Source: Thalassotalea sp. LPB0316
Lineage (GTDB): Bacteria; Pseudomonadota; Gammaproteobacteria; Enterobacterales; Alteromonadaceae
Reading direction: 5' to 3'
DNA: 64,000 bases
NCBI RefSeq assembly: GCF_014898095.1
Contig: NZ_CP062946.1
Coordinates: 2,356,001-2,420,000, forward strand
Positions 1 through 64,000 of this stretch are shown piece by piece; position 1 is the stretch's first letter; each line of letters opens with the position of its first letter. The translations under genes and the position numbers were made by a program. The notes under the pieces are model-generated. The model had not been told where the DNA came from, ran no database searches, and saw only the letters and a program-made list of their open reading frames with translations.

Positions 1-2688
1 GGCATGATGATGCAGGTATACGCAGACGGTTACGGCTTAAACAAAGTAAGTGAATATGTTGAGTTAGTTAAACGTGAGTTATTACTCGTACCTGGCGTTG
101 GTAAAGTAGCAACCAAGGGTGAGCAGCAAGAGCAAATCTTCATTGAGTTAGAGCGCTCTAAAATTGCTAACCAAGGCTTAACGTTCAACAACGTTGCTAA
201 TGCGATTAAACAGCAAGACAGTATTTCGCTTGCTGGCGATGTTCACATTGGTGAAGAAGTCATTCGCTTTTATCCAACGGGCGAGTTCCAAACAATCGAT
301 GATTTGAAAAACATCATTGTATCGCCGACGGGCTCAGAAACTATCTTATATTTATCTGATGTTGCTAACGTTTATCGCGGCTATAAAGATAAACCAGCTA
401 ATTACATTACGATTAATGGCAAAGAAGCTATTTCAATGGGGATTTCATTTGCGCCAGGCGTCAATGTTGTTACTGTTGGTAAAGCAGTGCAAGAGCGCAT
501 GGACCAATTAGAAGAAATGCGTCCTCACGGCATTGAATACGAATTTGTCTACAATCAACCAGAGCGCGTAGATAACTCGGTTAAAGGTTTCTTAGGTAAC
601 CTACTTGAAGCGTGTGTCATCATATTCTTCACCTTGTTATTTACTATGGGCCGTAAAGCCGGTTTACTGATCAGTTTTATCCTAGTCGTGACGATTGCCG
701 GTACCTTCATTCTAATGGAAATGCACGGTATTCAGTTACAACGTATTTCGTTAGGTGCGTTGATCATCGCCTTGGGTATGTTGATTGATAACGCGATAGT
801 TGTCGTCGAAGGCCTGATAATAGGGATGGAAAAAGGCAATAAGAAATGGGATTCAATGATTGCCATCGTTAAGCAGACACAATACCCGCTTTTAGCTGCG
901 ACAGTTATTGCCATTATTGCTTTTGCACCGATTGGTTTATCACCAGATAGTACGGGTGAAATTGTTGGCTCATTATTCTGGGTATTACTGTATTCATTAT
1001 TCTTAAGCTGGATCACCGCTATCACTATTACGCCATACTTCTGTGAAATCTTTTACAAAGATGGCGAGTTTGATGGCCATGCCGAGGCACATGGTGATCA
1101 CGACCCATACGGTGGTTTTATCTTTGTCGGCTTCAAGTGGTTATTAGACAAGTGTATGCGCTTCCCATGGGTGTTCACCTTTGCATTAATTGCTATGTTG
1201 GTGGTTTCAGCGAAATCGTTTAAGTATGTTAAACCTGAATTCTTCCCGCCTTCAACGATAGCTCAATTCCAACTTGACGTGCGTGACGGTTTTGGTACTG
1301 ATATCCGTACGATGAAAGAAAAGGTTAATGAGTTTGAAGAGTTCTTATTGTCTTATGACGAAGTAACCCAAACTACAGCAGCGATTGGTGGTGGTCATGT
1401 TCGTTTTATGCTTTCATACAAGCCTGAAAAACAATATGACAACTATGCAAACATAATCGTATCTACTCAAACACCAGATGACGTGGTTGAGGTGATTAAA
1501 AAGTTACGTCAGGATGCCCCTGAAAAATTCCCGACATTGCAGTTAACGCCTAAGCGCTACTCTGTTGGTCCACAAACAGCGGGTGCCATTGAATTACGTA
1601 TTTACGGTTCAGATCCTGTCGTTTTACGTCAATTATCAGAGCAAGCTAAAGACTTTATGCGTGCTACACCTGGCGCAGAATCTGTGCGTGACGATTGGTT
1701 TGAGCGCTCTAAAGTGATTCGCCCTCAATTTAATGAAATCAAAGCGCGTCGTTTAGGGATAACTAAGCAACACTTAGATCAAACGATTCTAGCGAACTTT
1801 ACGGGTCGTGCGATTGGTCAGTTCAAAGACGGTACAGATGTATTACCCGTTATTGCTCGTCCACCAAAAGATGAACGTGTAACTTTATCTAACTTAGGTG
1901 AATTAAATATCTGGTCGCCGGTGAAACAAGGTTTTGTGCCAATTTCACAAGTTGTCGATGGTTTTGAAACAACATTTGAAGACAGCTTTATCAACCGTCG
2001 TAACCGTGTCCGCACGATTACCGTAATGGCTGATTACGATGTGACTTCTGATGCAACTTCAGCCTCTGTTCGTCAATTGATGTTACCAGCAGCTGAAGAG
2101 TTTGAGAAAAACTTGCCAACGGGTTACTCAATGGAGTGGGGTGGTAGTCATGAGAAATCAACCAATGCTAAAGCATCGGTATTTACTTCTATTCCAGCAG
2201 GTTACTTAATCATGTTTATCTTAACGGTTATCTTATTTAACTCGCTGAAGAAAGGTTTAGTGATTTGGTTTGTTGTTCCGTTATCGATTATCGGTGTTGT
2301 CGGTGGCCTACTTGCCTTTAACATGCCGTTTACGTTCATGGCATTACTTGGTGCGCTGAGTCTTACCGGTATGATGTGTCGTAACGGTATTGTCTTGGTC
2401 GACCAAATTACGATTTACCAAGAGCAAGGCGCTGAAGACTACAAAGCGATTTTTGATGGAGCTGTCTCTAGGGTTCGCCCAGTATCGTTAACAGCGATCG
2501 CGGCAATCTTAGGTATGATCCCATTATTGAAAGACGCATTCTTCGCTGCGATGGCTGGCTCTATGATGGTTGGTCTGGCGGTAGCAACCTTCTTAATCTT
2601 GTTTGCAGTACCTGTGTTCTACATGCTGATTTACCGTGTTAAATACCGTAAGTTGGCTGATATTCAGGCAGAAGGTTCTTTAGAGTAA
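1..2688 (+). CDS. RND-family efflux transporter permease subunit (5' end outside window)
   Basis: Inner-membrane drug/proton antiporter of the AcrB/HAE1 type, which normally works as a trimer with a periplasmic adaptor and an outer-membrane channel. The frame is open to the first base, so the gene starts upstream; 895 residues are visible of the usual 1,000-1,050. Both hydrophobic helix blocks are present, about residues 200-345 and 735-880, with periplasmic porter sequence between them. The TM4 signature is GMLIDNAIVVVEG, with Asp263 followed by Asn264; AcrB has two Asp here, so this is the single-Asp form found in many HAE1 and metal pumps. Neither an adaptor nor a channel gene follows, so an adaptor is expected upstream. 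Substrate cannot be read from sequence. Confidence 0.93.
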   Translation, partial: GMMMQVYADGYGLNKVSEYVELVKRELLLVPGVGKVATKGEQQEQIFIELERSKIANQGLTFNNVANAIKQQDSISLAGDVHIGEEVIRFYPTGEFQTIDDLKNIIVSPTGSETILYLSDVANVYRGYKDKPANYITINGKEAISMGISFAPGVNVVTVGKAVQERMDQLEEMRPHGIEYEFVYNQPERVDNSVKGFLGNLLEACVIIFFTLLFTMGRKAGLLISFILVVTIAGTFILMEMHGIQLQRISLGALIIALGMLIDNAIVVVEGLIIGMEKGNKKWDSMIAIVKQTQYPLLAATVIAIIAFAPIGLSPDSTGEIVGSLFWVLLYSLFLSWITAITITPYFCEIFYKDGEFDGHAEAHGDHDPYGGFIFVGFKWLLDKCMRFPWVFTFALIAMLVVSAKSFKYVKPEFFPPSTIAQFQLDVRDGFGTDIRTMKEKVNEFEEFLLSYDEVTQTTAAIGGGHVRFMLSYKPEKQYDNYANIIVSTQTPDDVVEVIKKLRQDAPEKFPTLQLTPKRYSVGPQTAGAIELRIYGSDPVVLRQLSEQAKDFMRATPGAESVRDDWFERSKVIRPQFNEIKARRLGITKQHLDQTILANFTGRAIGQFKDGTDVLPVIARPPKDERVTLSNLGELNIWSPVKQGFVPISQVVDGFETTFEDSFINRRNRVRTITVMADYDVTSDATSASVRQLMLPAAEEFEKNLPTGYSMEWGGSHEKSTNAKASVFTSIPAGYLIMFILTVILFNSLKKGLVIWFVVPLSIIGVVGGLLAFNMPFTFMALLGALSLTGMMCRNGIVLVDQITIYQEQGAEDYKAIFDGAVSRVRPVSLTAIAAILGMIPLLKDAFFAAMAGSMMVGLAVATFLILFAVPVFYMLIYRVKYRKLADIQAEGSLE

Positions 2689-2695
2689 TCGATAG

Positions 2696-2721
2696 AGTGC
2701 CTAGTGTTAATGCTAGGCACT
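2696..2721 (+). terminator. Hairpin after the RND permease gene, possible terminator
   Basis: A perfect 9-bp inverted repeat, AGTGCCTAG / CTAGGCACT, with an 8-base loop lies 7 bases after the permease stop codon. Only TTACA follows rather than a clear T-run, so it may act as a weak terminator or a 3'-end stabiliser before the small gene at 2739. Confidence 0.5.
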
Positions 2722-2738
2722 TTACATGAGGATTTATA

Positions 2739-2975
2739 ATGAGTTTATTTGATGTATTAAGAGAAAAGGATGAACAAAAAGCTCACGAAGATGCACGTGA
2801 AGTGCTGATCAAAAAAGTTGCGACTTTGTTCAACCCAAAAGAAGATATTACCACCTATGAATTAGCGATTATTTTGAAGCTTTTTGCTGTTGCCAATGTC
2901 GATATGGATATCAATGCCATTCGTGAACAAGCTAAGAAATATCAGATTGATCGCCATTTCGATATAGAAGCGTAA
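2739..2975 (+). CDS. Uncharacterised 78-residue soluble protein
   Basis: I do not recognise the family. The product is charged, has no signal peptide or membrane segment, and is probably mostly helical: an N-terminal charged stretch (LREKDEQKAHEDAREVL), then a hydrophobic helix around ELAIILKLFAVANVDMDIN and a C-terminal basic/acidic helix. A GAGGA ribosome site lies 6 bases before the ATG. It sits between a hairpin and a strong bidirectional terminator, so it is either its own transcript or a read-through product of the efflux operon. Codon use looks like that of its neighbours. Confidence 0.75.
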   Translation: MSLFDVLREKDEQKAHEDAREVLIKKVATLFNPKEDITTYELAIILKLFAVANVDMDINAIREQAKKYQIDRHFDIEA

Positions 2976-2993
2976 GGCGAAATTAAAACGATG

Positions 2994-3026
2994 AAAAAAG
3001 GCTTCAAAATTATGAAGCCTTTTTTA
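2994..3026. terminator. Bidirectional intrinsic terminator
   Basis: A 12-bp stem AAAAAAGGCTTC / GAAGCCTTTTTT with loop AAAATTAT and T-runs on both strands. It lies between the small gene ending at 2975 and the convergent trhO gene, and can serve both. Confidence 0.9.
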
Positions 3027-3050
3027 TTGCCGGTGTCTCAGTCGATTAGA

Positions 3051-4034
3051 CTATTTTTGTTGCGCTTGCTGCGCTTTAATTTTGGCTTGCTTGTTTTGCT
3101 TACGTTTTGCAATAACAGCAGCTGCGTCGCTACCGATATGTGATTCACCACGTTGTTTGGCAAGTTCCATCTGCTTTTCACGTTCAGCGTATCGAGCGCG
3201 TTGTTCATCGCTCACTGAGTCGATACAATGATGGCAACTAACACCTTTTTGATATGCTTCGCGTTGTTTGTCTTCTTCTAAAATCGGCATGCGACAAGCA
3301 TGGCATTGATCGTATTTACCTGCTTTTAATTGATGATCGACAGTGACTCTATCATCAAAGACGAAACATTCACCTTTCCATAAACTTTCTTCTTGTGGTA
3401 CTTCTTCAAGATATTTAAGAATGCCGCCTTCAAGATGATAAACTTCTTCAAAGCCTTGCTCTTTCATGTAGGCTGTAGACTTTTCACAGCGAATACCGCC
3501 AGTACAAAACATTGCGACCTTCTTTTGCTTTTTCGGGTCCATGTTTTGCTTCACGTAATCAGGAAACTCTCTGAACGTTTTGGTTTTTGGGTCAACGGCA
3601 TACTCGAAGGTGCCAATATCGACTTCATAATCATTACGTGTGTCAACGAGTACAACATCGGGATCGGAGATAAGCGCGTTCCAATCTTTTGGTTTGACAT
3701 AGGTACCGACAACATGGCGTGGGTCAATCCCCTCAACGCCCATGGTAACGATTTCTTTTTTAAGCTTTACTTTACAGCGTTTAAAAGGCTTTTCTTCACT
3801 GTAAGATTCTTTGTATGACAAACCAGCAAAGCGTTCATCTTGTTTTAAATAAGCGACGAGCTTATCGACACTTTCGCGCGAACCTGCAATTGTGCCATTG
3901 ATGCCTTCTTTGGCGAGTAAAAGGGTGCCGCAAATCTCGAGGGTTTCCATTGTTTTTAACAAAGGTTCACGGATTGCTTGATAGTCGTTTAAGGCAACGA
4001 ATTTATACATTGCACAGATTACGTAGTTTGACAT
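3051..4034 (-). CDS. trhO: tRNA uridine(34) hydroxylase, rhodanese-domain protein (YceA/TrhO)
   Basis: TrhO hydroxylates uridine 34 in a subset of tRNAs, the first step towards 5-(carboxy)methoxyuridine, using molecular oxygen. The 327 residues contain an N-terminal acylphosphatase-like UPF0176 domain (about 1-95), a rhodanese domain (about 115-215) with the active-site loop [11 protein letters not shown] (Cys177 catalytic position, Cys183 second conserved Cys), and a C-terminal region with two CxxC pairs (CHAC, CHHC) that looks metal-binding. The tail is Lys/Gln-rich. Length is close to the family norm. It is convergent with the 78-residue gene and ends just after the bidirectional terminator. 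Confidence 0.92.
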
Positions 4035-4347
4035 TGATTTTTCCTATTGCGATCTGAAGCGTAAATTCAGAGCTAATAACGTTGGCTTAACGATGTAAAT
4101 GTATCGTTATAAAAACTTTACTCAAACTTGAGCGGCGAGGATTATAGGTGGTTTACTCGACGTTGTAAAATCGCCATGAAGAACTTAAATTTTGTGAATA
4201 TTTTGCCCGTTGTCATTTAACCTGTTGAATTGGTTACAAAACACGATCAATTTTGCTTTTTCGGTTAAAAAAACGTAAAATCGCGCCCAATTTTTCGGCT
4301 CAAGTTAGTCTCTTGTGTTGTCGTCTTCAAAAGTTTAGGTTGTATTT
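4035..4347. other. Intergenic region with divergent promoters (trhO / beta-barrel gene)
   Basis: About 310 bases without an open frame of coding character, AT-rich. It must hold promoters for both divergent genes; the rightward one is visible at 4253-4281. I see no hairpin of note or repeat here. Confidence 0.6.
4253..4281 (+). promoter_or_regulatory. Sigma70-type promoter of the YfiR/GGDEF-EAL module
   Basis: A TTGCTT -35 element (4253-4258), a 17-base spacer and a TAAAAT -10 element (4276-4281) precede the beta-barrel gene by about 66 bases. A GC-rich discriminator follows the -10. Assigned by eye from consensus. Confidence 0.5.
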
Positions 4348-5400
4348 ATGAAGCTTCGTTTTAGTCAGTTATCAATGCTAAGTTTTGGCTTGGTTTTGTT
4401 TTATAGCGGTATCGTTAACGCTAAAACGCCAGCAGAAATGGCAGACCTAAGTTTAAACGACTTATATATGATGTCAGTTGATGAAAACGAACAAGATTAT
4501 GGCTTTCAATTTGGTGTGCTACTAAAAAAACGTAAACTAGATGGCTATATGTCAGGTACTAAAACGCTCTCTTATGATGATGTTTTATATCAGCCACCTG
4601 AACAACGCACTAACCAAAACTATCCTGTCGTACCGACGGTTATTAGTCAGCAAACACTGGTCTTAAACTTCGCATTTGGTATCGATGAAAAAAGTACGGT
4701 AAGCATTAGTATTCCCTATATTGAGCAGGATACCGATCACATCAGTATCGTACCTGGTTACGATACCTTCAATATTGCTTCCCAAGGACTTGGCGATATC
4801 AGATTGAATTACCAACATCGGGTATATAAGGTCAATAATACTCATGTTGAATTTTCTCTTGGAATATCGTTACCAACAGGCTCAATCGATGAGCGAGGTG
4901 ATACGCCAAGAGCACCAGGTGATCAGCAATTGCCTTACACCATGCAATTAGGCTCGGGAACATTTGATTTACCGGTAGGCTTAAATGTTTCACATTTAGT
5001 TCAAGATTACAGTGTCGGCTTAAGTTTATATGCCAATGTTAGAACGGGTAAAAACGACAGAGACTATCGACTAGGCAATAAGTTTGCACTATCTAGTTGG
5101 ATCAAATACGAAGGTTGGGCCAGTCTAGACCCGACGTTAAAGTTAACTTATATCCATTGGCAGGCGATCCAAGGTCAGGATGAGGAAATAACAGTGCCGG
5201 GACAATTTCCTTATCCTGCAGGTATTACAGATCCTGATAATTATGGTGGTCAGCAGATTAATGTTTCTGCAGGGGTAGATGCGTACTTTGGTGATCAGCG
5301 TGCCAACATTAATCTAGTACTGCCGGTGTATTACAATTTAAATGGCGTGCAACCTAAGCAAAAACTAGGCGTTAGCTTGCAATGGCATCAACAGTTTTAA
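4348..5400 (+). CDS. Outer-membrane beta-barrel protein, first gene of a YfiR/GGDEF-EAL operon
   Basis: A 350-residue secreted protein. A signal peptide is clear: basic start, hydrophobic core to about residue 20, cleavage near VNA-KT. A short motif, ADLSLNDLYMMSVDE, follows; similar motifs stand at the mature N-terminus of many Gram-negative outer-membrane receptors. The rest alternates polar and hydrophobic residues as in transmembrane beta strands, with aromatic girdles, and ends in Phe (WHQQF), the usual outer-membrane insertion signal. It resembles MetA/phenol-degradation-type channel proteins, but the substrate is unknown. The YfiR-like gene starts 18 bases after its stop codon, so it probably takes the outer-membrane place that YfiB has in the Pseudomonas YfiBNR system; that role is an inference. 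Confidence 0.75.
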   Translation: MKLRFSQLSMLSFGLVLFYSGIVNAKTPAEMADLSLNDLYMMSVDENEQDYGFQFGVLLKKRKLDGYMSGTKTLSYDDVLYQPPEQRTNQNYPVVPTVISQQTLVLNFAFGIDEKSTVSISIPYIEQDTDHISIVPGYDTFNIASQGLGDIRLNYQHRVYKVNNTHVEFSLGISLPTGSIDERGDTPRAPGDQQLPYTMQLGSGTFDLPVGLNVSHLVQDYSVGLSLYANVRTGKNDRDYRLGNKFALSSWIKYEGWASLDPTLKLTYIHWQAIQGQDEEITVPGQFPYPAGITDPDNYGGQQINVSAGVDAYFGDQRANINLVLPVYYNLNGVQPKQKLGVSLQWHQQF

Positions 5401-5418
5401 TAATGATGGCGATGGTTC

Positions 5419-5985
5419 ATGATTCGTTTTAGTACAATCTACAAAGTTTTAGTAATAACCTTATGTCTAATGCTGTCTGCGCCGACTGCATTTGCGATGG
5501 CTAACGTTAAAAATAGCGATAAGATCAAGGCTGCGTTTTTAATGCACTTCACCGGTTATACCACATGGCCCGGCAATAAATTAAACGAGGTTAACATTTG
5601 TCTGTTAGGTGATGTTAGCTTCGACAATTTTTTAAAGAGTATGATCAAAGCGAAGCCACAAAATCGCACGGGCCAACAACTCAATCTGTTTTACCTTGAA
5701 AAAGCTGAAGACATTGACACTTGCCAAGTTGCTTTTGTTGGTAATGCTCATGTTGAACACGTCGTTAAATATAGGCAAGCTAAGCAACTTCCTGTCTTGT
5801 TAGTAGGTGGCGGCACCGGTTTTATTGAGCGGGGGGGTATGATTAGCTTCTTCCAAGAAGAGCAACGGATACGCTTTAAGATATGTCCTGAAAAGCTCGC
5901 GCAAGCTAATATCAAAATGAGTGCAGAACTACTGAGATTGGCGGTGATTTATCACGCTCACCACAACGAGGAGGTCGCACCATGA
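5419..5985 (+). CDS. YfiR-family periplasmic protein (DUF4154)
   Basis: YfiR-type proteins are periplasmic repressors that bind the sensor part of a partner diguanylate cyclase. This one has 188 residues with a signal peptide ending near residue 26 (APTAFA-MA). The family opening is present, KAAFLMHFTGYTTWPG, as are the central GGGTGFIERGGMISFF stretch and the C-terminal IKMSAELLRLA helix. Two Cys (positions about 54 and 95) may form a periplasmic disulphide. It overlaps the next gene by four bases (ATGA), which points to coupled translation with the GGDEF-EAL protein it likely controls. Confidence 0.88.
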   Translation: MIRFSTIYKVLVITLCLMLSAPTAFAMANVKNSDKIKAAFLMHFTGYTTWPGNKLNEVNICLLGDVSFDNFLKSMIKAKPQNRTGQQLNLFYLEKAEDIDTCQVAFVGNAHVEHVVKYRQAKQLPVLLVGGGTGFIERGGMISFFQEEQRIRFKICPEKLAQANIKMSAELLRLAVIYHAHHNEEVAP

Positions 5986-8087
5986 GGCAGTTATTGATCC
6001 GACTTTCAATAAAACAAAAGATTATCGCAGTCAGTTTATTTATTAGTTTGGCTGTTGTAAGTGTCACAGCGAGCGTATTCTATTTCAAAGAAGTCCAGTT
6101 GCTGCGCACAGCAATGGTTGTAAATACCCAAACGCAGGCAACGTTGATCGCCTCGAGTGTTGTCGCTGCGATAACCTTTGACGACAAACTTGCTGCTACT
6201 GATAGTGTACGATTACTAGAGAACAATGATGATGCTTTATACGCAGCCGTTGTTCTGCCTGATAATACGGTGTTTGCACAATACCAGAGTCAACCGATGC
6301 TCCCAACGCCGATAATAGATTTGAGCGAAAACATTAAGTTCAGCGAAGATTATCTTGAGATAGTTACGCCTATAGTGGACAACGGAAATGTCTTAGGGCA
6401 CCTGTATATGTGTGTGGGCTTAGATACACTTAATGAGCTATTAAACAAGTATCGCATCATTTTTATCGTGACTTTGTTACTGAGCGTCTTTGCGTCTTAT
6501 TTGTTGGCACTTAAGTTTCAGCGTTTGATTACTAGACCTATTATGGCAATGGTAAAACAAGTGGAAACGCTTGCTGCACAACGTGACTACTCTAAGCGGT
6601 TATCACTATCGCTCAATAATGAACTGGGACGACTTCAACATGGTTTTAACCATGTGCTCGATGTGGTTGAAGAGCGAGAATCCCAACTCCAGCGTCATAG
6701 TGAAACCTTGCAAGAAATTGTCAATAAACGCACCAAGCAGCTCTATCAAAAGGCCCACTTTGATGCCCTGACAGGATTGCCTAATCGCTATTTATTACTC
6801 GACAGATTAGATCATGCAATTTCAAACGCAAAGCGCAATAGCGGTCAGCTGGCGGTACTGTTTATGGATCTTGATCGCTTTAAAGTGATTAATGACAGCT
6901 TGGGACATGAAGTGGGTGATCAGTTGTTGCAAGCGGTAGCTGTGCGATTAAAAAATGTTGTCCGTGAATGTGATACGGTTGCTCGTCTTGGTGGTGATGA
7001 GTTTATTGTTTTATTGGAAAACATTGACCATGCCAGAGATTGTGCTCGAGTAGCACAAGCGATAAATCAATTGTTTGAAACGCCCTTTAAGTTGGAACAT
7101 CACGTGCTCCACGTAAGCACGAGTATTGGCATATGTATTTACCCTGATGACGGCGTTGATGCTAAAGCGTTACTCAAACACGCTGACATCAGTATGTACC
7201 ACTCAAAGCGCAAAGGTCCGAGCAATTATAGTTTTTACGAAGCGCAAATGGATGAAAAAATTCATCTACGCTTAGAATTGGAAAATCAGTTGCGCCATGC
7301 GATTGATTACAATGAGCTTTATCTTCACTATCAACCGCAAACATGTATTAAAACTGGCCAAATAACTAAGGTAGAGGCGCTTATTCGTTGGCACAATAAG
7401 TTATTAGGTCATGTTTCACCGATTGATTTTATTTCTGTTGCCGAAGAGATTGGCATAATCAACCAAATTGGTTTCTGGGTTGTTGAGCAGGCTTGTCGTC
7501 AAGTGAGTGATTGGCAGAGCCAAGGGGTTAATTGCCCGAAGATTGCAGTGAATATTTCATCGACTCAGTTGCTTGATGGCGATCTCATTAATCACTTCTC
7601 AAGACTTATTGATAAATACGAGATAGAGGCTCATTACCTCGAAATTGAGATCACTGAAGATGTTTTTGTTGATCAATCATCACGTACGATTGAGGTAATT
7701 AGTCAACTCAGAGAAATGGGCATTAATATTGCGATTGATGATTTTGGTACTGGCTACTCTTCCTTGAGTTACTTAAAAAAGCTACCAATAGATACCCTAA
7801 AACTCGATGGCGCATTTGTTAGTGACGTGCAATATAGTGCTTCAAGTCAAGGTATTGTCAGTTCAACGATAATTTTAGCTCACAGTTTAGGTATGAAGCT
7901 TGTAGCAGAAGGTGTTGAAACGCGATCGCAATTAAACTTTTTAAAATCTCAAAATTGTGACTATGTCCAAGGTTATTACTTGTATCAGCCAATGCCAGCT
8001 GATGAGGTGACCAAGTGTTTAGCGGCATTTTACCTCGGTAGCGCTGAGCACCAAGCAGAAAGCACGCTAGACAATGCAAATATTTAA
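5982..8087 (+). CDS. Membrane sensor with CHASE8-like, HAMP, GGDEF and EAL domains (YfiN-like)
   Basis: A 701-residue inner-membrane c-di-GMP enzyme. Order: TM1 (about 14-32), a periplasmic CHASE8-like domain (about 35-155), TM2 (about 160-178), HAMP (about 180-235), coiled coil, GGDEF (about 250-420) and EAL (about 435-690). The cyclase motif is intact, GGDEF at 337-341, with an inhibitory RxxD site (RECD) exactly five residues before it. The EAL domain also looks active: EAL at 465-467, EITED, DDFGTGYSS and AEGVE are all present. Both synthesis and hydrolysis are possible; the net direction cannot be read. By analogy with YfiN, the upstream YfiR-like protein would hold the periplasmic domain in check. 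Confidence 0.9.
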   Translation: MRQLLIRLSIKQKIIAVSLFISLAVVSVTASVFYFKEVQLLRTAMVVNTQTQATLIASSVVAAITFDDKLAATDSVRLLENNDDALYAAVVLPDNTVFAQYQSQPMLPTPIIDLSENIKFSEDYLEIVTPIVDNGNVLGHLYMCVGLDTLNELLNKYRIIFIVTLLLSVFASYLLALKFQRLITRPIMAMVKQVETLAAQRDYSKRLSLSLNNELGRLQHGFNHVLDVVEERESQLQRHSETLQEIVNKRTKQLYQKAHFDALTGLPNRYLLLDRLDHAISNAKRNSGQLAVLFMDLDRFKVINDSLGHEVGDQLLQAVAVRLKNVVRECDTVARLGGDEFIVLLENIDHARDCARVAQAINQLFETPFKLEHHVLHVSTSIGICIYPDDGVDAKALLKHADISMYHSKRKGPSNYSFYEAQMDEKIHLRLELENQLRHAIDYNELYLHYQPQTCIKTGQITKVEALIRWHNKLLGHVSPIDFISVAEEIGIINQIGFWVVEQACRQVSDWQSQGVNCPKIAVNISSTQLLDGDLINHFSRLIDKYEIEAHYLEIEITEDVFVDQSSRTIEVISQLREMGINIAIDDFGTGYSSLSYLKKLPIDTLKLDGAFVSDVQYSASSQGIVSSTIILAHSLGMKLVAEGVETRSQLNFLKSQNCDYVQGYYLYQPMPADEVTKCLAAFYLGSAEHQAESTLDNANI

Positions 8088-8132
8088 TTGCTATTTACAT
8101 TGTCGCTTTAAGTAAGCTGAACTCGGGTTAAC

Positions 8133-8972
8133 TTACTCGTCAATTAATTGTTTCGCTCGATAACTAGACTCACTTGTTCCTAGGTGCTCTTTCATGCATG
8201 TCAGTAAATCCTTAGCTTGACTGAGTAATTGCCAAGGTGGGTTGATTATAAATAAGCCTGTGCCTGTCATCCCATAGGCGTCGCTATCAGGTTTTTGGCA
8301 ATACTCTAGCTGAAGTACGTTTTTCACAGAACTTTGGCAAAAGGCTTGCTCCATGGCGTCGACATTTTCGCGCTTAACAACTGGATACCACAATAAATAA
8401 GTGCCTGTGGCAAATTTCCGGTAGCTCTTGATCAGTGTATTAACAGATTTGAGGTAATCCTCTTTGAGCTCAAATGGCGGGTCCATTAATACCACACCAC
8501 GGCGTGTCGGCGTTGGCAGTAAATCAAGTAAACCTTGATAACCGTCGCGGTGATGAACTCGTGCTTTTCGCCAACGCGCACAATAGCTTTCGAGTAGCGC
8601 TACATCAGTAGAATGTAATTCGAATAAGTGAGCAATGTCTTGGCGACGCATTAATTGTTTAGCGATGCCTGGCGAGCCAGGATATAGGTCGAGGGATTGC
8701 TCGTTATTAATGGCTTTTATCAACGCAGTATAATCAGCTAGTATCTCTGGTAACTCATCGAGCTGATATAGCTTTTCAATACCGTCTTTGTATTCTCCTG
8801 TCTTTTGGGCATATTCATCCTTGAGTGTATACATGCCCGCGCCGCTATGGCTATCAATATAACTGTAGCCCTTGTCTTTGCGATTCATGTAATTGAGTAC
8901 ATAGGCAAGGACACTGTGTTTTAACACATCGGCAAAATTGCCGGCGTGATAGGCATGACGATAACTTAACAA
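8133..8972 (-). CDS. rlmJ: 23S rRNA (adenine(2030)-N(6))-methyltransferase RlmJ
   Basis: RlmJ methylates A2030 of 23S rRNA with S-adenosylmethionine. I place the start at TTG 8972, giving 279 residues beginning MLSYRHAYHAGNFADVLKH, the family's usual N-terminus, with AGAGG five bases upstream; the frame runs open to 9059, but the 29 extra residues have no family counterpart. The Rossmann loop DSHSGAGMY and the catalytic DPPFE motif are both present. It is convergent with the GGDEF-EAL gene, with only 45 bases between them. Confidence 0.92.
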   Translation of the reverse strand: MLSYRHAYHAGNFADVLKHSVLAYVLNYMNRKDKGYSYIDSHSGAGMYTLKDEYAQKTGEYKDGIEKLYQLDELPEILADYTALIKAINNEQSLDLYPGSPGIAKQLMRRQDIAHLFELHSTDVALLESYCARWRKARVHHRDGYQGLLDLLPTPTRRGVVLMDPPFELKEDYLKSVNTLIKSYRKFATGTYLLWYPVVKRENVDAMEQAFCQSSVKNVLQLEYCQKPDSDAYGMTGTGLFIINPPWQLLSQAKDLLTCMKEHLGTSESSYRAKQLIDE

Positions 8973-9102
8973 AATAGCCTCTTTAAATGAGCAGTTGATA
9001 ACCGCTGCGATAATAACAGGTTTAGCATAGCCATAGTGAGTGTTAAGATTCTGCAACACTAAAATTTGTCATGATTTTAATGTAACTAGACCCTACCAGT
9101 TA

Positions 9103-9453
9103 CTATTTATCCGACCAAATCGCTAATTCATTGCCACTGGGTTCGAGAAAGTGAAAACGCTTACCACCGGGAAACTCAAAAATCTCTTTGTGGATGATAC
9201 CGCCGTGTGCTTTAACCTTTTCCAAGCTCGCATTGATATCTTCGCTATAAAGCACGATTAAGCAGCCGCCTGTGCTTTGCGTTGAACTCATCGGTGCGTG
9301 GAAAAAACCGCCATCAAAACCCTGGGCATTAAATGCGGTATAATCAGGGCCATAGTCAGTAAATTGCCAATTAAAGCAGCGAGTAAAAAAAGCTTTGGTG
9401 TTGGCTAAGTCTCTTGCTGGCAGTTCGAGATAATTGATGGTTTCTGGTGACAT
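9103..9453 (-). CDS. VOC-superfamily (glyoxalase/bleomycin-resistance fold) protein
   Basis: A 116-residue single VOC module with paired beta-alpha-beta-beta-beta units. The N-terminal half has YLELPARDLANTKAFFTRCF and the C-terminal half GNELAIWSDK, where the Glu is the usual metal ligand. Substrate is unknown; proteins of this type are often annotated as lactoylglutathione-lyase-like without proof. It lies downstream of metG on the same strand, but a strong terminator separates them, so it is probably a separate transcript. Confidence 0.85.
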   Translation of the reverse strand: MSPETINYLELPARDLANTKAFFTRCFNWQFTDYGPDYTAFNAQGFDGGFFHAPMSSTQSTGGCLIVLYSEDINASLEKVKAHGGIIHKEIFEFPGGKRFHFLEPSGNELAIWSDK

Positions 9454-9503
9454 TTAACTATTCCTTAGTATGGGTTAGGTCATCATGGTAAACAACAGAC
9501 AAA

Positions 9504-9531
9504 AATAAAGCGAGCCTTAGCTCGCTTTATT
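9504..9531 (-). terminator. Intrinsic terminator of metG
   Basis: A 12-bp stem AATAAAGCGAGC / GCTCGCTTTATT with loop CTTA. Read on the minus strand it is followed by a T-rich run, 21 bases after the metG stop codon. Confidence 0.85.
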
Positions 9532-9552
9532 AAAAAGTTAATTTCTATAACG

Positions 9553-11580
9553 TTACTTAACACGCATACCTGGTTGTGCGCCTTCTTCTGGGTTTAGAAT
9601 CCATAAGTCTTTGCCACCGGGGCCGGCAGCTAATACCATGCCTTCTGACATACCAAAGCGCATTTTACGCGGTGCAAGATTTGCTACCATAACGGTTAAC
9701 TTGCCTTCGAGATCTTCAGGCTGATACGCCGATTTAATGCCAGCAAAAACTTGGCGTGTTTCACCGCCTAAGTCTAATTCTAGGCGCAATAATTTATCGG
9801 CTTTTTCAACGTGGTCTGCTTTAACAATTTTGGCTACGCGCAAATCGATTTTAGCAAAATCATCAAATTGAATTTCTTCACTGATCGGATCGTCAGCAAG
9901 TGGACCTGTGACTACTGGCTTTTGCTCTTGCTGCAGTGACTCTTTCGATGCTTCAACCATAGCTTCAACCTTATCCATTTCTATTCGTTGCATTAAGGCC
10001 TTAAACTTATTGATTTTGTGGTTTGCTAATAATGTTTTGTGGCCTTCCCATAAAAGCTCATCGTTTAAGAATGCTTCTGTTTTTTCAGCAAGTGCTGGTA
10101 ACACTGGCTTTAAGTAAGTCATTAAAATACGGAATAGGTTAATGCCTAATGAGCAAATGTTGTGAACGTCTTGCTGTTTGGTTTCGTCTTTGATTAACTG
10201 CCAAGGCTCTTTAATCGCAATGTATTCGTTGACCTTATCGGCAAGCGCCATAATCTCGCGCATCGCTTTACCAAATTCGCGATTCTCGTATAGCGTTGCT
10301 AGGTTATCACCGGCTGCCATTACTTCATCAGCCAGTTTTTGATCGTCAACTTCGCTAGATAACATGCCATCGAATTTCTTAGTAATAAAGCTTGCACAGC
10401 GTGAAGCGATATTGACGACTTTACCGACTAAGTCAGAGTTTACACGTTGGGCAAAATCTTCAAGGTTTAAATCTAAATCATCAATTTTATTGGTTAATTT
10501 AGCTGCGTAGTAGTAACGCAGATACTCTGGGTTTAGGTGATCTAAGTAGGTGCGACCTTTGATGAAGGTGCCTTTAGATTTAGACATTTTAGCGCCGTTC
10601 ACTGTCACAAAACCGTGAGCGTAAACCGACGTTGGTTTTCGGTAGCCAGCGCCTTCAAGCATTGCCGGCCAGAATAGCGAGTGGAAGTAAATAATGTCTT
10701 TACCAATAAAGTGATAGAGCTCAGCGCTAGAGTCTTTTGACCAGAAGGTATCAAAGTCGATATTTTGTTTGTCACATAAGTTTTTAAAGCTACCCATGTA
10801 ACCAATTGGTGCATCTAACCAAACATAGAAGAATTTGCCCGGTGCGTTTGGAATTTCAAAGCCAAAATAAGGGGCATCGCGGCTAATGTCCCATTGTTGC
10901 AGGCCTGACTCAAACCACTCGGCAAGTTTGTTGGCCATTTCGTCTTGTAATGAGCCACCAGTTGTCCAATCTTTTAGCATTTGTTCAAACGCTGGTAAAT
11001 CAAAGAAGTAGTGCTCTGAATCGCGTAATACCGGTGTAGATCCTGAAACGACTGAACGAGGGTTAATCACTTCTGTCGGTGAATACGTTGCGCCGCAGTT
11101 GTCACAGCTATCACCATTTTCATCTTCACTGCCGCATTTCGGGCAAGTACCTTTAACGAAACGATCCGGTAAGAACATACCTTTTTCTTCGTCGTAAAGT
11201 TGTGAGATAACACGTGTTTTGATATGACCGTTATCGTTGAGTTTATTGTAAATTTCAGTGGCGAATGCGCGGTTTTCATCACTGTGGGTTGAGTGATAGT
11301 TGTCAAAACTGATTAAAAAGTCGTTAAAGTCACTCATGTGCTCTTCGCGAACACCGTCGATCATTTGCTCTGGTGTTATGCCTAATTCTTGAGCCTTTAG
11401 CATAATTGGCGTACCGTGGGCATCATCGGCACACACGAAGTAAGTTTCGTTGCCGCGCATGCGTTGAAAGCGAACCCAAATATCCGTTTGGATATGCTCT
11501 AGTAAATGGCCTAAGTGGATAGAGCCGTTGGCGTATGGAAGCGCACAAGTAACGAGAATTTTACGATTTTCAGTCGACAT
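9553..11580 (-). CDS. metG: Methionyl-tRNA synthetase
   Basis: Charges tRNA-Met in the cytoplasm. The start at ATG 11580 gives [19 protein letters not shown], which matches the 12-residue lead of E. coli MetG before ILVTC; an ATG at 11592 is the alternative and neither has a strong ribosome site. The 675 residues show the class I HLGH motif (residues 22-25), a zinc knuckle CPKCG...CDNCG, the KMSKSKG loop, the anticodon-binding helices, and a C-terminal OB-fold tRNA-binding domain (about 570-675; IDLRVAKI). This is the full-length dimeric form. It is divergent from apbC. Confidence 0.97.
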
Positions 11581-11707
11581 AGAATTTGCCATCAAGTAAA
11601 TAATTTATTTTATATGGTAATCAATGGCGCAATGGTACAAAATTTACCGTCATCTTTCATTAATATTTCTGTTGTTTTTTGCTTTCAACGTTATAAAGGT
11701 CAGTATT

Positions 11708-12817
11708 TTGTTTAGTAAGCTTTTTTCTTCTTCGAATAATAGTCGTAAAGTCAGCGATGAATGGGTTGACTTAATCGAACAAACCTTAGCTCAGTATCGC
11801 TCTTCGGCATTTCCCGAAGGCGTATTGGTGTGTTGTCAGCAACTTAGCTTTAATTACCGTAATGAGACAATCGTAGGCAGCGGACAAATTAGCTTTCCCT
11901 GCCAAAGTGAATTGGTAGAACTTGCCGTGCAACTTAGCGAAGTAATAGGGCAGAAGGTTGAACTGAAGCTTTCGTTAAATGTATTAGCGGTAAAAAAACA
12001 CGAGATTAACGGCGTAAAAAATATCATTGCTGTTGCCTCGGGAAAAGGCGGCGTTGGCAAGTCTACAACAGCGGTTAATCTGGCCTTAGCATTACAGGCA
12101 GAAGGCGCGCGAGTTGGTATTTTAGATGCAGATATTTACGGGCCTTCAATCCCTAAAATGTTAGGTGTAGAAGGGCAAGCACCGCAAAGTGATGACGGCA
12201 AATCGATGATCCCGATTGACGCACAGGGCTTAGATGCGATGTCGATTGGCTTTTTAGTGCCAGATAGCGATGCTGCAATATGGCGCGGGCCAATGGCGAG
12301 TAGGGCGTTTGATCAATTGCTTAATGAAACCCAATGGCATGATCTCGATTATTTAATTGTCGATATGCCTCCGGGTACGGGCGATATTCAGTTAACATTG
12401 TCGCAAAAGGTGCCGGTATGTGGGGCGGTAATCGTTACAACGCCACAAGATGTTGCACTCGCGGATGCGACTAAAGGCATTGCGATGTTTAACAAGGTTA
12501 ACCTACCCATTTTGGGGTTGATCGAGAATATGAGTTATCACGTGTGTGACAACTGTGGTCATCACAGCCATTTGTTTGGCGTTGATGGTGGCGTTGCTGC
12601 GGCAAAAGCGCACAATGTGCCCTTCTTGGGTCAGTTGCCATTAAATATTACCATTCGTGAGGACGCCGATAACGGCACGAGTCAAGTTATTGAAAATTCT
12701 ACTAGTCAGATAGCCCAACAATACCTTAAGATAGCTCGTAATTTAGCGGGCCAATTGTTTTTATCACAAGACAAACGCAGCCCAAAAACCTCGGATATTT
12801 TGATAAAAGAAGTATAA
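11708..12817 (+). CDS. apbC: Iron-sulfur cluster carrier protein Mrp/ApbC
   Basis: A P-loop ATPase of the Mrp/NBP35 family that holds and transfers [4Fe-4S] clusters. The deviant Walker A is GKGGVGKST, followed by DADIYGPSIPKMLG; the CxxC cluster-binding pair is CDNC. An N-terminal DUF59-like part (about 15-95) precedes the ATPase. I choose TTG 11708 (LFSKLFSSS; AAAGG eight bases upstream), giving 369 residues. An ATG at 11624 in frame would add a hydrophobic 28-residue leader unusual for this cytosolic family and leave only 43 bases between divergent starts. The dcd gene follows after three bases. Confidence 0.9.
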   Translation: MFSKLFSSSNNSRKVSDEWVDLIEQTLAQYRSSAFPEGVLVCCQQLSFNYRNETIVGSGQISFPCQSELVELAVQLSEVIGQKVELKLSLNVLAVKKHEINGVKNIIAVASGKGGVGKSTTAVNLALALQAEGARVGILDADIYGPSIPKMLGVEGQAPQSDDGKSMIPIDAQGLDAMSIGFLVPDSDAAIWRGPMASRAFDQLLNETQWHDLDYLIVDMPPGTGDIQLTLSQKVPVCGAVIVTTPQDVALADATKGIAMFNKVNLPILGLIENMSYHVCDNCGHHSHLFGVDGGVAAAKAHNVPFLGQLPLNITIREDADNGTSQVIENSTSQIAQQYLKIARNLAGQLFLSQDKRSPKTSDILIKEV

Positions 12818-12820
12818 GCC

Positions 12821-13414
12821 ATGAGATTGTGCGATAAAGACATTGAACAACACATCGAACAAGAAAAAATAATTATTAGTCCAAAGCCCGATCCTTCAAT
12901 GATCTCAGGGGTTAGCGTTGATATTCGTTTAGGCAATGAGTTTCGTGTATTTAAAGATCACACGGTACCCTATATCGATTTAAGTGGCCCTAAAGCAGAC
13001 GTTCAACAAGCAATGAGCTCAGTGATGAGTGAAGAAATTGTCATTGCCGATGGTGAAGCGTTTTTTCTCCATCCTGGTGAGCTAGCCTTAGCTGTGACGT
13101 ATGAGTCGGTAACGTTACCAGATGACATTGTTGGTTGGTTAGACGGCCGCTCGTCTTTAGCTCGACTAGGCCTGATGGTGCACGTGACTGCACACAGAAT
13201 TGATCCAGGCTGGTCAGGGCAAATTGTCTTAGAGTTTTATAACAGTGGTAAGTTACCGTTGGCATTACGCCCTAAAATGAAAATTGCTGCACTTAATTTT
13301 GAAACTATGTCGGGCAGCGCGTTAAAGCCTTATAACAAGCGCAATGATGCGAAATACAAAGGGCAGATGGGCGCGGTTGCCAGTAGAATTAGTGAAGACG
13401 ATACGAGTAACTAA
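12821..13414 (+). CDS. dcd: dCTP deaminase
   Basis: Deaminates dCTP to dUTP, feeding dTTP synthesis. At 197 residues it is close to the E. coli enzyme (193). The start [12 protein letters not shown] is typical, and the trimer active-site segment [16 protein letters not shown] carries the catalytic Glu. The [11 protein letters not shown] nucleotide-binding stretch is intact. It starts three bases after apbC and is probably cotranscribed with it. Confidence 0.96.
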
Positions 13415-13471
13415 ATTAGGCTCGATTCGGGATAACTCAAGGCTACTCTTGATAGAACTATGAATAAAATT

Positions 13472-13504
13472 AAAAGCATAGCAGTAATATTACTATGCTT
13501 TTTT
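13472..13504. terminator. Terminator between dcd and the convergent YvcK-family gene
   Basis: A GCATAG / CTATGC stem flanked by AAAA on the left and TTTTTT on the right, which can serve both converging genes. The loop contains a second short dyad (AGTAAT-ATTACT) that could pair instead. Confidence 0.8.
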
Positions 13505-13508
13505 GGTA

Positions 13509-14435
13509 TTATTTCTTAACTAAGCTCAGCGGGTTTTTATTGCGCTCGCGCTCTTGAATTTCCATGCATAAGTTAATGGCTGAAATGAGCTTTGCTTTGT
13601 CGTGGTGATGCGCAACCTGATCACAGGTCAAATCGTGCAAGATAATACTGACCTTGTCTGAGGTCATTGTTTGATCTTGCGTAATGACTGTATGAATGGG
13701 TTGGTTGCCTGTGTTTTCTTCTATCCATGCAAGCTTTTCATCAATCGTTAACGCTGCTGCAGGACTTCTTTCTTTAACGACATTATCAAGAAATATACAG
13801 TGCGCTTTACTTTGTTTAATGGCCTTAGATATATCGCGCACCAGTAATGGTGGAACGACACTGGTTAAAAAGCTTCCAGGCCCTAAAATAATAATATCTG
13901 CGTTGGCAATGGCCTTGAGGCAAACACTCGGCGATTTAACAAGCGGCGCAAGTAGCAAACTTTTCGGCATTATCGGCATATCGTCAACCGATAACTCACC
14001 GACGCGGCAGCGACCTTCAGGATAAAATGCCATAAGGTCGGTGGGCGCTTCTGACATGGGTAAAACCTGCGTTGGCACTTGTAAAATATTTCTAACTAAT
14101 TCTATTGATTCTAGCGGGCGCGATTGAATTTGACCTAAACCATAAAGAATAAGGTTACCCAAGTTATGGCCGCCTAATTCATCTTCACCGTCAAATCTAA
14201 AGTTAAATAGTTGGCTACCAACAGACTGATCGTCGACTAGTTGGGTTAAGCAATTGCGCAAATCGCCCCATGCAATGGAGCTACTTCTTCTGCGGAGTCT
14301 ACCGGTTGAACCACCGTTATCGGTTGTTGTTACTATGCCTGTTAATTGGTCACCGAGAAAGGATAGGGTAGAGAGTGTTCTTCCTAATCCATGTCCGCCA
14401 CCAATAGCGACAACATTTGCCTGTTTCAGTTGCAT
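13509..14435 (-). CDS. YvcK/CofD-like family protein (putative gluconeogenesis factor, YbhK-like)
   Basis: A 308-residue cytosolic protein of the UPF0052/CofD-like family; in Bacillus YvcK affects growth on gluconeogenic carbon sources and binds UDP-sugars. The N-terminal nucleotide-binding signature AIGGGHGLGRTLSTL and the TTDNGGSTGRLRR loop are present, as is the ILGPGSFLTSVVPPLL segment. It is the nearest gene upstream of the tRNA operon but points away from it. The biochemical role in this organism is not established by sequence. Confidence 0.88.
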   Translation of the reverse strand: MQLKQANVVAIGGGHGLGRTLSTLSFLGDQLTGIVTTTDNGGSTGRLRRRSSSIAWGDLRNCLTQLVDDQSVGSQLFNFRFDGEDELGGHNLGNLILYGLGQIQSRPLESIELVRNILQVPTQVLPMSEAPTDLMAFYPEGRCRVGELSVDDMPIMPKSLLLAPLVKSPSVCLKAIANADIIILGPGSFLTSVVPPLLVRDISKAIKQSKAHCIFLDNVVKERSPAAALTIDEKLAWIEENTGNQPIHTVITQDQTMTSDKVSIILHDLTCDQVAHHHDKAKLISAINLCMEIQERERNKNPLSLVKK

Positions 14436-14806
14436 GAAATAAAAGTGTCATAAAAGGTTAGTCTAACCATAACGCTAAAGTCGCCAAAAATAAAGTCCCT
14501 AAAGATTTGTGTTAACAATTGATTAAAATATCGACATGCGCTTTGATTGTTGCGTTGAGCTTATCAAGACAAGGTAATTGATAAGTTCAAATAGTGAGGT
14601 TAGCGTTACTGCCGCTAGCTAGTAAACTATTGAATTGCGATATAAACTGCTAAAAAATGAACGAATTGATCGTTTGGTAAGCACTTAATCACGATATTGT
14701 AAAAAAATGCCAATTTATTTGAATTAATGGTTGACAGTTAGCAGGGTGGTGCTTAGAATTCGCCTCGCTTTCAACAAGTACTAGGTCACTTGTTAGCGGC
14801 TTCAGT
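14436..14806. other. Intergenic region upstream of the tRNA operon
   Basis: About 370 AT-rich bases with no coding potential. It holds the strong tRNA promoter at 14731-14759 and presumably the leftward promoter of the YvcK-family gene. No repeat or other hairpin stood out. Confidence 0.6.
14731..14759 (+). promoter_or_regulatory. Near-consensus sigma70 promoter of the tRNA-Ala/tRNA-Glu operon
   Basis: A perfect TTGACA -35 (14731-14736), a 17-base spacer and a TAGAAT -10 (14754-14759), then a GC-rich discriminator (TCGCCTCGC) typical of stringently controlled stable-RNA promoters. It lies about 48 bases before the first tRNA. Confidence 0.85.
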
Positions 14807-14882
14807 GGGGCTATAGCTCAGCTGGGAGAGCGCTTCGCTGGCAGCGAAGAGGTCTGCGGTTCGATCCCGCATAGCTCCACCA
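14807..14882 (+). tRNA. tRNA-Ala (anticodon GGC)
   Basis: A 76-base cloverleaf with acceptor GGGGCTA / TAGCTCC and encoded ACCA end. The anticodon stem CTTCG / CGAAG encloses the loop CTGGCAG, anticodon GGC, reading GCC/GCU alanine codons. The T-loop TTCGATC is standard. It is the first gene of the operon. Confidence 0.97.
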
Positions 14883-14955
14883 CTTTAGCTTAGTCTTTTG
14901 TGTCGTGTGAAAGCAGTAAATAGTAACGTCTAGGTCCTGTTATTATTTATGTTGC

Positions 14956-15031
14956 GTCCCTATCGTCTAGAGGCCTAGGACACCGCCCTTTCACGGCGGT
15001 AACAGGGGTTCGAATCCCCTTAGGGATGCCA
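14956..15031 (+). tRNA. tRNA-Glu (anticodon TTC), copy 1
   Basis: A 76-base cloverleaf with acceptor GTCCCTA / TAGGGAT and encoded GCCA. The anticodon stem CCGCC / GGCGG holds loop CTTTCAC, anticodon TTC. It is identical in sequence to the four copies that follow. Confidence 0.97.
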
Positions 15032-15108
15032 AAATTCTTGAAATGAGAAAGGCATTTGTAGGTTTTACCTATTATAATCAGATGCAACAGTACGCAGTTT
15101 TACGGTGT

Positions 15109-15184
15109 GTCCCTATCGTCTAGAGGCCTAGGACACCGCCCTTTCACGGCGGTAACAGGGGTTCGAATCCCCTTAGGGATGCCA
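15109..15184 (+). tRNA. tRNA-Glu (anticodon TTC), copy 2
   Basis: Identical to copy 1 over all 76 bases, including the encoded CCA. A 77-base spacer separates it from copy 1. Confidence 0.97.
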
Positions 15185-15225
15185 ATTTCTCGTTTCACAA
15201 TTTTAAATGCAAGTAGCATCTTAGC

Positions 15226-15301
15226 GTCCCTATCGTCTAGAGGCCTAGGACACCGCCCTTTCACGGCGGTAACAGGGGTTCGAATCCCCTTAGGGATGCC
15301 A
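15226..15301 (+). tRNA. tRNA-Glu (anticodon TTC), copy 3
   Basis: Identical to copy 1 over all 76 bases; the spacer from copy 2 is 41 bases and differs in sequence from the other spacers. Confidence 0.97.
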
Positions 15302-15344
15302 CTTTTGCATGTTATTGGATTTGTGCATACATAGCACACTTAGT

Positions 15345-15420
15345 GTCCCTATCGTCTAGAGGCCTAGGACACCGCCCTTTCACGGCGGTAACAGGGGTTC
15401 GAATCCCCTTAGGGATGCCA
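15345..15420 (+). tRNA. tRNA-Glu (anticodon TTC), copy 4
   Basis: Identical to copy 1 over all 76 bases; the spacer from copy 3 is 43 bases. Confidence 0.97.
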
Positions 15421-15502
15421 ATTTCCAATAACAAATCACTTAAGTGTCGCTTTCATTAGGCCGAAAGCACATTGTTAATAAGTGAAAGCTGCAAAGCTTG
15501 AT

Positions 15503-15578
15503 GTCCCTATCGTCTAGAGGCCTAGGACACCGCCCTTTCACGGCGGTAACAGGGGTTCGAATCCCCTTAGGGATGCCA
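15503..15578 (+). tRNA. tRNA-Glu (anticodon TTC), copy 5
   Basis: Identical to copy 1 over all 76 bases; the spacer from copy 4 is 82 bases. It is the last gene before the terminator. Confidence 0.97.
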
Positions 15579-15583
15579 CATCG

Positions 15584-15611
15584 AAAAAACCGACGCAAGT
15601 CGGTTTTTTTT
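15584..15611 (+). terminator. Intrinsic terminator of the tRNA operon
   Basis: The stem AAAAAACCGAC / GTCGGTTTTTTTT with loop GCAA begins six bases after the last tRNA-Glu. The long T-run makes it a strong terminator. Confidence 0.92.
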
Positions 15612-15771
15612 CGTCTCGAAAAAATAAGACAAAGAATTATTATTGAGATAACAATATCGTCGATAGTTTTACGAAGTGTTAACAGCGCTGTTTATTGTAG
15701 GGAATATAATAGCTTCACGAGATTTTCTACTTTAATTCACTTGGTATCAATCTGAGAACGAGGGCGACTAC

Positions 15772-16995
15772 ATGCAACTTTATTTGGCGCGACAAGCGAT
15801 ACTGGGACGTAAGCAAAATTTAGTCGCTTATGAGTTGCTGTTTCGAGATGGTCCTGAAAATAGCTTCCCGAATATTGATCCGCATGTGGCAACGTCTAAA
15901 TTGATCAATCGTACTCACTTCAATAAAGGGCTCAGCCATATCAGTGGTGGTAAACGTGCGCTGATCAACTTCTCTGAAGTCAGTTTACTCAAGCGTCTTC
16001 CCTTACTTTTGCCAAAAGATGAAATTATTATTGAAATCTTAGAAGATGTGACACCATCAGATGCGGTGTATCAGGCTTGTGTTGAAATGTACCGTCAAGG
16101 GTATGTTTTTGCGCTAGATGATTTTGTTTACCGATCAGAGTGGCGTCGTTTTTTGCAGTTAGTAAAAGTGGTCAAGTTCGACTTGATGCACACGCCACTA
16201 AATACGATCGGGCCTATTGTCAATGCGCTTAGAAAGAAGACTAAAATAAAACTCTTAGCTGAGAAAGTTGAGACCCAAGAAGTGTATCAGCAAGCCATGG
16301 CAATGGGCTTTCATTTTTTTCAAGGCTATTTTTTTACTAAGCCCGAGATGAAAACTGTTCATGAAAATGAAACAAATCAACACTTGTTGGTGCTTATTCT
16401 TCAAGAGGCAATTGCTAAAGACCTAAACCACAAGAGAATCCAAAACCTGCTAGAGCAAGATAGTGCTTTAGTCTATCGCTTACTGTGTTTTGTCAACTCA
16501 GGTGGTTTTCCATTAAAGACAAGAATATCATCGGTTAAACAAGCAATGGCTTATTTAGGCGATATTCAGTTACGCCGTCTATTGAGTTTATTTGCGACCG
16601 CGGTTTTAGCGAGTGAAAAAACGGTGGAGTTAACCAAAATGTGCGTAGTGCGTGCTAAGTATTGTGAGGCAGTGTGTAGCAAAGTCGCGCCAGGTCAAAA
16701 AGAATCTGGATTTTTGACAGGCATGTTTTCGTTACTTGATGCCGTTTTGGAATCGCCAATGGAGCAAGTGTTGGAGCGCTTACCCATGTCTGATGATATC
16801 GAGCAAGTGTTGCTCGATACTGATGACAAACTACAAACGCCAATAGCCATGGCATTGCGCTCAATTAGACATATTGAACAGGGCCATTGGCATTTCACCG
16901 AACTAGAAGCGAAAAAAATGAATGTTAGCTCTGAGTTTTTACATCGCTGTTATCAAGATGCGGTCAGTTGGGCTGAAAATTATCAGAATGTTTAA
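15772..16995 (+). CDS. EAL-HDOD domain signalling protein (YuxH/CdgJ type)
   Basis: A 407-residue cytoplasmic protein with an N-terminal EAL domain (about 1-200) and a C-terminal HDOD domain (about 205-400). The EAL domain keeps AYELLFR, the IEILED segment, LDDF and AEKVET, but the loop after the DDF acids reads DDFVYR instead of DDFGTG, as is common in this family, and activity is doubtful. Vibrio CdgJ is a related protein that affects motility and biofilm. No signal or membrane segment. It stands alone, about 160 bases after the tRNA terminator. Confidence 0.88.
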   Translation: MQLYLARQAILGRKQNLVAYELLFRDGPENSFPNIDPHVATSKLINRTHFNKGLSHISGGKRALINFSEVSLLKRLPLLLPKDEIIIEILEDVTPSDAVYQACVEMYRQGYVFALDDFVYRSEWRRFLQLVKVVKFDLMHTPLNTIGPIVNALRKKTKIKLLAEKVETQEVYQQAMAMGFHFFQGYFFTKPEMKTVHENETNQHLLVLILQEAIAKDLNHKRIQNLLEQDSALVYRLLCFVNSGGFPLKTRISSVKQAMAYLGDIQLRRLLSLFATAVLASEKTVELTKMCVVRAKYCEAVCSKVAPGQKESGFLTGMFSLLDAVLESPMEQVLERLPMSDDIEQVLLDTDDKLQTPIAMALRSIRHIEQGHWHFTELEAKKMNVSSEFLHRCYQDAVSWAENYQNV

Positions 16996-17032
16996 CTTTA
17001 CATATATGATACCAAGTCTAAATCATTTGTTA

Positions 17033-17665
17033 TTACTGCTTCGCTAATTTAATAATTTCTCTTTCAATGACTTCCTTCATTGTTCGGGCAATAAGCGGCT
17101 GTGCCTTCTTGTTTGGGTGAATACCGTCATTTTGCATCAATTCTGGCTTTATCGCTATATCAGTTAAAAAGAACGGCAATAAGGTGATCTGGGCTTCCTC
17201 GGCAACCGTAGCAAAAACATCAGTAAACATTTTGCTGTAGCGAGGGCCGTAATTCGGGGGAATTTGGATTTCCATGATATAGACATCGATGTCTTGTGCT
17301 TGGGCCAGTCGAATAATTTGTAAGAGATTGTGTTTAATCGTCACTGGTGGAAAGCCACGTAAGCCGTCATTACCACCTAGCTCAATGATCAAATGATCAA
17401 ATGATTGTTTCGATAAAATCCCCGGAAGTCGAGACAGGCCGCCACCTGTAGTCTCTCCGCTTATGCTAGCATTAACAATTTTATAACCTGTGTTTTCAGC
17501 TTGGAATGTTTGATTGAGTAGATGAACCCAGCCTTCATTTTGTTGCATTCCATAACTTGCGCTTAAGCTGTCGCCAAGTAATAAAATAGACGTTGTAGCC
17601 TGTGTATGTGAAGATAGCGTACATAAAATTAAGAAATTTAATAGAAGAAAAGCTTTTTTAATCAT
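17033..17665 (-). CDS. tesA: Multifunctional acyl-CoA thioesterase I / lysophospholipase L1 TesA
   Basis: A periplasmic SGNH-hydrolase. From ATG 17665 it has 210 residues with a signal peptide (MIKKAFLLLNFLILCTLSS) cut near residue 24. Block I is GDSLSASYGM with the catalytic Ser, block II has GETTGGG, block III GGNDGLRG, and block V has the catalytic Asp-His pair in DGIHPN. The frame is open upstream to 17836, but those residues would precede the signal peptide and overlap ybbA. An AGGA lies nine bases before the ATG, inside ybbA. The start codon shares two bases with the ybbA start codon on the other strand. Confidence 0.93.
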   Translation of the reverse strand: MIKKAFLLLNFLILCTLSSHTQATTSILLLGDSLSASYGMQQNEGWVHLLNQTFQAENTGYKIVNASISGETTGGGLSRLPGILSKQSFDHLIIELGGNDGLRGFPPVTIKHNLLQIIRLAQAQDIDVYIMEIQIPPNYGPRYSKMFTDVFATVAEEAQITLLPFFLTDIAIKPELMQNDGIHPNKKAQPLIARTMKEVIEREIIKLAKQ

Positions 17666-18371
17666 GAAGATAGATCCTAAAACAATATTAGATGTTCGCC
17701 AGTTAAGTAAATCAGTTAACTTAGGAAGCAAGACGATAGATATTCTGCAGAATGTTGATCTAGAAGTAAATGCTGGTGAAACGATCGCCATTGTTGGTTC
17801 TTCGGGCTCAGGTAAAACAACACTACTTTCGATCATTGCCGGCTTAGATATTCCTACTGCGGGTGAGGTTTATTTGAAAGGTCACGCGCTGCATCAAGCG
17901 GATGAAGAAACGCGAGCGCAAATTCGCGGTAACTATGTCGGCTTTATTTTTCAGCAGTTCTTGTTGATTCCAAGTTTGAGCGCGAAAGAAAATATTATGT
18001 TACCAGCTGAGTTGGCCAATTTGCCCAATGCTGAAGCATTAGCACAAGAGTTATTAGAAAAAGTTGGTTTGGGTGAGCGGGCAGACCATTTCCCTTCTCA
18101 GTTATCAGGAGGAGAGCAACAGCGGGTAGCGATTGCAAGAGCCTTTATTACTCAACCTGATATTTTGTTTGCTGATGAGCCAACGGGCAATTTAGACAAA
18201 CAAACAGGTAGCCAAATTGAGAATCTGTTATTTGAGTTGCATCAACAAGCAGGGACTACTTTGGTCGTTGTTACTCATGATCCCAAGCTTGCACAGCGTT
18301 GTCAGCGACAAGTGGTTATGGATAGTGGCCATCTTAACGAACAAACACCTAAATTGGTTGAGGTTGTTTAA
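17664..18371 (+). CDS. ybbA: ABC transporter ATP-binding protein YbbA
   Basis: ATPase of a MacB/LolD-like exporter; works with YbbP. The 235 residues show Walker A GSSGSGKTT, the Q-loop FIFQQF, signature LSGGEQQRVAIARAF, Walker B ILFADEPTG and the switch His in VVTHD. The start is ATG 17664, which aligns with the E. coli YbbA N-terminus. No AGG-type ribosome site lies before it, and its leader is the start of the opposite-strand tesA gene. The tesA/ybbA divergence also exists in E. coli. The permease begins two bases after its stop codon. Confidence 0.92.
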   Translation: MKIDPKTILDVRQLSKSVNLGSKTIDILQNVDLEVNAGETIAIVGSSGSGKTTLLSIIAGLDIPTAGEVYLKGHALHQADEETRAQIRGNYVGFIFQQFLLIPSLSAKENIMLPAELANLPNAEALAQELLEKVGLGERADHFPSQLSGGEQQRVAIARAFITQPDILFADEPTGNLDKQTGSQIENLLFELHQQAGTTLVVVTHDPKLAQRCQRQVVMDSGHLNEQTPKLVEVV

Positions 18372-18373
18372 GG

Positions 18374-20866
18374 ATGAAAAACTGGTTTAAGCATTCAGTT
18401 TCTTTGCTAAAGCACGAGTTAAGACGCGGTGAATTAACCATTGTCGCACTAGCAATTGTGCTAGCCGTTTCTGCGGTATTTTCGTTAACCGGGTTTTCCA
18501 ACCACATTAAGGATGCCTTAGTTAATGAAAGTACCGCCTTTATTGCGGCAGACAGGGTTTGGGCGACATCTCGTGAATTACCGCAAAGCGTCAACGACAA
18601 AGCAAGCGAACTTAATTTGGCTACAGCAAAGCAAGTTTTTATGAGTTCTATGGTGTTCTCGAAAGATCGCATGGTACTGTCTTCGTTAACAGCCGTAACA
18701 GACTTGTATCCATTGCGTGGTGAATTACTCGTTGAAATAGATGCAAAAGAGCAGGCGGTTAACGCGCCAAATCCAGGCTATGTTTGGGTTCAGCCGGCTA
18801 TTTTGACTAAACTGGCCGTTGGCTTAGGTGATGCGATCGAAGTAGGCAACAAGTCCTTCATTATTGCTGGTATTATCAATCAAATACCCGACGCGTCATT
18901 TAGTGTTTTTACCTCTGGCCCAACGATTATTCTGCATGCTGATGATCTTGAAGCGACGGGGCTTATCCAGCCCGGTTCTCGCATTTGGTATGAGTATTTG
19001 TTTGCCGGTGAACCAAGTGATATTAATGACTTTGAACAATGGGTTAAGCCGCAAGTTAACGAGTCACAGCGATGGTACGATATCAAAGATAGTCAATCAT
19101 CATTAGCGAGCGCATTAAATCGCGCAGAGCAATACTTATCGTTAGCTAGTATGCTTGGTGTTGTGCTTGCCGCGGTCGCAGTTGCTGTAGCTGGCCGTCG
19201 ATATGCCCAACGACAGCAAAGTGTCGTTGCTATTTTCAAGGCAATGGGCACAAGTAAAGCTTATGTTCGCCGAGTTTATTTATTACATTGGAGTTTATTG
19301 AGCACGGTAAGTATTTTAGTTGGCTTAGTTGTTGGTGCATTACTGTTAGCATTAGGGATCAACAGCGTTAAAGAACAATTGAAAATTCAAGGCGCATTGA
19401 TTCAGCTTTACCCTGTGTTGGTGGCAAGCTTTACCGGTATTATTTGTGCGTGTGCATTTGCTTTCGTACCTCTCAAACAATTACTAGACACCTCGCCGTT
19501 GAGTATTCTGCGTGGTTTTAATCAACATAAGTTACCTTGGTATGCTCATATTCCGGCGATTTCAGCGCTGTTTTTACTGCTGTTCTTATTTAGTCAAAAC
19601 TTAGCTTTATCAGTTGCCCTTGTCTTAGGAGGGCTGTTGGTTTCAGGTATTATTCTGCTTTGCGCTAAATTTATTTTATTGCTCAGCCGCAGCGCGGGTG
19701 CTCGTGCCGGCAAAGCATGGCATTTGGCATTGGCAAATTTGAAACGCCGGGCCAATGAAAATGCAATTCAATTGATTAGCTTTACCGTCGCGATTGAGTT
19801 GTTATTGCTTATATTCGTCATGAAAGGCGCGATTATTGACGAATGGCAACGACAATTGCCCGATGATACCGCAAACCGTTTCTTGATTAATATTGCCCAC
19901 GACAATATCGATCAAGTGTCGGCATTTATTGAACAAAACAATATTGTCTCAAGTGGCTTATATCCCGTTGTAAGAGGGCGTCTAACGGCAATTAATGATA
20001 CTCAAACAGCGAGAAGAGTAACCAAAGAAGACGATAGTAAAGACGACAATGCTCGTCGCGGCGTTGGCCGAGAACTTAACCTTACATGGCGAGCTGATTT
20101 ACCGAGTGAAAACACGATCCTAGCAGGAAGTTGGTGGCAGGCGGATAGTGAACAAGGACAGGTCTCTATCGAACATAAACTGGCTGAGCGTTTGGATGTT
20201 GCGATTGGTGATAACCTGACCTTTCAAATTGGCAGTGATGTCGTCACCGTACCGATTACGAGCATTCGGGAAGTGAACTGGAATTCCCTACAACCTAATT
20301 TTTACATGATATTTAGCCCAAGTGTTTTGGCAGATTTTCCAGCTAGTTACATTAACTCGATGTATATCAGCGAAGAGAACAAACCCAAATTACAGCGATT
20401 CTTAACTGACTACCCAACGATATCTATGATCGATGTTGAGGCGATTATCCGTCAGTTACGCAGTGTTATTTCACAAGTGTCGCTGGCTATCGAGTTTGTC
20501 TTAATTCTCGTCGTACTTGCTGGCTCACTGGTACTTGTCGCGCAAGTACAAGCGAGTATGGAAGAGAGAGAGCGCGAATTGGCTATTTTGAAAACACTAG
20601 GCGCGAAAAGTCGCGTGTTGAATTTTAGTGTCTTATATGAGTTTATCGCGCTCGGTGCTGTTGCTGGTTTGATGGCGAGTATCGCTATGGAGTTAGCCGT
20701 TTACATCTTGCAAACTCGTGTATTTGATATGGCGCCAAGTTGGCATTTGAGTTACTGGCTTTTAGGGATCGCTTCTGGCGCCGCTTTTGTTGGCACGGTT
20801 GGTTTTTTATCTTGTACACGTTTACTGAAATTGTCGAGCGTGACATTAATTCGCCGAACCATGTAA
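18374..20866 (+). CDS. ybbP: FtsX-like ABC transporter permease YbbP
   Basis: An 830-residue membrane protein, close to E. coli YbbP (804). It has an N-terminal TM helix (about 20-42), a periplasmic domain (about 45-255), three TM helices with an FtsX core (about 255-365), a further pair of helices (about 395-440), another helix near 470, a second periplasmic region, and a final FtsX block (about 700-830). The cytoplasmic FtsX loop MEERERELAILKTLGAKSR is conserved. Probably mechanotransmission rather than classical transport, with a lipid or lipoprotein substrate; this is inferred from the family. Confidence 0.9.
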   Translation: MKNWFKHSVSLLKHELRRGELTIVALAIVLAVSAVFSLTGFSNHIKDALVNESTAFIAADRVWATSRELPQSVNDKASELNLATAKQVFMSSMVFSKDRMVLSSLTAVTDLYPLRGELLVEIDAKEQAVNAPNPGYVWVQPAILTKLAVGLGDAIEVGNKSFIIAGIINQIPDASFSVFTSGPTIILHADDLEATGLIQPGSRIWYEYLFAGEPSDINDFEQWVKPQVNESQRWYDIKDSQSSLASALNRAEQYLSLASMLGVVLAAVAVAVAGRRYAQRQQSVVAIFKAMGTSKAYVRRVYLLHWSLLSTVSILVGLVVGALLLALGINSVKEQLKIQGALIQLYPVLVASFTGIICACAFAFVPLKQLLDTSPLSILRGFNQHKLPWYAHIPAISALFLLLFLFSQNLALSVALVLGGLLVSGIILLCAKFILLLSRSAGARAGKAWHLALANLKRRANENAIQLISFTVAIELLLLIFVMKGAIIDEWQRQLPDDTANRFLINIAHDNIDQVSAFIEQNNIVSSGLYPVVRGRLTAINDTQTARRVTKEDDSKDDNARRGVGRELNLTWRADLPSENTILAGSWWQADSEQGQVSIEHKLAERLDVAIGDNLTFQIGSDVVTVPITSIREVNWNSLQPNFYMIFSPSVLADFPASYINSMYISEENKPKLQRFLTDYPTISMIDVEAIIRQLRSVISQVSLAIEFVLILVVLAGSLVLVAQVQASMEERERELAILKTLGAKSRVLNFSVLYEFIALGAVAGLMASIAMELAVYILQTRVFDMAPSWHLSYWLLGIASGAAFVGTVGFLSCTRLLKLSSVTLIRRTM

Positions 20867-20939
20867 AAATTTGCTGTAGAAACTTTGCTGTTCAACTATG
20901 ATATAACTATCTAACAATAAAACTAAAACGATGAATTAA

Positions 20940-21995
20940 ATGGTTAAAAAAGTCATTCTGGAAACGCCTATTGCCGGCAATAAACAAAGTATTATACGCA
21001 GTGTTGTTTTTATCGCGGCATTGGTGGTGATCATTGCAGGCTTGAAAGCGTCAACCAACCTGATACTGCCTTTTTTAATGTCGGTATTTATCACCATCAT
21101 GTGTAATCCTTTGGTTAAGAGAGCCGACGATTACAACATCCCCAAGGTGATTTCTGTTTGTACAGTCATTTTCTTGTTTGTTATCTTAGTGATGATACTC
21201 GCTGGTGTTGTTGGCAGCTCACTTAATGAACTCTCTCGCTTATTACCTGGGTACAAAGAGCAACTTGACGATAAATTCGAGTGGTTGGTTGCAAAACTCA
21301 ATGAGTTTAATATTCAGTTGTCGTCGGACCTGGTTTTAGAATATTTTAATCCATCAGCAGCCATGGATTTAGCCACTAATATGTTTTCAAGTTTAAGTGG
21401 TGCAATGGCGAATTTGTTTTTGATTATCCTTACTGTTGTTTTTATGTTGTTTGAAGCATCGGGACTACCGAGAAAATTGCATTTAGCGCTCGATGACCCA
21501 GAAATGCGTTTGAATCAAATTGAGCGCTTTGTTTCATCAGTAAACAGTTATATCGCCATTAAAGCAGCAGTAAGTGTTGTAACAGGTGTATTGGTCAGTT
21601 TGATGTTGTGGGCCTTTGGCTTAGACTTTTACTTACTATGGGGTGTGCTTGCCTTCTTACTAAACTTTATACCTAATATAGGTTCTATTTTAGCCGCGAT
21701 ACCTGCAGTGTTGTTAGCACTGGTTCAACTTAATCCGGTAACAGCAGGTTTTATTGGTTTAGGCTATTTGATCATCAATTTAGTCATGGGTAATATCGTT
21801 GAGCCAAGATACCTGGGCAAAGGCCTTGGTTTATCTACACTGGTTGTTTTCCTGTCTTTAATTTTTTGGGGCTGGCTATTTGGTACGGTAGGTATGCTTT
21901 TATCTGTTCCGTTAACCATGATCATAAAAATCGGTTTAGAAAACTCTGAAGAAGGTCGGTGGTTTGCTGATTTATTATCATCGGATGACGAATAG
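20940..21995 (+). CDS. AI-2E family membrane transporter
   Basis: A 351-residue protein of the AI-2E exporter superfamily (PF01594; TqsA/PerM type). Paired helices near residues 20-60 and 70-95, a soluble stretch (about 95-145), and a C-terminal helical block with the family sequences NFIPNIGSILAAIPA and GNIVEPRYLGKGLGLS. Members include a Na+/H+ antiporter and an autoinducer-2 exporter, so the substrate is open. It follows ybbP after 73 bases and may be read through from it. Its stop codon falls inside the hairpin at 21990. Confidence 0.88.
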   Translation: MVKKVILETPIAGNKQSIIRSVVFIAALVVIIAGLKASTNLILPFLMSVFITIMCNPLVKRADDYNIPKVISVCTVIFLFVILVMILAGVVGSSLNELSRLLPGYKEQLDDKFEWLVAKLNEFNIQLSSDLVLEYFNPSAAMDLATNMFSSLSGAMANLFLIILTVVFMLFEASGLPRKLHLALDDPEMRLNQIERFVSSVNSYIAIKAAVSVVTGVLVSLMLWAFGLDFYLLWGVLAFLLNFIPNIGSILAAIPAVLLALVQLNPVTAGFIGLGYLIINLVMGNIVEPRYLGKGLGLSTLVVFLSLIFWGWLFGTVGMLLSVPLTMIIKIGLENSEEGRWFADLLSSDDE

Positions 21996-22013
21996 CGCTA
22001 ACAAGCGCTATTC
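21990..22013 (+). terminator. Hairpin at the end of the AI-2E family gene
   Basis: A 10-bp perfect stem GAATAGCGCT / AGCGCTATTC with loop AACA; the TAG stop codon is inside the left arm. The downstream T content is modest, so termination strength is uncertain. Confidence 0.55.
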
Positions 22014-22025
22014 TTCATTGTTTGG

Positions 22026-22433
22026 TTAAGAAAGCTCGTCTAGCTCGGCTATTCGAGCTTTTGTCATTTTTATGTAGCACTTTTTATAAGCCGATGCCGC
22101 GCCTGTACCAGGTGATATTTCTAGATAATAGAATTTACAGTTGTTTTCACGGTAGGTTTCAAAGTTTTTTTGTGCTTTTTTGAACATATTCAATGCACCA
22201 CTTCGGCCTGTAACACTAACTAAATCTTCCAACTCAAAGGTTTTGTTATTTACCCAAGCGGTAAGTTCGCGTTCAGCAAGTGTTTTCACGGTATCTAAAC
22301 ACTGAGAAAAGGCAAGGTTATCAGTAAACTTTTGTTCGCACTGTTCAATGGTTCTGGCGGTTTTAGCGTGAGCTGGCAATGCCAAACTAGTCCCAGCAAT
22401 AAAACTTAATAAAATAAATGTTTTAGTATTCAT
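22026..22433 (-). CDS. Secreted LprI/DUF1311-like protein
   Basis: A 135-residue periplasmic protein from ATG 22433, with a signal peptide MNTKTFILLSFIAGTSLALP and cleavage near AHA-KT. The mature part has four Cys arranged as in DUF1311/LprI-like domains (C-x9-C around EQCEQKF...FSQCLD, then NNCKFY and YKKCYIK), suggesting two disulphides. The LprI family includes lysozyme inhibitors, but inhibition cannot be claimed here. It starts four bases after the yciI stop codon, so it is the last gene of the yciB-yciI operon. The frame also runs upstream into yciI, which I ignore because the signal peptide fixes the start. Confidence 0.7.
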   Translation of the reverse strand: MNTKTFILLSFIAGTSLALPAHAKTARTIEQCEQKFTDNLAFSQCLDTVKTLAERELTAWVNNKTFELEDLVSVTGRSGALNMFKKAQKNFETYRENNCKFYYLEISPGTGAASAYKKCYIKMTKARIAELDELS

Positions 22434-22437
22434 TAAC

Positions 22438-22740
22438 TTAACTTGGTAAAACTTTTTTAAATGGTCTAACAATAACTTTAGCATAGACGCCGGCGTCAAC
22501 ATATGGATCAGCGTCGGCCCACGCTTGAGCATCTGCTAGTGAGTTGAATTTTGCGATCACGGTTGAACCGCTAAAGCCAGTTTGGGTATCGTCATGATCA
22601 CCCATTGGACAAGGGCCCGCCACTAATAAACGCTGTTGAGCGTCTAACTCCGCTAACCTTGCAAGGTGTTTGTCTCTTACCTGCAAACGCAGTGGTAAAC
22701 TATTCTCAACGTCGTGACTGAAAATCACATAGTAGTTCAT
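22438..22740 (-). CDS. yciI: YciI-family protein
   Basis: A 100-residue YciI protein with ferredoxin-like fold. It carries the family [19 protein letters not shown] segment and the [10 protein letters not shown] stretch; the His and Asp residues form the putative active-site pair seen in YciI structures. The enzymatic role is not settled in the family. It follows yciB after three bases, the same order as in many gammaproteobacteria. Confidence 0.92.
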
Positions 22741-22743
22741 CTG

Positions 22744-23310
22744 TTATTTCTCCGCTTGATTTGACTCATCCGATGCGGTTTCTTCTTCTGGAATATATTT
22801 GTACAGAGAAAAGATCGTTCCGATGGCAAAGATAAAGGTTAAGCCGGTTAACCCGAAAACTTTAAAGTTAACCCAAGTTTCTTGTGAATAGTGAAATGCG
22901 ATATACCAATTTAATACGGCACATAGGGTAAAAAAACTCGCCCATGACCAGGTAAGCTTTAGCCATACTTTATCGGGTAACTCGATCGCTTCACCTAAAA
23001 AGGTTTTCAAAATTATTTTGTTAAAGGCGTAATAACCAATCACTAGCGCACTGGCAAAAAATAGGTTGATTATGGTGACTTTCCACTTGATAAAGGCATC
23101 GTCTTGCAGTGCTATTGTTAGGCCACCAAACGCTAAGATAAGGACAAAAAATACCAGTGTTTGCTTGGGAATAGGTTGCTTTTTGACGATATAAAACAAT
23201 AGTTGGATTGCTGAGGCAATTATTAAGGCACCTGTTGCCCAATAGATATCTTGAAACTTGTAAACAATCAGAAAAACAATCAGGGGAATGTATTCTAGTA
23301 ATACGTGCAT
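22744..23310 (-). CDS. yciB: Inner membrane septation-related protein YciB (IspZ/IspA)
   Basis: A 188-residue inner-membrane protein with about five or six helices. Family sequences are present: FLIVYKFQDIYWATGALI near the N-terminus, the FIKWKVTIINLFFA segment and WVNFKVFGLTGLTFIF near the C-terminus. It takes part in cell-envelope synthesis and septation with YciA/YciC-type partners. The tail after about residue 175 is acidic and variable. It is divergent from the chemosensory operon. Confidence 0.94.
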   Translation of the reverse strand: MHVLLEYIPLIVFLIVYKFQDIYWATGALIIASAIQLLFYIVKKQPIPKQTLVFFVLILAFGGLTIALQDDAFIKWKVTIINLFFASALVIGYYAFNKIILKTFLGEAIELPDKVWLKLTWSWASFFTLCAVLNWYIAFHYSQETWVNFKVFGLTGLTFIFAIGTIFSLYKYIPEEETASDESNQAEK

Positions 23311-23513
23311 AACCTAAATCTCGACATTCATAATGACATCATTTTAGCTAAACAACCCCGTAAATAATACCGTTTATTCATGCAAAGCCCTACAGACGCG
23401 TGTTTATTTACGGAATGTTTTTTAACTAGCTGAATTATTTAGCAATAATTAAATGTTCTAGTTTTTTATTCAATGTAGCTTGGCTTAGCAAAAATAAATA
23501 ACTGTCTGATTTC

Positions 23514-23541
23514 TTGCAGATTTACCAATCTGAAATATAGT
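23514..23541 (+). promoter_or_regulatory. Candidate promoter of the chemosensory operon with a dyad in the spacer
   Basis: TTGCAG (23514-23519), a 16-base spacer and TATAGT (23536-23541) lie 33 bases before the first gene. A perfect dyad CAGATT-tacc-AATCTG (23517-23532) fills the spacer and may be an operator. No sigma28-type element was seen. Confidence 0.35.
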
Positions 23542-23573
23542 TAAAATAGTGTTGGTTTCTCGAGAGGGAGCTT

Positions 23574-23855
23574 ATGACGGTTCAAACTTGGACGTTACCG
23601 AGTGAATTAATTATTAATGACATAGATGATATCAAGAGCCTTGCCAGTCAACAGTACCTTGAGTCTGTCGACTTAGTGATTGATAGTACACATCTCACTC
23701 GAATAGATACCATTGGCGTGCAGTTTCTTTTAGCTTTTGTTCAAAAGCGTACCAATAACAACTATAAAACACGGTGGCAAAACCTTTCAGAAATTCTATT
23801 ACAAAGCCTTGAACAATTAGGTATCGCAAAATCTCGAGTAGCGATAGACGAATAA
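23574..23855 (+). CDS. STAS-domain protein, first gene of the chemosensory operon
   Basis: A 93-residue single STAS domain. The strand-loop-helix around the usual phosphorylation site reads DSTHLTRIDTIGVQFLL; anti-sigma antagonists have Ser here (D-S-S-G/A), and this protein has Asp-Thr, so phospho-switching is uncertain. GAGAGGGAG lies just before the ATG, a strong ribosome site. Similar small STAS proteins precede cheY/cheA in other alternative chemosensory clusters; the role is unclear, perhaps a scaffold or an array-binding protein. Twelve bases separate it from cheY. Confidence 0.8.
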   Translation: MTVQTWTLPSELIINDIDDIKSLASQQYLESVDLVIDSTHLTRIDTIGVQFLLAFVQKRTNNNYKTRWQNLSEILLQSLEQLGIAKSRVAIDE

Positions 23856-23867
23856 TAAGGAAAATAA

Positions 23868-24230
23868 ATGAGTAAGATTTTGGTCGTCGATGATTCTAAT
23901 TCCATTCGCGATATGGTGACCTTTACCCTCGAGAGTGCAGGGTATTCCACTGAACAGGCAGCCGATGGTTTACTTGGCTTGAACAAGGCTAAAACGACAG
24001 CGTTTGATCTTGTGATTTCAGATGTCAACATGCCAAATATGGATGGTATTAGTTTGTGCCAGGAGCTACGTAAATTGCCTGCGTTTAAATTTACCCCGAT
24101 TTTAATGCTCACTACCGAAAGCTCAACCGATATGAAAATGAGAGGCAAAGCAGCGGGCGCTACTGGTTGGTTAGTAAAGCCATTTAATCCAGACAAACTA
24201 TTAGCTACGATAAAACGGGTTATTAGATAG
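23868..24230 (+). CDS. cheY: CheY-type single-domain response regulator
   Basis: A 120-residue receiver domain. Acidic pocket DD (residues 8-9, VVDDSN), phospho-acceptor Asp in VISDVNMPNMDG, conserved Thr in MLTTES, and Lys in VKPFNP. It lies four bases before cheA, so it is the expected direct phosphoryl target. The receiver sequence resembles CheY proteins of non-flagellar or alternative clusters, so binding to the flagellar motor is not assured. Confidence 0.93.
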   Translation: MSKILVVDDSNSIRDMVTFTLESAGYSTEQAADGLLGLNKAKTTAFDLVISDVNMPNMDGISLCQELRKLPAFKFTPILMLTTESSTDMKMRGKAAGATGWLVKPFNPDKLLATIKRVIR

Positions 24231-24234
24231 CGTT

Positions 24235-26295
24235 ATGACTGTCGATCTGTCTCAATTCTTACCCACTTTCTTTGAAGAGAGCTTCGAAGGCGTTGAGGTA
24301 ATGGAATCAAATTTATTGTCACTTACTAGTGATGATAGAGAGACGATTGACTCTATTTTTAGAGCTGCACACTCAATAAAAGGTGGGGCAGGTACTTTTG
24401 GTTTAGAGCGTGTAAGTGAATTTACTCATCTAGTCGAAACTTTGTTAGATGAACTAAGAGATGGCCGAAGGCAATTTAACGAGCAAGACAAAGAGTTATT
24501 GCTACGAGCCACTGATACCATTAAAGCCTTATTAGAATGTGAAAAAAATGGCGTAGCAATTGAGCAAGCGACAGTAGATGAAGTTACAACACAATTAAAC
24601 AATGCATTAAATGGGAGAGTGTCACTAGTATCGAATGAAAGTAGTGGTTGGCGCATCATCTTTATTCCTGAGCCGGATATCGCTCAAACCGGCAACGATC
24701 CGTTATTACTATTCCAAGCTTTAGCTGACTTAGGTACGGTTCACGCGACCTGTAATGATGAGCATTTACCAGATTTTGATACGTTAGATGTTGAAGAGCT
24801 TCATTTAAGCTGGCAATTGACCCTCACCGACACCCAAGCAAGCCAACTCGATATTGAAGAGATTTTTGAATGGGTTGAAGACGAATGCACACTCGAGATA
24901 GCCCCCTTATCTGAACCTCAGAGCCAAACTCAGGTTAATCAAGCGCAATCTAGTGGACAGTTGCCCAATGCTTCTGAGCAACAAGTATCAAACCTTGCTC
25001 CTAGCAGCGAAGTAACGATTACGGGAACACCTGAAGTGATTGAGAGTAAAGAGCCAAAACCTAGCCGAGGGAAACACACCGACGCAGGCTCGATTCGTGT
25101 AGGTGTTGATAAAGTCGACAGCTTAATTAACTTAGTCGGTGAGTTAGTTATTACGCAGTCTATGCTGTCGGAATTAGGTCAAGATATAACATCTGCGGAT
25201 TCTGAAAAGTTGAAAGCAGGGCTTGAACAATTGATGCAGAACACGAAAGAATTACAGGAAAGTGTGATGCGCATCAGAATGCTGCCGATTAGCTTTACTT
25301 TTAACCGGTTTCCGCGCTTAGTTCACGATTTAGCCAAAAAAATCGGTAAAGAAATTAATTTGGTTATCCAAGGTGAACACACCGAGCTTGATAAAACGGT
25401 ACTAGAGCGCATAGGTGATCCGCTTACGCATTTAGTACGCAATGCGATAGATCACGGTATTGAAGCACCGGATGTTCGAACAACAGCAGGTAAGCCACCT
25501 GAAGGGCAGATTACTTTATCTGCTTATCATTTAGGCGGCAATGTTGTTATTGAAATCGCCGACGATGGCAAGGGTATTGATACTGAACTAATTCTTGCTA
25601 AAGCAAAAGAAAAGCAACTCATCGATGGCAACTATCCACTCAATATCCAGCAGATTTACGATTTAATATTTGAACCTGGCTTTTCAACGGCAGCGTGTGT
25701 CAGCGATATTTCTGGTCGCGGTGTTGGTATGGATGTAGTCAAGCGCAATATTCAGGCACTAGGTGGGAGAATTGTCATCGATTCTGCGCTCGGTAAAGGT
25801 AGTAATATTAAAGTCTACCTGCCACTTACCTTAGCTATTTTAGACGGGCAACTCGTTAAAGTCTGTGGCCAAACATACATTATTCCATTACTTATTATTG
25901 TTGAATCTGTGCAGATGCAGGCTGACAATATTGTCACTGCTTCCGGCGGCCAATATTACTATCGGCTACGCGATGATAATGTGCCTATTTTACCCCTCGG
26001 AAAGCTCTTTAATCTTGGTAGTCAAGCCTCTCCAAGCGCTGAAGGGTTATTGGTCGTAACCGAGTGTGAGGGTCAAAAGGTCGGCTTATTGGTTGACGAT
26101 TTATTAGGCCAGCAGCAAGTTGTCATTAAGAGCTTACAAGAGAATTATCAACAAGTTAATGGCATTTCAGGGGCAACTATTTTGGGTAATGGTGCCGTCG
26201 CACTGATCATTGATATCGCCGGTATTATTGACCTATCTAAAAAGCATACCAATGGTGTAAGTAAGCAAACTTCCGCTCAGGAGGTTGAACAATGA
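24235..26295 (+). CDS. cheA: Chemotaxis histidine kinase CheA
   Basis: A 686-residue CheA. Order: Hpt/P1 (about 1-110) with the phosphorylated His46 in RAAHSIKGGAGTFG, a P2-like linker region (about 135-260), a Gln/Ser/Pro-rich spacer, the dimerisation domain (about 280-345; RVGVDKVDSLINLVGELVIT), the HATPase (about 345-535; N box LVRNAIDHG, G1 IADDGKGID, G2 ISGRGVGMDVV), and the CheW-like P5 domain (about 535-680). All catalytic motifs are intact. It overlaps the first cheW by four bases (ATGA), showing translational coupling. Confidence 0.96.
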   Translation: MTVDLSQFLPTFFEESFEGVEVMESNLLSLTSDDRETIDSIFRAAHSIKGGAGTFGLERVSEFTHLVETLLDELRDGRRQFNEQDKELLLRATDTIKALLECEKNGVAIEQATVDEVTTQLNNALNGRVSLVSNESSGWRIIFIPEPDIAQTGNDPLLLFQALADLGTVHATCNDEHLPDFDTLDVEELHLSWQLTLTDTQASQLDIEEIFEWVEDECTLEIAPLSEPQSQTQVNQAQSSGQLPNASEQQVSNLAPSSEVTITGTPEVIESKEPKPSRGKHTDAGSIRVGVDKVDSLINLVGELVITQSMLSELGQDITSADSEKLKAGLEQLMQNTKELQESVMRIRMLPISFTFNRFPRLVHDLAKKIGKEINLVIQGEHTELDKTVLERIGDPLTHLVRNAIDHGIEAPDVRTTAGKPPEGQITLSAYHLGGNVVIEIADDGKGIDTELILAKAKEKQLIDGNYPLNIQQIYDLIFEPGFSTAACVSDISGRGVGMDVVKRNIQALGGRIVIDSALGKGSNIKVYLPLTLAILDGQLVKVCGQTYIIPLLIIVESVQMQADNIVTASGGQYYYRLRDDNVPILPLGKLFNLGSQASPSAEGLLVVTECEGQKVGLLVDDLLGQQQVVIKSLQENYQQVNGISGATILGNGAVALIIDIAGIIDLSKKHTNGVSKQTSAQEVEQ

Positions 26296-26825
26296 ACTTA
26301 CAAAACCTGATTAATGACGTGCCGGTAGAAGGCGAATATACCCTGGAAGGACTCGATTTTATCACCAGTGGCGATCAATACCTTAGCTTTAAGCTGGCTG
26401 AAGAATGTTATGCCGTTGATATTTTAGCCGTCGAAGAAATCAGAAGTTGGCAAGAGCCAACGATTATTCCCAATGCGCCTAAGGAGGTTATTGGTGTTAT
26501 TAATATGCGAGGCACCATCGTCCCGATTGTCGATTTGCGTATCAAATTTAATGTCGGGCAAGTTAGCTATACACCGACCACGGTTGTCATTGTCCTTGCT
26601 ATTGATACGGTTGACGCACTAAGAAAGGTCGGCTTTGTCGTTGACGCGGTTGAAGACGTTATTAACGCAAAGGCCGAAGAAGTAAAGCCATACTTTGAAC
26701 TATCAGGTGGTATTGCTAGTCGATTTGTCGAAGGCCAAATTAACGTTAACCAAGCAATTGTTACCGTTGTCAACTTGCGAGCATTACATCAGTTCAATGA
26801 CCAAAGTGAGGTTGCATATGAGTGA
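26292..26825 (+). CDS. cheW: CheW coupling protein 1
   Basis: A 177-residue CheW-domain scaffold linking receptors to CheA. It has an N-terminal extension of about 35 residues, then the domain with VDILAVEEIRSW, PNAPKEVIGVINMRGTIVPI and VDLRIKF, all characteristic of CheW. It overlaps cheA by four bases and the second cheW by eight bases. Two CheW paralogues in tandem may fill different positions of the CheA/CheW ring. Confidence 0.95.
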   Translation: MNLQNLINDVPVEGEYTLEGLDFITSGDQYLSFKLAEECYAVDILAVEEIRSWQEPTIIPNAPKEVIGVINMRGTIVPIVDLRIKFNVGQVSYTPTTVVIVLAIDTVDALRKVGFVVDAVEDVINAKAEEVKPYFELSGGIASRFVEGQINVNQAIVTVVNLRALHQFNDQSEVAYE

Positions 26826-27294
26826 GCAAAGTCATGAGTATTTAACCTTCTTTGTCGCCGGCGAAGAATTTGGCATTGAAATTCTTGCCGTACAAGAGAT
26901 TCGCGTATTGCGAAAAATCACCGAGTTACCCAATAAACCTGAATGTGTCCTAGGAGTGATTAACTTGCGTGGCACCATTATACCTATTGTGGACTTAAGA
27001 CTTAGATTTAATAAACCACAGGTCGATCACGGCGATAAAACGGTGGTCATTATCTTAAAGCAGCTCCATGAAGCATCTGACAACAGCATAGGCATTGTCG
27101 TTGATAGCGTGTCAGAAGTTTACCAAGTCGCAGCTAATCAAGTGAATTTATCACCAAGCTTTGGCAATCACGTTGATCATTGTTTTATTCATGGCCTAGC
27201 CAATGTTAACCACAAACTCATCGTATTACTTGATAGTCAAAAAATCTTTGATACTGAACTTTTGTATCAAGCTAACCCAGTATCAACGATTTAG
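26818..27294 (+). CDS. cheW: CheW coupling protein 2
   Basis: From ATG 26818 the product has 158 residues and begins [23 protein letters not shown] stands seven bases upstream; the frame is open to 26695 but only inside the first cheW, so the earlier starts are not credible. The CheW signature [19 protein letters not shown] and VDLRLRF are intact. It has no N-terminal extension, unlike its neighbour. The receptor gene follows after 26 bases. Confidence 0.94.
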
Positions 27295-27320
27295 TTATAG
27301 ACAAGCGAGATTTAAACAAT

Positions 27321-29681
27321 ATGACACCAAAGCAAATAACAATAATTCAAGATACTTGGCAGGAGATCACCGAACAATTTGAAGCTAAGCAGGTCGCTCA
27401 GATTTTTTATGCGCGACTTTTTTCGCTTGATAATTCGCTCAAAGCGCTATTTGCTGACGATCTAACTGAGCAGGGTGAAAAACTGGTGAATATGATCAAC
27501 CTGGCTGTGAACAATATAGACAAACCACAGGTTTTAATCCCAGCGTTAGAAAAGCTTGGTGAGCGCCATGTTACTTATGGGGTGCAAGATCAGCACTATC
27601 AGATCGTTGGCGAGGCACTCCTGTATACCTTAGAGCAAGCGCTTGGCGAAGCCTTTGACGAAGCAACAAGCAAAGCGTGGCAATCGACTTATCAATTAAT
27701 CGCAAAAACCATGATGGAAGCCGGCCATAAACAACAAATAAGTGATGAAGGGGATACCCAAATGAGTAAGGGAATTCATGATCTAGGTGCTTTTATACAA
27801 GGCGCTATAGAGCAGTCAAGCACTGCATTTATGATGATTGATCGCGATTTTATTATTACTTACGTAAATCAAGCGACGTTAACACTTTTAAGCAAACACG
27901 AGCAAACACTTCGAAGTAAATGGCCTAACTTTTCTGCTGAAAAAAACGCAATTATAGGTGCTTGTATTGATATTTTTCACGAGCGGCCAGAACACCAGCG
28001 ACGATTACTTGATGATCCAAATAATTTGCCTTGGGTTACTGATATTAATATCAATGGCTTGTTAATTGAACTCAACGTGACGGCGATATTTGATAACCAA
28101 GGTAACTACGTGGGTAACTCGTTAGAATGGCAAGATGTTACATTAGCCAGAAAAAACACCATTGAAGTTGGACGCTTAACATCTGCAGTCGAGGGCATGA
28201 CAACTAATTTAATGATGGCTGATCCGCAAGGTAACATTGTTTACGCTAACCCTGCGGTGTTAAAAATGTTGAAATCTCGAGAGGCTGAATTGAGAGCCGT
28301 ACTACCACAATTCAATGCCGACACACTCATCGGTACTAACTTTGATACGTTTCACAAAAATCCTCATCATCAGCAAAGCTTGTTAGGCGACCCGACGAAA
28401 CTGCCATATCGCACAGAAATTAAAGTTGCTGACCTGTGTTTTGAGTTAATCGCTATAGCGTTAATCGATGAAAATGGCACGCATCAAGGTACTGCGGTGC
28501 AGTGGTTAGATCTAACTGAGCAACGCGATGCGCAAGAGCAAGTTGATCAGTTGCTGAGCGCAGCAATCGAGGGCCGGTTAGACGAGCGTATCGATACGGC
28601 GAGGTATCAGGGCTTCATGAAGGAGCTTGGCGAAAATATTAATGGCCTGATGGACTCAGTGATCCAACCGATCAGTGACGCGATTGAAACAGCTAAGTCC
28701 CTAGAGCAAGGTGATCTAAACAACTTGATGGATGAAAGTTATCAAGGAGAATTCCAAGCATTAGCTAATGCTATGAACGCCTCTATCTGCAATTTAACCA
28801 ATATGGTTGGTGAGATCCGCAGTGTGTCAAATAACGTGTTTGAAACCGCTAAAGAAATTGCTGCGGGTAACTCAGAACTGAGCCATCGTACTGAGTCTCA
28901 AGCGTCGAGTTTAGAGGAAACCGCTTCAGCAATGGAAGAGATCACATCAACGGTTGTTCAAAATGCTGAAAACGCCACGGAAGCGAGTAAGTTGTCAAAT
29001 GAGGTCATGGCCAAGGCGAACAATGGCGGAGACGTCGTTAAAAATGCAATTTCAGCAATGAGTGAAATTAATAAATCGAGTAAAAAAATTGCCGATATTA
29101 TTAGTGTCATTGATGAAATCGCATTCCAAACCAATCTACTTGCGCTTAATGCTGCAGTTGAAGCGGCACGAGCTGGTGAACAAGGCAGGGGATTTGCGGT
29201 GGTTGCTGCAGAAGTGCGCAACTTAGCACAACGCAGTGCCGGTGCAGCTAAAGAAATAAAAGGTTTGATAAACGATAGTGTTGAAGCTGTTGGACAAGGT
29301 ACTAAGCTGGTCGATGAAACAGGTCAAACTTTTACTGATCTTGCTGCTGCCATAGAGGAAGTCAGTCAAATGCTTTCAAGTATTGATACAGCAAGTAAAG
29401 AGCAAAGTGCAGGTGTCGCGGAAGTCAGTACTTCGATTAGCCAAATGGATGAAATGACCCAGCAAAACGCCGCCTTGGTGGAAGAAGTTAGTGCATCGAG
29501 TGCCGCGATGGAAGATCAAGCCCAAAACCTGTTAGAGCAGGTGGCGGTATTTAAAACGAAAGATAATGAAACCCAACAGCCAATCGCCTCGCGTAATCAA
29601 GTGCAGCGCAAGGTTGTCACGCCAGTGAAGTCACCAATGAATAGATTATCGAGTTTAGATGACGAATGGGAAGAGTTTTAA
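27321..29681 (+). CDS. Cytoplasmic globin-PAS-PAS methyl-accepting chemotaxis protein
   Basis: A 786-residue receptor with no membrane helix. Residues 1-135 form a flavohaemoglobin-type globin: His83 matches the proximal F8 His ([20 protein letters not shown]), Tyr30 matches B10 and Phe44 the CD1 Phe, and Gln51 may be E7. Two PAS domains follow (about 155-280 and 285-405), each with an F-H-x2-P-x-H-Q-x2-L-L-x-D-P motif. A HAMP-like linker (about 425-490) leads to the MCP signalling domain (about 500-745), with the hairpin tip at about 599-637 ([20 protein letters not shown]). The last five residues, EWEEF, match the CheR/CheB-docking pentapeptide. Likely ligands are O2, NO or CO by haem; this is inferred from the globin residues. 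Confidence 0.93.
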
Positions 29682-29690
29682 TGGAGTAAA

Positions 29691-30539
29691 ATGGTGATCT
29701 CTCAACCTATGGTTATTGAGCGACTTAATCGTAAACAATATGAGTTCTTATGCCAGTTCATCTATAAAGAGACCGGTATAGTGCTTGGTGATGCCAAGGT
29801 AGAAATGGTGCACAGGCGCTTGTCAAAACTGGTGAAAACCAAAGGGTTTGACAGCTTAGCTAGCTATTACCAATATTTTGTCGCGCACCAACAAGAGGAA
29901 AAGAGCGACTTAGTTAATGCATTGACCACTAACTTGACGAGGTTTTTTAGAGAAAGCCATCATTTTGATTACCTCAAAAATCACTTTATTCCTTTTTTAC
30001 TCGTGCGAAATAAAAGCACCAGACGCATAAGAATTTGGTCGAGCGCGTGCTCAACTGGTGAAGAGCCATATAGTATTGCCATGCTACTGGTGAGTCACTT
30101 TGGCCAGTATCTGCAACATTGGGATATTAAGATTTTAGCAACAGATATCGACACTGATGTGCTTAATATTGCCATGGAAGGAATTTACCCTAAAGCTGCG
30201 ATTAGTGACATTCCAGCTGATTTACGCAGTAAATGCTTACGTGCAGTTGGTAACGATTCCGTTGAGATGGCATCACAAGTGCGCTCATTAATCACTTTCA
30301 AGCCACTAAACTTACTTGAACGATGGCCAATGAAAGGGCCTTTTGACGTGATTTTTTGCCGTAACGTGATTATTTACTTTGACAAAGTGACTCAACAACA
30401 ACTTTTCCACCGATTTGAGCAATACTTAAGTGATGAAAGCCTATTGATACTAGGTCACAGTGAAAGTCTTGGTGGAGCCGCGGCATTGTTTACTAACCAG
30501 GGTAAAACGATTTTTAGCAAACAGGCGCAGGACGCATAG
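29691..30539 (+). CDS. cheR: Chemoreceptor glutamate methyltransferase CheR
   Basis: Methylates receptor Glu residues with S-adenosylmethionine. The 282 residues have the helical N-terminal domain (about 10-80) and the methyltransferase domain (about 85-280) with WSSACSTGEEPYSIAM (motif I), ATDIDTDVLNIAMEG, and the CRNVIIYFD motif. GGAG lies four bases before the ATG. It directly follows the receptor whose C-terminus carries a docking pentapeptide, and cheD starts at the very next base after its stop codon. Confidence 0.96.
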   Translation: MVISQPMVIERLNRKQYEFLCQFIYKETGIVLGDAKVEMVHRRLSKLVKTKGFDSLASYYQYFVAHQQEEKSDLVNALTTNLTRFFRESHHFDYLKNHFIPFLLVRNKSTRRIRIWSSACSTGEEPYSIAMLLVSHFGQYLQHWDIKILATDIDTDVLNIAMEGIYPKAAISDIPADLRSKCLRAVGNDSVEMASQVRSLITFKPLNLLERWPMKGPFDVIFCRNVIIYFDKVTQQQLFHRFEQYLSDESLLILGHSESLGGAAALFTNQGKTIFSKQAQDA

Positions 30540-31181
30540 ATGGCAGATCCTACTATGCCACCATCCCATTACCATGAGTTCGACCATGTTAATCACTATT
30601 GGGATAAGCAAAAACAAAAACACATAGCGAAAATTTTACCCGGTGAGTTTTATTTAAGTCGCTCAGATATATTAATTGCAACGACATTAGGTAGTTGTGT
30701 GTCAGCTTGTATTTGGGATGAACAGATGAAGATTGGTGGCATGAACCATTTTATGCTACCGAACACCGATAAGGAGGCCGACAATGTCTTGTGGGGTAGT
30801 CAGCACAAAATATCGACAGCGACACGATACGGTAATTTTGCCATGGAGCACTTAATCAATGGCTTATTAAAGTATGGTGCAAACAAAACTAACTTAAAGG
30901 TTAAAGTATTTGGTGGTGCAAAGGTGGTAGGTTATATGACGGATGTTGGCGAAAGAAATATCAACTTTGTTCAGCATTATTTAAAAACCGAAAAGTTAGT
31001 AGTGGTTAGTGAGGATTTAGGAGATTTCTATCCTAGAAAACTTCTCTTTGATCCTCTTTCAGGCAAGGTGTTGATGAAGAAGCTTAGAAACCTTCACAAT
31101 AATACTATTGTTGCTAGGGAACAGTCATACCAAAGTGCTATTGCATCATCTAAAATTGATGGCGACGTGGAGTTGTTTTAA
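30540..31181 (+). CDS. cheD: Chemoreceptor glutamine deamidase CheD
   Basis: Deamidates receptor Gln to Glu. At 213 residues it is at the longer end for the family, owing to an N-terminal lead of about 35 residues. The active-site triad elements are present: Cys in TTLGSCVSACIWD, His in GGMNHFMLP, and a downstream Thr in the KISTATRYG segment. It overlaps cheB by one base (TAATG). Confidence 0.95.
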   Translation: MADPTMPPSHYHEFDHVNHYWDKQKQKHIAKILPGEFYLSRSDILIATTLGSCVSACIWDEQMKIGGMNHFMLPNTDKEADNVLWGSQHKISTATRYGNFAMEHLINGLLKYGANKTNLKVKVFGGAKVVGYMTDVGERNINFVQHYLKTEKLVVVSEDLGDFYPRKLLFDPLSGKVLMKKLRNLHNNTIVAREQSYQSAIASSKIDGDVELF

Positions 31182-32245
31182 TGACAAAAATTAATGTACT
31201 CGTCGTAGATGACTCTCGGGTGATACGCGATGTTATTCGCACTATGCTCGAAGGCAGTGAAAGCATTAATGTGATCGGCGAAGCTGAAAACCCCTACGAG
31301 GCTCGAGAGAAGATAAAACAACTCAATCCCGATGTCTTAACGCTTGACATAGAAATGCCGCGAATGGATGGTATAACCTTCCTGAAAAATTTGATGCGTT
31401 TGCGGCCAATGCCGGTGGTAATGTTATCAAGTTTAACCAAAAATGGCGCCGATATTACCCTAGAAGCGCTTGAGATAGGGGCAGTAGACTACCTTGAAAA
31501 GCCAAAGCCAGCAGATTTACTTGTCCATAGTGAGCGTTTTAAACACCAACTCGAAGAGAAATTAAGCCAAGCGGCCCAAGCGAATATTCGCCGTTATCAA
31601 TCGGCGGTACAAAAACTCAATGATAGGGATATTACGTCAATAGAAAATAGCCAATATAAAGCTAATCATATTATTGCGATTGGCGCATCCACTGGGGGCA
31701 CAGAAGCAATATCACATATACTTGCCAAGATGCCAACAAATTGCCCTCCTATTGTGATTACTCAACATATTCCTGAGCATTTTAGTAAGCGTTTTGCAAC
31801 GCGATTGAACAAGTATTGCCAAATTAAAGTTAAACAAGCACAAGATGGCGCAATCCTAAAAAGTGGTGTTGCATATATTGCGCCCGGTGGACTGCATTTA
31901 GTCTTTGAGCAAGAGGGCAGTAAGATCACTTGTCGGTTACTTGATAGCGATAAAATTAATCGTCATCGACCCTCAGTCGATAAAATGTTTGAGTCGTTAC
32001 TGCCGTTTGCAACAAATGTTCAAGCATTACTATTAACCGGGATGGGGGCAGATGGTGCTCATTCGATGTTAGCGTTAAAAAAAGCAGGCGCAACCACGAT
32101 CATTCAATCGAAATCGAGTAGTTTAATTTGGGGGATGCCGGGGGCTGCTTATCGGCTCAATGCTCATCAACAAATTTGCCATTTAGAGGATATACCCGCT
32201 GTCGTGCTACAAAATGCACAAGTGTTAAAAGCTAACTCGCTATAA
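31181..32245 (+). CDS. cheB: Chemotaxis response regulator protein-glutamate methylesterase CheB
   Basis: Removes methyl groups from receptors when phosphorylated by CheA. The 354 residues carry a receiver domain (about 1-125; DD in VVDDSR, phospho-Asp in TLDIEMPRMDG) and a methylesterase domain (about 160-350) with the catalytic Ser in IGASTGGTEAI, His in TQHIPEHF and Asp in GMGADGAHSM. With CheR, CheD and CheB all present, this system has full adaptation chemistry. Confidence 0.96.
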   Translation: MTKINVLVVDDSRVIRDVIRTMLEGSESINVIGEAENPYEAREKIKQLNPDVLTLDIEMPRMDGITFLKNLMRLRPMPVVMLSSLTKNGADITLEALEIGAVDYLEKPKPADLLVHSERFKHQLEEKLSQAAQANIRRYQSAVQKLNDRDITSIENSQYKANHIIAIGASTGGTEAISHILAKMPTNCPPIVITQHIPEHFSKRFATRLNKYCQIKVKQAQDGAILKSGVAYIAPGGLHLVFEQEGSKITCRLLDSDKINRHRPSVDKMFESLLPFATNVQALLLTGMGADGAHSMLALKKAGATTIIQSKSSSLIWGMPGAAYRLNAHQQICHLEDIPAVVLQNAQVLKANSL

Positions 32246-32257
32246 GGAGATTAATTC

Positions 32258-32569
32258 ATGCCAATAACTAGCCACTATGATCAAGCACAACAGGCTTTAG
32301 TAATAGCTATTGATCAACAATTTGATTTTTCTATGCATCAAGCATTTAAGGAGGCCTATAGCCAAATTGACAATAGCCAGAGCACACACTACATCATAGA
32401 CTTGGCAAATACGACTTATATGGATAGTTCCGCATTAGGGATGATTTTACTGCTTAGGGAGCACGCACTGGCAAGTGATGGCAAGGTAACGATTAAAGCG
32501 CCAAGTGATAGTGTCTTAAAAGTACTCGAAATTGCCCAGTTTCAAAAGCTGATTGATATCCAACGTTAG
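32258..32569 (+). CDS. STAS-domain anti-sigma factor antagonist (HsbA-like)
   Basis: A 103-residue single STAS domain with an intact phosphorylation loop, DLANTTYMDSSALGMILLL; the DSS serines are where such proteins are phosphorylated by an anti-sigma kinase and dephosphorylated by a PP2C phosphatase. AAGGAG precedes the ATG. The next gene, three bases on, encodes both a PP2C and a HATPase domain, the expected partner switch. In Pseudomonas the equivalent pair is HsbA/HsbR, where HsbA binds FlgM or a diguanylate cyclase; here the binding target is not known. Confidence 0.85.
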   Translation: MPITSHYDQAQQALVIAIDQQFDFSMHQAFKEAYSQIDNSQSTHYIIDLANTTYMDSSALGMILLLREHALASDGKVTIKAPSDSVLKVLEIAQFQKLIDIQR

Positions 32570-32572
32570 ATT

Positions 32573-34294
32573 ATGGTTAAAACCAAAGACAAAAAGTCAG
32601 CACTAGTTGTCGATGACTCCCGAAGTCAGCGCAGCTATATTCGAGCATTACTTATTGAACTAGGATATCAAGTACACACTGCCGAAAACGGTGCTGTAGG
32701 TGTTAATAAATTTAGTAAATATCATCCAGATATCGTCTTAATGGATATCAATATGCCAATTATGGATGGTTTTGAGGCGGCAAAAATTATTAAATCAACG
32801 AGCAATAATGGTTTCTGCCCATTGATTTTCGTCACAACGATGAACTCTGAAAAAACAACCTTAGAAAGTGCACAGGTTGGTGGTGATGGGATTTTAGTAA
32901 TGCCATTCACGCCTGAAGTCTTCAAAGCTAAAATTATGTCATTACAGCGGATTAGTGACTTATATCAAGAGCTCACTTTGCTTCAACAATCTCAACTCCA
33001 TGATGCTGAGTTAGCAGAGCAGGTTATGGCGAGTGTCATCGATAGTCGAAATTATTCACCTGAGTATATCGCTATTGTCAAACAGGCTGCTTCACTTTTT
33101 AGTGGTGATATTCAGCTAAGCGAACGCTGTCCAAATGGTGATGTAAACATTTTACTTGGCGACTTTACAGGCCACGGTTTGCGCTCATCTGTTGGTGCTA
33201 TTCCGGTAGCCGAAACATTTCGAACCATGACAAAAAAAGGCTTTTCATTATTAGAGATCACCAGTCAACTTAATCAACAGCTCTACGAGTTGCTACCAAG
33301 TGATTTATTTCTTGCCGCAGGTTTAGCAACGGTTTCTTTTGACGAGAAGTCGTTTTATGTGGTCAATGCGGGGATTCCAGACATTTTATTGATCGGTGAT
33401 GAGGGGATGGTCAAACATCATATTACATCGAGTCATCCTCCTTTGGGGATTATGCCAAGGCTGTTACCAAGTGCTGCGTTAGATGTATTTGCAATGGAAA
33501 TCACCGATAACCTACTGATGATAAGCGATGGCGTTATCGAAGCCCGAAATAGCGCAGGTGAATTTTACGGCGAACAACGTTTACATCAATTGATTAGTCA
33601 CCTAGTAGGAGAGCATGACGTAGCTAGGTTATTACTAAATGACGTTAACTTATTCGTCTCTGGCGTAGAGCAAGGCGATGATATTTCTATTATTAATGTC
33701 GCCTGTAAATTATTTCAGAAATCTGAACAAGAGCCACTTTCTAGCCGTGAGTACCCTCAACTTGCTCCTGACTCCTTGCCTTTGAGTGAAAAGCCAAGTT
33801 GGTCATGGCGCGTAGTATTAAATGATCAGCGGCTAGCCAGTGTCAATCCCGTGCCATTAGCGATGAATCAATTAAAAGATATCGAAGAAGACGGTGAGCA
33901 CTGGCAAAGCGTCTATACTATTTTAACAGAGCTCTATATCAATGCTTTAGATCACGGCATTTTATTACTTGATTCTTCGCTGAAAAATTCTGTCGAGGGT
34001 TTTTCACAGTATTTTAGATTAAGAGCAGAAAAGCTCAACCAAGCGATAACAGGCTCAATTGCTATTTCGATCGACCTCTATAGTTTTAGTCGAGGAGGTA
34101 AAGTAGTGATCAGAGTTAACGATAGTGGTGCTGGTTTTGATGTAGAAAGCGTGTTGAAACAGCGTATCAATCATGCACAAGCCAATAATCAAGTGTTGTC
34201 TGGGCGTGGAATAGAATTGGTTAGCAAATTATGTGAAACCTTAAGTTACAATAATTTCGGGACGTCGGTGGAGGCTTCATACTTATGGGAATAG
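32573..34294 (+). CDS. Receiver - PP2C (SpoIIE-like) phosphatase - HATPase protein (HsbR-like)
   Basis: A 573-residue three-domain partner-switch regulator. Receiver (about 1-130; DD in VVDDSR, phospho-Asp in LMDINMPIMDG), a PPM/SpoIIE phosphatase (about 175-385; SGDIQL, LGDFTGHG, MISDGVIEARN and GDDISII supply the metal Asp residues), and a C-terminal RsbW/HATPase-like domain (about 420-573; LTELYINALDHG, VNDSGAGFD, SGRGIELV). The same protein could thus phosphorylate and dephosphorylate the STAS protein encoded just upstream, with the receiver taking CheA or other input. This matches the Pseudomonas HsbR layout. It overlaps the next gene by ten bases. Confidence 0.9.
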   Translation: MVKTKDKKSALVVDDSRSQRSYIRALLIELGYQVHTAENGAVGVNKFSKYHPDIVLMDINMPIMDGFEAAKIIKSTSNNGFCPLIFVTTMNSEKTTLESAQVGGDGILVMPFTPEVFKAKIMSLQRISDLYQELTLLQQSQLHDAELAEQVMASVIDSRNYSPEYIAIVKQAASLFSGDIQLSERCPNGDVNILLGDFTGHGLRSSVGAIPVAETFRTMTKKGFSLLEITSQLNQQLYELLPSDLFLAAGLATVSFDEKSFYVVNAGIPDILLIGDEGMVKHHITSSHPPLGIMPRLLPSAALDVFAMEITDNLLMISDGVIEARNSAGEFYGEQRLHQLISHLVGEHDVARLLLNDVNLFVSGVEQGDDISIINVACKLFQKSEQEPLSSREYPQLAPDSLPLSEKPSWSWRVVLNDQRLASVNPVPLAMNQLKDIEEDGEHWQSVYTILTELYINALDHGILLLDSSLKNSVEGFSQYFRLRAEKLNQAITGSIAISIDLYSFSRGGKVVIRVNDSGAGFDVESVLKQRINHAQANNQVLSGRGIELVSKLCETLSYNNFGTSVEASYLWE

Positions 34295-35232
34295 AAAATC
34301 AAATAACGGTACTGGTTATTGAAGACTCAGAAAGTATGCGCAAAGTTATTTGTGGTTTTGTTGAAGGGGAGGGGCATATAGCGCTTGAAGCCGATGGTCA
34401 CATCGAGGCGTTTGAGCAACTCGAGGCAAACACAGTCCAACTCATTTTAATGGATATTGAAATGCCAGTTGTCAATGGTATCGAGTTGACCAAGCAGATC
34501 AGAAAAAGGTATGAGCGTTGGATTCCGATTATTTTCTTAAGTGGTAATGATCGAGATAAATTTCTAACGCAAGGCATCGAAGCCGGTGGCGATGACTACT
34601 TAACTAAGCCAGTCAAACCGACCATCCTTCATGCAAAAATTAATGCCATGGTACGCATTGCAACAATGCAACGCGAATTAAATTTACTTAACCAGAAGCT
34701 CGAAAAACTCACGTTGCAAGATCCATTAACTAAAGTGATGAATCGTAGAGCTTTGGATAAAAAGCTCAAAGAAGACTGGTATACCTGTCAGCGAATCAAT
34801 CAGCCGCTTTCGGTACTTATGATAGATATTGACCACTTTAAATCCTATAACGACCATTATGGCCATGCCCAAGGCGACAATTGTTTAAAGAAAGTTGCCT
34901 TGTCTTTAAAACAAAATATCAATAGAGAAACGGATAGCATTGCGCGATATGGTGGTGAAGAATTTACCGTTTTACTGCCATTTACTTGCTTAGAGCACGC
35001 AGAAATCAAAGCGAAGCAACTTGCACGCCTGCTTGAGGAACGCAGCATTGAACACATTAAATCGCCAACCGCGAAAGTTGTAACAATAAGCATCGGCATT
35101 GCTTGTACAAGCCAAGAGATAACTTCTTATAAAGAGCTTATCAATAATGCGGACAGTGCTTTATACCAGTCAAAAGTCAACGGGCGAAATCAAACCTGTA
35201 TTTATGAGCAAAGCATAAGAAAAATAAGTTAA
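34285..35232 (+). CDS. Response regulator diguanylate cyclase (receiver-GGDEF)
   Basis: A 315-residue WspR/PleD-like enzyme producing c-di-GMP. The receiver (about 1-125) has acidic residues in VIEDSE and the phospho-Asp in LMDIEMPVVNG, with the Lys in TKPVKP. A short coiled coil leads to the GGDEF domain (about 150-310) with the active motif GGEEF at 223-227 and an inhibitory RxxD (RETD, 214-217) exactly five residues before. The ATG lies within the end of the preceding gene, so translation is probably coupled. In Pseudomonas the HsbA partner HsbD is also a cyclase, though of other architecture. Confidence 0.92.
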   Translation: MGIENQITVLVIEDSESMRKVICGFVEGEGHIALEADGHIEAFEQLEANTVQLILMDIEMPVVNGIELTKQIRKRYERWIPIIFLSGNDRDKFLTQGIEAGGDDYLTKPVKPTILHAKINAMVRIATMQRELNLLNQKLEKLTLQDPLTKVMNRRALDKKLKEDWYTCQRINQPLSVLMIDIDHFKSYNDHYGHAQGDNCLKKVALSLKQNINRETDSIARYGGEEFTVLLPFTCLEHAEIKAKQLARLLEERSIEHIKSPTAKVVTISIGIACTSQEITSYKELINNADSALYQSKVNGRNQTCIYEQSIRKIS

Positions 35233-35255
35233 TTGTCTGTGCATGGAAGGTAAGA

Positions 35256-36419
35256 ATGAATAAACCTAATGTTTTAATTATTGATGATGATCAGGAATAC
35301 CTAAATCTTTTAAAGGTCGGGTTAGAAAGCCAATTTGAGATAACGTTAGCACTTAATTTTGAACAAGTTGCAGAGCTAGAGTGTGACCAACAAGTTTTTG
35401 ATATTGCACTTGTTGATGAGCACGTTGGACAAGACCATGGTTCAAGTTGGATCGCGCAACAAAAACAAACACACGCTATTGCTAATTCTTATGTGCTTTA
35501 TTCTGGGCTGGCCAATGAAGAAGCTATATTGGAGGGACTAGCCTGTGGCGCGGATGATTTTCTTGCTAAGCCTCTATCAATAAAGGCACTGTGTAGTAAG
35601 CTCAGCCGGCTAGTCGCTTATCAAAATAAAATCAGCGCGTTTGAACAACAGCTTCAATCAAAAGATAAGGTGATCAATATATCAATGTCGCAAGCATCGA
35701 AATACGGTGCCTGTATGTTACTGACTTCTAAGCTAAACCACTGTAATTCAATTAACGAAATAAAAGATAAAGTGTTTAGTTTTTTAGATAATTTAGATCT
35801 TCATGGCTGTGTTGCTTTTTATCCAGTTCAGTCTGATCCTCAATATTTCCACTCGCTCAAAGGCACGTGTTCGCCGGTTGAAATCGAAGTCTTAGAAATA
35901 TTAAAAACCAAGCCTCGGTTATTTCGATTTGGCTGTCGCACGATATTTAATCACCACCTAGTCTCATTACTTATTTTAAATCTCCATGATGACGATCCTG
36001 ATACCGATATATATATTGATGCCTTAGCATCTTTGATTGAGTGCATCGGTGCGCGGGTTGCATTTCTAGCATACAAGGATTCGTTAGCTCAGGTACAAAG
36101 TCAGATATCGTCGGCAGTTAACACGACGAAAAAAATGGTTGAAGTGTCTAAATATCATCAACAAGAAATCATGGGAGAAATCGTTGAAAAAATCGGTTTG
36201 AGCTTTCATGTTCTCGATTTAGATGAAAAGCAGGAAGAGTATTTGATGAAATTAGTTCACGATGTGCTTAAAAAACATTCACAGGACGATATGAACTTTA
36301 TTGAAGTCACTCAGTTGCTCGATCAAGTCCTGACAAATGTTGAGCGGATCAAACAATTAGATAAGTACCAAGAAATTCAAACACCTGATGATGAATTCGA
36401 TGATGACGAGCTTTTCTAA
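35256..36419 (+). CDS. Receiver-domain protein with an unrecognised GAF-like/coiled-coil C-terminal part
   Basis: A 387-residue protein. The receiver (about 1-125) keeps the acidic triplet IIDDDQEY, a putative phospho-Asp in ALVDEHVG and the Lys in LAKPLS. A coiled coil (about 128-150) is followed by a region of about 150 residues that looks like a GAF fold (NEIKDKVFSFLDNLDLHGCV), then a long helix and a very acidic tail ending DDEFDDDELF. No output enzyme is visible. The tail ends in hydrophobic residues within Asp/Glu, a form that could dock on another protein. It is the last gene of the operon. Confidence 0.75.
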   Translation: MNKPNVLIIDDDQEYLNLLKVGLESQFEITLALNFEQVAELECDQQVFDIALVDEHVGQDHGSSWIAQQKQTHAIANSYVLYSGLANEEAILEGLACGADDFLAKPLSIKALCSKLSRLVAYQNKISAFEQQLQSKDKVINISMSQASKYGACMLLTSKLNHCNSINEIKDKVFSFLDNLDLHGCVAFYPVQSDPQYFHSLKGTCSPVEIEVLEILKTKPRLFRFGCRTIFNHHLVSLLILNLHDDDPDTDIYIDALASLIECIGARVAFLAYKDSLAQVQSQISSAVNTTKKMVEVSKYHQQEIMGEIVEKIGLSFHVLDLDEKQEEYLMKLVHDVLKKHSQDDMNFIEVTQLLDQVLTNVERIKQLDKYQEIQTPDDEFDDDELF

Positions 36420-36491
36420 CGGACCGTTGTTAATGTGCTAACAGATAGAGAAAGTTTGGTTAAGCAATTTGGTTTGCCGGTTGCCAAGGGG

Positions 36492-36755
36492 TTAATCGAT
36501 GCTCACGCGAATGTCTGAAACAGGTTGACAGCAACAGGCTAGAATTTCACCTTCGCCGACAAAAGCGAGTGGTTCGCCATGGGGATACGCTACTTGACCT
36601 TCTTCTAACGTGATTCGGCAAGCACCACAAAATCCATCGCGGCAGTGAAAATGCACTTCGACATTGGCCGCCTCTAGGCAGTTCAATATCGTTTGATGTG
36701 ATTCAAGGTAGGTGACAGTAATGTCACCTACTTGAATATTGACTCCGTTAGCCAT
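36492..36755 (-). CDS. yfaE: [2Fe-2S] ferredoxin YfaE for ribonucleotide reductase
   Basis: An 87-residue plant-type ferredoxin. The cluster Cys pattern is visible in CRDGFCGACRI (C-x5-C-x2-C) and in the distal ACCCQP stretch. YfaE helps keep the diferric-tyrosyl radical cofactor of NrdB reduced and active. It lies 41 bases downstream of nrdB on the same strand, the usual class Ia arrangement. Confidence 0.92.
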   Translation of the reverse strand: MANGVNIQVGDITVTYLESHQTILNCLEAANVEVHFHCRDGFCGACRITLEEGQVAYPHGEPLAFVGEGEILACCCQPVSDIRVSID

Positions 36756-36796
36756 GTTGTTTGCGCTCAGGTAATCGCAATAACAAAAGCAATGGC

Positions 36797-37927
36797 TTAT
36801 AAGTCGAAATCATCGAAGTCGTCAGATGAAACTTCTGAGTCGACTTGACCAACTAAATAACTTGAAATCTCAGTTTCTTGAGGAGCAACTTGAACATTAT
36901 CGCTCACGAGATACGCGTTCATCCATGGCAATGGGTTACTCTTAACAGCAAACGGTGGCTCGAAACCAATTGCTGCCATACGTTGATTACTAATGTACTC
37001 AATATATTGGTTCAATATTTCAGCATTTAAGCCGATCATTGAACCGTCCTTAAACAAGTACTGAGCCCATTCTTTTTCTTGTTCAACAACATCTAGGAAA
37101 ATTTGTTTACCTTGAGCGGCAAACTGCTCAGAAATTTCCTTCATTTCAGGATCATCTTTGCCTGACATCCAGTTATTCAAAATGTGCTGAGTACCTGTTA
37201 AATGCAAAGCTTCATCACGTGCAATTAACTTGATGATTTTTGCATTACCTTCAAGCAACTCACGTTCAGCAAAAGCAAATGAGCAAGCAAAGCTGACGTA
37301 GAAGCGAATTGCCTCAAGCGCATTAACCGAACAAATCGCCAAGTATAGTCGCTCTTTTAATTTACGCTCAGTCACTTCGATAGTGTTACCATCAACCTCG
37401 TAACTACCTTCACCTTGAGACTGCAATAATTGAGTCGTCAGAATAACATCATCAAAGTACTTTGCGATGCTTGATGCGCGTTTTAAAATCGCTGGGTTTA
37501 CTACAATGTCATCAAACACTTCACTTGGATCAGTAAATAGGTTACGTAAAATGTGCGTGTAAGATCTCGAGTGAATGGTTTCACTAAAAGCCCATGTTTC
37601 AATCCACGTTTCTACTTCCGGCAGTGATACCAATGGCAACAAAACGGCGTTTACTGAACGTGCGGCCATTGAATCAAGTAGTGTTTGATACTTGAGGTTT
37701 GAGATGAAAATATGTTTTTCAGAAGGTGTTAATGATTGCCAATCGGCGCGATCTTTAGATACATCGACTTCTTCAGGACGCCAGAAAAACGATAATTGTT
37801 TTTCAATAAGCTTTTCAAACGCCATAAAACGCTGTTGGTCGTATCGAGATACGTTAACGCTATTACCCAAAAACATTGGCTCTAATAAAGCATTATTTGG
37901 TTCTTGGTTAAACGTAGTGTAGGCCAT
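36797..37927 (-). CDS. nrdB: Ribonucleoside-diphosphate reductase class Ia, beta subunit
   Basis: Carries the diiron-tyrosyl radical. The 376 residues match E. coli NrdB in length. Iron-ligand helices are visible ([44 protein letters not shown]). The C-terminal tail is acidic with aromatic residues ([10 protein letters not shown]), as needed to bind NrdA. It follows nrdA after 107 bases. Confidence 0.97.
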
Positions 37928-38034
37928 TGTGTACTCCGAAAATTACTTGGCAATTATTATTATATTTTTTAAACGAAATAGAGTGATTTATACAAAACCA
38001 CAGTAACTATAATCACTACGGTTTTGCTACTGAA

Positions 38035-40305
38035 TTAGATCTTACAAGCGCCGCCTGCACAGCCATCATCTTCCTCAATTTGGCCGTCTGCTGCACCATC
38101 ACGGGTGTTGTGATAGTAAAGGGTCTTTACACCAAGCTTGTAAGCCGTTAGCAAGTCTTTGATGATTTGCTTAACAGGGACTTTACCGCCTTCAAAGCGC
38201 GAAGGATCGTAGTTAGTGTTGGCAGAAATTGTTTGGTCAATAAATTTCTGCATAATGCCAACAAGCTCTAAGTAACCGTCGTTTGAAGGAATATTCCATA
38301 ACAGTTCATAGTTGTCTTTGAGCTTTTTATACTCAGGCACAACTTGCTTTAAAATACCGTCTTTACTTGCTTTAATTGAAATTAAACCGCGCGGTGGTTC
38401 AATGCCGTTAGTCGCATTTGAGATTTGAGATGACGTTTCTGATGGCATCAATGCCGATACCGTAGAGTTACGCACGCCGTGCTGTTTAATACTTTCGCGT
38501 AAACCTTCCCAATCTAGGTGTAATGGTTCAGCAGTGACTTTATCAATCTCTTTTTTGTAGGTATCAATTGGCAGGATACCTTGGCTTAACTTAGTTTCGT
38601 TAAATTTAGGACACGCACCTAACTCTTTCGCTAAGTTGTTTGATGCTTTCAATAAGTAATATTGGATCGCTTCAAATGTGCGGTGAGTCAGGTTGTTAGC
38701 ACTACCATTAGAGTAGAACACGCCATTTTTAGCTAAATAATAAGCGTAGTTAATGACACCTATACCTAAGGTACGACGCCCCATAGTTGCATTGTGAGCT
38801 GCTGGTACAGGGTAGTCTTGATAATCTAATAGACTATCTAATGCGCGAATAGCTAAATCCGCTAAACCTTCAAGTTCATCTAATGAATCGATAGCGCCTA
38901 AGTTAAAAGCCGATAACGTACATAGTGCAATTTCACCTTCAGGATCGTTAACATCGCTTAATGGCTTAGTTGGCAAGGCAATTTCTAAACATAAGTTCGA
39001 CTGTCTAATCGGCGCTTGCTCTGCAATAAATGGACTGTGCGTATTGCAGTGGTCAACGTTTTGTAAATAAATACGACCTGTACTTGCGCGCTCTTGAGCG
39101 AATAAGCTAAATAATTCTAACGCCTTAATGCGCTTTTTGCGGATCGACTCATCTTGCTCGTATTTAAGGTATAACGCTTCGAATTTGTCTTGATCTTCAA
39201 AGAACGCATCGTATAAACCAGGTACGTCACTTGGGCTAAATAGCGTAATCGACTCGCCTTTGATCAAGCGTTGATACATTAATTTGTTAAATTGAACACC
39301 GTAATCTAAATGACGAACTCGGTTTTCTTCAACCCCACGGTTGTTCTTCAATACGAGTAAGCTTTCAACTTCTAAGTGCCACAAAGGATAGAATAGGGTA
39401 GCAGCACCACCGCGAACGCCGCCTTGAGAACAGCTTTTAACCGCTGTTTGGAAGTGTTTGTAAAATGGGATACAACCTGTATGGAAAGCTTCACCATTGC
39501 GAATAGCACTTCCCAAAGCGCGAATACGACCCGCGTTGATACCAATACCAGCGCGTTGTGATACGTATTTTACAATCGAACTCGATGTTGCGTTAATTGA
39601 GTCTAAGCTATCGCCACATTCAATCAATACACATGATGAGAACTGACGTGTTGGCGTGCGTACACCGGCCATAATTGGCGTAGGTAATGAAATTTTAAAG
39701 GTTGAAATTGCGTTGTAGAAGCCTTTGATGTAATCGAGGCGTACTGCTTTGTCATACTTGGCGAATAAACAAGCCGCCACTAACATATATAAAAACTGTG
39801 CGCTTTCGTATATTTCACCCGTAACGCGGTTTTGTACCAGGTATTTACCTTCTAATTGCTTGACTGCAGCGTAGCTGAAGTTTAAATCGCGCGAATGGTC
39901 GATAAATGCTTCCATCGCTTCAAAATCTTCTTTGCTATAGTCTTGGGTTAAGTGCTGGTCATACTTACCCAATTCAACCATATTTAATACGTGCTCGTAT
40001 AATTTGGGTGGTTCAAACTGGCCGTAAGCTTTTTTACGCAAGTGGAAGATCGCTAAACGAGCAGCTAAGTACTGATAGTCTGGTGACTCTTCTGAAATCA
40101 AGTCGGCAGCCGATTTGATAATTGTTTCATGAATATCTTCAGTTTTAATACCATCGTAAAACTGAATGTGCGATTTAAGTTCAACTTGAGACACAGAAAC
40201 ATCTTCGAGATTTTCTGCTGCCCATGCGATGACTTTGTGAATTTTTTCAAGATCAATGGCTTCTTTCTCACCATTGCGTTTTGTGACGAAGAGGTTGCTG
40301 TTCAT
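38035..40305 (-). CDS. nrdA: Ribonucleoside-diphosphate reductase class Ia, alpha subunit
   Basis: Reduces all four ribonucleoside diphosphates. The 756 residues start with an ATP-cone (about 5-95), which gives dATP feedback inhibition. Redox and radical residues: Cys in RQFSSCVLIECGDS, the active-site NLCLEIALPT with Cys and Glu, and the C-terminal CAGGACKI pair that passes electrons from thioredoxin/glutaredoxin. First gene of the nrdA-nrdB-yfaE operon, with two NrdR-type boxes upstream. Confidence 0.97.
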   Translation of the reverse strand: MNSNLFVTKRNGEKEAIDLEKIHKVIAWAAENLEDVSVSQVELKSHIQFYDGIKTEDIHETIIKSAADLISEESPDYQYLAARLAIFHLRKKAYGQFEPPKLYEHVLNMVELGKYDQHLTQDYSKEDFEAMEAFIDHSRDLNFSYAAVKQLEGKYLVQNRVTGEIYESAQFLYMLVAACLFAKYDKAVRLDYIKGFYNAISTFKISLPTPIMAGVRTPTRQFSSCVLIECGDSLDSINATSSSIVKYVSQRAGIGINAGRIRALGSAIRNGEAFHTGCIPFYKHFQTAVKSCSQGGVRGGAATLFYPLWHLEVESLLVLKNNRGVEENRVRHLDYGVQFNKLMYQRLIKGESITLFSPSDVPGLYDAFFEDQDKFEALYLKYEQDESIRKKRIKALELFSLFAQERASTGRIYLQNVDHCNTHSPFIAEQAPIRQSNLCLEIALPTKPLSDVNDPEGEIALCTLSAFNLGAIDSLDELEGLADLAIRALDSLLDYQDYPVPAAHNATMGRRTLGIGVINYAYYLAKNGVFYSNGSANNLTHRTFEAIQYYLLKASNNLAKELGACPKFNETKLSQGILPIDTYKKEIDKVTAEPLHLDWEGLRESIKQHGVRNSTVSALMPSETSSQISNATNGIEPPRGLISIKASKDGILKQVVPEYKKLKDNYELLWNIPSNDGYLELVGIMQKFIDQTISANTNYDPSRFEGGKVPVKQIIKDLLTAYKLGVKTLYYHNTRDGAADGQIEEDDGCAGGACKI

Positions 40306-40662
40306 GAAAGTCCTGTAAATCTTTTGTTATTGTTGTTCTATTAAAGATTGTTAACGAGAATCCTATATAGTGTGCTGAATAAATCTTAAACACAAGATAT
40401 AGGGCTGATTCAAATTATAATCACAAGATAATGGGGTTTAGTACGGTTTGCAAGGGTAAAAAGATGACAATTTTTCACCTGTAAAACACACTGGTCAATC
40501 TTGTTAGTAGTAACTAACTTAGCAGTACGTCAAACGATAGCTATTGTAAAAACGCAACTGTTATTTTGATAAATTTCTATTAATAGAATTATTTAAATTA
40601 TTTTACCTGAACTTTTATACACTTTTGTAATAAGAAGAATTAAATTCTTTTAAAACAAATGA
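40306..40662. other. nrd control region and spacer to gph
   Basis: About 357 AT-rich bases between the nrdA start and the gph stop codon on the same strand. It holds two NrdR-type boxes (40358-40405). The rest (40406-40662) is AT-rich with no coding potential; TTATACACT near 40617 is close to a DnaA-box core, but one match is not convincing. Confidence 0.55.
40358..40405 (-). promoter_or_regulatory. Tandem NrdR-type operator boxes upstream of nrdA
   Basis: Two 16-base elements, 40358-40373 (ACACTATATAGGATTC on the minus strand) and 40390-40405 (ACACAAGATATAGGGC on the plus strand), are 32 bases apart centre to centre. Paired NrdR boxes with about three helical turns between centres are the known operator of class Ia nrd genes. 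The match is better for the first box, which lies 53 bases before the nrdA start. Confidence 0.75.
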
Positions 40663-41364
40663 TTAGCTTGTTTGGTTATAGTTTGTGCGATCTGCTGTAA
40701 AAATAATCTGATGCAAATCTTCGGTAGTTTTGGCGAAAATATCAGCATGCCATTGGTTACATTTTGCATGATCTAAAATATAACCCCAGCCGGCAATTAC
40801 CGTGGTCATATTTGCAGCGTTACCTGCTTCGATATCTCGCGGCGCATCTCCAATATAAAGACAATTTTCTGGTTTAACGTTGAGCGCTTGACAAGCGACG
40901 TGCATAGGTAATGGGTCTGGCTTTTTCTTAGCGAGTGAATCACCGCCAAGATTTATTGCACTGTCCGCTAACAGCGGGAAGTGCGGCAATAATTCATTCG
41001 TTAGGCCGATAGGCTTATTAGTGATGATCCCCCAAGGGATAGCTGCTTGAGAAAGTGATTGAAGGGTATCTTCAAGACCAGCGTAAATTTTAGTGTGTGT
41101 CGCGATATTCTGTTGGTAATACTCGAGAAACTCTGCCCGCAATTGCTCGTAGTCGTAATTATCAAGTAAATCACCAAAGCCCAAACGCAATAGCCCCAAT
41201 GCGCCATCGGAGGCAACAGGTCGGTAATCATTTGGCGCAACGAGCGGCAATTGGTATTGCGTTAAAACGAAGTTGAGCGCCGCACCCAGATCGTCAGCTG
41301 TATCTAAAATCGTACCGTCTAAGTCGAATAGGACGGCTTCTATCGGATGGTTAACTTTCTTCAT
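40663..41364 (-). CDS. gph: HAD-family phosphoglycolate phosphatase
   Basis: A 233-residue haloacid-dehalogenase phosphatase. Motif I is [14 protein letters not shown] with both catalytic Asp, motif II ITNKP, and motif [14 protein letters not shown]. Gph removes 2-phosphoglycolate made during DNA repair. The start codon overlaps the ubiG stop codon by four bases (ATGA). ubiG-gph pairs are common in gammaproteobacteria; a specific role beyond HAD phosphatase is inferred from that context. Confidence 0.88.
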
Positions 41365-42068
41365 AGCTTTTTACAACACAAAATGTAATTAACGTCTAGA
41401 CCAGGTGCTAGCTTGTGGTTTTCGGTGATAGGATTGTAATGTATTCCCGTTGCATCAACACATTTTAAATCATATTGTTCTGCCCAGCCGATTAGGGTTG
41501 ATGGGCGAATAAAGCTGTCGTGGTGATGAGTCCCCTCTGGTACTATTTTTAATACCTTTTCTGCGGCAAAGATTGCTAATAAATAACTCTTAATCGTTTT
41601 ATTCAAGGTTGAAAAAAACACATAACCACCAGGCTTAACCATATCGCTACAGGCTTTGATAATTGACTCAGGATCCGGTACGTGCTCTAACATTTCCATA
41701 CACGTGACAATATCGTAGGTTTGTGGATTAGTTTGTGCTTTTTCTTCAGCGGTAATTTTTTGATAATCAACTTTAGTACCGCTTTCAAGGGCGTGAAGTT
41801 TAGCAACGTTAAGCGGCTCTTCTCCCATATCGATACCGGTGACATCAGCACCAAGCTTAGCGAGGCTTTCAGCGAGTATACCGCCACCACAACCTACGTC
41901 GATTGCTTTTTTACCGAATAATTCGCCAACGTGTTGAATAATGAATTGGCGGCGTAACGGGTTAATTTGATGTAACGGCTTGAAATTGCCTTCTAAATCC
42001 CACCATTCATGGGCGACTTCTTCAAATTTGGCAATTTCGGCGAGATCAACATTTACTTCTTTAGACAT
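41361..42068 (-). CDS. ubiG: Ubiquinone biosynthesis O-methyltransferase UbiG
   Basis: Does both O-methylation steps of ubiquinone synthesis. From ATG 42068 it has 235 residues, near the E. coli length (240), starting [20 protein letters not shown]. The frame runs open upstream to a TTG at 42128, but those residues lack family support. The SAM-binding loop [11 protein letters not shown] and the [13 protein letters not shown]-terminal signature are intact. The ribosome site before 42068 is weak. Divergent from the permease at 42170. Confidence 0.94.
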
Positions 42069-42169
42069 TTCGGTTGGCTTATTTGGTAATTTTTCGTTAG
42101 ATTCTAAAACAATTAAGCTAGCTCGCAAAGCTGTGAGTTAATAAAAACAACAATAAATAAGAAAGCCCT

Positions 42170-43441
42170 ATGTCTGAAAATAAATTTAAGCGAGTTATCG
42201 GCCGGCTAGGTGTAGCTGCGCTCGCTATTAATGGCTTAATTGGTGCGGGTATTTTTGCCTTACCGTCAGCAGCAGCAGGAATAGCAGGGCTGTTTAGCCC
42301 TTGGATGTTTTTACTGTGTAGCCTGTTGATGGCCACTATATTGCTGTGCTTTGCTCAGCTTTCAGCTGGCTTTGACGATAATGGTGGGCCAGTCGCCTAT
42401 ACCGAGAGAGCCTTTGGCCATCAACTGGCATTCCAAACGACTTGGCTTTTATATATAGGTCGCGTGACCGCACTTGCTGCCAATGCTAACGCCTTAGTTT
42501 TTTACTTGTCGCAGTTTTTTGTCATGTTTGCTGAGCCATTATATAAAGGTATTGCGATCGTTTTTATCCTGTGCTCGCTAGGCGGCGTCAATATATTTAA
42601 TGCGGCCAAAGCAATGCGTATTATTCATGCTATTACGCTAATTAAGTTGGCTCCGTTACTGCTGTTTATCGGTTTTGGCATCCCCTATTTAACAGCCGAA
42701 ATATTTGATCTAGCGACTATCGAGCAAGTAACCGATTTTGACGGTGCATTGCTGCTACTTATATATGCCTATATCGGCTTTGAGGGGGCGGTAGTACCTG
42801 CAGGGGAAACCAAAAATCCCAAGCAACAAATTGCCAAGGCATTGATTGCGACTTTGCTTGCCACGAGTGTGTTGTACTTTTTTATCCAATGGGTAAGCGT
42901 CAGTGCGATTACCGAGCTTAGCGCGTCGAAAACACCGATGTCTGATGTCGCGTATATTACAATGGGGCAAGCGGGACTTGTCATCATGACACTCGCTGCA
43001 ATCTTTTCGATTAGTGGTAATCTAACGGTCGTTATATTTACGGCTTCAAGAATGACACAGAGTCTAGCACAGCTTGGCCAGTTACCAACTTGGTTTGCTA
43101 AATCACATGACGTTGAGAATAGCCCAATCCACTCCACGTATTTTCTCGTAGTGCTTGCAGGGGGACTCGCGTTAACCGGCAGTTTTGTATGGCTTGCTAT
43201 AATCAGTAGTTTAGCGAGGTTGATTGGTTTTGTTATCTCGATTGCCGCTTTAATTAAATTACACGATGATTTTAAACAAGCAGGTCACTGGTTTTTACCA
43301 GCAGGTAAAATACTCCCCTTAGTGTCACTGTTAGTATGTGGCTGGTTAAGTATTCAAGCTAGTGTTACTAGTTGGTTAATGACAGGTTTATTCATGCTCT
43401 TAGGCTTTGCTTTATTTCATTGGAATAAACGAGTACAGTAA
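42170..43441 (+). CDS. APC-superfamily amino-acid permease
   Basis: A 423-residue protein with about twelve hydrophobic helices. TM1 carries the APC unwound-helix motif GLIGAGIFALPS, and the TM6 region has YAYIGFEGAVVPAGETKNP, both typical of amino-acid/polyamine/organocation transporters. The substrate cannot be assigned. It stands alone, divergent from ubiG, with no visible partner. Confidence 0.9.
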   Translation: MSENKFKRVIGRLGVAALAINGLIGAGIFALPSAAAGIAGLFSPWMFLLCSLLMATILLCFAQLSAGFDDNGGPVAYTERAFGHQLAFQTTWLLYIGRVTALAANANALVFYLSQFFVMFAEPLYKGIAIVFILCSLGGVNIFNAAKAMRIIHAITLIKLAPLLLFIGFGIPYLTAEIFDLATIEQVTDFDGALLLLIYAYIGFEGAVVPAGETKNPKQQIAKALIATLLATSVLYFFIQWVSVSAITELSASKTPMSDVAYITMGQAGLVIMTLAAIFSISGNLTVVIFTASRMTQSLAQLGQLPTWFAKSHDVENSPIHSTYFLVVLAGGLALTGSFVWLAIISSLARLIGFVISIAALIKLHDDFKQAGHWFLPAGKILPLVSLLVCGWLSIQASVTSWLMTGLFMLLGFALFHWNKRVQ

Positions 43442-43581
43442 ATGGTCAGATGAGTTGATATGAATGATAGGATACGTTAGCTTTGTATTGAAACAGAAAA
43501 ATAGCGTATCGGTTTTGTTCATATTGAACGGAATTCAACAAATTAAAAAGATAATAATAGTATGAATAAATGGGGGCAGTG

Positions 43582-44115
43582 ATGAAATCGATTGTAGAAC
43601 AATTATCAACCTACAAGAGTGTTCATTTAAATAAGAAAAACGTGAGAACACATTTTTTTGGTGTGCCACTCATTGTTATGTCAGTCATGGTACTGATCAA
43701 TATGTTAAATATTACTTGGCGATCAGACAGCAACGAGGTAACTTTGCCACTGATGCCTGTAATAGCGCTATTAGTCGTGCTGTATTATCTATTACTCGAT
43801 GTAAAAATTGGCCTAATAGCGACCTTATTATTTGCCCCTGTTTACTGGGCTGCGATTAATATCAGTGCACTTCCTAATGCGGCTTGGTGGGCTTTAGGGA
43901 TTTTTGTCATAGGTTGGATTATTCAATTTGTTGGTCATGCGTATGAAAAAGCGAAACCGGCGTTTGTTGATGATTTAAATCAACTATTAATAGGCCCGTT
44001 ATTTTTGGTATCTGAAGTGGTCTTTGCTCTGGGAATGAATAAAGATATGGAGCAGGAAGTTACAGATATTGCTCGCGATAAGCGCCGTGCGTTTGAGAAA
44101 GCGAAATTAACTTAG
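43582..44115 (+). CDS. Mpo1-like (DUF962) membrane protein, putative 2-hydroxy fatty acid dioxygenase
   Basis: A 177-residue membrane protein with four hydrophobic segments (about 29-46, 55-72, 76-95 and 98-117). The family metal-ligand region NKKNVRTHFFGVPL and the second conserved stretch GHAYEKAKPAFVDDL are present, with several His residues. Yeast Mpo1 is an Fe(II) dioxygenase of 2-hydroxy fatty acids; bacterial members are mostly untested. ATG 43582 is chosen because GGGGG lies six bases upstream; ATG 43570 would add four residues. Confidence 0.82.
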   Translation: MKSIVEQLSTYKSVHLNKKNVRTHFFGVPLIVMSVMVLINMLNITWRSDSNEVTLPLMPVIALLVVLYYLLLDVKIGLIATLLFAPVYWAAINISALPNAAWWALGIFVIGWIIQFVGHAYEKAKPAFVDDLNQLLIGPLFLVSEVVFALGMNKDMEQEVTDIARDKRRAFEKAKLT

Positions 44116-44137
44116 GGTGAAATACGCGACTTTTATG

Positions 44138-44172
44138 ATCGCAAGTGCTTAACTTTCTCAAGTACTTGCGAT
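44138..44172 (+). terminator. Long hairpin after the Mpo1-like gene
   Basis: A 13-bp stem ATCGCAAGTGCTT / AAGTACTTGCGAT (one G-T wobble in RNA) with a 9-base loop. No T-run follows on either strand, so it is either a factor-assisted terminator, an mRNA 3' stabiliser or a processing site. Confidence 0.4.
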
Positions 44173-44228
44173 ATACCGATAACTATGGCGCTGTTGCTAC
44201 TCGAACTCAATAAGGGCTAATGAGACTT

Positions 44229-44483
44229 CTAGTGACATGAAGCAAGTGCTTGACCTTGCATGTTAGTCGCATCATTTGGCAGGATTCTGTCACCAACCTT
44301 ATTTAGCACATTAATTTTTCCTTCACATACCGCAATCACTGATTTTCCCTCTTTATAGCACTCAGGCAAGACAATACGGCCATTTGGTGAAACCTTAAAT
44401 GTTTTTATATCGTGTTTGATCACTAGCGATGCTTCTTCGTAATAAATGACGGTTACTAGCTGTTGATGATTTAATTCACTCAC
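44229..44483 (-). CDS. Small conserved protein, TIGR02922-like
   Basis: An 84-residue protein without signal or membrane segment. It begins MSELNHQQLVTVIYYEE and has a compact beta-rich middle part (FKVSPNGRIVLPECYKEGKS). From memory this resembles TIGR02922, a family of small uncharacterised proteins in Colwellia and Shewanella, but I could not check this. The stretch VSPNGRIVLP is also somewhat like AbrB/SpoVT swapped-hairpin DNA-binding proteins; that similarity is short. Monocistronic. Confidence 0.7.
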   Translation of the reverse strand: MSELNHQQLVTVIYYEEASLVIKHDIKTFKVSPNGRIVLPECYKEGKSVIAVCEGKINVLNKVGDRILPNDATNMQGQALASCH

Positions 44484-44886
44484 TTTGAGTCCATTGGGGG
44501 TTATTGAATCGATTAAGTGATTTTAGAGAAAATACTTAACCCGTTTGTGTTTCTTTGATACCTTGGTGTTTCAGGTTGTAATCAGGGTAAATATGACGCT
44601 GTGAAACCTAAAGATTTAGTGGCTTTGATTGATTTTTGAACCATTATTTTTATTATTTACAATCTTTAAATTTTTAGGAAAAATTAGTGTTTGTTTTAAT
44701 TGTTTAAATTCATATGGTTAGGCGTAATTCATAGGGGTTTAAATAGAGGCTTGAAATACGCGCTAATCCAGTACAAAATGGTTGTCTATTTTGAGTGTGG
44801 CTTTACACTTTTTTGTGTTAACATTCACACCACATAAAATTATAAAAATTTCGAAATTTTTCAGTATTTAGGGATACCATCTATTT
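44484..44886. other. Intergenic region upstream of gyrA
   Basis: About 400 AT-rich bases with no coding sequence. It holds the leftward promoter of the small gene at 44229 and the gyrA promoter region. Runs of A/T and short dyads just before gyrA suggest a melting-prone promoter, but nothing more specific was seen. Confidence 0.6.
44813..44840 (+). promoter_or_regulatory. Candidate gyrA promoter
   Basis: TTGTGT (44813-44818), a 16-base spacer and TAAAAT (44835-44840), 46 bases before the gyrA ATG. Consensus match is moderate. Confidence 0.4.
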
Positions 44887-47589
44887 ATGACCGATCTGGC
44901 AAAAGAGATTGTTCCAGTCAATATAGAAGATGAACTAAAAAGTTCATATCTAGACTATGCAATGAGTGTAATTGTTGGTCGTGCGTTACCAGATGTACGT
45001 GACGGCTTAAAACCAGTACATAGACGCGTGCTGTATGCGATGAATGTACTCGGTAACGATTACAATAAACCATATAAAAAATCAGCTCGTGTAGTCGGCG
45101 ACGTAATCGGTAAATATCACCCGCATGGTGACACAGCAGTTTACGATACTATTGTGCGTATGGCACAGCCGTTTTCACTGCGTTACATGTTGGTTGACGG
45201 CCAAGGTAACTTCGGTTCAGTAGACGGTGACTCAGCCGCTGCGATGCGTTATACCGAAATTAGAATGGCGAAAATTTCTCATTCAATTTTGGCTGATCTC
45301 GAAAAAGAAACTGTCGACTTTGTACCTAACTATGACGGCACCGAACAAATTCCTGCAGTCATGCCAACCCGCATTCCCAACCTGTTGGTAAATGGTACTT
45401 CTGGTATCGCAGTAGGTATGGCAACTAATATTCCGCCGCACAATTTAACGGAAGTGATTAACGGCTGTTTAGCGCTTATCGATAATGATGAATTAACGAT
45501 AGATGAGCTAATGGAATATATTCCGGGCCCTGATTTCCCAACGGAAGGTATTATCAGTGGTAAGGCCGGTATTGTTGAGGCTTATAAAACAGGCCGTGGT
45601 AAAATTAAGATCAGAGCTCGTGCTGAAATTGAAGTGAATGAAAGCACGGGCAAAGAAACTATCGTGGTTCACGAATTACCTTATCAAGTTAACAAAGCTC
45701 GCCTTATTGAAAAAATGGCGGAGTTAGTAAAAGAAAAACGCCTTGAAGGTATTTCAGCCCTGCGCGACGAGTCTGATAAAGACGGTATGCGTATGGTTAT
45801 CGAAGTAAAACGCGGTGACGTTGGTGAAGTTGTCTTAAACAACTTATACAAATTAACGCAAATGCAAGTTTCTTTTGGCTTAAACATGGTAGCGCTAGCA
45901 GATGGCCAACCTAAGTTGTTTAACCTAAAAGAAATGCTCGAAGCATTTTTACTTCATCGCCGTGAAGTTGTTACTCGCCGTACTATTTTCGAATTGCGAA
46001 AAGCACGTGACAGAGCCCACATTTTAGAAGGCTTATCTATTGCTTTAGCCAATATCGACCCGGTAATCGAATTAGTTAAAAGCTCAGCAAACCGCAAAGA
46101 AGCGGAAGAGAAGTTAATTTCTCAAGGCTGGGCTTTAGGTAATGTACAAGGCATGCTTGAAGCTGCCGGTAACGATGCTGCGCGCCCTGAATGGTTAGAG
46201 CCACAGTACGGTATTCGCGATGGTTTATACTATTTAACACCTGAGCAAGCTAAAGCGATTGTTGACCTACAACTATACAAGTTGTCAGGTATGGAACATG
46301 AAAAGATTCTAAGCGAGTACAAAGAGTTATTAGACTTGATTGCAGAGCTATTGCATATTCTTGCAAGCCCTGCGCGCTTAATGGAAGTGATCAAAGAAGA
46401 GCTCGAAGTGATCAAAGCCGACTTTGGCGATGAACGCCGTACAGAAATTACTTCTGCTTCTCATGACATTTCATTAGAAGACTTGATTAATGAAGAAGAT
46501 GTCGTAGTGACACTTTCTCATGAAGGTTACGTTAAGTACCAAGCGTTATCAGATTACGAAGCGCAACGTCGCGGTGGTAAAGGTAAGGCAGCGACTAAGA
46601 TGAAAGATGAAGATTTCATAGAACGTCTATTGGTTGCCAATACCCATGATACCATTTTGTGTTTCTCTAATCGCGGTAAATTGTACTGGTTAAAAGTTTA
46701 CCAGTTGCCATTGGCAAGTCGCACGGCTCGTGGTCGTCCGATAGTTAACTTATTGCCACTAGAAGCAGATGAGCGTATTACTGCAATTTTACCAGTACGC
46801 GAATACGAAGAAGACAAGTACATTATTATGGCAACGGCTTCGGGTACAGTGAAGAAAACACCACTGACCGCGTACTCTAACCAAAGAGCTAACGGTATTA
46901 TTGCCTTAAACCTTCGCGATGACGATACGTTAATTGGTGTCGATATCACCAATGGTGAAAATGACATCATGTTATTCTCAGACGAAGGTAAAGTTGTGCG
47001 CTTTAACGAGAAACAACGCGATAGTGAAACTGGTGCAGTAAAACTTGATCCTGAAACCGGCGAAGAGCTATTAGCACTGCGTCCTATGGGACGCACAGCA
47101 ACGGGTGTTCGTGGTATTAACCTAGAAGAAGGCCAAAAAGTGGTATCACTAATTGTGCCTAAAAACGAAGGCCCGATTCTAACTGTCACTGAAAACGGTT
47201 ACGGTAAACGCACTGCAATTGAAGAGTACCCCGCGAAGAGTCGAGCGACTAAGGGCGTTGTTTCAATCAAAGTGAGTGAGCGTAACGGTAAGGTGGTTGG
47301 CGCCGTACAGGTTGAAGAAAACGATGAAATCATGATGATCACTGATAGCGGTACCTTAGTTCGTACTCGTGTCAATGAAGTGAGCGTGATTGGACGTAAC
47401 ACTCAAGGTGTTCGTTTAATTCGCACTGCAGATGATGAGCATGTTGTTGCGCTTCAACGCATTGACGAAATCGAAGAAACTGATGAAGTTATCGAAGGTG
47501 AAGTTGAACAAGTAACTGATGCGGAAGACGCAACAGATACAACTGCGCCACAAGCTTCAGCAGATGATTCTGCAGAAGGCGACGCCTAA
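44887..47589 (+). CDS. gyrA: DNA gyrase subunit A
   Basis: Type II topoisomerase subunit that cuts and rejoins DNA. The 900 residues have the winged-helix breakage domain with catalytic Tyr122 ([10 protein letters not shown]), the coiled-coil, and a C-terminal six-blade pinwheel domain with the GyrA box QRRGGKGK. The tail (about 860-900) is acidic and Thr/Ala-rich. At the quinolone-determining positions the protein has Thr83 and Asp87 ([14 protein letters not shown]); many gammaproteobacteria have Ser83. Confidence 0.98.
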
Positions 47590-47610
47590 GCGCCTAATAA
47601 TAAAATAAAG

Positions 47611-47638
47611 ATGGGCGGTTTATCCGCCCATTTTTTTT
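47611..47638 (+). terminator. Intrinsic terminator of gyrA
   Basis: An 8-bp GC-rich stem ATGGGCGG / CCGCCCAT with loop TTTAT followed by eight T, 21 bases after the gyrA stop codon. Confidence 0.93.
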
Positions 47639-47702
47639 GCTGACAAATGCCGTAATCGCCCAATAGTTTGTGTGGGTTCTGCTAACGGTTAAGTGATAAT
47701 TA

Positions 47703-47765
47703 CTCCGAGATTCCATGCTCGCTACGCTCCTTGGAATGACGAGAAGTTACTCTTTGGAGTAACGT
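47703..47765. repeat. REP-like intergenic repeat between gyrA and serC
   Basis: An imperfect palindromic unit, with ATTCCA and TGGAAT around a GCTCGCTACGCTCC core, followed by TGACG and then a small dyad GTTACTC-tttg-GAGTAAC. The GTCATTCC...GGAATCT layout is the common form of dispersed REP-like elements in bacterial chromosomes. A related but diverged copy is at 54702. Confidence 0.6.
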
Positions 47766-47787
47766 TTACATATAAAGGAAATAATAA

Positions 47788-48873
47788 ATGTCTGGTGTAT
47801 TTAACTTTTGTGCCGGCCCTGCGATGTTGCCAACGCCAGTAATGGCACAAGCACAGCAAGAGCTGGTTAATTGGCAAAATCTTGGTGTTTCTGTGATGGA
47901 AATTAGCCATCGCAGTACAGAGTTTATTGAGGTAGCAACTAATGCAGAGCGTGATCTGCGCGAACTGTTAAATATTCCTGATAATTACAAAGTCTTGTTC
48001 TGTCATGGCGGTGGCCGTGGTCAGTTTTCTGCTGTGCCATTAAACCTCTTACCTAAAGGCAAAAGTGCTGACTATATCGTGACGGGTTCCTGGTCAAAAG
48101 CGGCAGTAGCAGAAGCAGAGCATTATGGCGATATTCGGATCATTAACGCTGTCGAAGAAGTTAGTGGCCAGCAACAAGTAACAGACGTTAACACTTGGGA
48201 TTTAGACCCGAACGCAGCCTATGTTCATTATTGTCCGAATGAAACTGTTGACGGTATTGAAATGTTTGAGATCCCCGATACTAAAGGCATTCCGTTAGTG
48301 GCTGACATGTCTTCAACCATACTTTCAAGGCCAATCGATGTCAGTAAATTTGGTGTTATTTACGCGGGGGCTCAGAAAAACATTGGCCCATCTGGCTTAA
48401 CGCTAGTGATAGTGCGTGATGACTTGTTGGGTAACGCCCGTAAAACCACACCGGCAGTGCTTGACTACACCATCACTGCAGCTAAAGAATCAATGTTTAA
48501 CACGCCACCAACTTACGCATGGTATTTAGCAGGCTTGGTATTTCAATGGTTAAAAGCGCTTGGAGGCGTTGACAAAATAGAACAAACCAATATTGAAAAA
48601 GCCGAAAAACTATATCAGTTTATTGATCAAAGCGATTTTTATATCAACCGGGTAAACAAGCAAAATCGCAGTCGAATGAATGTACCGTTTTGGTTAAAAG
48701 ACGAGTCACTAAATAGTGCGTTTTTGAGCCAAGCACAAGAAAATGGTTTACTGGCTTTAGAAGGCCATCGCAGCGTCGGTGGCATGCGTGCGAGTATATA
48801 CAATGCCATGCCTTTAGCTGGTGTTGAAGCATTGATTAGGTTTATGAGTAGATTTGAGCAGGAGAACAAATAA
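47788..48873 (+). CDS. serC: Phosphoserine aminotransferase
   Basis: PLP enzyme of serine and pyridoxine synthesis, 361 residues as in E. coli (362). The N-terminal motif [11 protein letters not shown] is typical; the PLP Lys is in [12 protein letters not shown]; the substrate Arg is in [14 protein letters not shown] lies before the ATG. aroA starts one base after its stop codon, the classical serC-aroA operon. Confidence 0.97.
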
Positions 48874-48874
48874 G

Positions 48875-50155
48875 GTGAAGCAATTAACATTACAGCCAAT
48901 TAGAAAGATTGATGGAGAAGTGTTTTTACCTGGCTCAAAAAGCTTGTCTAACCGTGCCTTACTTATCGCCGCATTAGCACATGGCACCACAAAAATTACT
49001 AACCTGTTAGTGAGTGATGACATCAATCATATGTTGAATGCACTTAAGTTACTAGGTGTCGAGTACACAATAAGTGATTGTGGTACTGAATGCACGGTTG
49101 TTGGCAATAACGGCCTATTTAGCGTTGATGCACCTGTTGAGTTGTATTTAGGTAACGCTGGCACAGCAATGCGCCCTTTATGTGCCGCGTTGGCAGCAAG
49201 CCAAGGCGAATTCATATTAACGGGAGAACCTCGCATGAAAGAAAGGCCAATTGGTCATTTGGTTGATGCGCTGAACCAGTTAAATGCCAACATCAGTTAC
49301 TTGGAAAACCAAGACTACCCACCAGTAAAGATCATTGGCAGTAAATTAGGTGGCGAAATAGTCTCGATTGATGGCTCTATTTCAAGCCAGTTTTTAACGG
49401 CTATCTTGATGGTCGCACCGCTATTAGCTTCCGACACTGAGATTGTGATCGAAGGTGAGTTAGTCTCTAAACCCTATATTGATATCACGCTAAATATTAT
49501 GGCGCGCTTTGGGGTCGAAGTGAAAAACAATAATTACCAGTCGTTTTTTGTCAAAGGCAATCAATCTTATCGTGCACAAGACAAGTACATGGTGGAGGGG
49601 GATGCATCATCAGCATCTTATTTTCTCGCTGCCGGTGCAATCAAAGGTGGCGAAATAACCGTTCATGGCGTGGGCAAACTCAGCGTTCAAGGCGATAAGC
49701 ACTTTGCCGATGTATTGGAAAAAATGGGGGCAGAGGTGATTTGGCACGATGAGTCGATTACCGTAAAAGGCAAACCATTGACCGCCGTTGATATGGATAT
49801 GAATCACATCCCTGATGCTGCCATGACGATCGCAACAACTGCATTGTTTGCTACTGGTACAACAAGCATTCGCAACATCTACAACTGGCGAGTAAAAGAA
49901 ACTGACCGTTTACACGCGATGGCAACTGAGTTGCGAAAGGTTGGGGCAACAGTGGAGGAAGGTGAGGACTATATTTCAGTAACACCACCTAAAACTTTGA
50001 ATCACGCTAATATTGATACTTACAACGATCACCGCGTGGCGATGTGCTTTTCACTCGTCGCCTTAAGTGATACACCTGTTACAATCAATGATCCTGATTG
50101 TACAGCGAAAACCTTTCCAGATTATTTCGATAAATTAGCGCAAGTCTCGTACTAG
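48875..50155 (+). CDS. aroA: 3-phosphoshikimate 1-carboxyvinyltransferase (EPSP synthase)
   Basis: Sixth step of the shikimate pathway. The start is GTG 48875, giving MKQLTLQPI, which aligns with E. coli AroA (MESLTLQPI); the frame is open for seven codons more, inside serC. The 426 residues show class I motifs: [24 protein letters not shown], the EPRMKERPI loop and [13 protein letters not shown]. The GTG start and one-base gap to serC point to coupled translation. Confidence 0.97.
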
Positions 50156-50181
50156 AAAATTAATCGCTAGCACAGGCTATT

Positions 50182-50216
50182 AAAGGTTAAGCTCTAACAA
50201 TGCTTGACCTTTTTTT
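50182..50216 (+). terminator. Intrinsic terminator of serC-aroA
   Basis: An 11-bp stem AAAGGTTAAGC / GCTTGACCTTT with one G-U wobble, loop of nine bases and a run of T, 26 bases after the aroA stop codon. Confidence 0.88.
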
Positions 50217-50294
50217 ATTTCTGATTACTCGCGTTTATTTTGTTACAGAATATTGAAATTGGCATAATGTCGAGATTTTGCCAAATAAATACCG

Positions 50295-50300
50295 TATAAT
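50295..50300 (+). promoter_or_regulatory. -10 element upstream of cmk
   Basis: A perfect TATAAT with GC-rich discriminator, 32 bases before the cmk ATG. No convincing -35 was found at 16-18 bases, so it may depend on an activator. Confidence 0.4.
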
Positions 50301-50332
50301 GCGCCGAATTTTCGGCATTAGGAGAGAAATGT

Positions 50333-51010
50333 ATGCAGGAAAGCGTTCCAGTTATCACCATTGATGGCCCAAGTGGCGCAGGTAAAGGGACAGCTGCAAA
50401 AATCGTCGCAGAGCAGCTAGGCTGGCATTTATTAGATAGTGGCGCTATCTACCGCGTATTGGCGGTCGCAACTCAACATCATCAAATTAGCGTTGAAGAA
50501 GAAGAGCCGCTCATTCCAATTGCGACGCATCTCGATGTTCAGTTTGAGGTCAATGGCGACAAAGTCAAAGTGGTACTTGAGGGTGAAGATGTCACCAAAA
50601 CCATTCGCCTTGAAGAAGTTGGCGAGTTAGCGTCTAAAATCGCTGCCTTCCCACGTATTCGTGAAGCGTTATTACGCCGACAACGCGCATTTAGAACCTT
50701 ACCGGGCCTCGTGGCAGATGGCCGTGATATGGGCACTGTGGTCTTTACCGATGCACCCGTAAAAATATTTCTGACGGCCAGCGCAGAAGAACGCGCACAA
50801 AGACGTTTTCAACAGTTGAAAGACAAAGGCTTTGATGTTAATATCGGGCGCCTTTTGGAAGACATTAAAGCTCGTGACGAGCGCGATCAGAACCGCAAAG
50901 TCGCGCCATTGGTGCCTGCCGAGGATGCGTTAATTATTGATTCTACTGAGCTTTCTATTGACGAAGTGGTCGCTAGAATGTTGACATTCGTCAACGAGAA
51001 ATTAGCGTAA
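50333..51010 (+). CDS. cmk: Cytidylate kinase
   Basis: Phosphorylates CMP and dCMP. The 225 residues match the family length; P-loop [11 protein letters not shown], the DSGAIYR substrate motif, [12 protein letters not shown] and the LID region [10 protein letters not shown] with DERDQNR. GGAGAG lies six bases before the ATG. cmk-rpsA order is conserved in gammaproteobacteria. Confidence 0.97.
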
Positions 51011-51108
51011 TTATTTTTTACTTGAGGTAAGGATGCTTTGAGTTTTATTAACAACCCCATGAAACAATGATGTTGATTGGTTAACTATATTAGAGTTCAT
51101 AAAACATT

Positions 51109-52773
51109 ATGACTGAAAATTTTGCACAACTTTTCGAAGAAAGTTTAAAAGAAATCGAAACACGCCCTGGTTCAATCATCAAGGGTACTGTAGTACAGAT
51201 CAACAAAGACAACGTTTTAGTTGATGCTGGCTTAAAATCAGAGTCTGTTATCTCAATTGACCAATTCAAAAACTCAGCTGGTGAAGTTGAAATTAATGTT
51301 GGTGACGAAATTGACGTAGCATTAGATGCAACAGATGACGGTTTCGGTGAAACTGTACTTTCTCGTGAAAAAGCAAAACGTCACGAAGCTTGGCAAGTTC
51401 TTGAAAAAGCTTACGAAGAAAAAGAAACTGTTATCGGTGTTATCAACGGTAAAGTTAAAGGCGGCTTCACAGTTGAAGTTAGCAATATTCGTGCTTTCTT
51501 ACCAGGTTCATTAGTAGATGTACGTCCAGTACGTGACACTGCACACCTTGAAGGTAAAGATTTAGAATTCAAAGTTATTAAGCTTGATCAAAAGCGTAAT
51601 AACGTTGTTGTTTCTCGTCGTGCTGTTATCGAATCAGAAAGCAGTGTAGAACGCGATGCATTATTAGAGTCTCTACAAGAAGGTCAAGAAGTTAAAGGTA
51701 TCGTTAAGAACTTAACAGACTACGGTGCATTCGTAGACTTAGGCGGTATCGATGGTCTTCTTCACATCACTGACATGGCTTGGAAGCGTGTTAAGCACCC
51801 AAGTGAAATCGTTAACGTTGGTGACGAGATTCAAGTTAAAGTACTTAAATTCGACCGTGAGCGTACTCGTGTTTCATTAGGTATGAAGCAATTAGGCGAA
51901 GATCCATGGGTAGCAATTGCTAACCGTTACCCTGAAGGCGCTAAGTTAACAGGTCGTGTGACTAACTTAACTGACTACGGTTGTTTCGTTGAAATCCAAG
52001 AAGGCGTTGAAGGTTTAGTTCACGTTTCTGAAATGGATTGGACTAACAAGAACATCCACCCATCTAAAGTTGTTAACTTAGGTGACGAAGTTGAAGTTAT
52101 GGTTCTTGAAATTGACGAAGAACGTCGTCGTATTTCATTAGGTCTTAAGCAATGTATCCCGAACCCATGGGAAGAGTTTGCTAAGAACTTCAACAAAGGT
52201 GACAAAGTTTCTGGTAAGATCAAGTCAATCACTGACTTCGGTATCTTCATCGGTCTTGACGGTGGTATCGACGGTTTAGTTCACTTATCTGACATTTCTT
52301 GGAACGGCGGCGAAGAAGCTGTTCGTGATTACAAGAAAGGTGATGAAATCTCAGCTGTGGTATTACAAGTTGACCCAGAGCGCGAGCGTATCTCATTAGG
52401 CGTTAAGCAAACTGAAGACGATCCGTTTAACAACTACACAACTGAAACTAAGAAAGGTGCAATCGTTACTGGTACAGTAGTTGAAGTTGACGCGAAAGGT
52501 GCTAAGATTGAATTAGCAGAAGGCGTTGAAGGTTACATCCGTGTAGCTGACATCTCTCGTGAACGTGTTGAAGACGCAACAACTGAGTTAAGCGTTGGTG
52601 ATAGTGTTGAAGCTAAGTTTGTTGGTGTTGATCGTAAGAACCGCACTGTAAGCTTATCAATCAAAGCGAAAGACCAAGCTGACGAGCGTCAAGCAATGGA
52701 CAACTTAAACCAAGCTGATGATGCTGGCTTTGCTAATGCAATGGCTGAAGCATTTAAAAACGCTAAAGGTTAA
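51109..52773 (+). CDS. rpsA: 30S ribosomal protein S1
   Basis: A 554-residue ribosomal protein with six S1 OB-fold repeats, about 85 residues each; repeats 3 to 6 are the clearest ([56 protein letters not shown]). It binds mRNA upstream of start codons and helps initiation at weak Shine-Dalgarno sites. Codon use is strongly biased, as expected for high expression (few rare codons, many GTT/GAA/AAA). 98 bases separate it from cmk. Confidence 0.98.
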
Positions 52774-52785
52774 TAGTTAGTCGAT

Positions 52786-52811
52786 AGAGAGAGCAATACG
52801 CTCTCTCTTTT
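52786..52811 (+). terminator. Intrinsic terminator of rpsA
   Basis: A 9-bp stem AGAGAGAGC / GCTCTCTCT, loop AATAC, followed by TTTT. The T-run is short, so partial read-through into ihfB is possible. Confidence 0.75.
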
Positions 52812-52849
52812 ACCATTTTGGGCACTTAGATTAGCACTGGAGGGTCATG

Positions 52850-53137
52850 ATGACCAAATCAGAACTTATTGAAAAATTGACAGACTCATTAACTCATTTA
52901 TCACCAAAAGAGGTAGAGTCATCTATCAAAGAAATTTTGGAAATGATGGCGCAAACCCTATCAAAAGGTGAGCGTATTGAAATTAGAGGGTTTGGTAGCT
53001 TTTCATTGCATTATCGAGCGCCGCGAGTTGGTAGAAACCCTAAGACAGGTGAGTCGGTAGAATTAACAGGTAAATATGTTCCTCATTTTAAACCTGGTAA
53101 AGAATTACGCGAACGCGTAAACGCCTCATTAGCTTAA
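52850..53137 (+). CDS. ihfB: Integration host factor subunit beta
   Basis: DNA-bending protein acting with IhfA. The 95 residues begin [10 protein letters not shown], as in E. coli; an ATG directly before (52847) is possible, but GGAGG is better spaced from 52850. The DNA-contact arm shows [12 protein letters not shown] with the intercalating Pro, and [12 protein letters not shown] is invariant. Usual position after rpsA. Confidence 0.96.
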
Positions 53138-53153
53138 TGGTATAGAATTTCTT

Positions 53154-53186
53154 AAAAACGGCATGCTTTAGCGTGCCGTTTTTTTT
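53154..53186 (+). terminator. Intrinsic terminator of ihfB
   Basis: The stem AAAAACGGCATGC / GCGTGCCGTTTTT (one G-U wobble) with loop TTTA, ending in eight T. It ends 23 bases before lapA, so lapA-lapB may need their own promoter or read-through. Confidence 0.9.
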
Positions 53187-53208
53187 CGTAGATCAAAAGG
53201 AAAATTTG

Positions 53209-53433
53209 ATGCGTTTAGTGATAACATTACTTATATTATTTGCTTTGTTGGTGGTCGCCTTTGCATTCGGTAGCCAGAACAACGGTATGATTACTTTAAA
53301 TTATTTTGTTGCTCGTACTGAAATGTCAATTGCCAGCGCAGTGAGTTTGTTTACATTTATCGGTTTTTTACTCGGCATATTTACCACAGTATTGTGGCGT
53401 TTATTAAGCCATATGAAGAAACGTTCGAAGTAG
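53209..53433 (+). CDS. lapA: Lipopolysaccharide assembly protein A (LapA/YciS)
   Basis: A 74-residue inner-membrane protein with two helices (about 4-21 and 41-62) and the family SQNNGMITLNYF segment after the first helix. It works with LapB in controlling LpxC and LPS assembly. The start is ATG 53209, preceded by AAAAGGA; an upstream frame to 53173 runs through the terminator and is not credible. Confidence 0.9.
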   Translation: MRLVITLLILFALLVVAFAFGSQNNGMITLNYFVARTEMSIASAVSLFTFIGFLLGIFTTVLWRLLSHMKKRSK

Positions 53434-53451
53434 TATAGGGTTAGGTTTTAC

Positions 53452-54621
53452 ATGCTAGAGCTTTTATTTCTCTTGTTACCAGTAGCGGCAGCTTATGGCT
53501 GGTATATGGGGCGAAATAGTATTAAGCAGAATGATCAAACTGCTAAAGCTGACCTATCCAAAAAATATTCACAAGGTATTAACTACCTACTATCTAACCA
53601 GCAAGATAAAGCAATCGCGCATTTAATTGAAACACTTCAGGTCGAAGATGAGTCAATTGATGCACACTTTGCAATGGCGAATTTATTTCGCAAGCGTGGT
53701 GAGCTTGATCGTGCACTAAAAGTTCACGAGCATTTAGTGCGCCATAAATATTTACCTGATTCGGCTAAACGAAAAGCAGCATTTGAGCTCGGTAAAGACT
53801 TTTTCAGTGCAGGGTTGTTTGATCGTGCCGAAGCAATGTTTGTTCGCTTACTCAAGTCTAAGCATTACGAACTCAAAGCACTGTCTTATTTGTTACAGAT
53901 TTATCAATCAACTAAAGATTGGCAAAAGGGCATTACGCTAGAAAAAAATATCATTAAGTCTAATGATAAAAAATTATTACACGTATTGGCGAATTTTTAT
54001 TGTGAATTAGCCATGCAAGCCCGATCCGATGACGATAACATCGAAGTTATTGAGTTACTTGAAAAAGCACTGGAATTAGATAACAAATCTTGCCGTGCTA
54101 ACTGCTTAATGGCTGAAGTTTATGAGCAAAATGAACAATATGATCACGCGATCAATTGTTATATGGAAATTTATCAGCAAGACACCGAATTTTTTCCTGA
54201 AGTTATCGATAAGCTTGAGTTTTGTTTCGAGCAAAACAATGATCAAGCAGCATTTTTCGACTTTATTAAGAAAGTGTATAGCGAAACAGGCTCAACCTCT
54301 GCATTAATTAAATATGTTGATCTCCTTATTGCGCAAGGTAAGGTTGATCAAGCAAATCAATTTATTTTAACGGCGATGAAACGCCGCTCGACTATTCGTG
54401 GTTTCAGGCATTTTGTTAAAATGCAATTGAGTGCTAATAACACGCCGCAAGAATCAGAGAGCTTAAAAGTGATTAGAGAGCTGGTATCTGAGTACCTTAA
54501 AGTCAAGCCGCGTTACAGTTGTCGAAACTGTGGCTTTAACAGTTCAACCCATTACTGGTCATGCCCATCGTGCCATGAATGGGAGCAACTAAAGCCTGTT
54601 AGAGGCCTAGAAGGCGAATAA
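53452..54621 (+). CDS. lapB: Lipopolysaccharide assembly protein B (LapB/YciM)
   Basis: A 389-residue adaptor that promotes FtsH degradation of LpxC and so sets LPS synthesis. N-terminal TM (about 1-18), then nine TPR-like helical pairs (about 40-345), and a C-terminal rubredoxin-like zinc domain with CRNCGFN and CPSCHEW. Length equals E. coli LapB (389). It follows lapA after 18 bases. Confidence 0.96.
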   Translation: MLELLFLLLPVAAAYGWYMGRNSIKQNDQTAKADLSKKYSQGINYLLSNQQDKAIAHLIETLQVEDESIDAHFAMANLFRKRGELDRALKVHEHLVRHKYLPDSAKRKAAFELGKDFFSAGLFDRAEAMFVRLLKSKHYELKALSYLLQIYQSTKDWQKGITLEKNIIKSNDKKLLHVLANFYCELAMQARSDDDNIEVIELLEKALELDNKSCRANCLMAEVYEQNEQYDHAINCYMEIYQQDTEFFPEVIDKLEFCFEQNNDQAAFFDFIKKVYSETGSTSALIKYVDLLIAQGKVDQANQFILTAMKRRSTIRGFRHFVKMQLSANNTPQESESLKVIRELVSEYLKVKPRYSCRNCGFNSSTHYWSCPSCHEWEQLKPVRGLEGE

Positions 54622-54635
54622 CAAAAAATATACGA

Positions 54636-54790
54636 AAAAGGCTGGGAGGCTTTAAGGTTGGAAGGTTTTAAGGTAGCAAGGTTTTAAGGTCAAAACAGTG
54701 TGTCATTCCCGAGGTGTTTTAATTGGGAATCTTGTGTTAAAGGTAAAAACATTAAACTTTTAAACTTTTAAACTTTAAACACCCAACCTT
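54636..54790. repeat. Low-complexity repeat block with a REP-like core, between lapB and pyrF
   Basis: Tandem near-copies of AAGGTTTTAAGGT (54650-54692) are followed by a REP-like unit (GTCATTCCC...GGGAATC, 54702-54732) and then repeats of TTTTAAAC (54751-54780) ending in CCCAACCTT, which is complementary to the AAGGTTGG of the left part. The whole could fold as an extended imperfect hairpin. Seen directly by eye. Confidence 0.6.
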
Positions 54791-54854
54791 ATAACATTAG
54801 TCGTTATTTCCATGTATAATGCCGGCGAAATTTTAATGTGAATAAGGGCCTTAC

Positions 54855-55553
54855 ATGACAGATCCAAAAGTTGTTGTTGCTTTAGACTTTAATAAGCAAG
54901 CAGATGCGCTATCTTTTATCGATAAAATCGAGCCAACGGATTGTCGATTAAAAGTTGGTAAGGAGATGTTTACCCATTTTGGTCCTGAATTTGTTAAAAC
55001 ACTGAGCAATAAAGGTTTTGATGTATTCCTAGATTTGAAGTTTCACGATATCCCAAATACCGTTGCCAAAGCGGTGAGTGCAGCAGCAGACTTAGGTGTG
55101 TGGATGGTCAATGTGCACGCTAGTGGCGGTCAGAAAATGATGGAGCAAGCCAAAATAGCGTTGGAAAGTTATGGCAAAGATGCGCCATTTCTTATTGCCG
55201 TTACGGTACTTACGAGTATGTCTCGCGAAGATTTACAAGGTATAGGTATCGACATGGAGCCGCAGGAGCACGTGATGCGCTTAGCCAGCTTAACTAAACA
55301 AAGCGGGTTAGATGGTGTTGTTTGTTCGGCGATGGAAGCACAAATGCTTAAGCAAAACCTTGGTCATGACTTTAAACTAGTAACACCAGGCATTCGTCCA
55401 GCGGGTAGCAGTGTCGATGATCAAAAGCGGATAATGACACCAAAACAAGCCATTGATGTTGGTGTAGATTATTTGGTTATTGGTCGACCAATTACCAAAG
55501 CAGTCGACCCTCGAAAAGTCCTTGCTGATATAAATCAATCGATTCTTCGATAA
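54855..55553 (+). CDS. pyrF: Orotidine 5'-phosphate decarboxylase
   Basis: Last step of UMP synthesis. 232 residues; the N-terminal [14 protein letters not shown] and the catalytic [10 protein letters not shown] motif (Asp-x-Lys-x2-Asp) are intact, as is the phosphate-binding [10 protein letters not shown] and VIGRPIT. A TATAAT element lies at 54815-54820, 34 bases before the ATG. Follows lapB as in E. coli. Confidence 0.97.
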
Positions 55554-55601
55554 ATTATCTCTCCTTATTTGACACAATGAGTTTCTGGGTCTAAACCTAA
55601 T

Positions 55602-55633
55602 ACCAATCCGAGTTATTTATTATTCGGATTGGT
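55602..55633 (+). terminator. Hairpin after pyrF, probable terminator
   Basis: A 10-bp stem ACCAATCCGA / TCGGATTGGT with an AT-only 12-base loop, followed by TTTA. It lies between pyrF and the ComEA-like gene. Confidence 0.6.
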
Positions 55634-55680
55634 TTATCGTCACTAATGGAAGTGACGAGCAAAATTAAAAGGAACTTATT

Positions 55681-55983
55681 ATGTTAAAACACGTTTTATC
55701 CGCATCGCTTATTCTACTCGCTAGTTTATCTACATTTGCTGTAGCAGACTCTGTAAAGCCTGAACCTGTTGTTAACTCAAGCGACTCACTAACCTTAATT
55801 AATATTAATCAAGCTGATGTTCAAGCATTATCGAGCTTGAAGGGGATTGGTAAGTCGAAAGCCCAGGCGATTGTTGAATATCGTGAGCAACACGGTCAAT
55901 TCAATACACTAAATGAGTTATTGAAGGTCAAGGGAATAGGGGCGAAAGTACTAAGCGCCAATGCTGGCAAAATGACGATTTGA
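55681..55983 (+). CDS. ComEA-like helix-hairpin-helix protein
   Basis: A 100-residue secreted protein with a signal peptide (MLKHVLSASLILLASLSTFA) cut near AVA-DS. The mature part holds two helix-hairpin-helix motifs (SLKGIGKSKAQAIVEYRE; LLKVKGIGAKVLSANAG), the DNA-binding fold of ComEA. In Vibrio a periplasmic ComEA pulls in transforming DNA. Many gammaproteobacteria carry such a gene without proven competence; none of the type IV pilus genes is in this window. Confidence 0.88.
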   Translation: MLKHVLSASLILLASLSTFAVADSVKPEPVVNSSDSLTLININQADVQALSSLKGIGKSKAQAIVEYREQHGQFNTLNELLKVKGIGAKVLSANAGKMTI

Positions 55984-56009
55984 TAATGGTCTATTGGTTC
56001 TAGGCATAA

Positions 56010-56039
56010 AAAAACCGCAGTAACTACTGCGGTTTTTCT
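56010..56039. terminator. Bidirectional terminator between the ComEA-like gene and rne
   Basis: A 12-bp stem AAAAACCGCAGT / ACTGCGGTTTTT with loop AACT; A-run on one side and T-run on the other serve both converging genes. Confidence 0.9.
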
Positions 56040-56058
56040 TTAAGCAATAAGCGGTTGA

Positions 56059-57012
56059 TTACGGCTTAGTCGGGCCTGCGCTACTCGAGCTTGTGGCAAA
56101 TGCGCGACCTGCAGCCTTCTCACTGCGCTTAACACTTGCGCGAGCATCGGCTTGCATAGCGACAATTTCAAACGTTGATTCAACGAGTTCAATGGCTGCT
56201 GGTTTTGCCATTTGAGCTGACGCTTTACCAGATGTTTTGTTCGACAGCGCTACATAATAGCTTGTTGAGCCGTTTACAGGTGTTTTGGTTTCTTGCACGG
56301 CACTTTGAGTTTCAACTTCTACTTCAACTTGCTTCGGTTCAGCTTCCTTTGCAACTTCTGCTGGTGCGGCTTGTTGTTCACTTTCAGTATCAGTTTGTTC
56401 GACAGTGGCTTTTGATTCTGCGGTTTGGCTAAAGTCGATTTCCTGCTGAACTTCTTGGCTCGCTTGCTCAGCTCGTTCAACAACTTGTTCTACCGTTACC
56501 GTTTCATCAGTGCTTTCTTGCTCAACACTATCAGCTTTTTCTTGTTCAACAAAGGGTAAATCTTGCTGAATTTCTTCAGCTACCGCTGCTGCATCTTTAG
56601 CTTCTGCACCTTCAACTTTTTCAGGCGTCGCAGGCGCTACTTGCTCTGCTACTTGTACTGGTTTAGTTTCGGTGTTATTGGTTGCTTCATCAAACACATT
56701 TTCAGCTTCAGGATAGCGCGCTTCAATTGCTTGAGCAGCATCTTGTGCATCCTGCTCTGGGTTCACATCAACATGTGTTGGTTTGTTGTCGTCTTGAGTA
56801 CGACGACGCTTTTGGCCATGTGAACGCAGGTGGCGAGGAGAGCGACGGTTTCTAGAGCGCTCTGTCTTTTCAGACGCTGTTTGCTCTTCGTTATTACTAT
56901 TTTCTTCAGCCGTTACATCGTCAACTTTTTGTGCCTTAGGCTTTTGTTTTGCTTTTGGCTTATGAGCTGGCTGTTTTTGCTGAGCTTCAAGATTGTTAGC
57001 TTGCTCGTTGTT
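56059..57012 (-). pseudogene. rne: Cut-off RNase E C-terminal scaffold region, in frame after a stop codon
   Basis: Directly after the TAA at 57015-57013 the same frame stays open for 317 codons. It still encodes the RNase E C-terminal half: a charged Gln/Glu-rich stretch, the Arg-rich RNA-binding motif RNRRSPRHLRSHGQKRRR, a long acidic Glu/Val/Gln-rich segment, and the terminal microdomain GRAFATSSSSAGPTKP, which in RNase E of this group binds PNPase. A GTG at 56766 is the first internal start-like codon but has no ribosome site. Either a mutation made it silent, the stop is read through, or the stop is a sequence error. Confidence 0.75.
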
Positions 57013-59037
57013 TTACTCAGTTGTGTCAATGTTTTGCTGCTCCACACGTACTTTCTTACGCGTGTTACGGCGTTGGCGTCGTTCAGCAATTTTTTCTTCT
57101 TTTGGCTTTTGCTCTTTGTTGTGCTCTTGTTTACGCGTCGGTTTTTTATTACCTTGAGCAGTTTGTTTGTTTTCTTGGTTTCTATTACCTTGATCACGGC
57201 TACCCTGATCTCGACGATTTTTATTACGTTGATTGCGAGGTTTACGTTGGCCGCGGTTGTCGCCTCGGCTATCACCTTGACTACGTGACTTACGAGCAGG
57301 CTTTTTCGCTGGTTTTTCTTCTTCGCCAAATAAGCCTTTAACCCAAGACACTAGCTTTTCAATCAAGCCTTTTTCTTGCTTTTTAGGCGCAGGCTTTTGG
57401 CTTTCTTTTGCCTTTGGTTTTGAGGTTGCAGCGCGATTAGGAGCAGACATACCTTGTAATACAGGCTCGTCTTTTTTCACAGCTGACGAGTCAAACTTAG
57501 GCATTACAGCTGCTTCTACCTTTGCTTGCTTCAATTCTAAGTCATAACTTGCTTCAGCAACCGTTTCATCTTTACGAACTCGCAATACTTCGTACTGTGG
57601 CGTATCCATATTAGGATTAGGGATGATCAGTACATTAACTTTGTGTTGGCGTTCAATGTGAAAGACACTGCGACGTTTTTCGTTTAATAAGTAAGTAGCT
57701 ACAGGAACAGGTACTTGGGCTTGAATATACTGTGTGTTTTCTTTAATGGCTTCTTCTTCCATTAAGCGCAATACCGACAGTGCTAGTGATTCGATACCTC
57801 GAACATGTCCAGTCCCGTTACAGCGAGGACAAACATCTTGGCTTGTTTCGCCAATTGAAGGGCGTAAACGTTGACGAGACATTTCCAATAGACCAAAGCG
57901 AGAGATACGGCCAAGTTGAATACGCGCTCTGTCTTGACGGACAGCTTCTTTCATTCGGTTTTCAACTTCGCGCTGATGGCGAACCGGTGTCATGTCGATG
58001 AAGTCAATTACCACTAAACCACCTAAGTCGCGCAAGCGCAATTGACGAGCAATTTCATCTGCTGCTTCTAAGTTGGTGTTAAAAGCCGTTTCTTCGATAT
58101 CACCACCTTTAGTAGCACGCGCAGAGTTAATATCGATTGATGTCATCGCTTCAGTAGGATCGATAACAATAGAGCCACCAGAAGGTAGGCGTACCTCACG
58201 TTGAAACGCTGATTCGATTTGCGTTTCGATTTGGAAGTGAGTAAAAAGAGGCGCGTCATTCGTATAAAGCTTAACTTTACTTAAGAAATCAGGGCGTACT
58301 AATGAGATATGATTTTTAACGCTCTCATAAACCTTAGGACGGTCAACCAGTACTTCGCCAATATCGCGACGTAAGTAATCGCGAATTGCCCGTAATATAA
58401 CGTTACTTTCTTGGTGAATTAAAAACGGAGCAGGGCGGCTAGCGGCTGCTTCTTCAATCGCTTTCCAGTGTTGAAGTAAAACGGCTAAATCCCATTCTAA
58501 CTCTTCGTAGTCTTTACCAACGCCTGCAGTACGGACAATTAAGCCCATGCCTTTCGGCAGATCTAACTTACTTAATGAAGCTTTTAATTCACTGCGCTCA
58601 TCGCCTTCGATGCGACGAGAAATACCACCTGCGCGAGGATTATTTGGCATCAGTACCAGATAACTACCAGCAAGCGAGATAAATGTGGTTAGGGCCGCAC
58701 CTTTTTGGCCGCGTTCTTCTTTGTCAATTTGAACGATAACTTCTTGGCCTTCGGTCAAGACGTCTTTTATGTTCGGGCGACCTTGGAAGCTGTAGCCTTC
58801 AGGGAAGTATTCACGAGCAACTTCTTTCATTGGTAGGAAACCGTGGCGCTCTGCACCATAGTCTACGAAAGCTGCTTCTAATGAGGGCTCTATACGGGTA
58901 ATTTTACCTTTATAGATATTGGCTTTTTTTTGTTCGTGACCTGGGCTTTCGATATCTAAATCGTATAGCTTTTGGCCGTCAACTAGTGCTACGCGCAATT
59001 CTTCTGATTGCGTAGCGTTAATTAACATACGTTTCAT
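57013..59037 (-). CDS. rne: Ribonuclease E, catalytic half, ending at a premature stop codon
   Basis: Essential endonuclease that starts mRNA decay and matures rRNA and tRNA. The 674 residues contain the S1 domain (about 35-120), the 5' sensor and RNase H regions, the DNase I-like domain with the two metal Asp residues ([26 protein letters not shown]), the Zn-link CPRCNGTG, and the small domain, then a basic linker (about 560-674) rich in RGD/NRR. A membrane-anchoring amphipathic helix is visible ([16 protein letters not shown]). The frame ends at TAA 57015-57013 (I-D-T-T-E-stop), where family members continue for several hundred residues. Confidence 0.95.
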
Positions 59038-59192
59038 AGTTTCTGTGACCTAAATTTTGTCACAGCACACCATGTGCTTATAACACAAAGCATTTGTTAT
59101 CTGTTAACAGCAGCTTGTCAGCCTCACGGGTGTCAATCTTATTACGCCATATTACGCAATAAGCTGTTATTTCAATTTGTCAATTTTACATA

Positions 59193-59215
59193 ATAAACAG
59201 TAGTTTACTGTTTAT
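59193..59215 (-). other. Perfect hairpin in the putative rne leader
   Basis: A 10-bp perfect stem ATAAACAGTA / TACTGTTTAT with a 3-base loop, 156 bases upstream of the rne start. It could be a target for feedback cleavage by RNase E or a protein-binding dyad; no T-run follows, so it is not a terminator. Confidence 0.4.
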
Positions 59216-59491
59216 CTTTAAACTTTATGTGGCAAAGCGTGTGCTGTGCATATACGCAGAGCTGTCTTGATCAAACATTTACTTGTTACGTTTTTCTAAT
59301 AAGCACAAAGTAAATGGAGTTATCTGCGTTTAATCTCTAATAAATACCATTACGCTGGGCAAAATGTTTATGCTTTTTTCAACATGTGTTAGCGTTGAAT
59401 CTTCACAACAGGCGTTCCGTTAGCATGTCTTGGTTTGCATACTAAGGTGCCGCATTTCACCTCTTACGGTTCATAATTGGCGTCGTAATTT

Positions 59492-59528
59492 AAAAGTTAC
59501 TAATTTATTTGCATTAGTAACTTTTTTA
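59492..59528 (+). terminator. Orphan strong terminator upstream of rluC
   Basis: A perfect 13-bp stem AAAAGTTACTAAT / ATTAGTAACTTTT with an 8-base loop and TTTTTT at the 3' side. On the plus strand no gene lies before it for over 450 bases, and on the minus strand the T-run is short. Confidence 0.8.
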
Positions 59529-59598
59529 TTATCCCACTAACTATAGCGCAAAGGCAATAAATTACTTGATTTATTTAGCGAAAAACTCCGTTTTAATG

Positions 59599-59607
59599 TG
59601 CTAGAAT
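59599..59607 (+). promoter_or_regulatory. Extended -10 promoter of rluC
   Basis: TGC-TAGAAT, an extended -10, ends six bases before the rluC ATG, so transcription would start at or next to the start codon. No -35 match is visible. Confidence 0.35.
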
Positions 59608-59613
59608 GGCGAA

Positions 59614-60567
59614 ATGACAGAAAGTAGCAAACCCCAAGTTCGGTTTTACACCATTGACGGTGATGAAGCCGGCCAAAGAATAGACAATTATCTATTAAAA
59701 ACATTAAAAGGCGTCCCTAAAAGCATGATCTATCGATTATTGCGCAAGGGAGAAATTCGCGTAAATAAAAAACGAACAAAGCCAGAATACAAACTCAACG
59801 ATGAAGATATTATTCGCGTTGCGCCAATTCGCATCTCTGAAAAAACCGATACCGTGTCAACTCAGCTCAATGTTGTTGCTAATTTAGAAAAACAAATTTT
59901 GTTTGAAGATGACTTGTATATCGTTTTGAACAAACCATCGGGAATGGCAGTTCACGGCGGTAGCGGTTTGAGTTTTGGTGTGATTGAAGCGATGCGAGCT
60001 TTACGACCAAAAGCCAAAATGCTTGAGCTTGTTCATCGCCTTGATAGAGACACGTCAGGTTGTCTGGTGATCGCGAAAAAGCGTTCGGCACTTCGCCATC
60101 TACACGAACAACTGCGTAATAAGCAAGTACAAAAATTTTATCATGCGTTAGTTAAAGGCAGTTGGTCAACGAAGCTAACTCGGGTGACAGAAGGGCTGAA
60201 GAAGAACGATCTTAAGTCAGGTGAGCGCGTTGTCATTGTTGATAACATTAATGGCAAGGAATCAGAAACCCGTTATAAAGTGTTACAGCAATATCAAGGG
60301 GCAACCTTAGTTCGGGCGTTTCCTGTAACTGGCCGTACCCATCAAATTCGCGTTCACTGTCAGTGTAAAGGTCATCCTATTGCTTGCGATCCAAAGTACG
60401 GCGCTGAAGACTTTGATGGAGTAATGAAAGACTTGGGCTTAAAACGCTTGTTTTTACATGCAGCGAGTATTGAGTTTTATCATCCGAAAAAAGAAGCGCG
60501 GATAAAAATTGAAGCACCGCTCGAGCCTGCTTTAAATAATGTGCTTACAAAATTGACTAAGCTTTAA
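59614..60567 (+). CDS. rluC: 23S rRNA pseudouridine(955/2504/2580) synthase RluC
   Basis: Isomerises three uridines of 23S rRNA. The 317 residues have an N-terminal S4 RNA-binding domain (about 15-80; RIDNYLLKTLKGVPKSMIYRL), the RluA-type catalytic domain with the Asp in HRLDRDTSG, and the C-terminal GRTHQIRVH and HAASIEF motifs. Divergent from rne as in E. coli. There is no ribosome site before the ATG. Confidence 0.95.
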   Translation: MTESSKPQVRFYTIDGDEAGQRIDNYLLKTLKGVPKSMIYRLLRKGEIRVNKKRTKPEYKLNDEDIIRVAPIRISEKTDTVSTQLNVVANLEKQILFEDDLYIVLNKPSGMAVHGGSGLSFGVIEAMRALRPKAKMLELVHRLDRDTSGCLVIAKKRSALRHLHEQLRNKQVQKFYHALVKGSWSTKLTRVTEGLKKNDLKSGERVVIVDNINGKESETRYKVLQQYQGATLVRAFPVTGRTHQIRVHCQCKGHPIACDPKYGAEDFDGVMKDLGLKRLFLHAASIEFYHPKKEARIKIEAPLEPALNNVLTKLTKL

Positions 60568-60627
60568 GGCTGGAATGCCAGAATGCGATAAGGCAAGTAC
60601 ATTACAGCCTTATCGCCTTTAAGCCTT

Positions 60628-61218
60628 CTAGCGTTGATGCTCTAGCACATCTAGTCCTGCTTCTTTTAATAAAACATGGAGTTTAATCAAAGGTAAGCCG
60701 ATTAAGCTATTCGGATCATCTCCAACTAACTTTTCAAACAAGGTAATACCTAAACCTTCACTTTTAAAACTACCGGCACATTTTAGTGGTTGTTCTGCGT
60801 CGACATATGCCTCTATTTCTTTGCGAGTTAATTCTCTAAAGTAGACTTCAAAAGGTTCTACGAGTGAATATGATTGTTTAGTGCCGCTATCAAACACACA
60901 AAGACCCGTGTGAAAAACAACTTTATCACCACTAAAGCGCATCAGTTGCTCAATCGCATTTTCTCGAGTGTGGGGTTTACCTAAAATATCGCCTTGGTGT
61001 AGAGCGACTTGATCTGAGCCGATGATAAGTGCATTGGGAAAATCATCAGCGACTGCTTTTGCTTTTTCTATCGCTAAACGTTCAACAAGCGCGATTGATG
61101 TTTCATTTTCTAACGGGGTTTCATCGATGTCTGGTTTAGCACATTTAAACGGGACATTGAGCTTTTCTAGTAAGCTTTTTCTAAATGGGGAGGTTGAGCC
61201 TAAAACAAGTGTTTTCAT
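60628..61218 (-). CDS. yceF: 7-methyl-GTP pyrophosphatase (Maf-like, YceF)
   Basis: A 196-residue Maf-family nucleotide pyrophosphatase that removes m7GTP and related modified nucleotides. The N-terminal [15 protein letters not shown], the catalytic SDQVA Asp and the [13 protein letters not shown] stretch are intact; the substrate-specific region agrees better with YceF than with the dTTP/UTP type YhdE. Divergent from yceD, with which it shares a short promoter region. Confidence 0.92.
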
Positions 61219-61299
61219 CGTATCTACACAAAAAGTAATCAGTTAAATGCTAATATATGGCTTAACTTGTAAATTTAAAGCAAATAGTGCATTTTTCTT

Positions 61300-61328
61300 T
61301 TGACACCAAGGTAGCATCGCTTTATCAT
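61300..61328 (+). promoter_or_regulatory. Near-consensus promoter of yceD-rpmF-plsX-fabH
   Basis: A perfect TTGACA (61300-61305), 17-base spacer and TATCAT (61323-61328). It ends nine bases before the yceD ATG at 61338, leaving almost no leader, and it rules out the in-frame upstream start at 61287. Confidence 0.75.
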
Positions 61329-61337
61329 GCGCGCCTT

Positions 61338-61850
61338 ATGAAAGATCTTAAACTTCCAATAACGATAGACCCGTATAAAAGCGCTCAACGTAGACTCGAG
61401 TGTGACGGTTACTTTGAACTTAGTGGAATGGAGAGGTTACTTGGCGAATGTGGTAACACAGATGGTCAAGTCGAAGTTAAAGTTAAATTTGATGTTGATG
61501 AACAGGGGCTGGTAGTTATATCAGGCAACGGCTCAACAACAGTTTCTTTAACTTGTCAGCGTTGTAACGATTTATACGACAAGGCATTGAAAATCGATTT
61601 TTCATTTAGCCCTGTTAAAAATGAAGATGCAGCGGCTGATTTACCGTCATATTATGACGCAATAGCATTAGATGAAAATGGTGAAGTTAACTTACGCACA
61701 TTGGTGGAAGACGAGCTTTTGCTTGCGATTCCATTGATACCGAAGCACGAACTAGACGATTGTAAAGCACCTGCTGACAGCGTTTGGGGAGAATTGCCGG
61801 AAGCGTTAGATAAGCCGAACCCATTTGACGTATTGAAACAACTCAAGTAG
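61338..61850 (+). CDS. yceD: Large ribosomal RNA subunit accumulation protein YceD
   Basis: A 170-residue DUF177 protein required for normal 23S rRNA levels. The start at ATG 61338 gives MKDLKLPITIDPYKSAQRRL, aligning with E. coli YceD (MQKVKLPLTLDP). A CQRC pair in the middle, the VEDELLLAIPLIP helix and the C-terminal KPNPFDVLKQLK are all conserved. It is followed by rpmF after 40 bases, the normal order. Confidence 0.94.
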   Translation: MKDLKLPITIDPYKSAQRRLECDGYFELSGMERLLGECGNTDGQVEVKVKFDVDEQGLVVISGNGSTTVSLTCQRCNDLYDKALKIDFSFSPVKNEDAAADLPSYYDAIALDENGEVNLRTLVEDELLLAIPLIPKHELDDCKAPADSVWGELPEALDKPNPFDVLKQLK

Positions 61851-61890
61851 TTATATTTTAGTTACCAACCGATATTAGGAGTTTGGCACA

Positions 61891-62061
61891 ATGGCAGTTC
61901 AAAAGAGCAAAAAATCTCGTTCAAGACGTGGTATGCGCCGTTCACACGACGCGTTAACAGCAGAAAACTTATCAGTAGATCCAGTTTCTGGTGAAACTCA
62001 CCGTCGTCACCACGTAACAGCTGACGGTTACTACAAAGGTGTTAAAGTAATCGCTAAGTAA
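61891..62061 (+). CDS. rpmF: 50S ribosomal protein L32
   Basis: A 56-residue ribosomal protein. It begins [20 protein letters not shown], the invariant L32 start, and ends [11 protein letters not shown]. No zinc Cys pairs are present: the middle stretch reads [13 protein letters not shown], as in the zinc-free gammaproteobacterial form. TTAGGAG lies ten bases before the ATG. It is between yceD and plsX. Confidence 0.97.
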
Positions 62062-62071
62062 GCGGTGACCT

Positions 62072-63100
62072 TTGAATAATCTAACCATCGCGTTAGATGT
62101 TATGGGGGGCGATCAAGGCCCCCATGTAACACTTACTGCTGCGTTAATGGCAGTAAACCATCTTCCTCATCTTCACCTTATCCTGTGTGGAGACAGTTCA
62201 GTTATTGCTGAACACCTTGAAAAGAAACATTTTTCAGCGCATCCCCAAATTAGTTTTGTCCACAGTTCGCAAATTGTCGAAATGGACGACAAACCGGCTT
62301 ATGTGATTCGTCACAAGAAAGATTCTTCAATGCGACGGGCCATTGAGCTTGTCAAAGAAGGCAAAGCACAAGCATGCGTTAGCGCAGGTAATACAGGGGC
62401 GCTATTTGGCACTGCTCATGTGTTATTAAAAACACTACCGGGTGTTGAGCGACCAGCATTAATTTCGGCACTGCCAACTCATTTGCCAAATAAGAATGTA
62501 TTTTTACTTGATTTAGGTGCGAATGTGTTTTGTGACTCAAATGTCTTGTATCAATTTGGCTTAATGGGCTCAGTTCTGGCCGAAGAGGTAGATGGCATTG
62601 ATAATCCGCGCATTGCGCTGCTCAACATGGGTCAGGAAGACATCAAGGGCAGTGATACCATCAAGCAAGCGGCACTGCAGTTAAAAGAAAATCCAGATAT
62701 TAACTATGTCGGCTTTGTTGAAGGTAATGATATTTTTACTGACAAAGCTGATGTTATTGTGTGTGATGGCTTTGTTGGTAACGTTGCCCTTAAAACTTGT
62801 GAGGGGGTTGCTCGCATGGTGGCAACAAAGCTACAACAAAATCTCGAAAGTAGTTTTTTTAGACGAATTTTGAGCAAAATGTTAACGCTGCCAGTAAAAA
62901 AAATGTATAAATCGATGAACCCCGACCAGTACAACGGTGCAAGTTTGATAGGATTGCGGGGCATTGTGGTTAAAAGCCATGGAAATGCAAATTCACATGC
63001 TATTTTTGCCGCGCTAATGGAAGCGGTAAAAGAAGTAGAAAGACAGGTTCCAGAAAAAATACAGCATAAACTGGAGCAAAGATTATTGCACAGGCCATAA
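62072..63100 (+). CDS. plsX: Phosphate acyltransferase PlsX
   Basis: Makes acyl-phosphate from acyl-ACP for phospholipid synthesis. The start is TTG 62072 ([17 protein letters not shown]), aligning with E. coli PlsX ([14 protein letters not shown]); GGTGA lies four bases upstream. 342 residues; the SAGNTGALF and DLGANVFCD motifs are present. Ten bases after rpmF and seven before fabH. Confidence 0.95.
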
Positions 63101-63107
63101 AATTTAT

Positions 63108-64000
63108 ATGTACTCAAAAATTATTGGTACTGGAAGTTATTTTCCAGCGCAAGTCCGTACTAACGCAGATTTAGAAAAGATGGTTGATACCTCAGATGAT
63201 TGGATCATTGAGCGTACTGGCATCAAAGAGCGCCGTATTTCCGCAGAGCATGAAAATGTTGCTTATATGGGCGCACAAGCCGCTAAAAAAGCACTCGAAA
63301 TGGCTGGCTTAGCAACAACCGATATTGACATGATTGTGATGGGAACAACCAGCTCTCATGTTGACTTACCAAGTGCAGCTTGTAACGTTCAAAAATATTT
63401 AGACTTACCACATGTGCCTGCATTTGATGTTGCAGCAGCGTGTTCAGGCTTTATCTACAGCTTAAGTATTGCAGACCAATACATTCGTACAGGTATGGTA
63501 AAACGCATCCTAGTGATAGGTGCAGATGCGCTTTCTCACATGTGTGATCCTACAGACCGCTCAACAATTATTTTATTCGGTGATGCGGCAGGTGCTTTTA
63601 TATTAGAAGCAAGTGAAGAGCCGGGTATTGTCTCGACACATCTTCATGCTGATGGTAATTTTGGCCATTTATTAGGCGCTGATTCGCCAAAACGCGGTGA
63701 ACCATTAACAGAAGAAAAAGCCTACATGTATATGAAAGGTAACGAAGTATTCAAAGTTGCTGTGACGCGTTTGAGTGAAATTGTTACTGAAACACTAGCG
63801 CACAACAACATGGATAAGTCAGAAATTGACTGGCTTGTTCCTCATCAAGCAAATTTACGCATTATTAAAGCAGCAGCTAAGAAACTATCATTACCGATGG
63901 ATCAAGTTGTTGTCACCTTAGACAAGCACGGTAATACCTCTGCAGCAACTATCCCTACCGCTTTTGACGAAGCCGTTCGCGATGGTCGTATTCAGAAAGG
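63108..64000 (+). CDS. fabH: 3-oxoacyl-ACP synthase III FabH (3' end outside window)
   Basis: Starts fatty-acid synthesis by condensing acetyl-CoA with malonyl-ACP. 297 codons are visible of about 317-320. The catalytic Cys is in [12 protein letters not shown], the His in [10 protein letters not shown] and the Asn in GNTSAATIP. The N-terminus [22 protein letters not shown] is standard. The ribosome site before ATG 63108 is weak, so translation may be coupled to plsX. The gene is cut by the window end, not by a mutation. Confidence 0.96.

Follow-up and report, generated by a model that had tools for sequence, protein, structure and literature searches.

The locus examined here raises the question of what a globin is doing at the head of a chemoreceptor gene, and whether that gene gives the cell one receptor or two. 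In the window, by which we mean the whole stretch of 64,000 nucleotides that was analyzed, a 786-residue open reading frame encodes globin, PAS, PAS, HAMP, and MCP signaling domains in that order, with the globin (Pfam: PF00042) at residues 29–131 (E = 4.7e-17) and a single HAMP match between the PAS and MCP regions; a second HAMP was not resolved by Pfam (table 1). The fusion is confirmed. A previous sequence-only reading of this DNA had proposed a globin, two PAS domains, and an MCP signaling domain without a membrane helix, and Pfam finds each of these domains; the HAMP domain had been overlooked, as had the Aer2-type identity within an F7 che cluster, the heme residues of the PAS domains, and the conserved internal start, so that its interpretation of the receptor is partly supported. 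Judged from domain layout and sequence, the receptor is apparently soluble, with no evident membrane helix, as that reading had it. An AlphaFold model contains a helical globin (pLDDT of 86–97 as ten-residue block means across residues 1–140) and two PAS folds, and linker residues 145–158 have pLDDT below 50; because its pTM is only 0.39, the model does not define the placement of the domains relative to one another. The C-terminal pentapeptide follows the CheR-tether motif x-[HFYW]-x2-[HFYW] as given in PMC7184735, and a tail of this type is common to 38 of the 40 globin–Aer2 genes that we collected.

Table 1. Features of the receptor gene and the surrounding che cluster (window coordinates)
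Feature	Coordinates	Strand	Basis
STAS-like ORF, 93 aa	23574..23855	+	by eye
CheY-like receiver, 120 aa	23868..24230	+	by eye and synteny
CheA	24235..26295	+	ORF, Pfam
CheW	26292..26825	+	Pfam
Second CheW ORF	26695..27294	+	Pfam, synteny; true start probably near 26797-26818
Globin–Aer2 receptor gene, long product 786 aa	27321..29681	+	ORF, Pfam, NCBIfam
Globin domain, residues 1-137	27321..27731	+	PF00042; phmmer, tree, and fold indicate HGbI type
Variable linker, residues 138-158; model confidence low from 145 onward	27732..27794	+	pLDDT, length comparison
Shine-Dalgarno-like sequence GAAGGGGA	27747..27754	+	read from the sequence; duplex energy -7.9 at ATG
Predicted short globin-less product from Met148, 639 aa	27762..29681	+	Met conservation, SD, synonymous-codon tests
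PAS1, heme-type, His220 and Trp270	27798..28145	+	PDB 6ceq/3vol/4hi4 matches, motif positions
PAS2, heme-type, His345 and Trp395	28173..28520	+	PDB 6ceq 1.6e-31, motif positions
HAMP_2, residues 429-489	28605..28787	+	Pfam
MCP signaling domain (MCPsignal), residues 557-713	28989..29459	+	Pfam, E 7e-53
C-terminal DEWEEF, CheR-tether type pentapeptide	29661..29678	+	motif x-[HFYW]-x2-[HFYW]
CheR	29691..30539	+	Pfam
CheD	30540..31181	+	Pfam
CheB	31181..32245	+	Pfam
Receiver–SpoIIE phosphatase–HATPase, CrsR-like by domain order	32573..34294	+	Pfam
Receiver–GGDEF	34285..35232	+	Pfam
Receiver-domain protein, 387 aa	35256..36419	+	Pfam

From residue 157 onward the receptor is of the Aer2 type and belongs to an F7 chemosensory cluster. 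The NCBIfam model of the Vibrio Aer2 equivalog (NF041847) matches residues 157–786 with 877.5 bits; given that this is below the curated cut-off of 1200 and that the match spans only those residues, we regard the receptor as a relative of Aer2 and not as the equivalog. Each PAS domain matches the Aer2 structures of Vibrio cholerae (PDB 6ceq) and Pseudomonas aeruginosa (3vol/4hi4), PAS1 having been aligned to 6ceq and PAS2 to 6ceq, 3vol, and 4hi4, and Foldseek recovers 6ceq with a TM score of 0.86 (rmsd 3.4 Å). Both domains contain the heme histidine and the tryptophan of Aer2, the tryptophan being replaced by leucine in 6ceq itself. The histidine lies in an FHxxP motif and presumably corresponds to His234 of P. 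aeruginosa Aer2, in which we take the tryptophan to be Trp283. His234 is described as the heme ligand of that protein (PMC13401364). Since both PAS domains keep these residues, up to three heme sites are predicted in the receptor, the globin included. Most of the 40 family receptors have two and up to seven heme-type PAS motifs, the exceptions being G481 (one His and two Trp motifs) and G005 (none); a relative of 1438 residues (G027, L072 4365–8678) has seven such motifs after its globin by motif count.

In its PAS–PAS–HAMP–MCP order, F7 operon, and cytoplasmic character, the receptor resembles Aer2 of V. cholerae and SO_2123 of Shewanella oneidensis, although SO_2123 is described as PAS–PAS–HAMP–HAMP–MCP; heme His and Trp residues are reported in both PAS domains of SO_2123 along with b-type heme spectra, and a CheR tail is reported for most Aer2-like receptors (PMC7184735, PMC9855816). 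What distinguishes the window receptor from the Vibrio and Shewanella proteins, as these sources describe them, is the globin and the putative internal start. The gene order cheA–cheW–cheW–aer2–cheR–cheD–cheB is found in the 11 globin-bearing relatives examined, in one case divided between two contigs, and two globin-less receptors (G048 and G007) lie in a like cluster. Gene order and the Aer2 match point to the F7 class, and the cluster resembles the che1/F7 locus of S. oneidensis. The genes for a CrsR-like phosphatase and a GGDEF protein that follow the che genes suggest that the output may be stress or c-di-GMP control and not the flagellum; for S. oneidensis, a possible role of the F7 system in RpoS control via CrsR is described (PMC9855816). 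No McpA-like receptor gene follows cheB in the window (32245–32573); at the corresponding place, a receptor-like ORF of ∼390–400 residues is found in two relatives, L063 and L142. A promoter scan of 23400–36900 returned 25 sites, fewer than in shuffled sequences (32.3), and transcription starting inside the receptor gene is therefore unsupported. Elsewhere in the window, positions 14807–15578 hold clustered tRNA genes: one for tRNA-Ala and five for tRNA-Glu (TTC).

The globin is an F-lineage single-domain globin of the Hell's Gate globin I (HGbI) type, without a D helix. Its closest relatives in the PDB by phmmer are HGbI (1e-24) and HGbRL (1e-23) of Methylacidiphilum, followed at a distance by neuroglobins (from 4.5e-15), Vgb (7e-12), and Hmp (about 3e-11), and the globin model overlays oxygen-bound HGbI (3s1i) with a TM score of 0.92 by target length (rmsd 1.4 Å). 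In a 73-row tree, for which 25 of the 40 family globins were submitted and from which G003, G010, G467, and L217 were then dropped for their long branches, the globins of the family's Aer2 receptors fall among single-domain globins, and eight flavohemoglobin (Hmp) globins form a separate clade (100/100). This clade rules out the flavohemoglobin origin that the sequence-only reading had favored. Among the checks which that reading had proposed, the structure prediction returned a globin fold; the phylogeny placed Hmp apart; and the profile search recovered a globin, with the NCBIfam flavohemoglobin model matching residues 2–137 at 79 bits and the Hell's Gate globins as nearest matches in the PDB. 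No FAD/NAD reductase domain is present among the Pfam matches of the receptor. Like HemAT and other globin-coupled sensors, the receptor has a globin ahead of an MCP signaling domain; to our knowledge, HemAT has no heme PAS domain. The HemAT globin is given as a Protoglobin (PF11563) in PMC6194562, and this family has no match in our receptor at E ≤ 0.1 (Pfam), which rules out HemAT kinship and bears out the earlier assignment to a different globin branch. HGbRL is likewise an F-lineage globin fused to a signaling-type domain, but its partner is described as Roadblock/LC7 and not a chemoreceptor (PMC4476040).

The heme-pocket residues named by the same reading, Tyr30 (B10), Phe44 (CD1), Gln51 (E7), and His83 (F8), are correctly placed and are invariant in an alignment of 15 globins, rows picked as intact and including that of the window. 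Tyr30 and Gln51 correspond to the distal pair of HGbI, a globin described as binding O2 with very high affinity and autoxidizing little (PMC4476040). All four residues are kept in 31 of the 40 family globins, and the other nine (L070, L068, L116, L123, L130, L131, L125, L134, and L075) are degenerate, having lost the CD1 Phe (eight), the F8 His (four), or both by an alignment of the 40 that is unsure for its most diverged rows. All nine are still recognized by the globin profile (E = 2e-45 to 3e-14 in a set of 40), eight of them are in receptors that retain the PAS His and Trp motifs, and they may represent decay of heme binding in several genera. A heme-free structural head used for dimerization or docking would account for losses in a fold that profiles still recognize, and RsbR is described as a heme-free globin (PMC4476040); we consider such a role very improbable given that the large majority, the window globin among them, keep the complete pocket.

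The globin–Aer2 fusion is widespread in the family. When the best two candidates per genome were scored, 45 of 395 family genomes had a receptor match at E ≤ 1e-150; 39 of these and G005 supplied our set of 40 genes from 40 genomes and 14 genera, which rules out an artefact of one assembly. The six matching genomes without a globin–Aer2 row comprise two in which the gene begins at a contig edge (G527 and G605), one that was masked (G464), and three with other, hydrophobic N-termini in place of the globin (G446, G508, and G553); the globin start is likewise missing from the second receptor copies of G435 and G485. Named carriers include Thalassotalea loyana, whose globin is 65% identical to that of the window, Colwellia, Litorilituus, Thalassomonas, and Glaciecola pallidula. 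In a scan of 398 genomes across the phylum, every fused Aer2 match was within the window's family.

Our main new finding is the internal start in these genes, which we describe as putative: an in-frame Met codon with its own ribosome site, conserved in the linker between globin and PAS1, that would make this a dual-start kind of gene. In the window the codon lies at 27762 behind a Shine-Dalgarno (SD)-like sequence, and the anti-SD GGATCACCTCCTTA occurs six times in the genome. A linker Met is present in 40/40 genes, 10–18 residues ahead of the PAS1 cap (33 in G005), while the distance from residue 134 to this Met varies from 9 to 81 residues; elsewhere in the linkers, neighbors within three residues of the conserved Met being left out, only 2 of 920 residues are Met. 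The Met was defined by position (8–22 residues before the PAS1 cap, extended to 33 for G005 alone) and not by its SD. An earlier rule, which accepted the earliest Met within a broad interval, found one in 39 of the 40 genes, picked a helix-H Met in several, and gave no excess over synonymous shuffles (168/1000; genus-averaged, 289/1000).

Across the 40 genes, which are not independent, the mean energy of hybridization with the 16S tail is −4.80 at the linker ATG, compared with −0.72 at 1076 other in-frame ATGs (Mann–Whitney p = 8.7e-19) and −1.07 at 1875 out-of-frame ATGs; the globin start codons themselves average −4.9 (39 genes). When the six upstream codons (e.g., AAA GGA or AAA GAG) were recoded synonymously, a mean as low as the observed one arose in 3 of 2000 trials (4 of 2000 with genus averages); GGA is seen 14 times for 3.4 expected and GAG 18 times for 9.2. 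The inner ribosome site is thus conserved beyond codon-level expectation. Genera g14, g9, and g2 and one g26 genome have weak sites (−2.1 to −2.4), and in g14, g2, and g3 the site is no better than the genes' own synonymous shuffles. A minimum of mRNA structure at the linker ATG is explained by base composition and was rejected as independent proof. These patterns suggest that the cell may make the receptor both with and without its globin head, and the energies in the window (−7.9 at the inner start vs. −3.1 at the globin start) imply that the short form could even be the more abundant one. The linker Met and its ribosome site could instead be a relic of the old receptor start, with the fused protein as sole product, as would be expected after fusion by loss of a globin stop and as the weak sites of several genera would allow. 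We judge this improbable: every gene has kept the Met in a linker that has otherwise diverged in both sequence and length, and SD-favoring codons recur across the 14 genera and also in other lineages.

Outside the family, a like globin is fused ahead of MCPs in assemblies of Rhodospirillales, Burkholderiales, relatives of these two, and Kordiimonadaceae; some of these receptors are membrane-bound, as judged by eye, and one (L277) has HAMP domains of the P. aeruginosa McpB type. In nine of 11 such frames, a set that includes several truncated at the edge of a contig, the first Met downstream of the globin has an SD of −5 or lower, compared with 18 of 192 other Met codons, the exceptions being L185 (+0.2) and L293 (−3.2). 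One of the nine (L294 3646–5985, minus strand), a relative from a metagenome-rich group, has globin and MCP frames split by an in-frame stop soon after the strong ribosome site and Met, possibly through assembly error; we rejected it as an unfused operon and did not use it as an ancestral state because it is a fused frame with a stop in the linker. Separate globin genes are found in three Burkholderiales loci, where they lie 118–187 bp downstream of an Aer2-like receptor with a strong SD of their own; cheR, cheD, and cheB follow the globin in L180 and do so after about 1.6 kb in L285, and the L286 contig stops about 1.1 kb beyond the globin with no further che match up to that point. A single clade of all fusions is weakly rejected (p-AU = 0.039), and one origin of the non-family fusions (0.116) or of those within the family (0.685) is not, from which we conclude that two fusion origins are likely and three possible. 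The simplest reading is that partnership came first and fusion later, a direction that we infer.

Globins of this kind were also seen in other settings. L293 (3457–4761) has two tandem globin domains before an MCP signaling fragment, and two Aquimarina loci (L179 and L198) have frames of 294–298 residues with an apparent second globin. Stand-alone globins of Flavobacteriaceae carry a conserved Trp-rich C-terminal tail (e.g., KPWWKFW; L171, L173, L182, L183, L193, L195, L197, L199, L201, and L203) that is perhaps a membrane or protein docking motif. In ten loci (L178, L186, L187, L190, L206, L208, L210, L215, L218, and L219), nine of which carry the name of a Bacteroidota genus or family, a stand-alone globin is followed after 18–196 bp by a lipoprotein-like gene of ∼270 residues (ENDVxRTLYTKAIVG), whose product is a likely partner.

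The explanation that we favor, and hold with fair confidence, is that an aer2 gene of an F7 operon has acquired a fused accessory globin and that one gene would yield long and short receptors. An HGbI-type single-domain globin would have been joined in frame ahead of aer2, whose own ribosome site and start codon would have been retained within the new linker; with that start kept, two products per mRNA are predicted, a globin–PAS–PAS–HAMP–MCP receptor and a globin-less one. Oxygen would be read mainly by the two heme PAS domains, as in Vibrio Aer2, and the signal passed via HAMP to CheA; such signaling is established in relatives, and the residues that it needs are present here. The globin, on its disordered tether, would be an accessory heme module: it would bind O2 (or NO) tightly close to the array and would modulate or shield the PAS sensors without driving them rigidly. 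It may serve as a buffer, protect against NO, or provide a second range of sensing. It looks accessory because the tether is floppy, an internal start is predicted, some relatives have degenerate globins, and others have a separate globin gene.

A globin acting as main or equal gas sensor, in line through PAS1 and with a second range of affinity for O2 (or NO/CO), much as the sequence-only reading had it, fits the intact pockets of the 31 globins equally well, which is a point against a purely accessory role; it also fits the very tight O2 binding described for HGbI with the same distal pair (PMC4476040) and the fusion of globins to Aer2-like receptors in more than one lineage. We nevertheless find it rather unlikely, given a low-confidence linker of very variable length, a predicted form without globin, nine degenerate globins, and the three clusters that encode the globin separately. 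One variant of the accessory reading, compatible with it and in our view possible but doubtful, is that the tethered globin is a guard whose oxy form destroys NO before it reaches the PAS hemes. An F-lineage globin with Tyr at B10 would suit this task, as would Tyr93, which we take to be the counterpart of Tyr G5 in Hmp and which is invariant in the 15 intact-pocket rows, and a genome in which the receptor globin is the sole PF00042 match and profile search finds no PF01152 globin; against it, there is no fused reductase to recycle the heme, and residue 133, presumably the counterpart of the H23 Glu in Hmp, is not conserved among family globins.

The bare combination of domains is not new. A 2018 Corallococcus paper that covers 8,075 complete genomes lists seven PAS+Bac_globin+MCP proteins, with carriers including Colwellia sp. 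MT41 and Glaciecola nitratireducens (PMC6194562), and the proteins of these two strains are probably members of the receptor family described here. Its passages on these proteins name the globin Bac_globin (PF01152) and draw no tie to Aer2 or F7, to an HGbI-type globin, or to an internal start. A PF01152 receptor was rejected as the protein meant, as the nine PF01152 matches in eight genomes, among which the paper's strains are perhaps not included, are all in frames of at most 167 residues. In the open-access literature, with subscription papers mostly outside this scope, we found no account of the Aer2/F7 identity, the HGbI-type globin, or the internal start. Internal-start isoforms are themselves already known, and the gene would resemble CheA-L/CheA-S and CcmM-L/CcmM-S in yielding a shorter product with its own role from an in-frame start; CheA-S and CcmM-S, as described, are not receptors and are not linked to a recurrent gene fusion (PMC11005335).

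A seemingly simple fusion thereby becomes a testable case of one gene and two receptor forms, with three predicted heme sites, in cultured marine bacteria such as Thalassotalea and Colwellia. HGbI-type globins, whose function is unclear, are now linked to chemosensory arrays, in a partnership seen in both separate-gene and fused versions. We lean toward the hypothesis, with less assurance than for the dual-product gene itself, that receptor genes more than once took in a globin gene while keeping their own start, and that the ratio of the two starts sets the response to O2 or NO. If this is true, these bacteria would be able to assemble arrays in which receptors with and without a globin are mixed, and would possess a genetic device that doses an accessory heme module per array, and work that expresses only the annotated long ORF, or only the PAS part, would miss half of the system.
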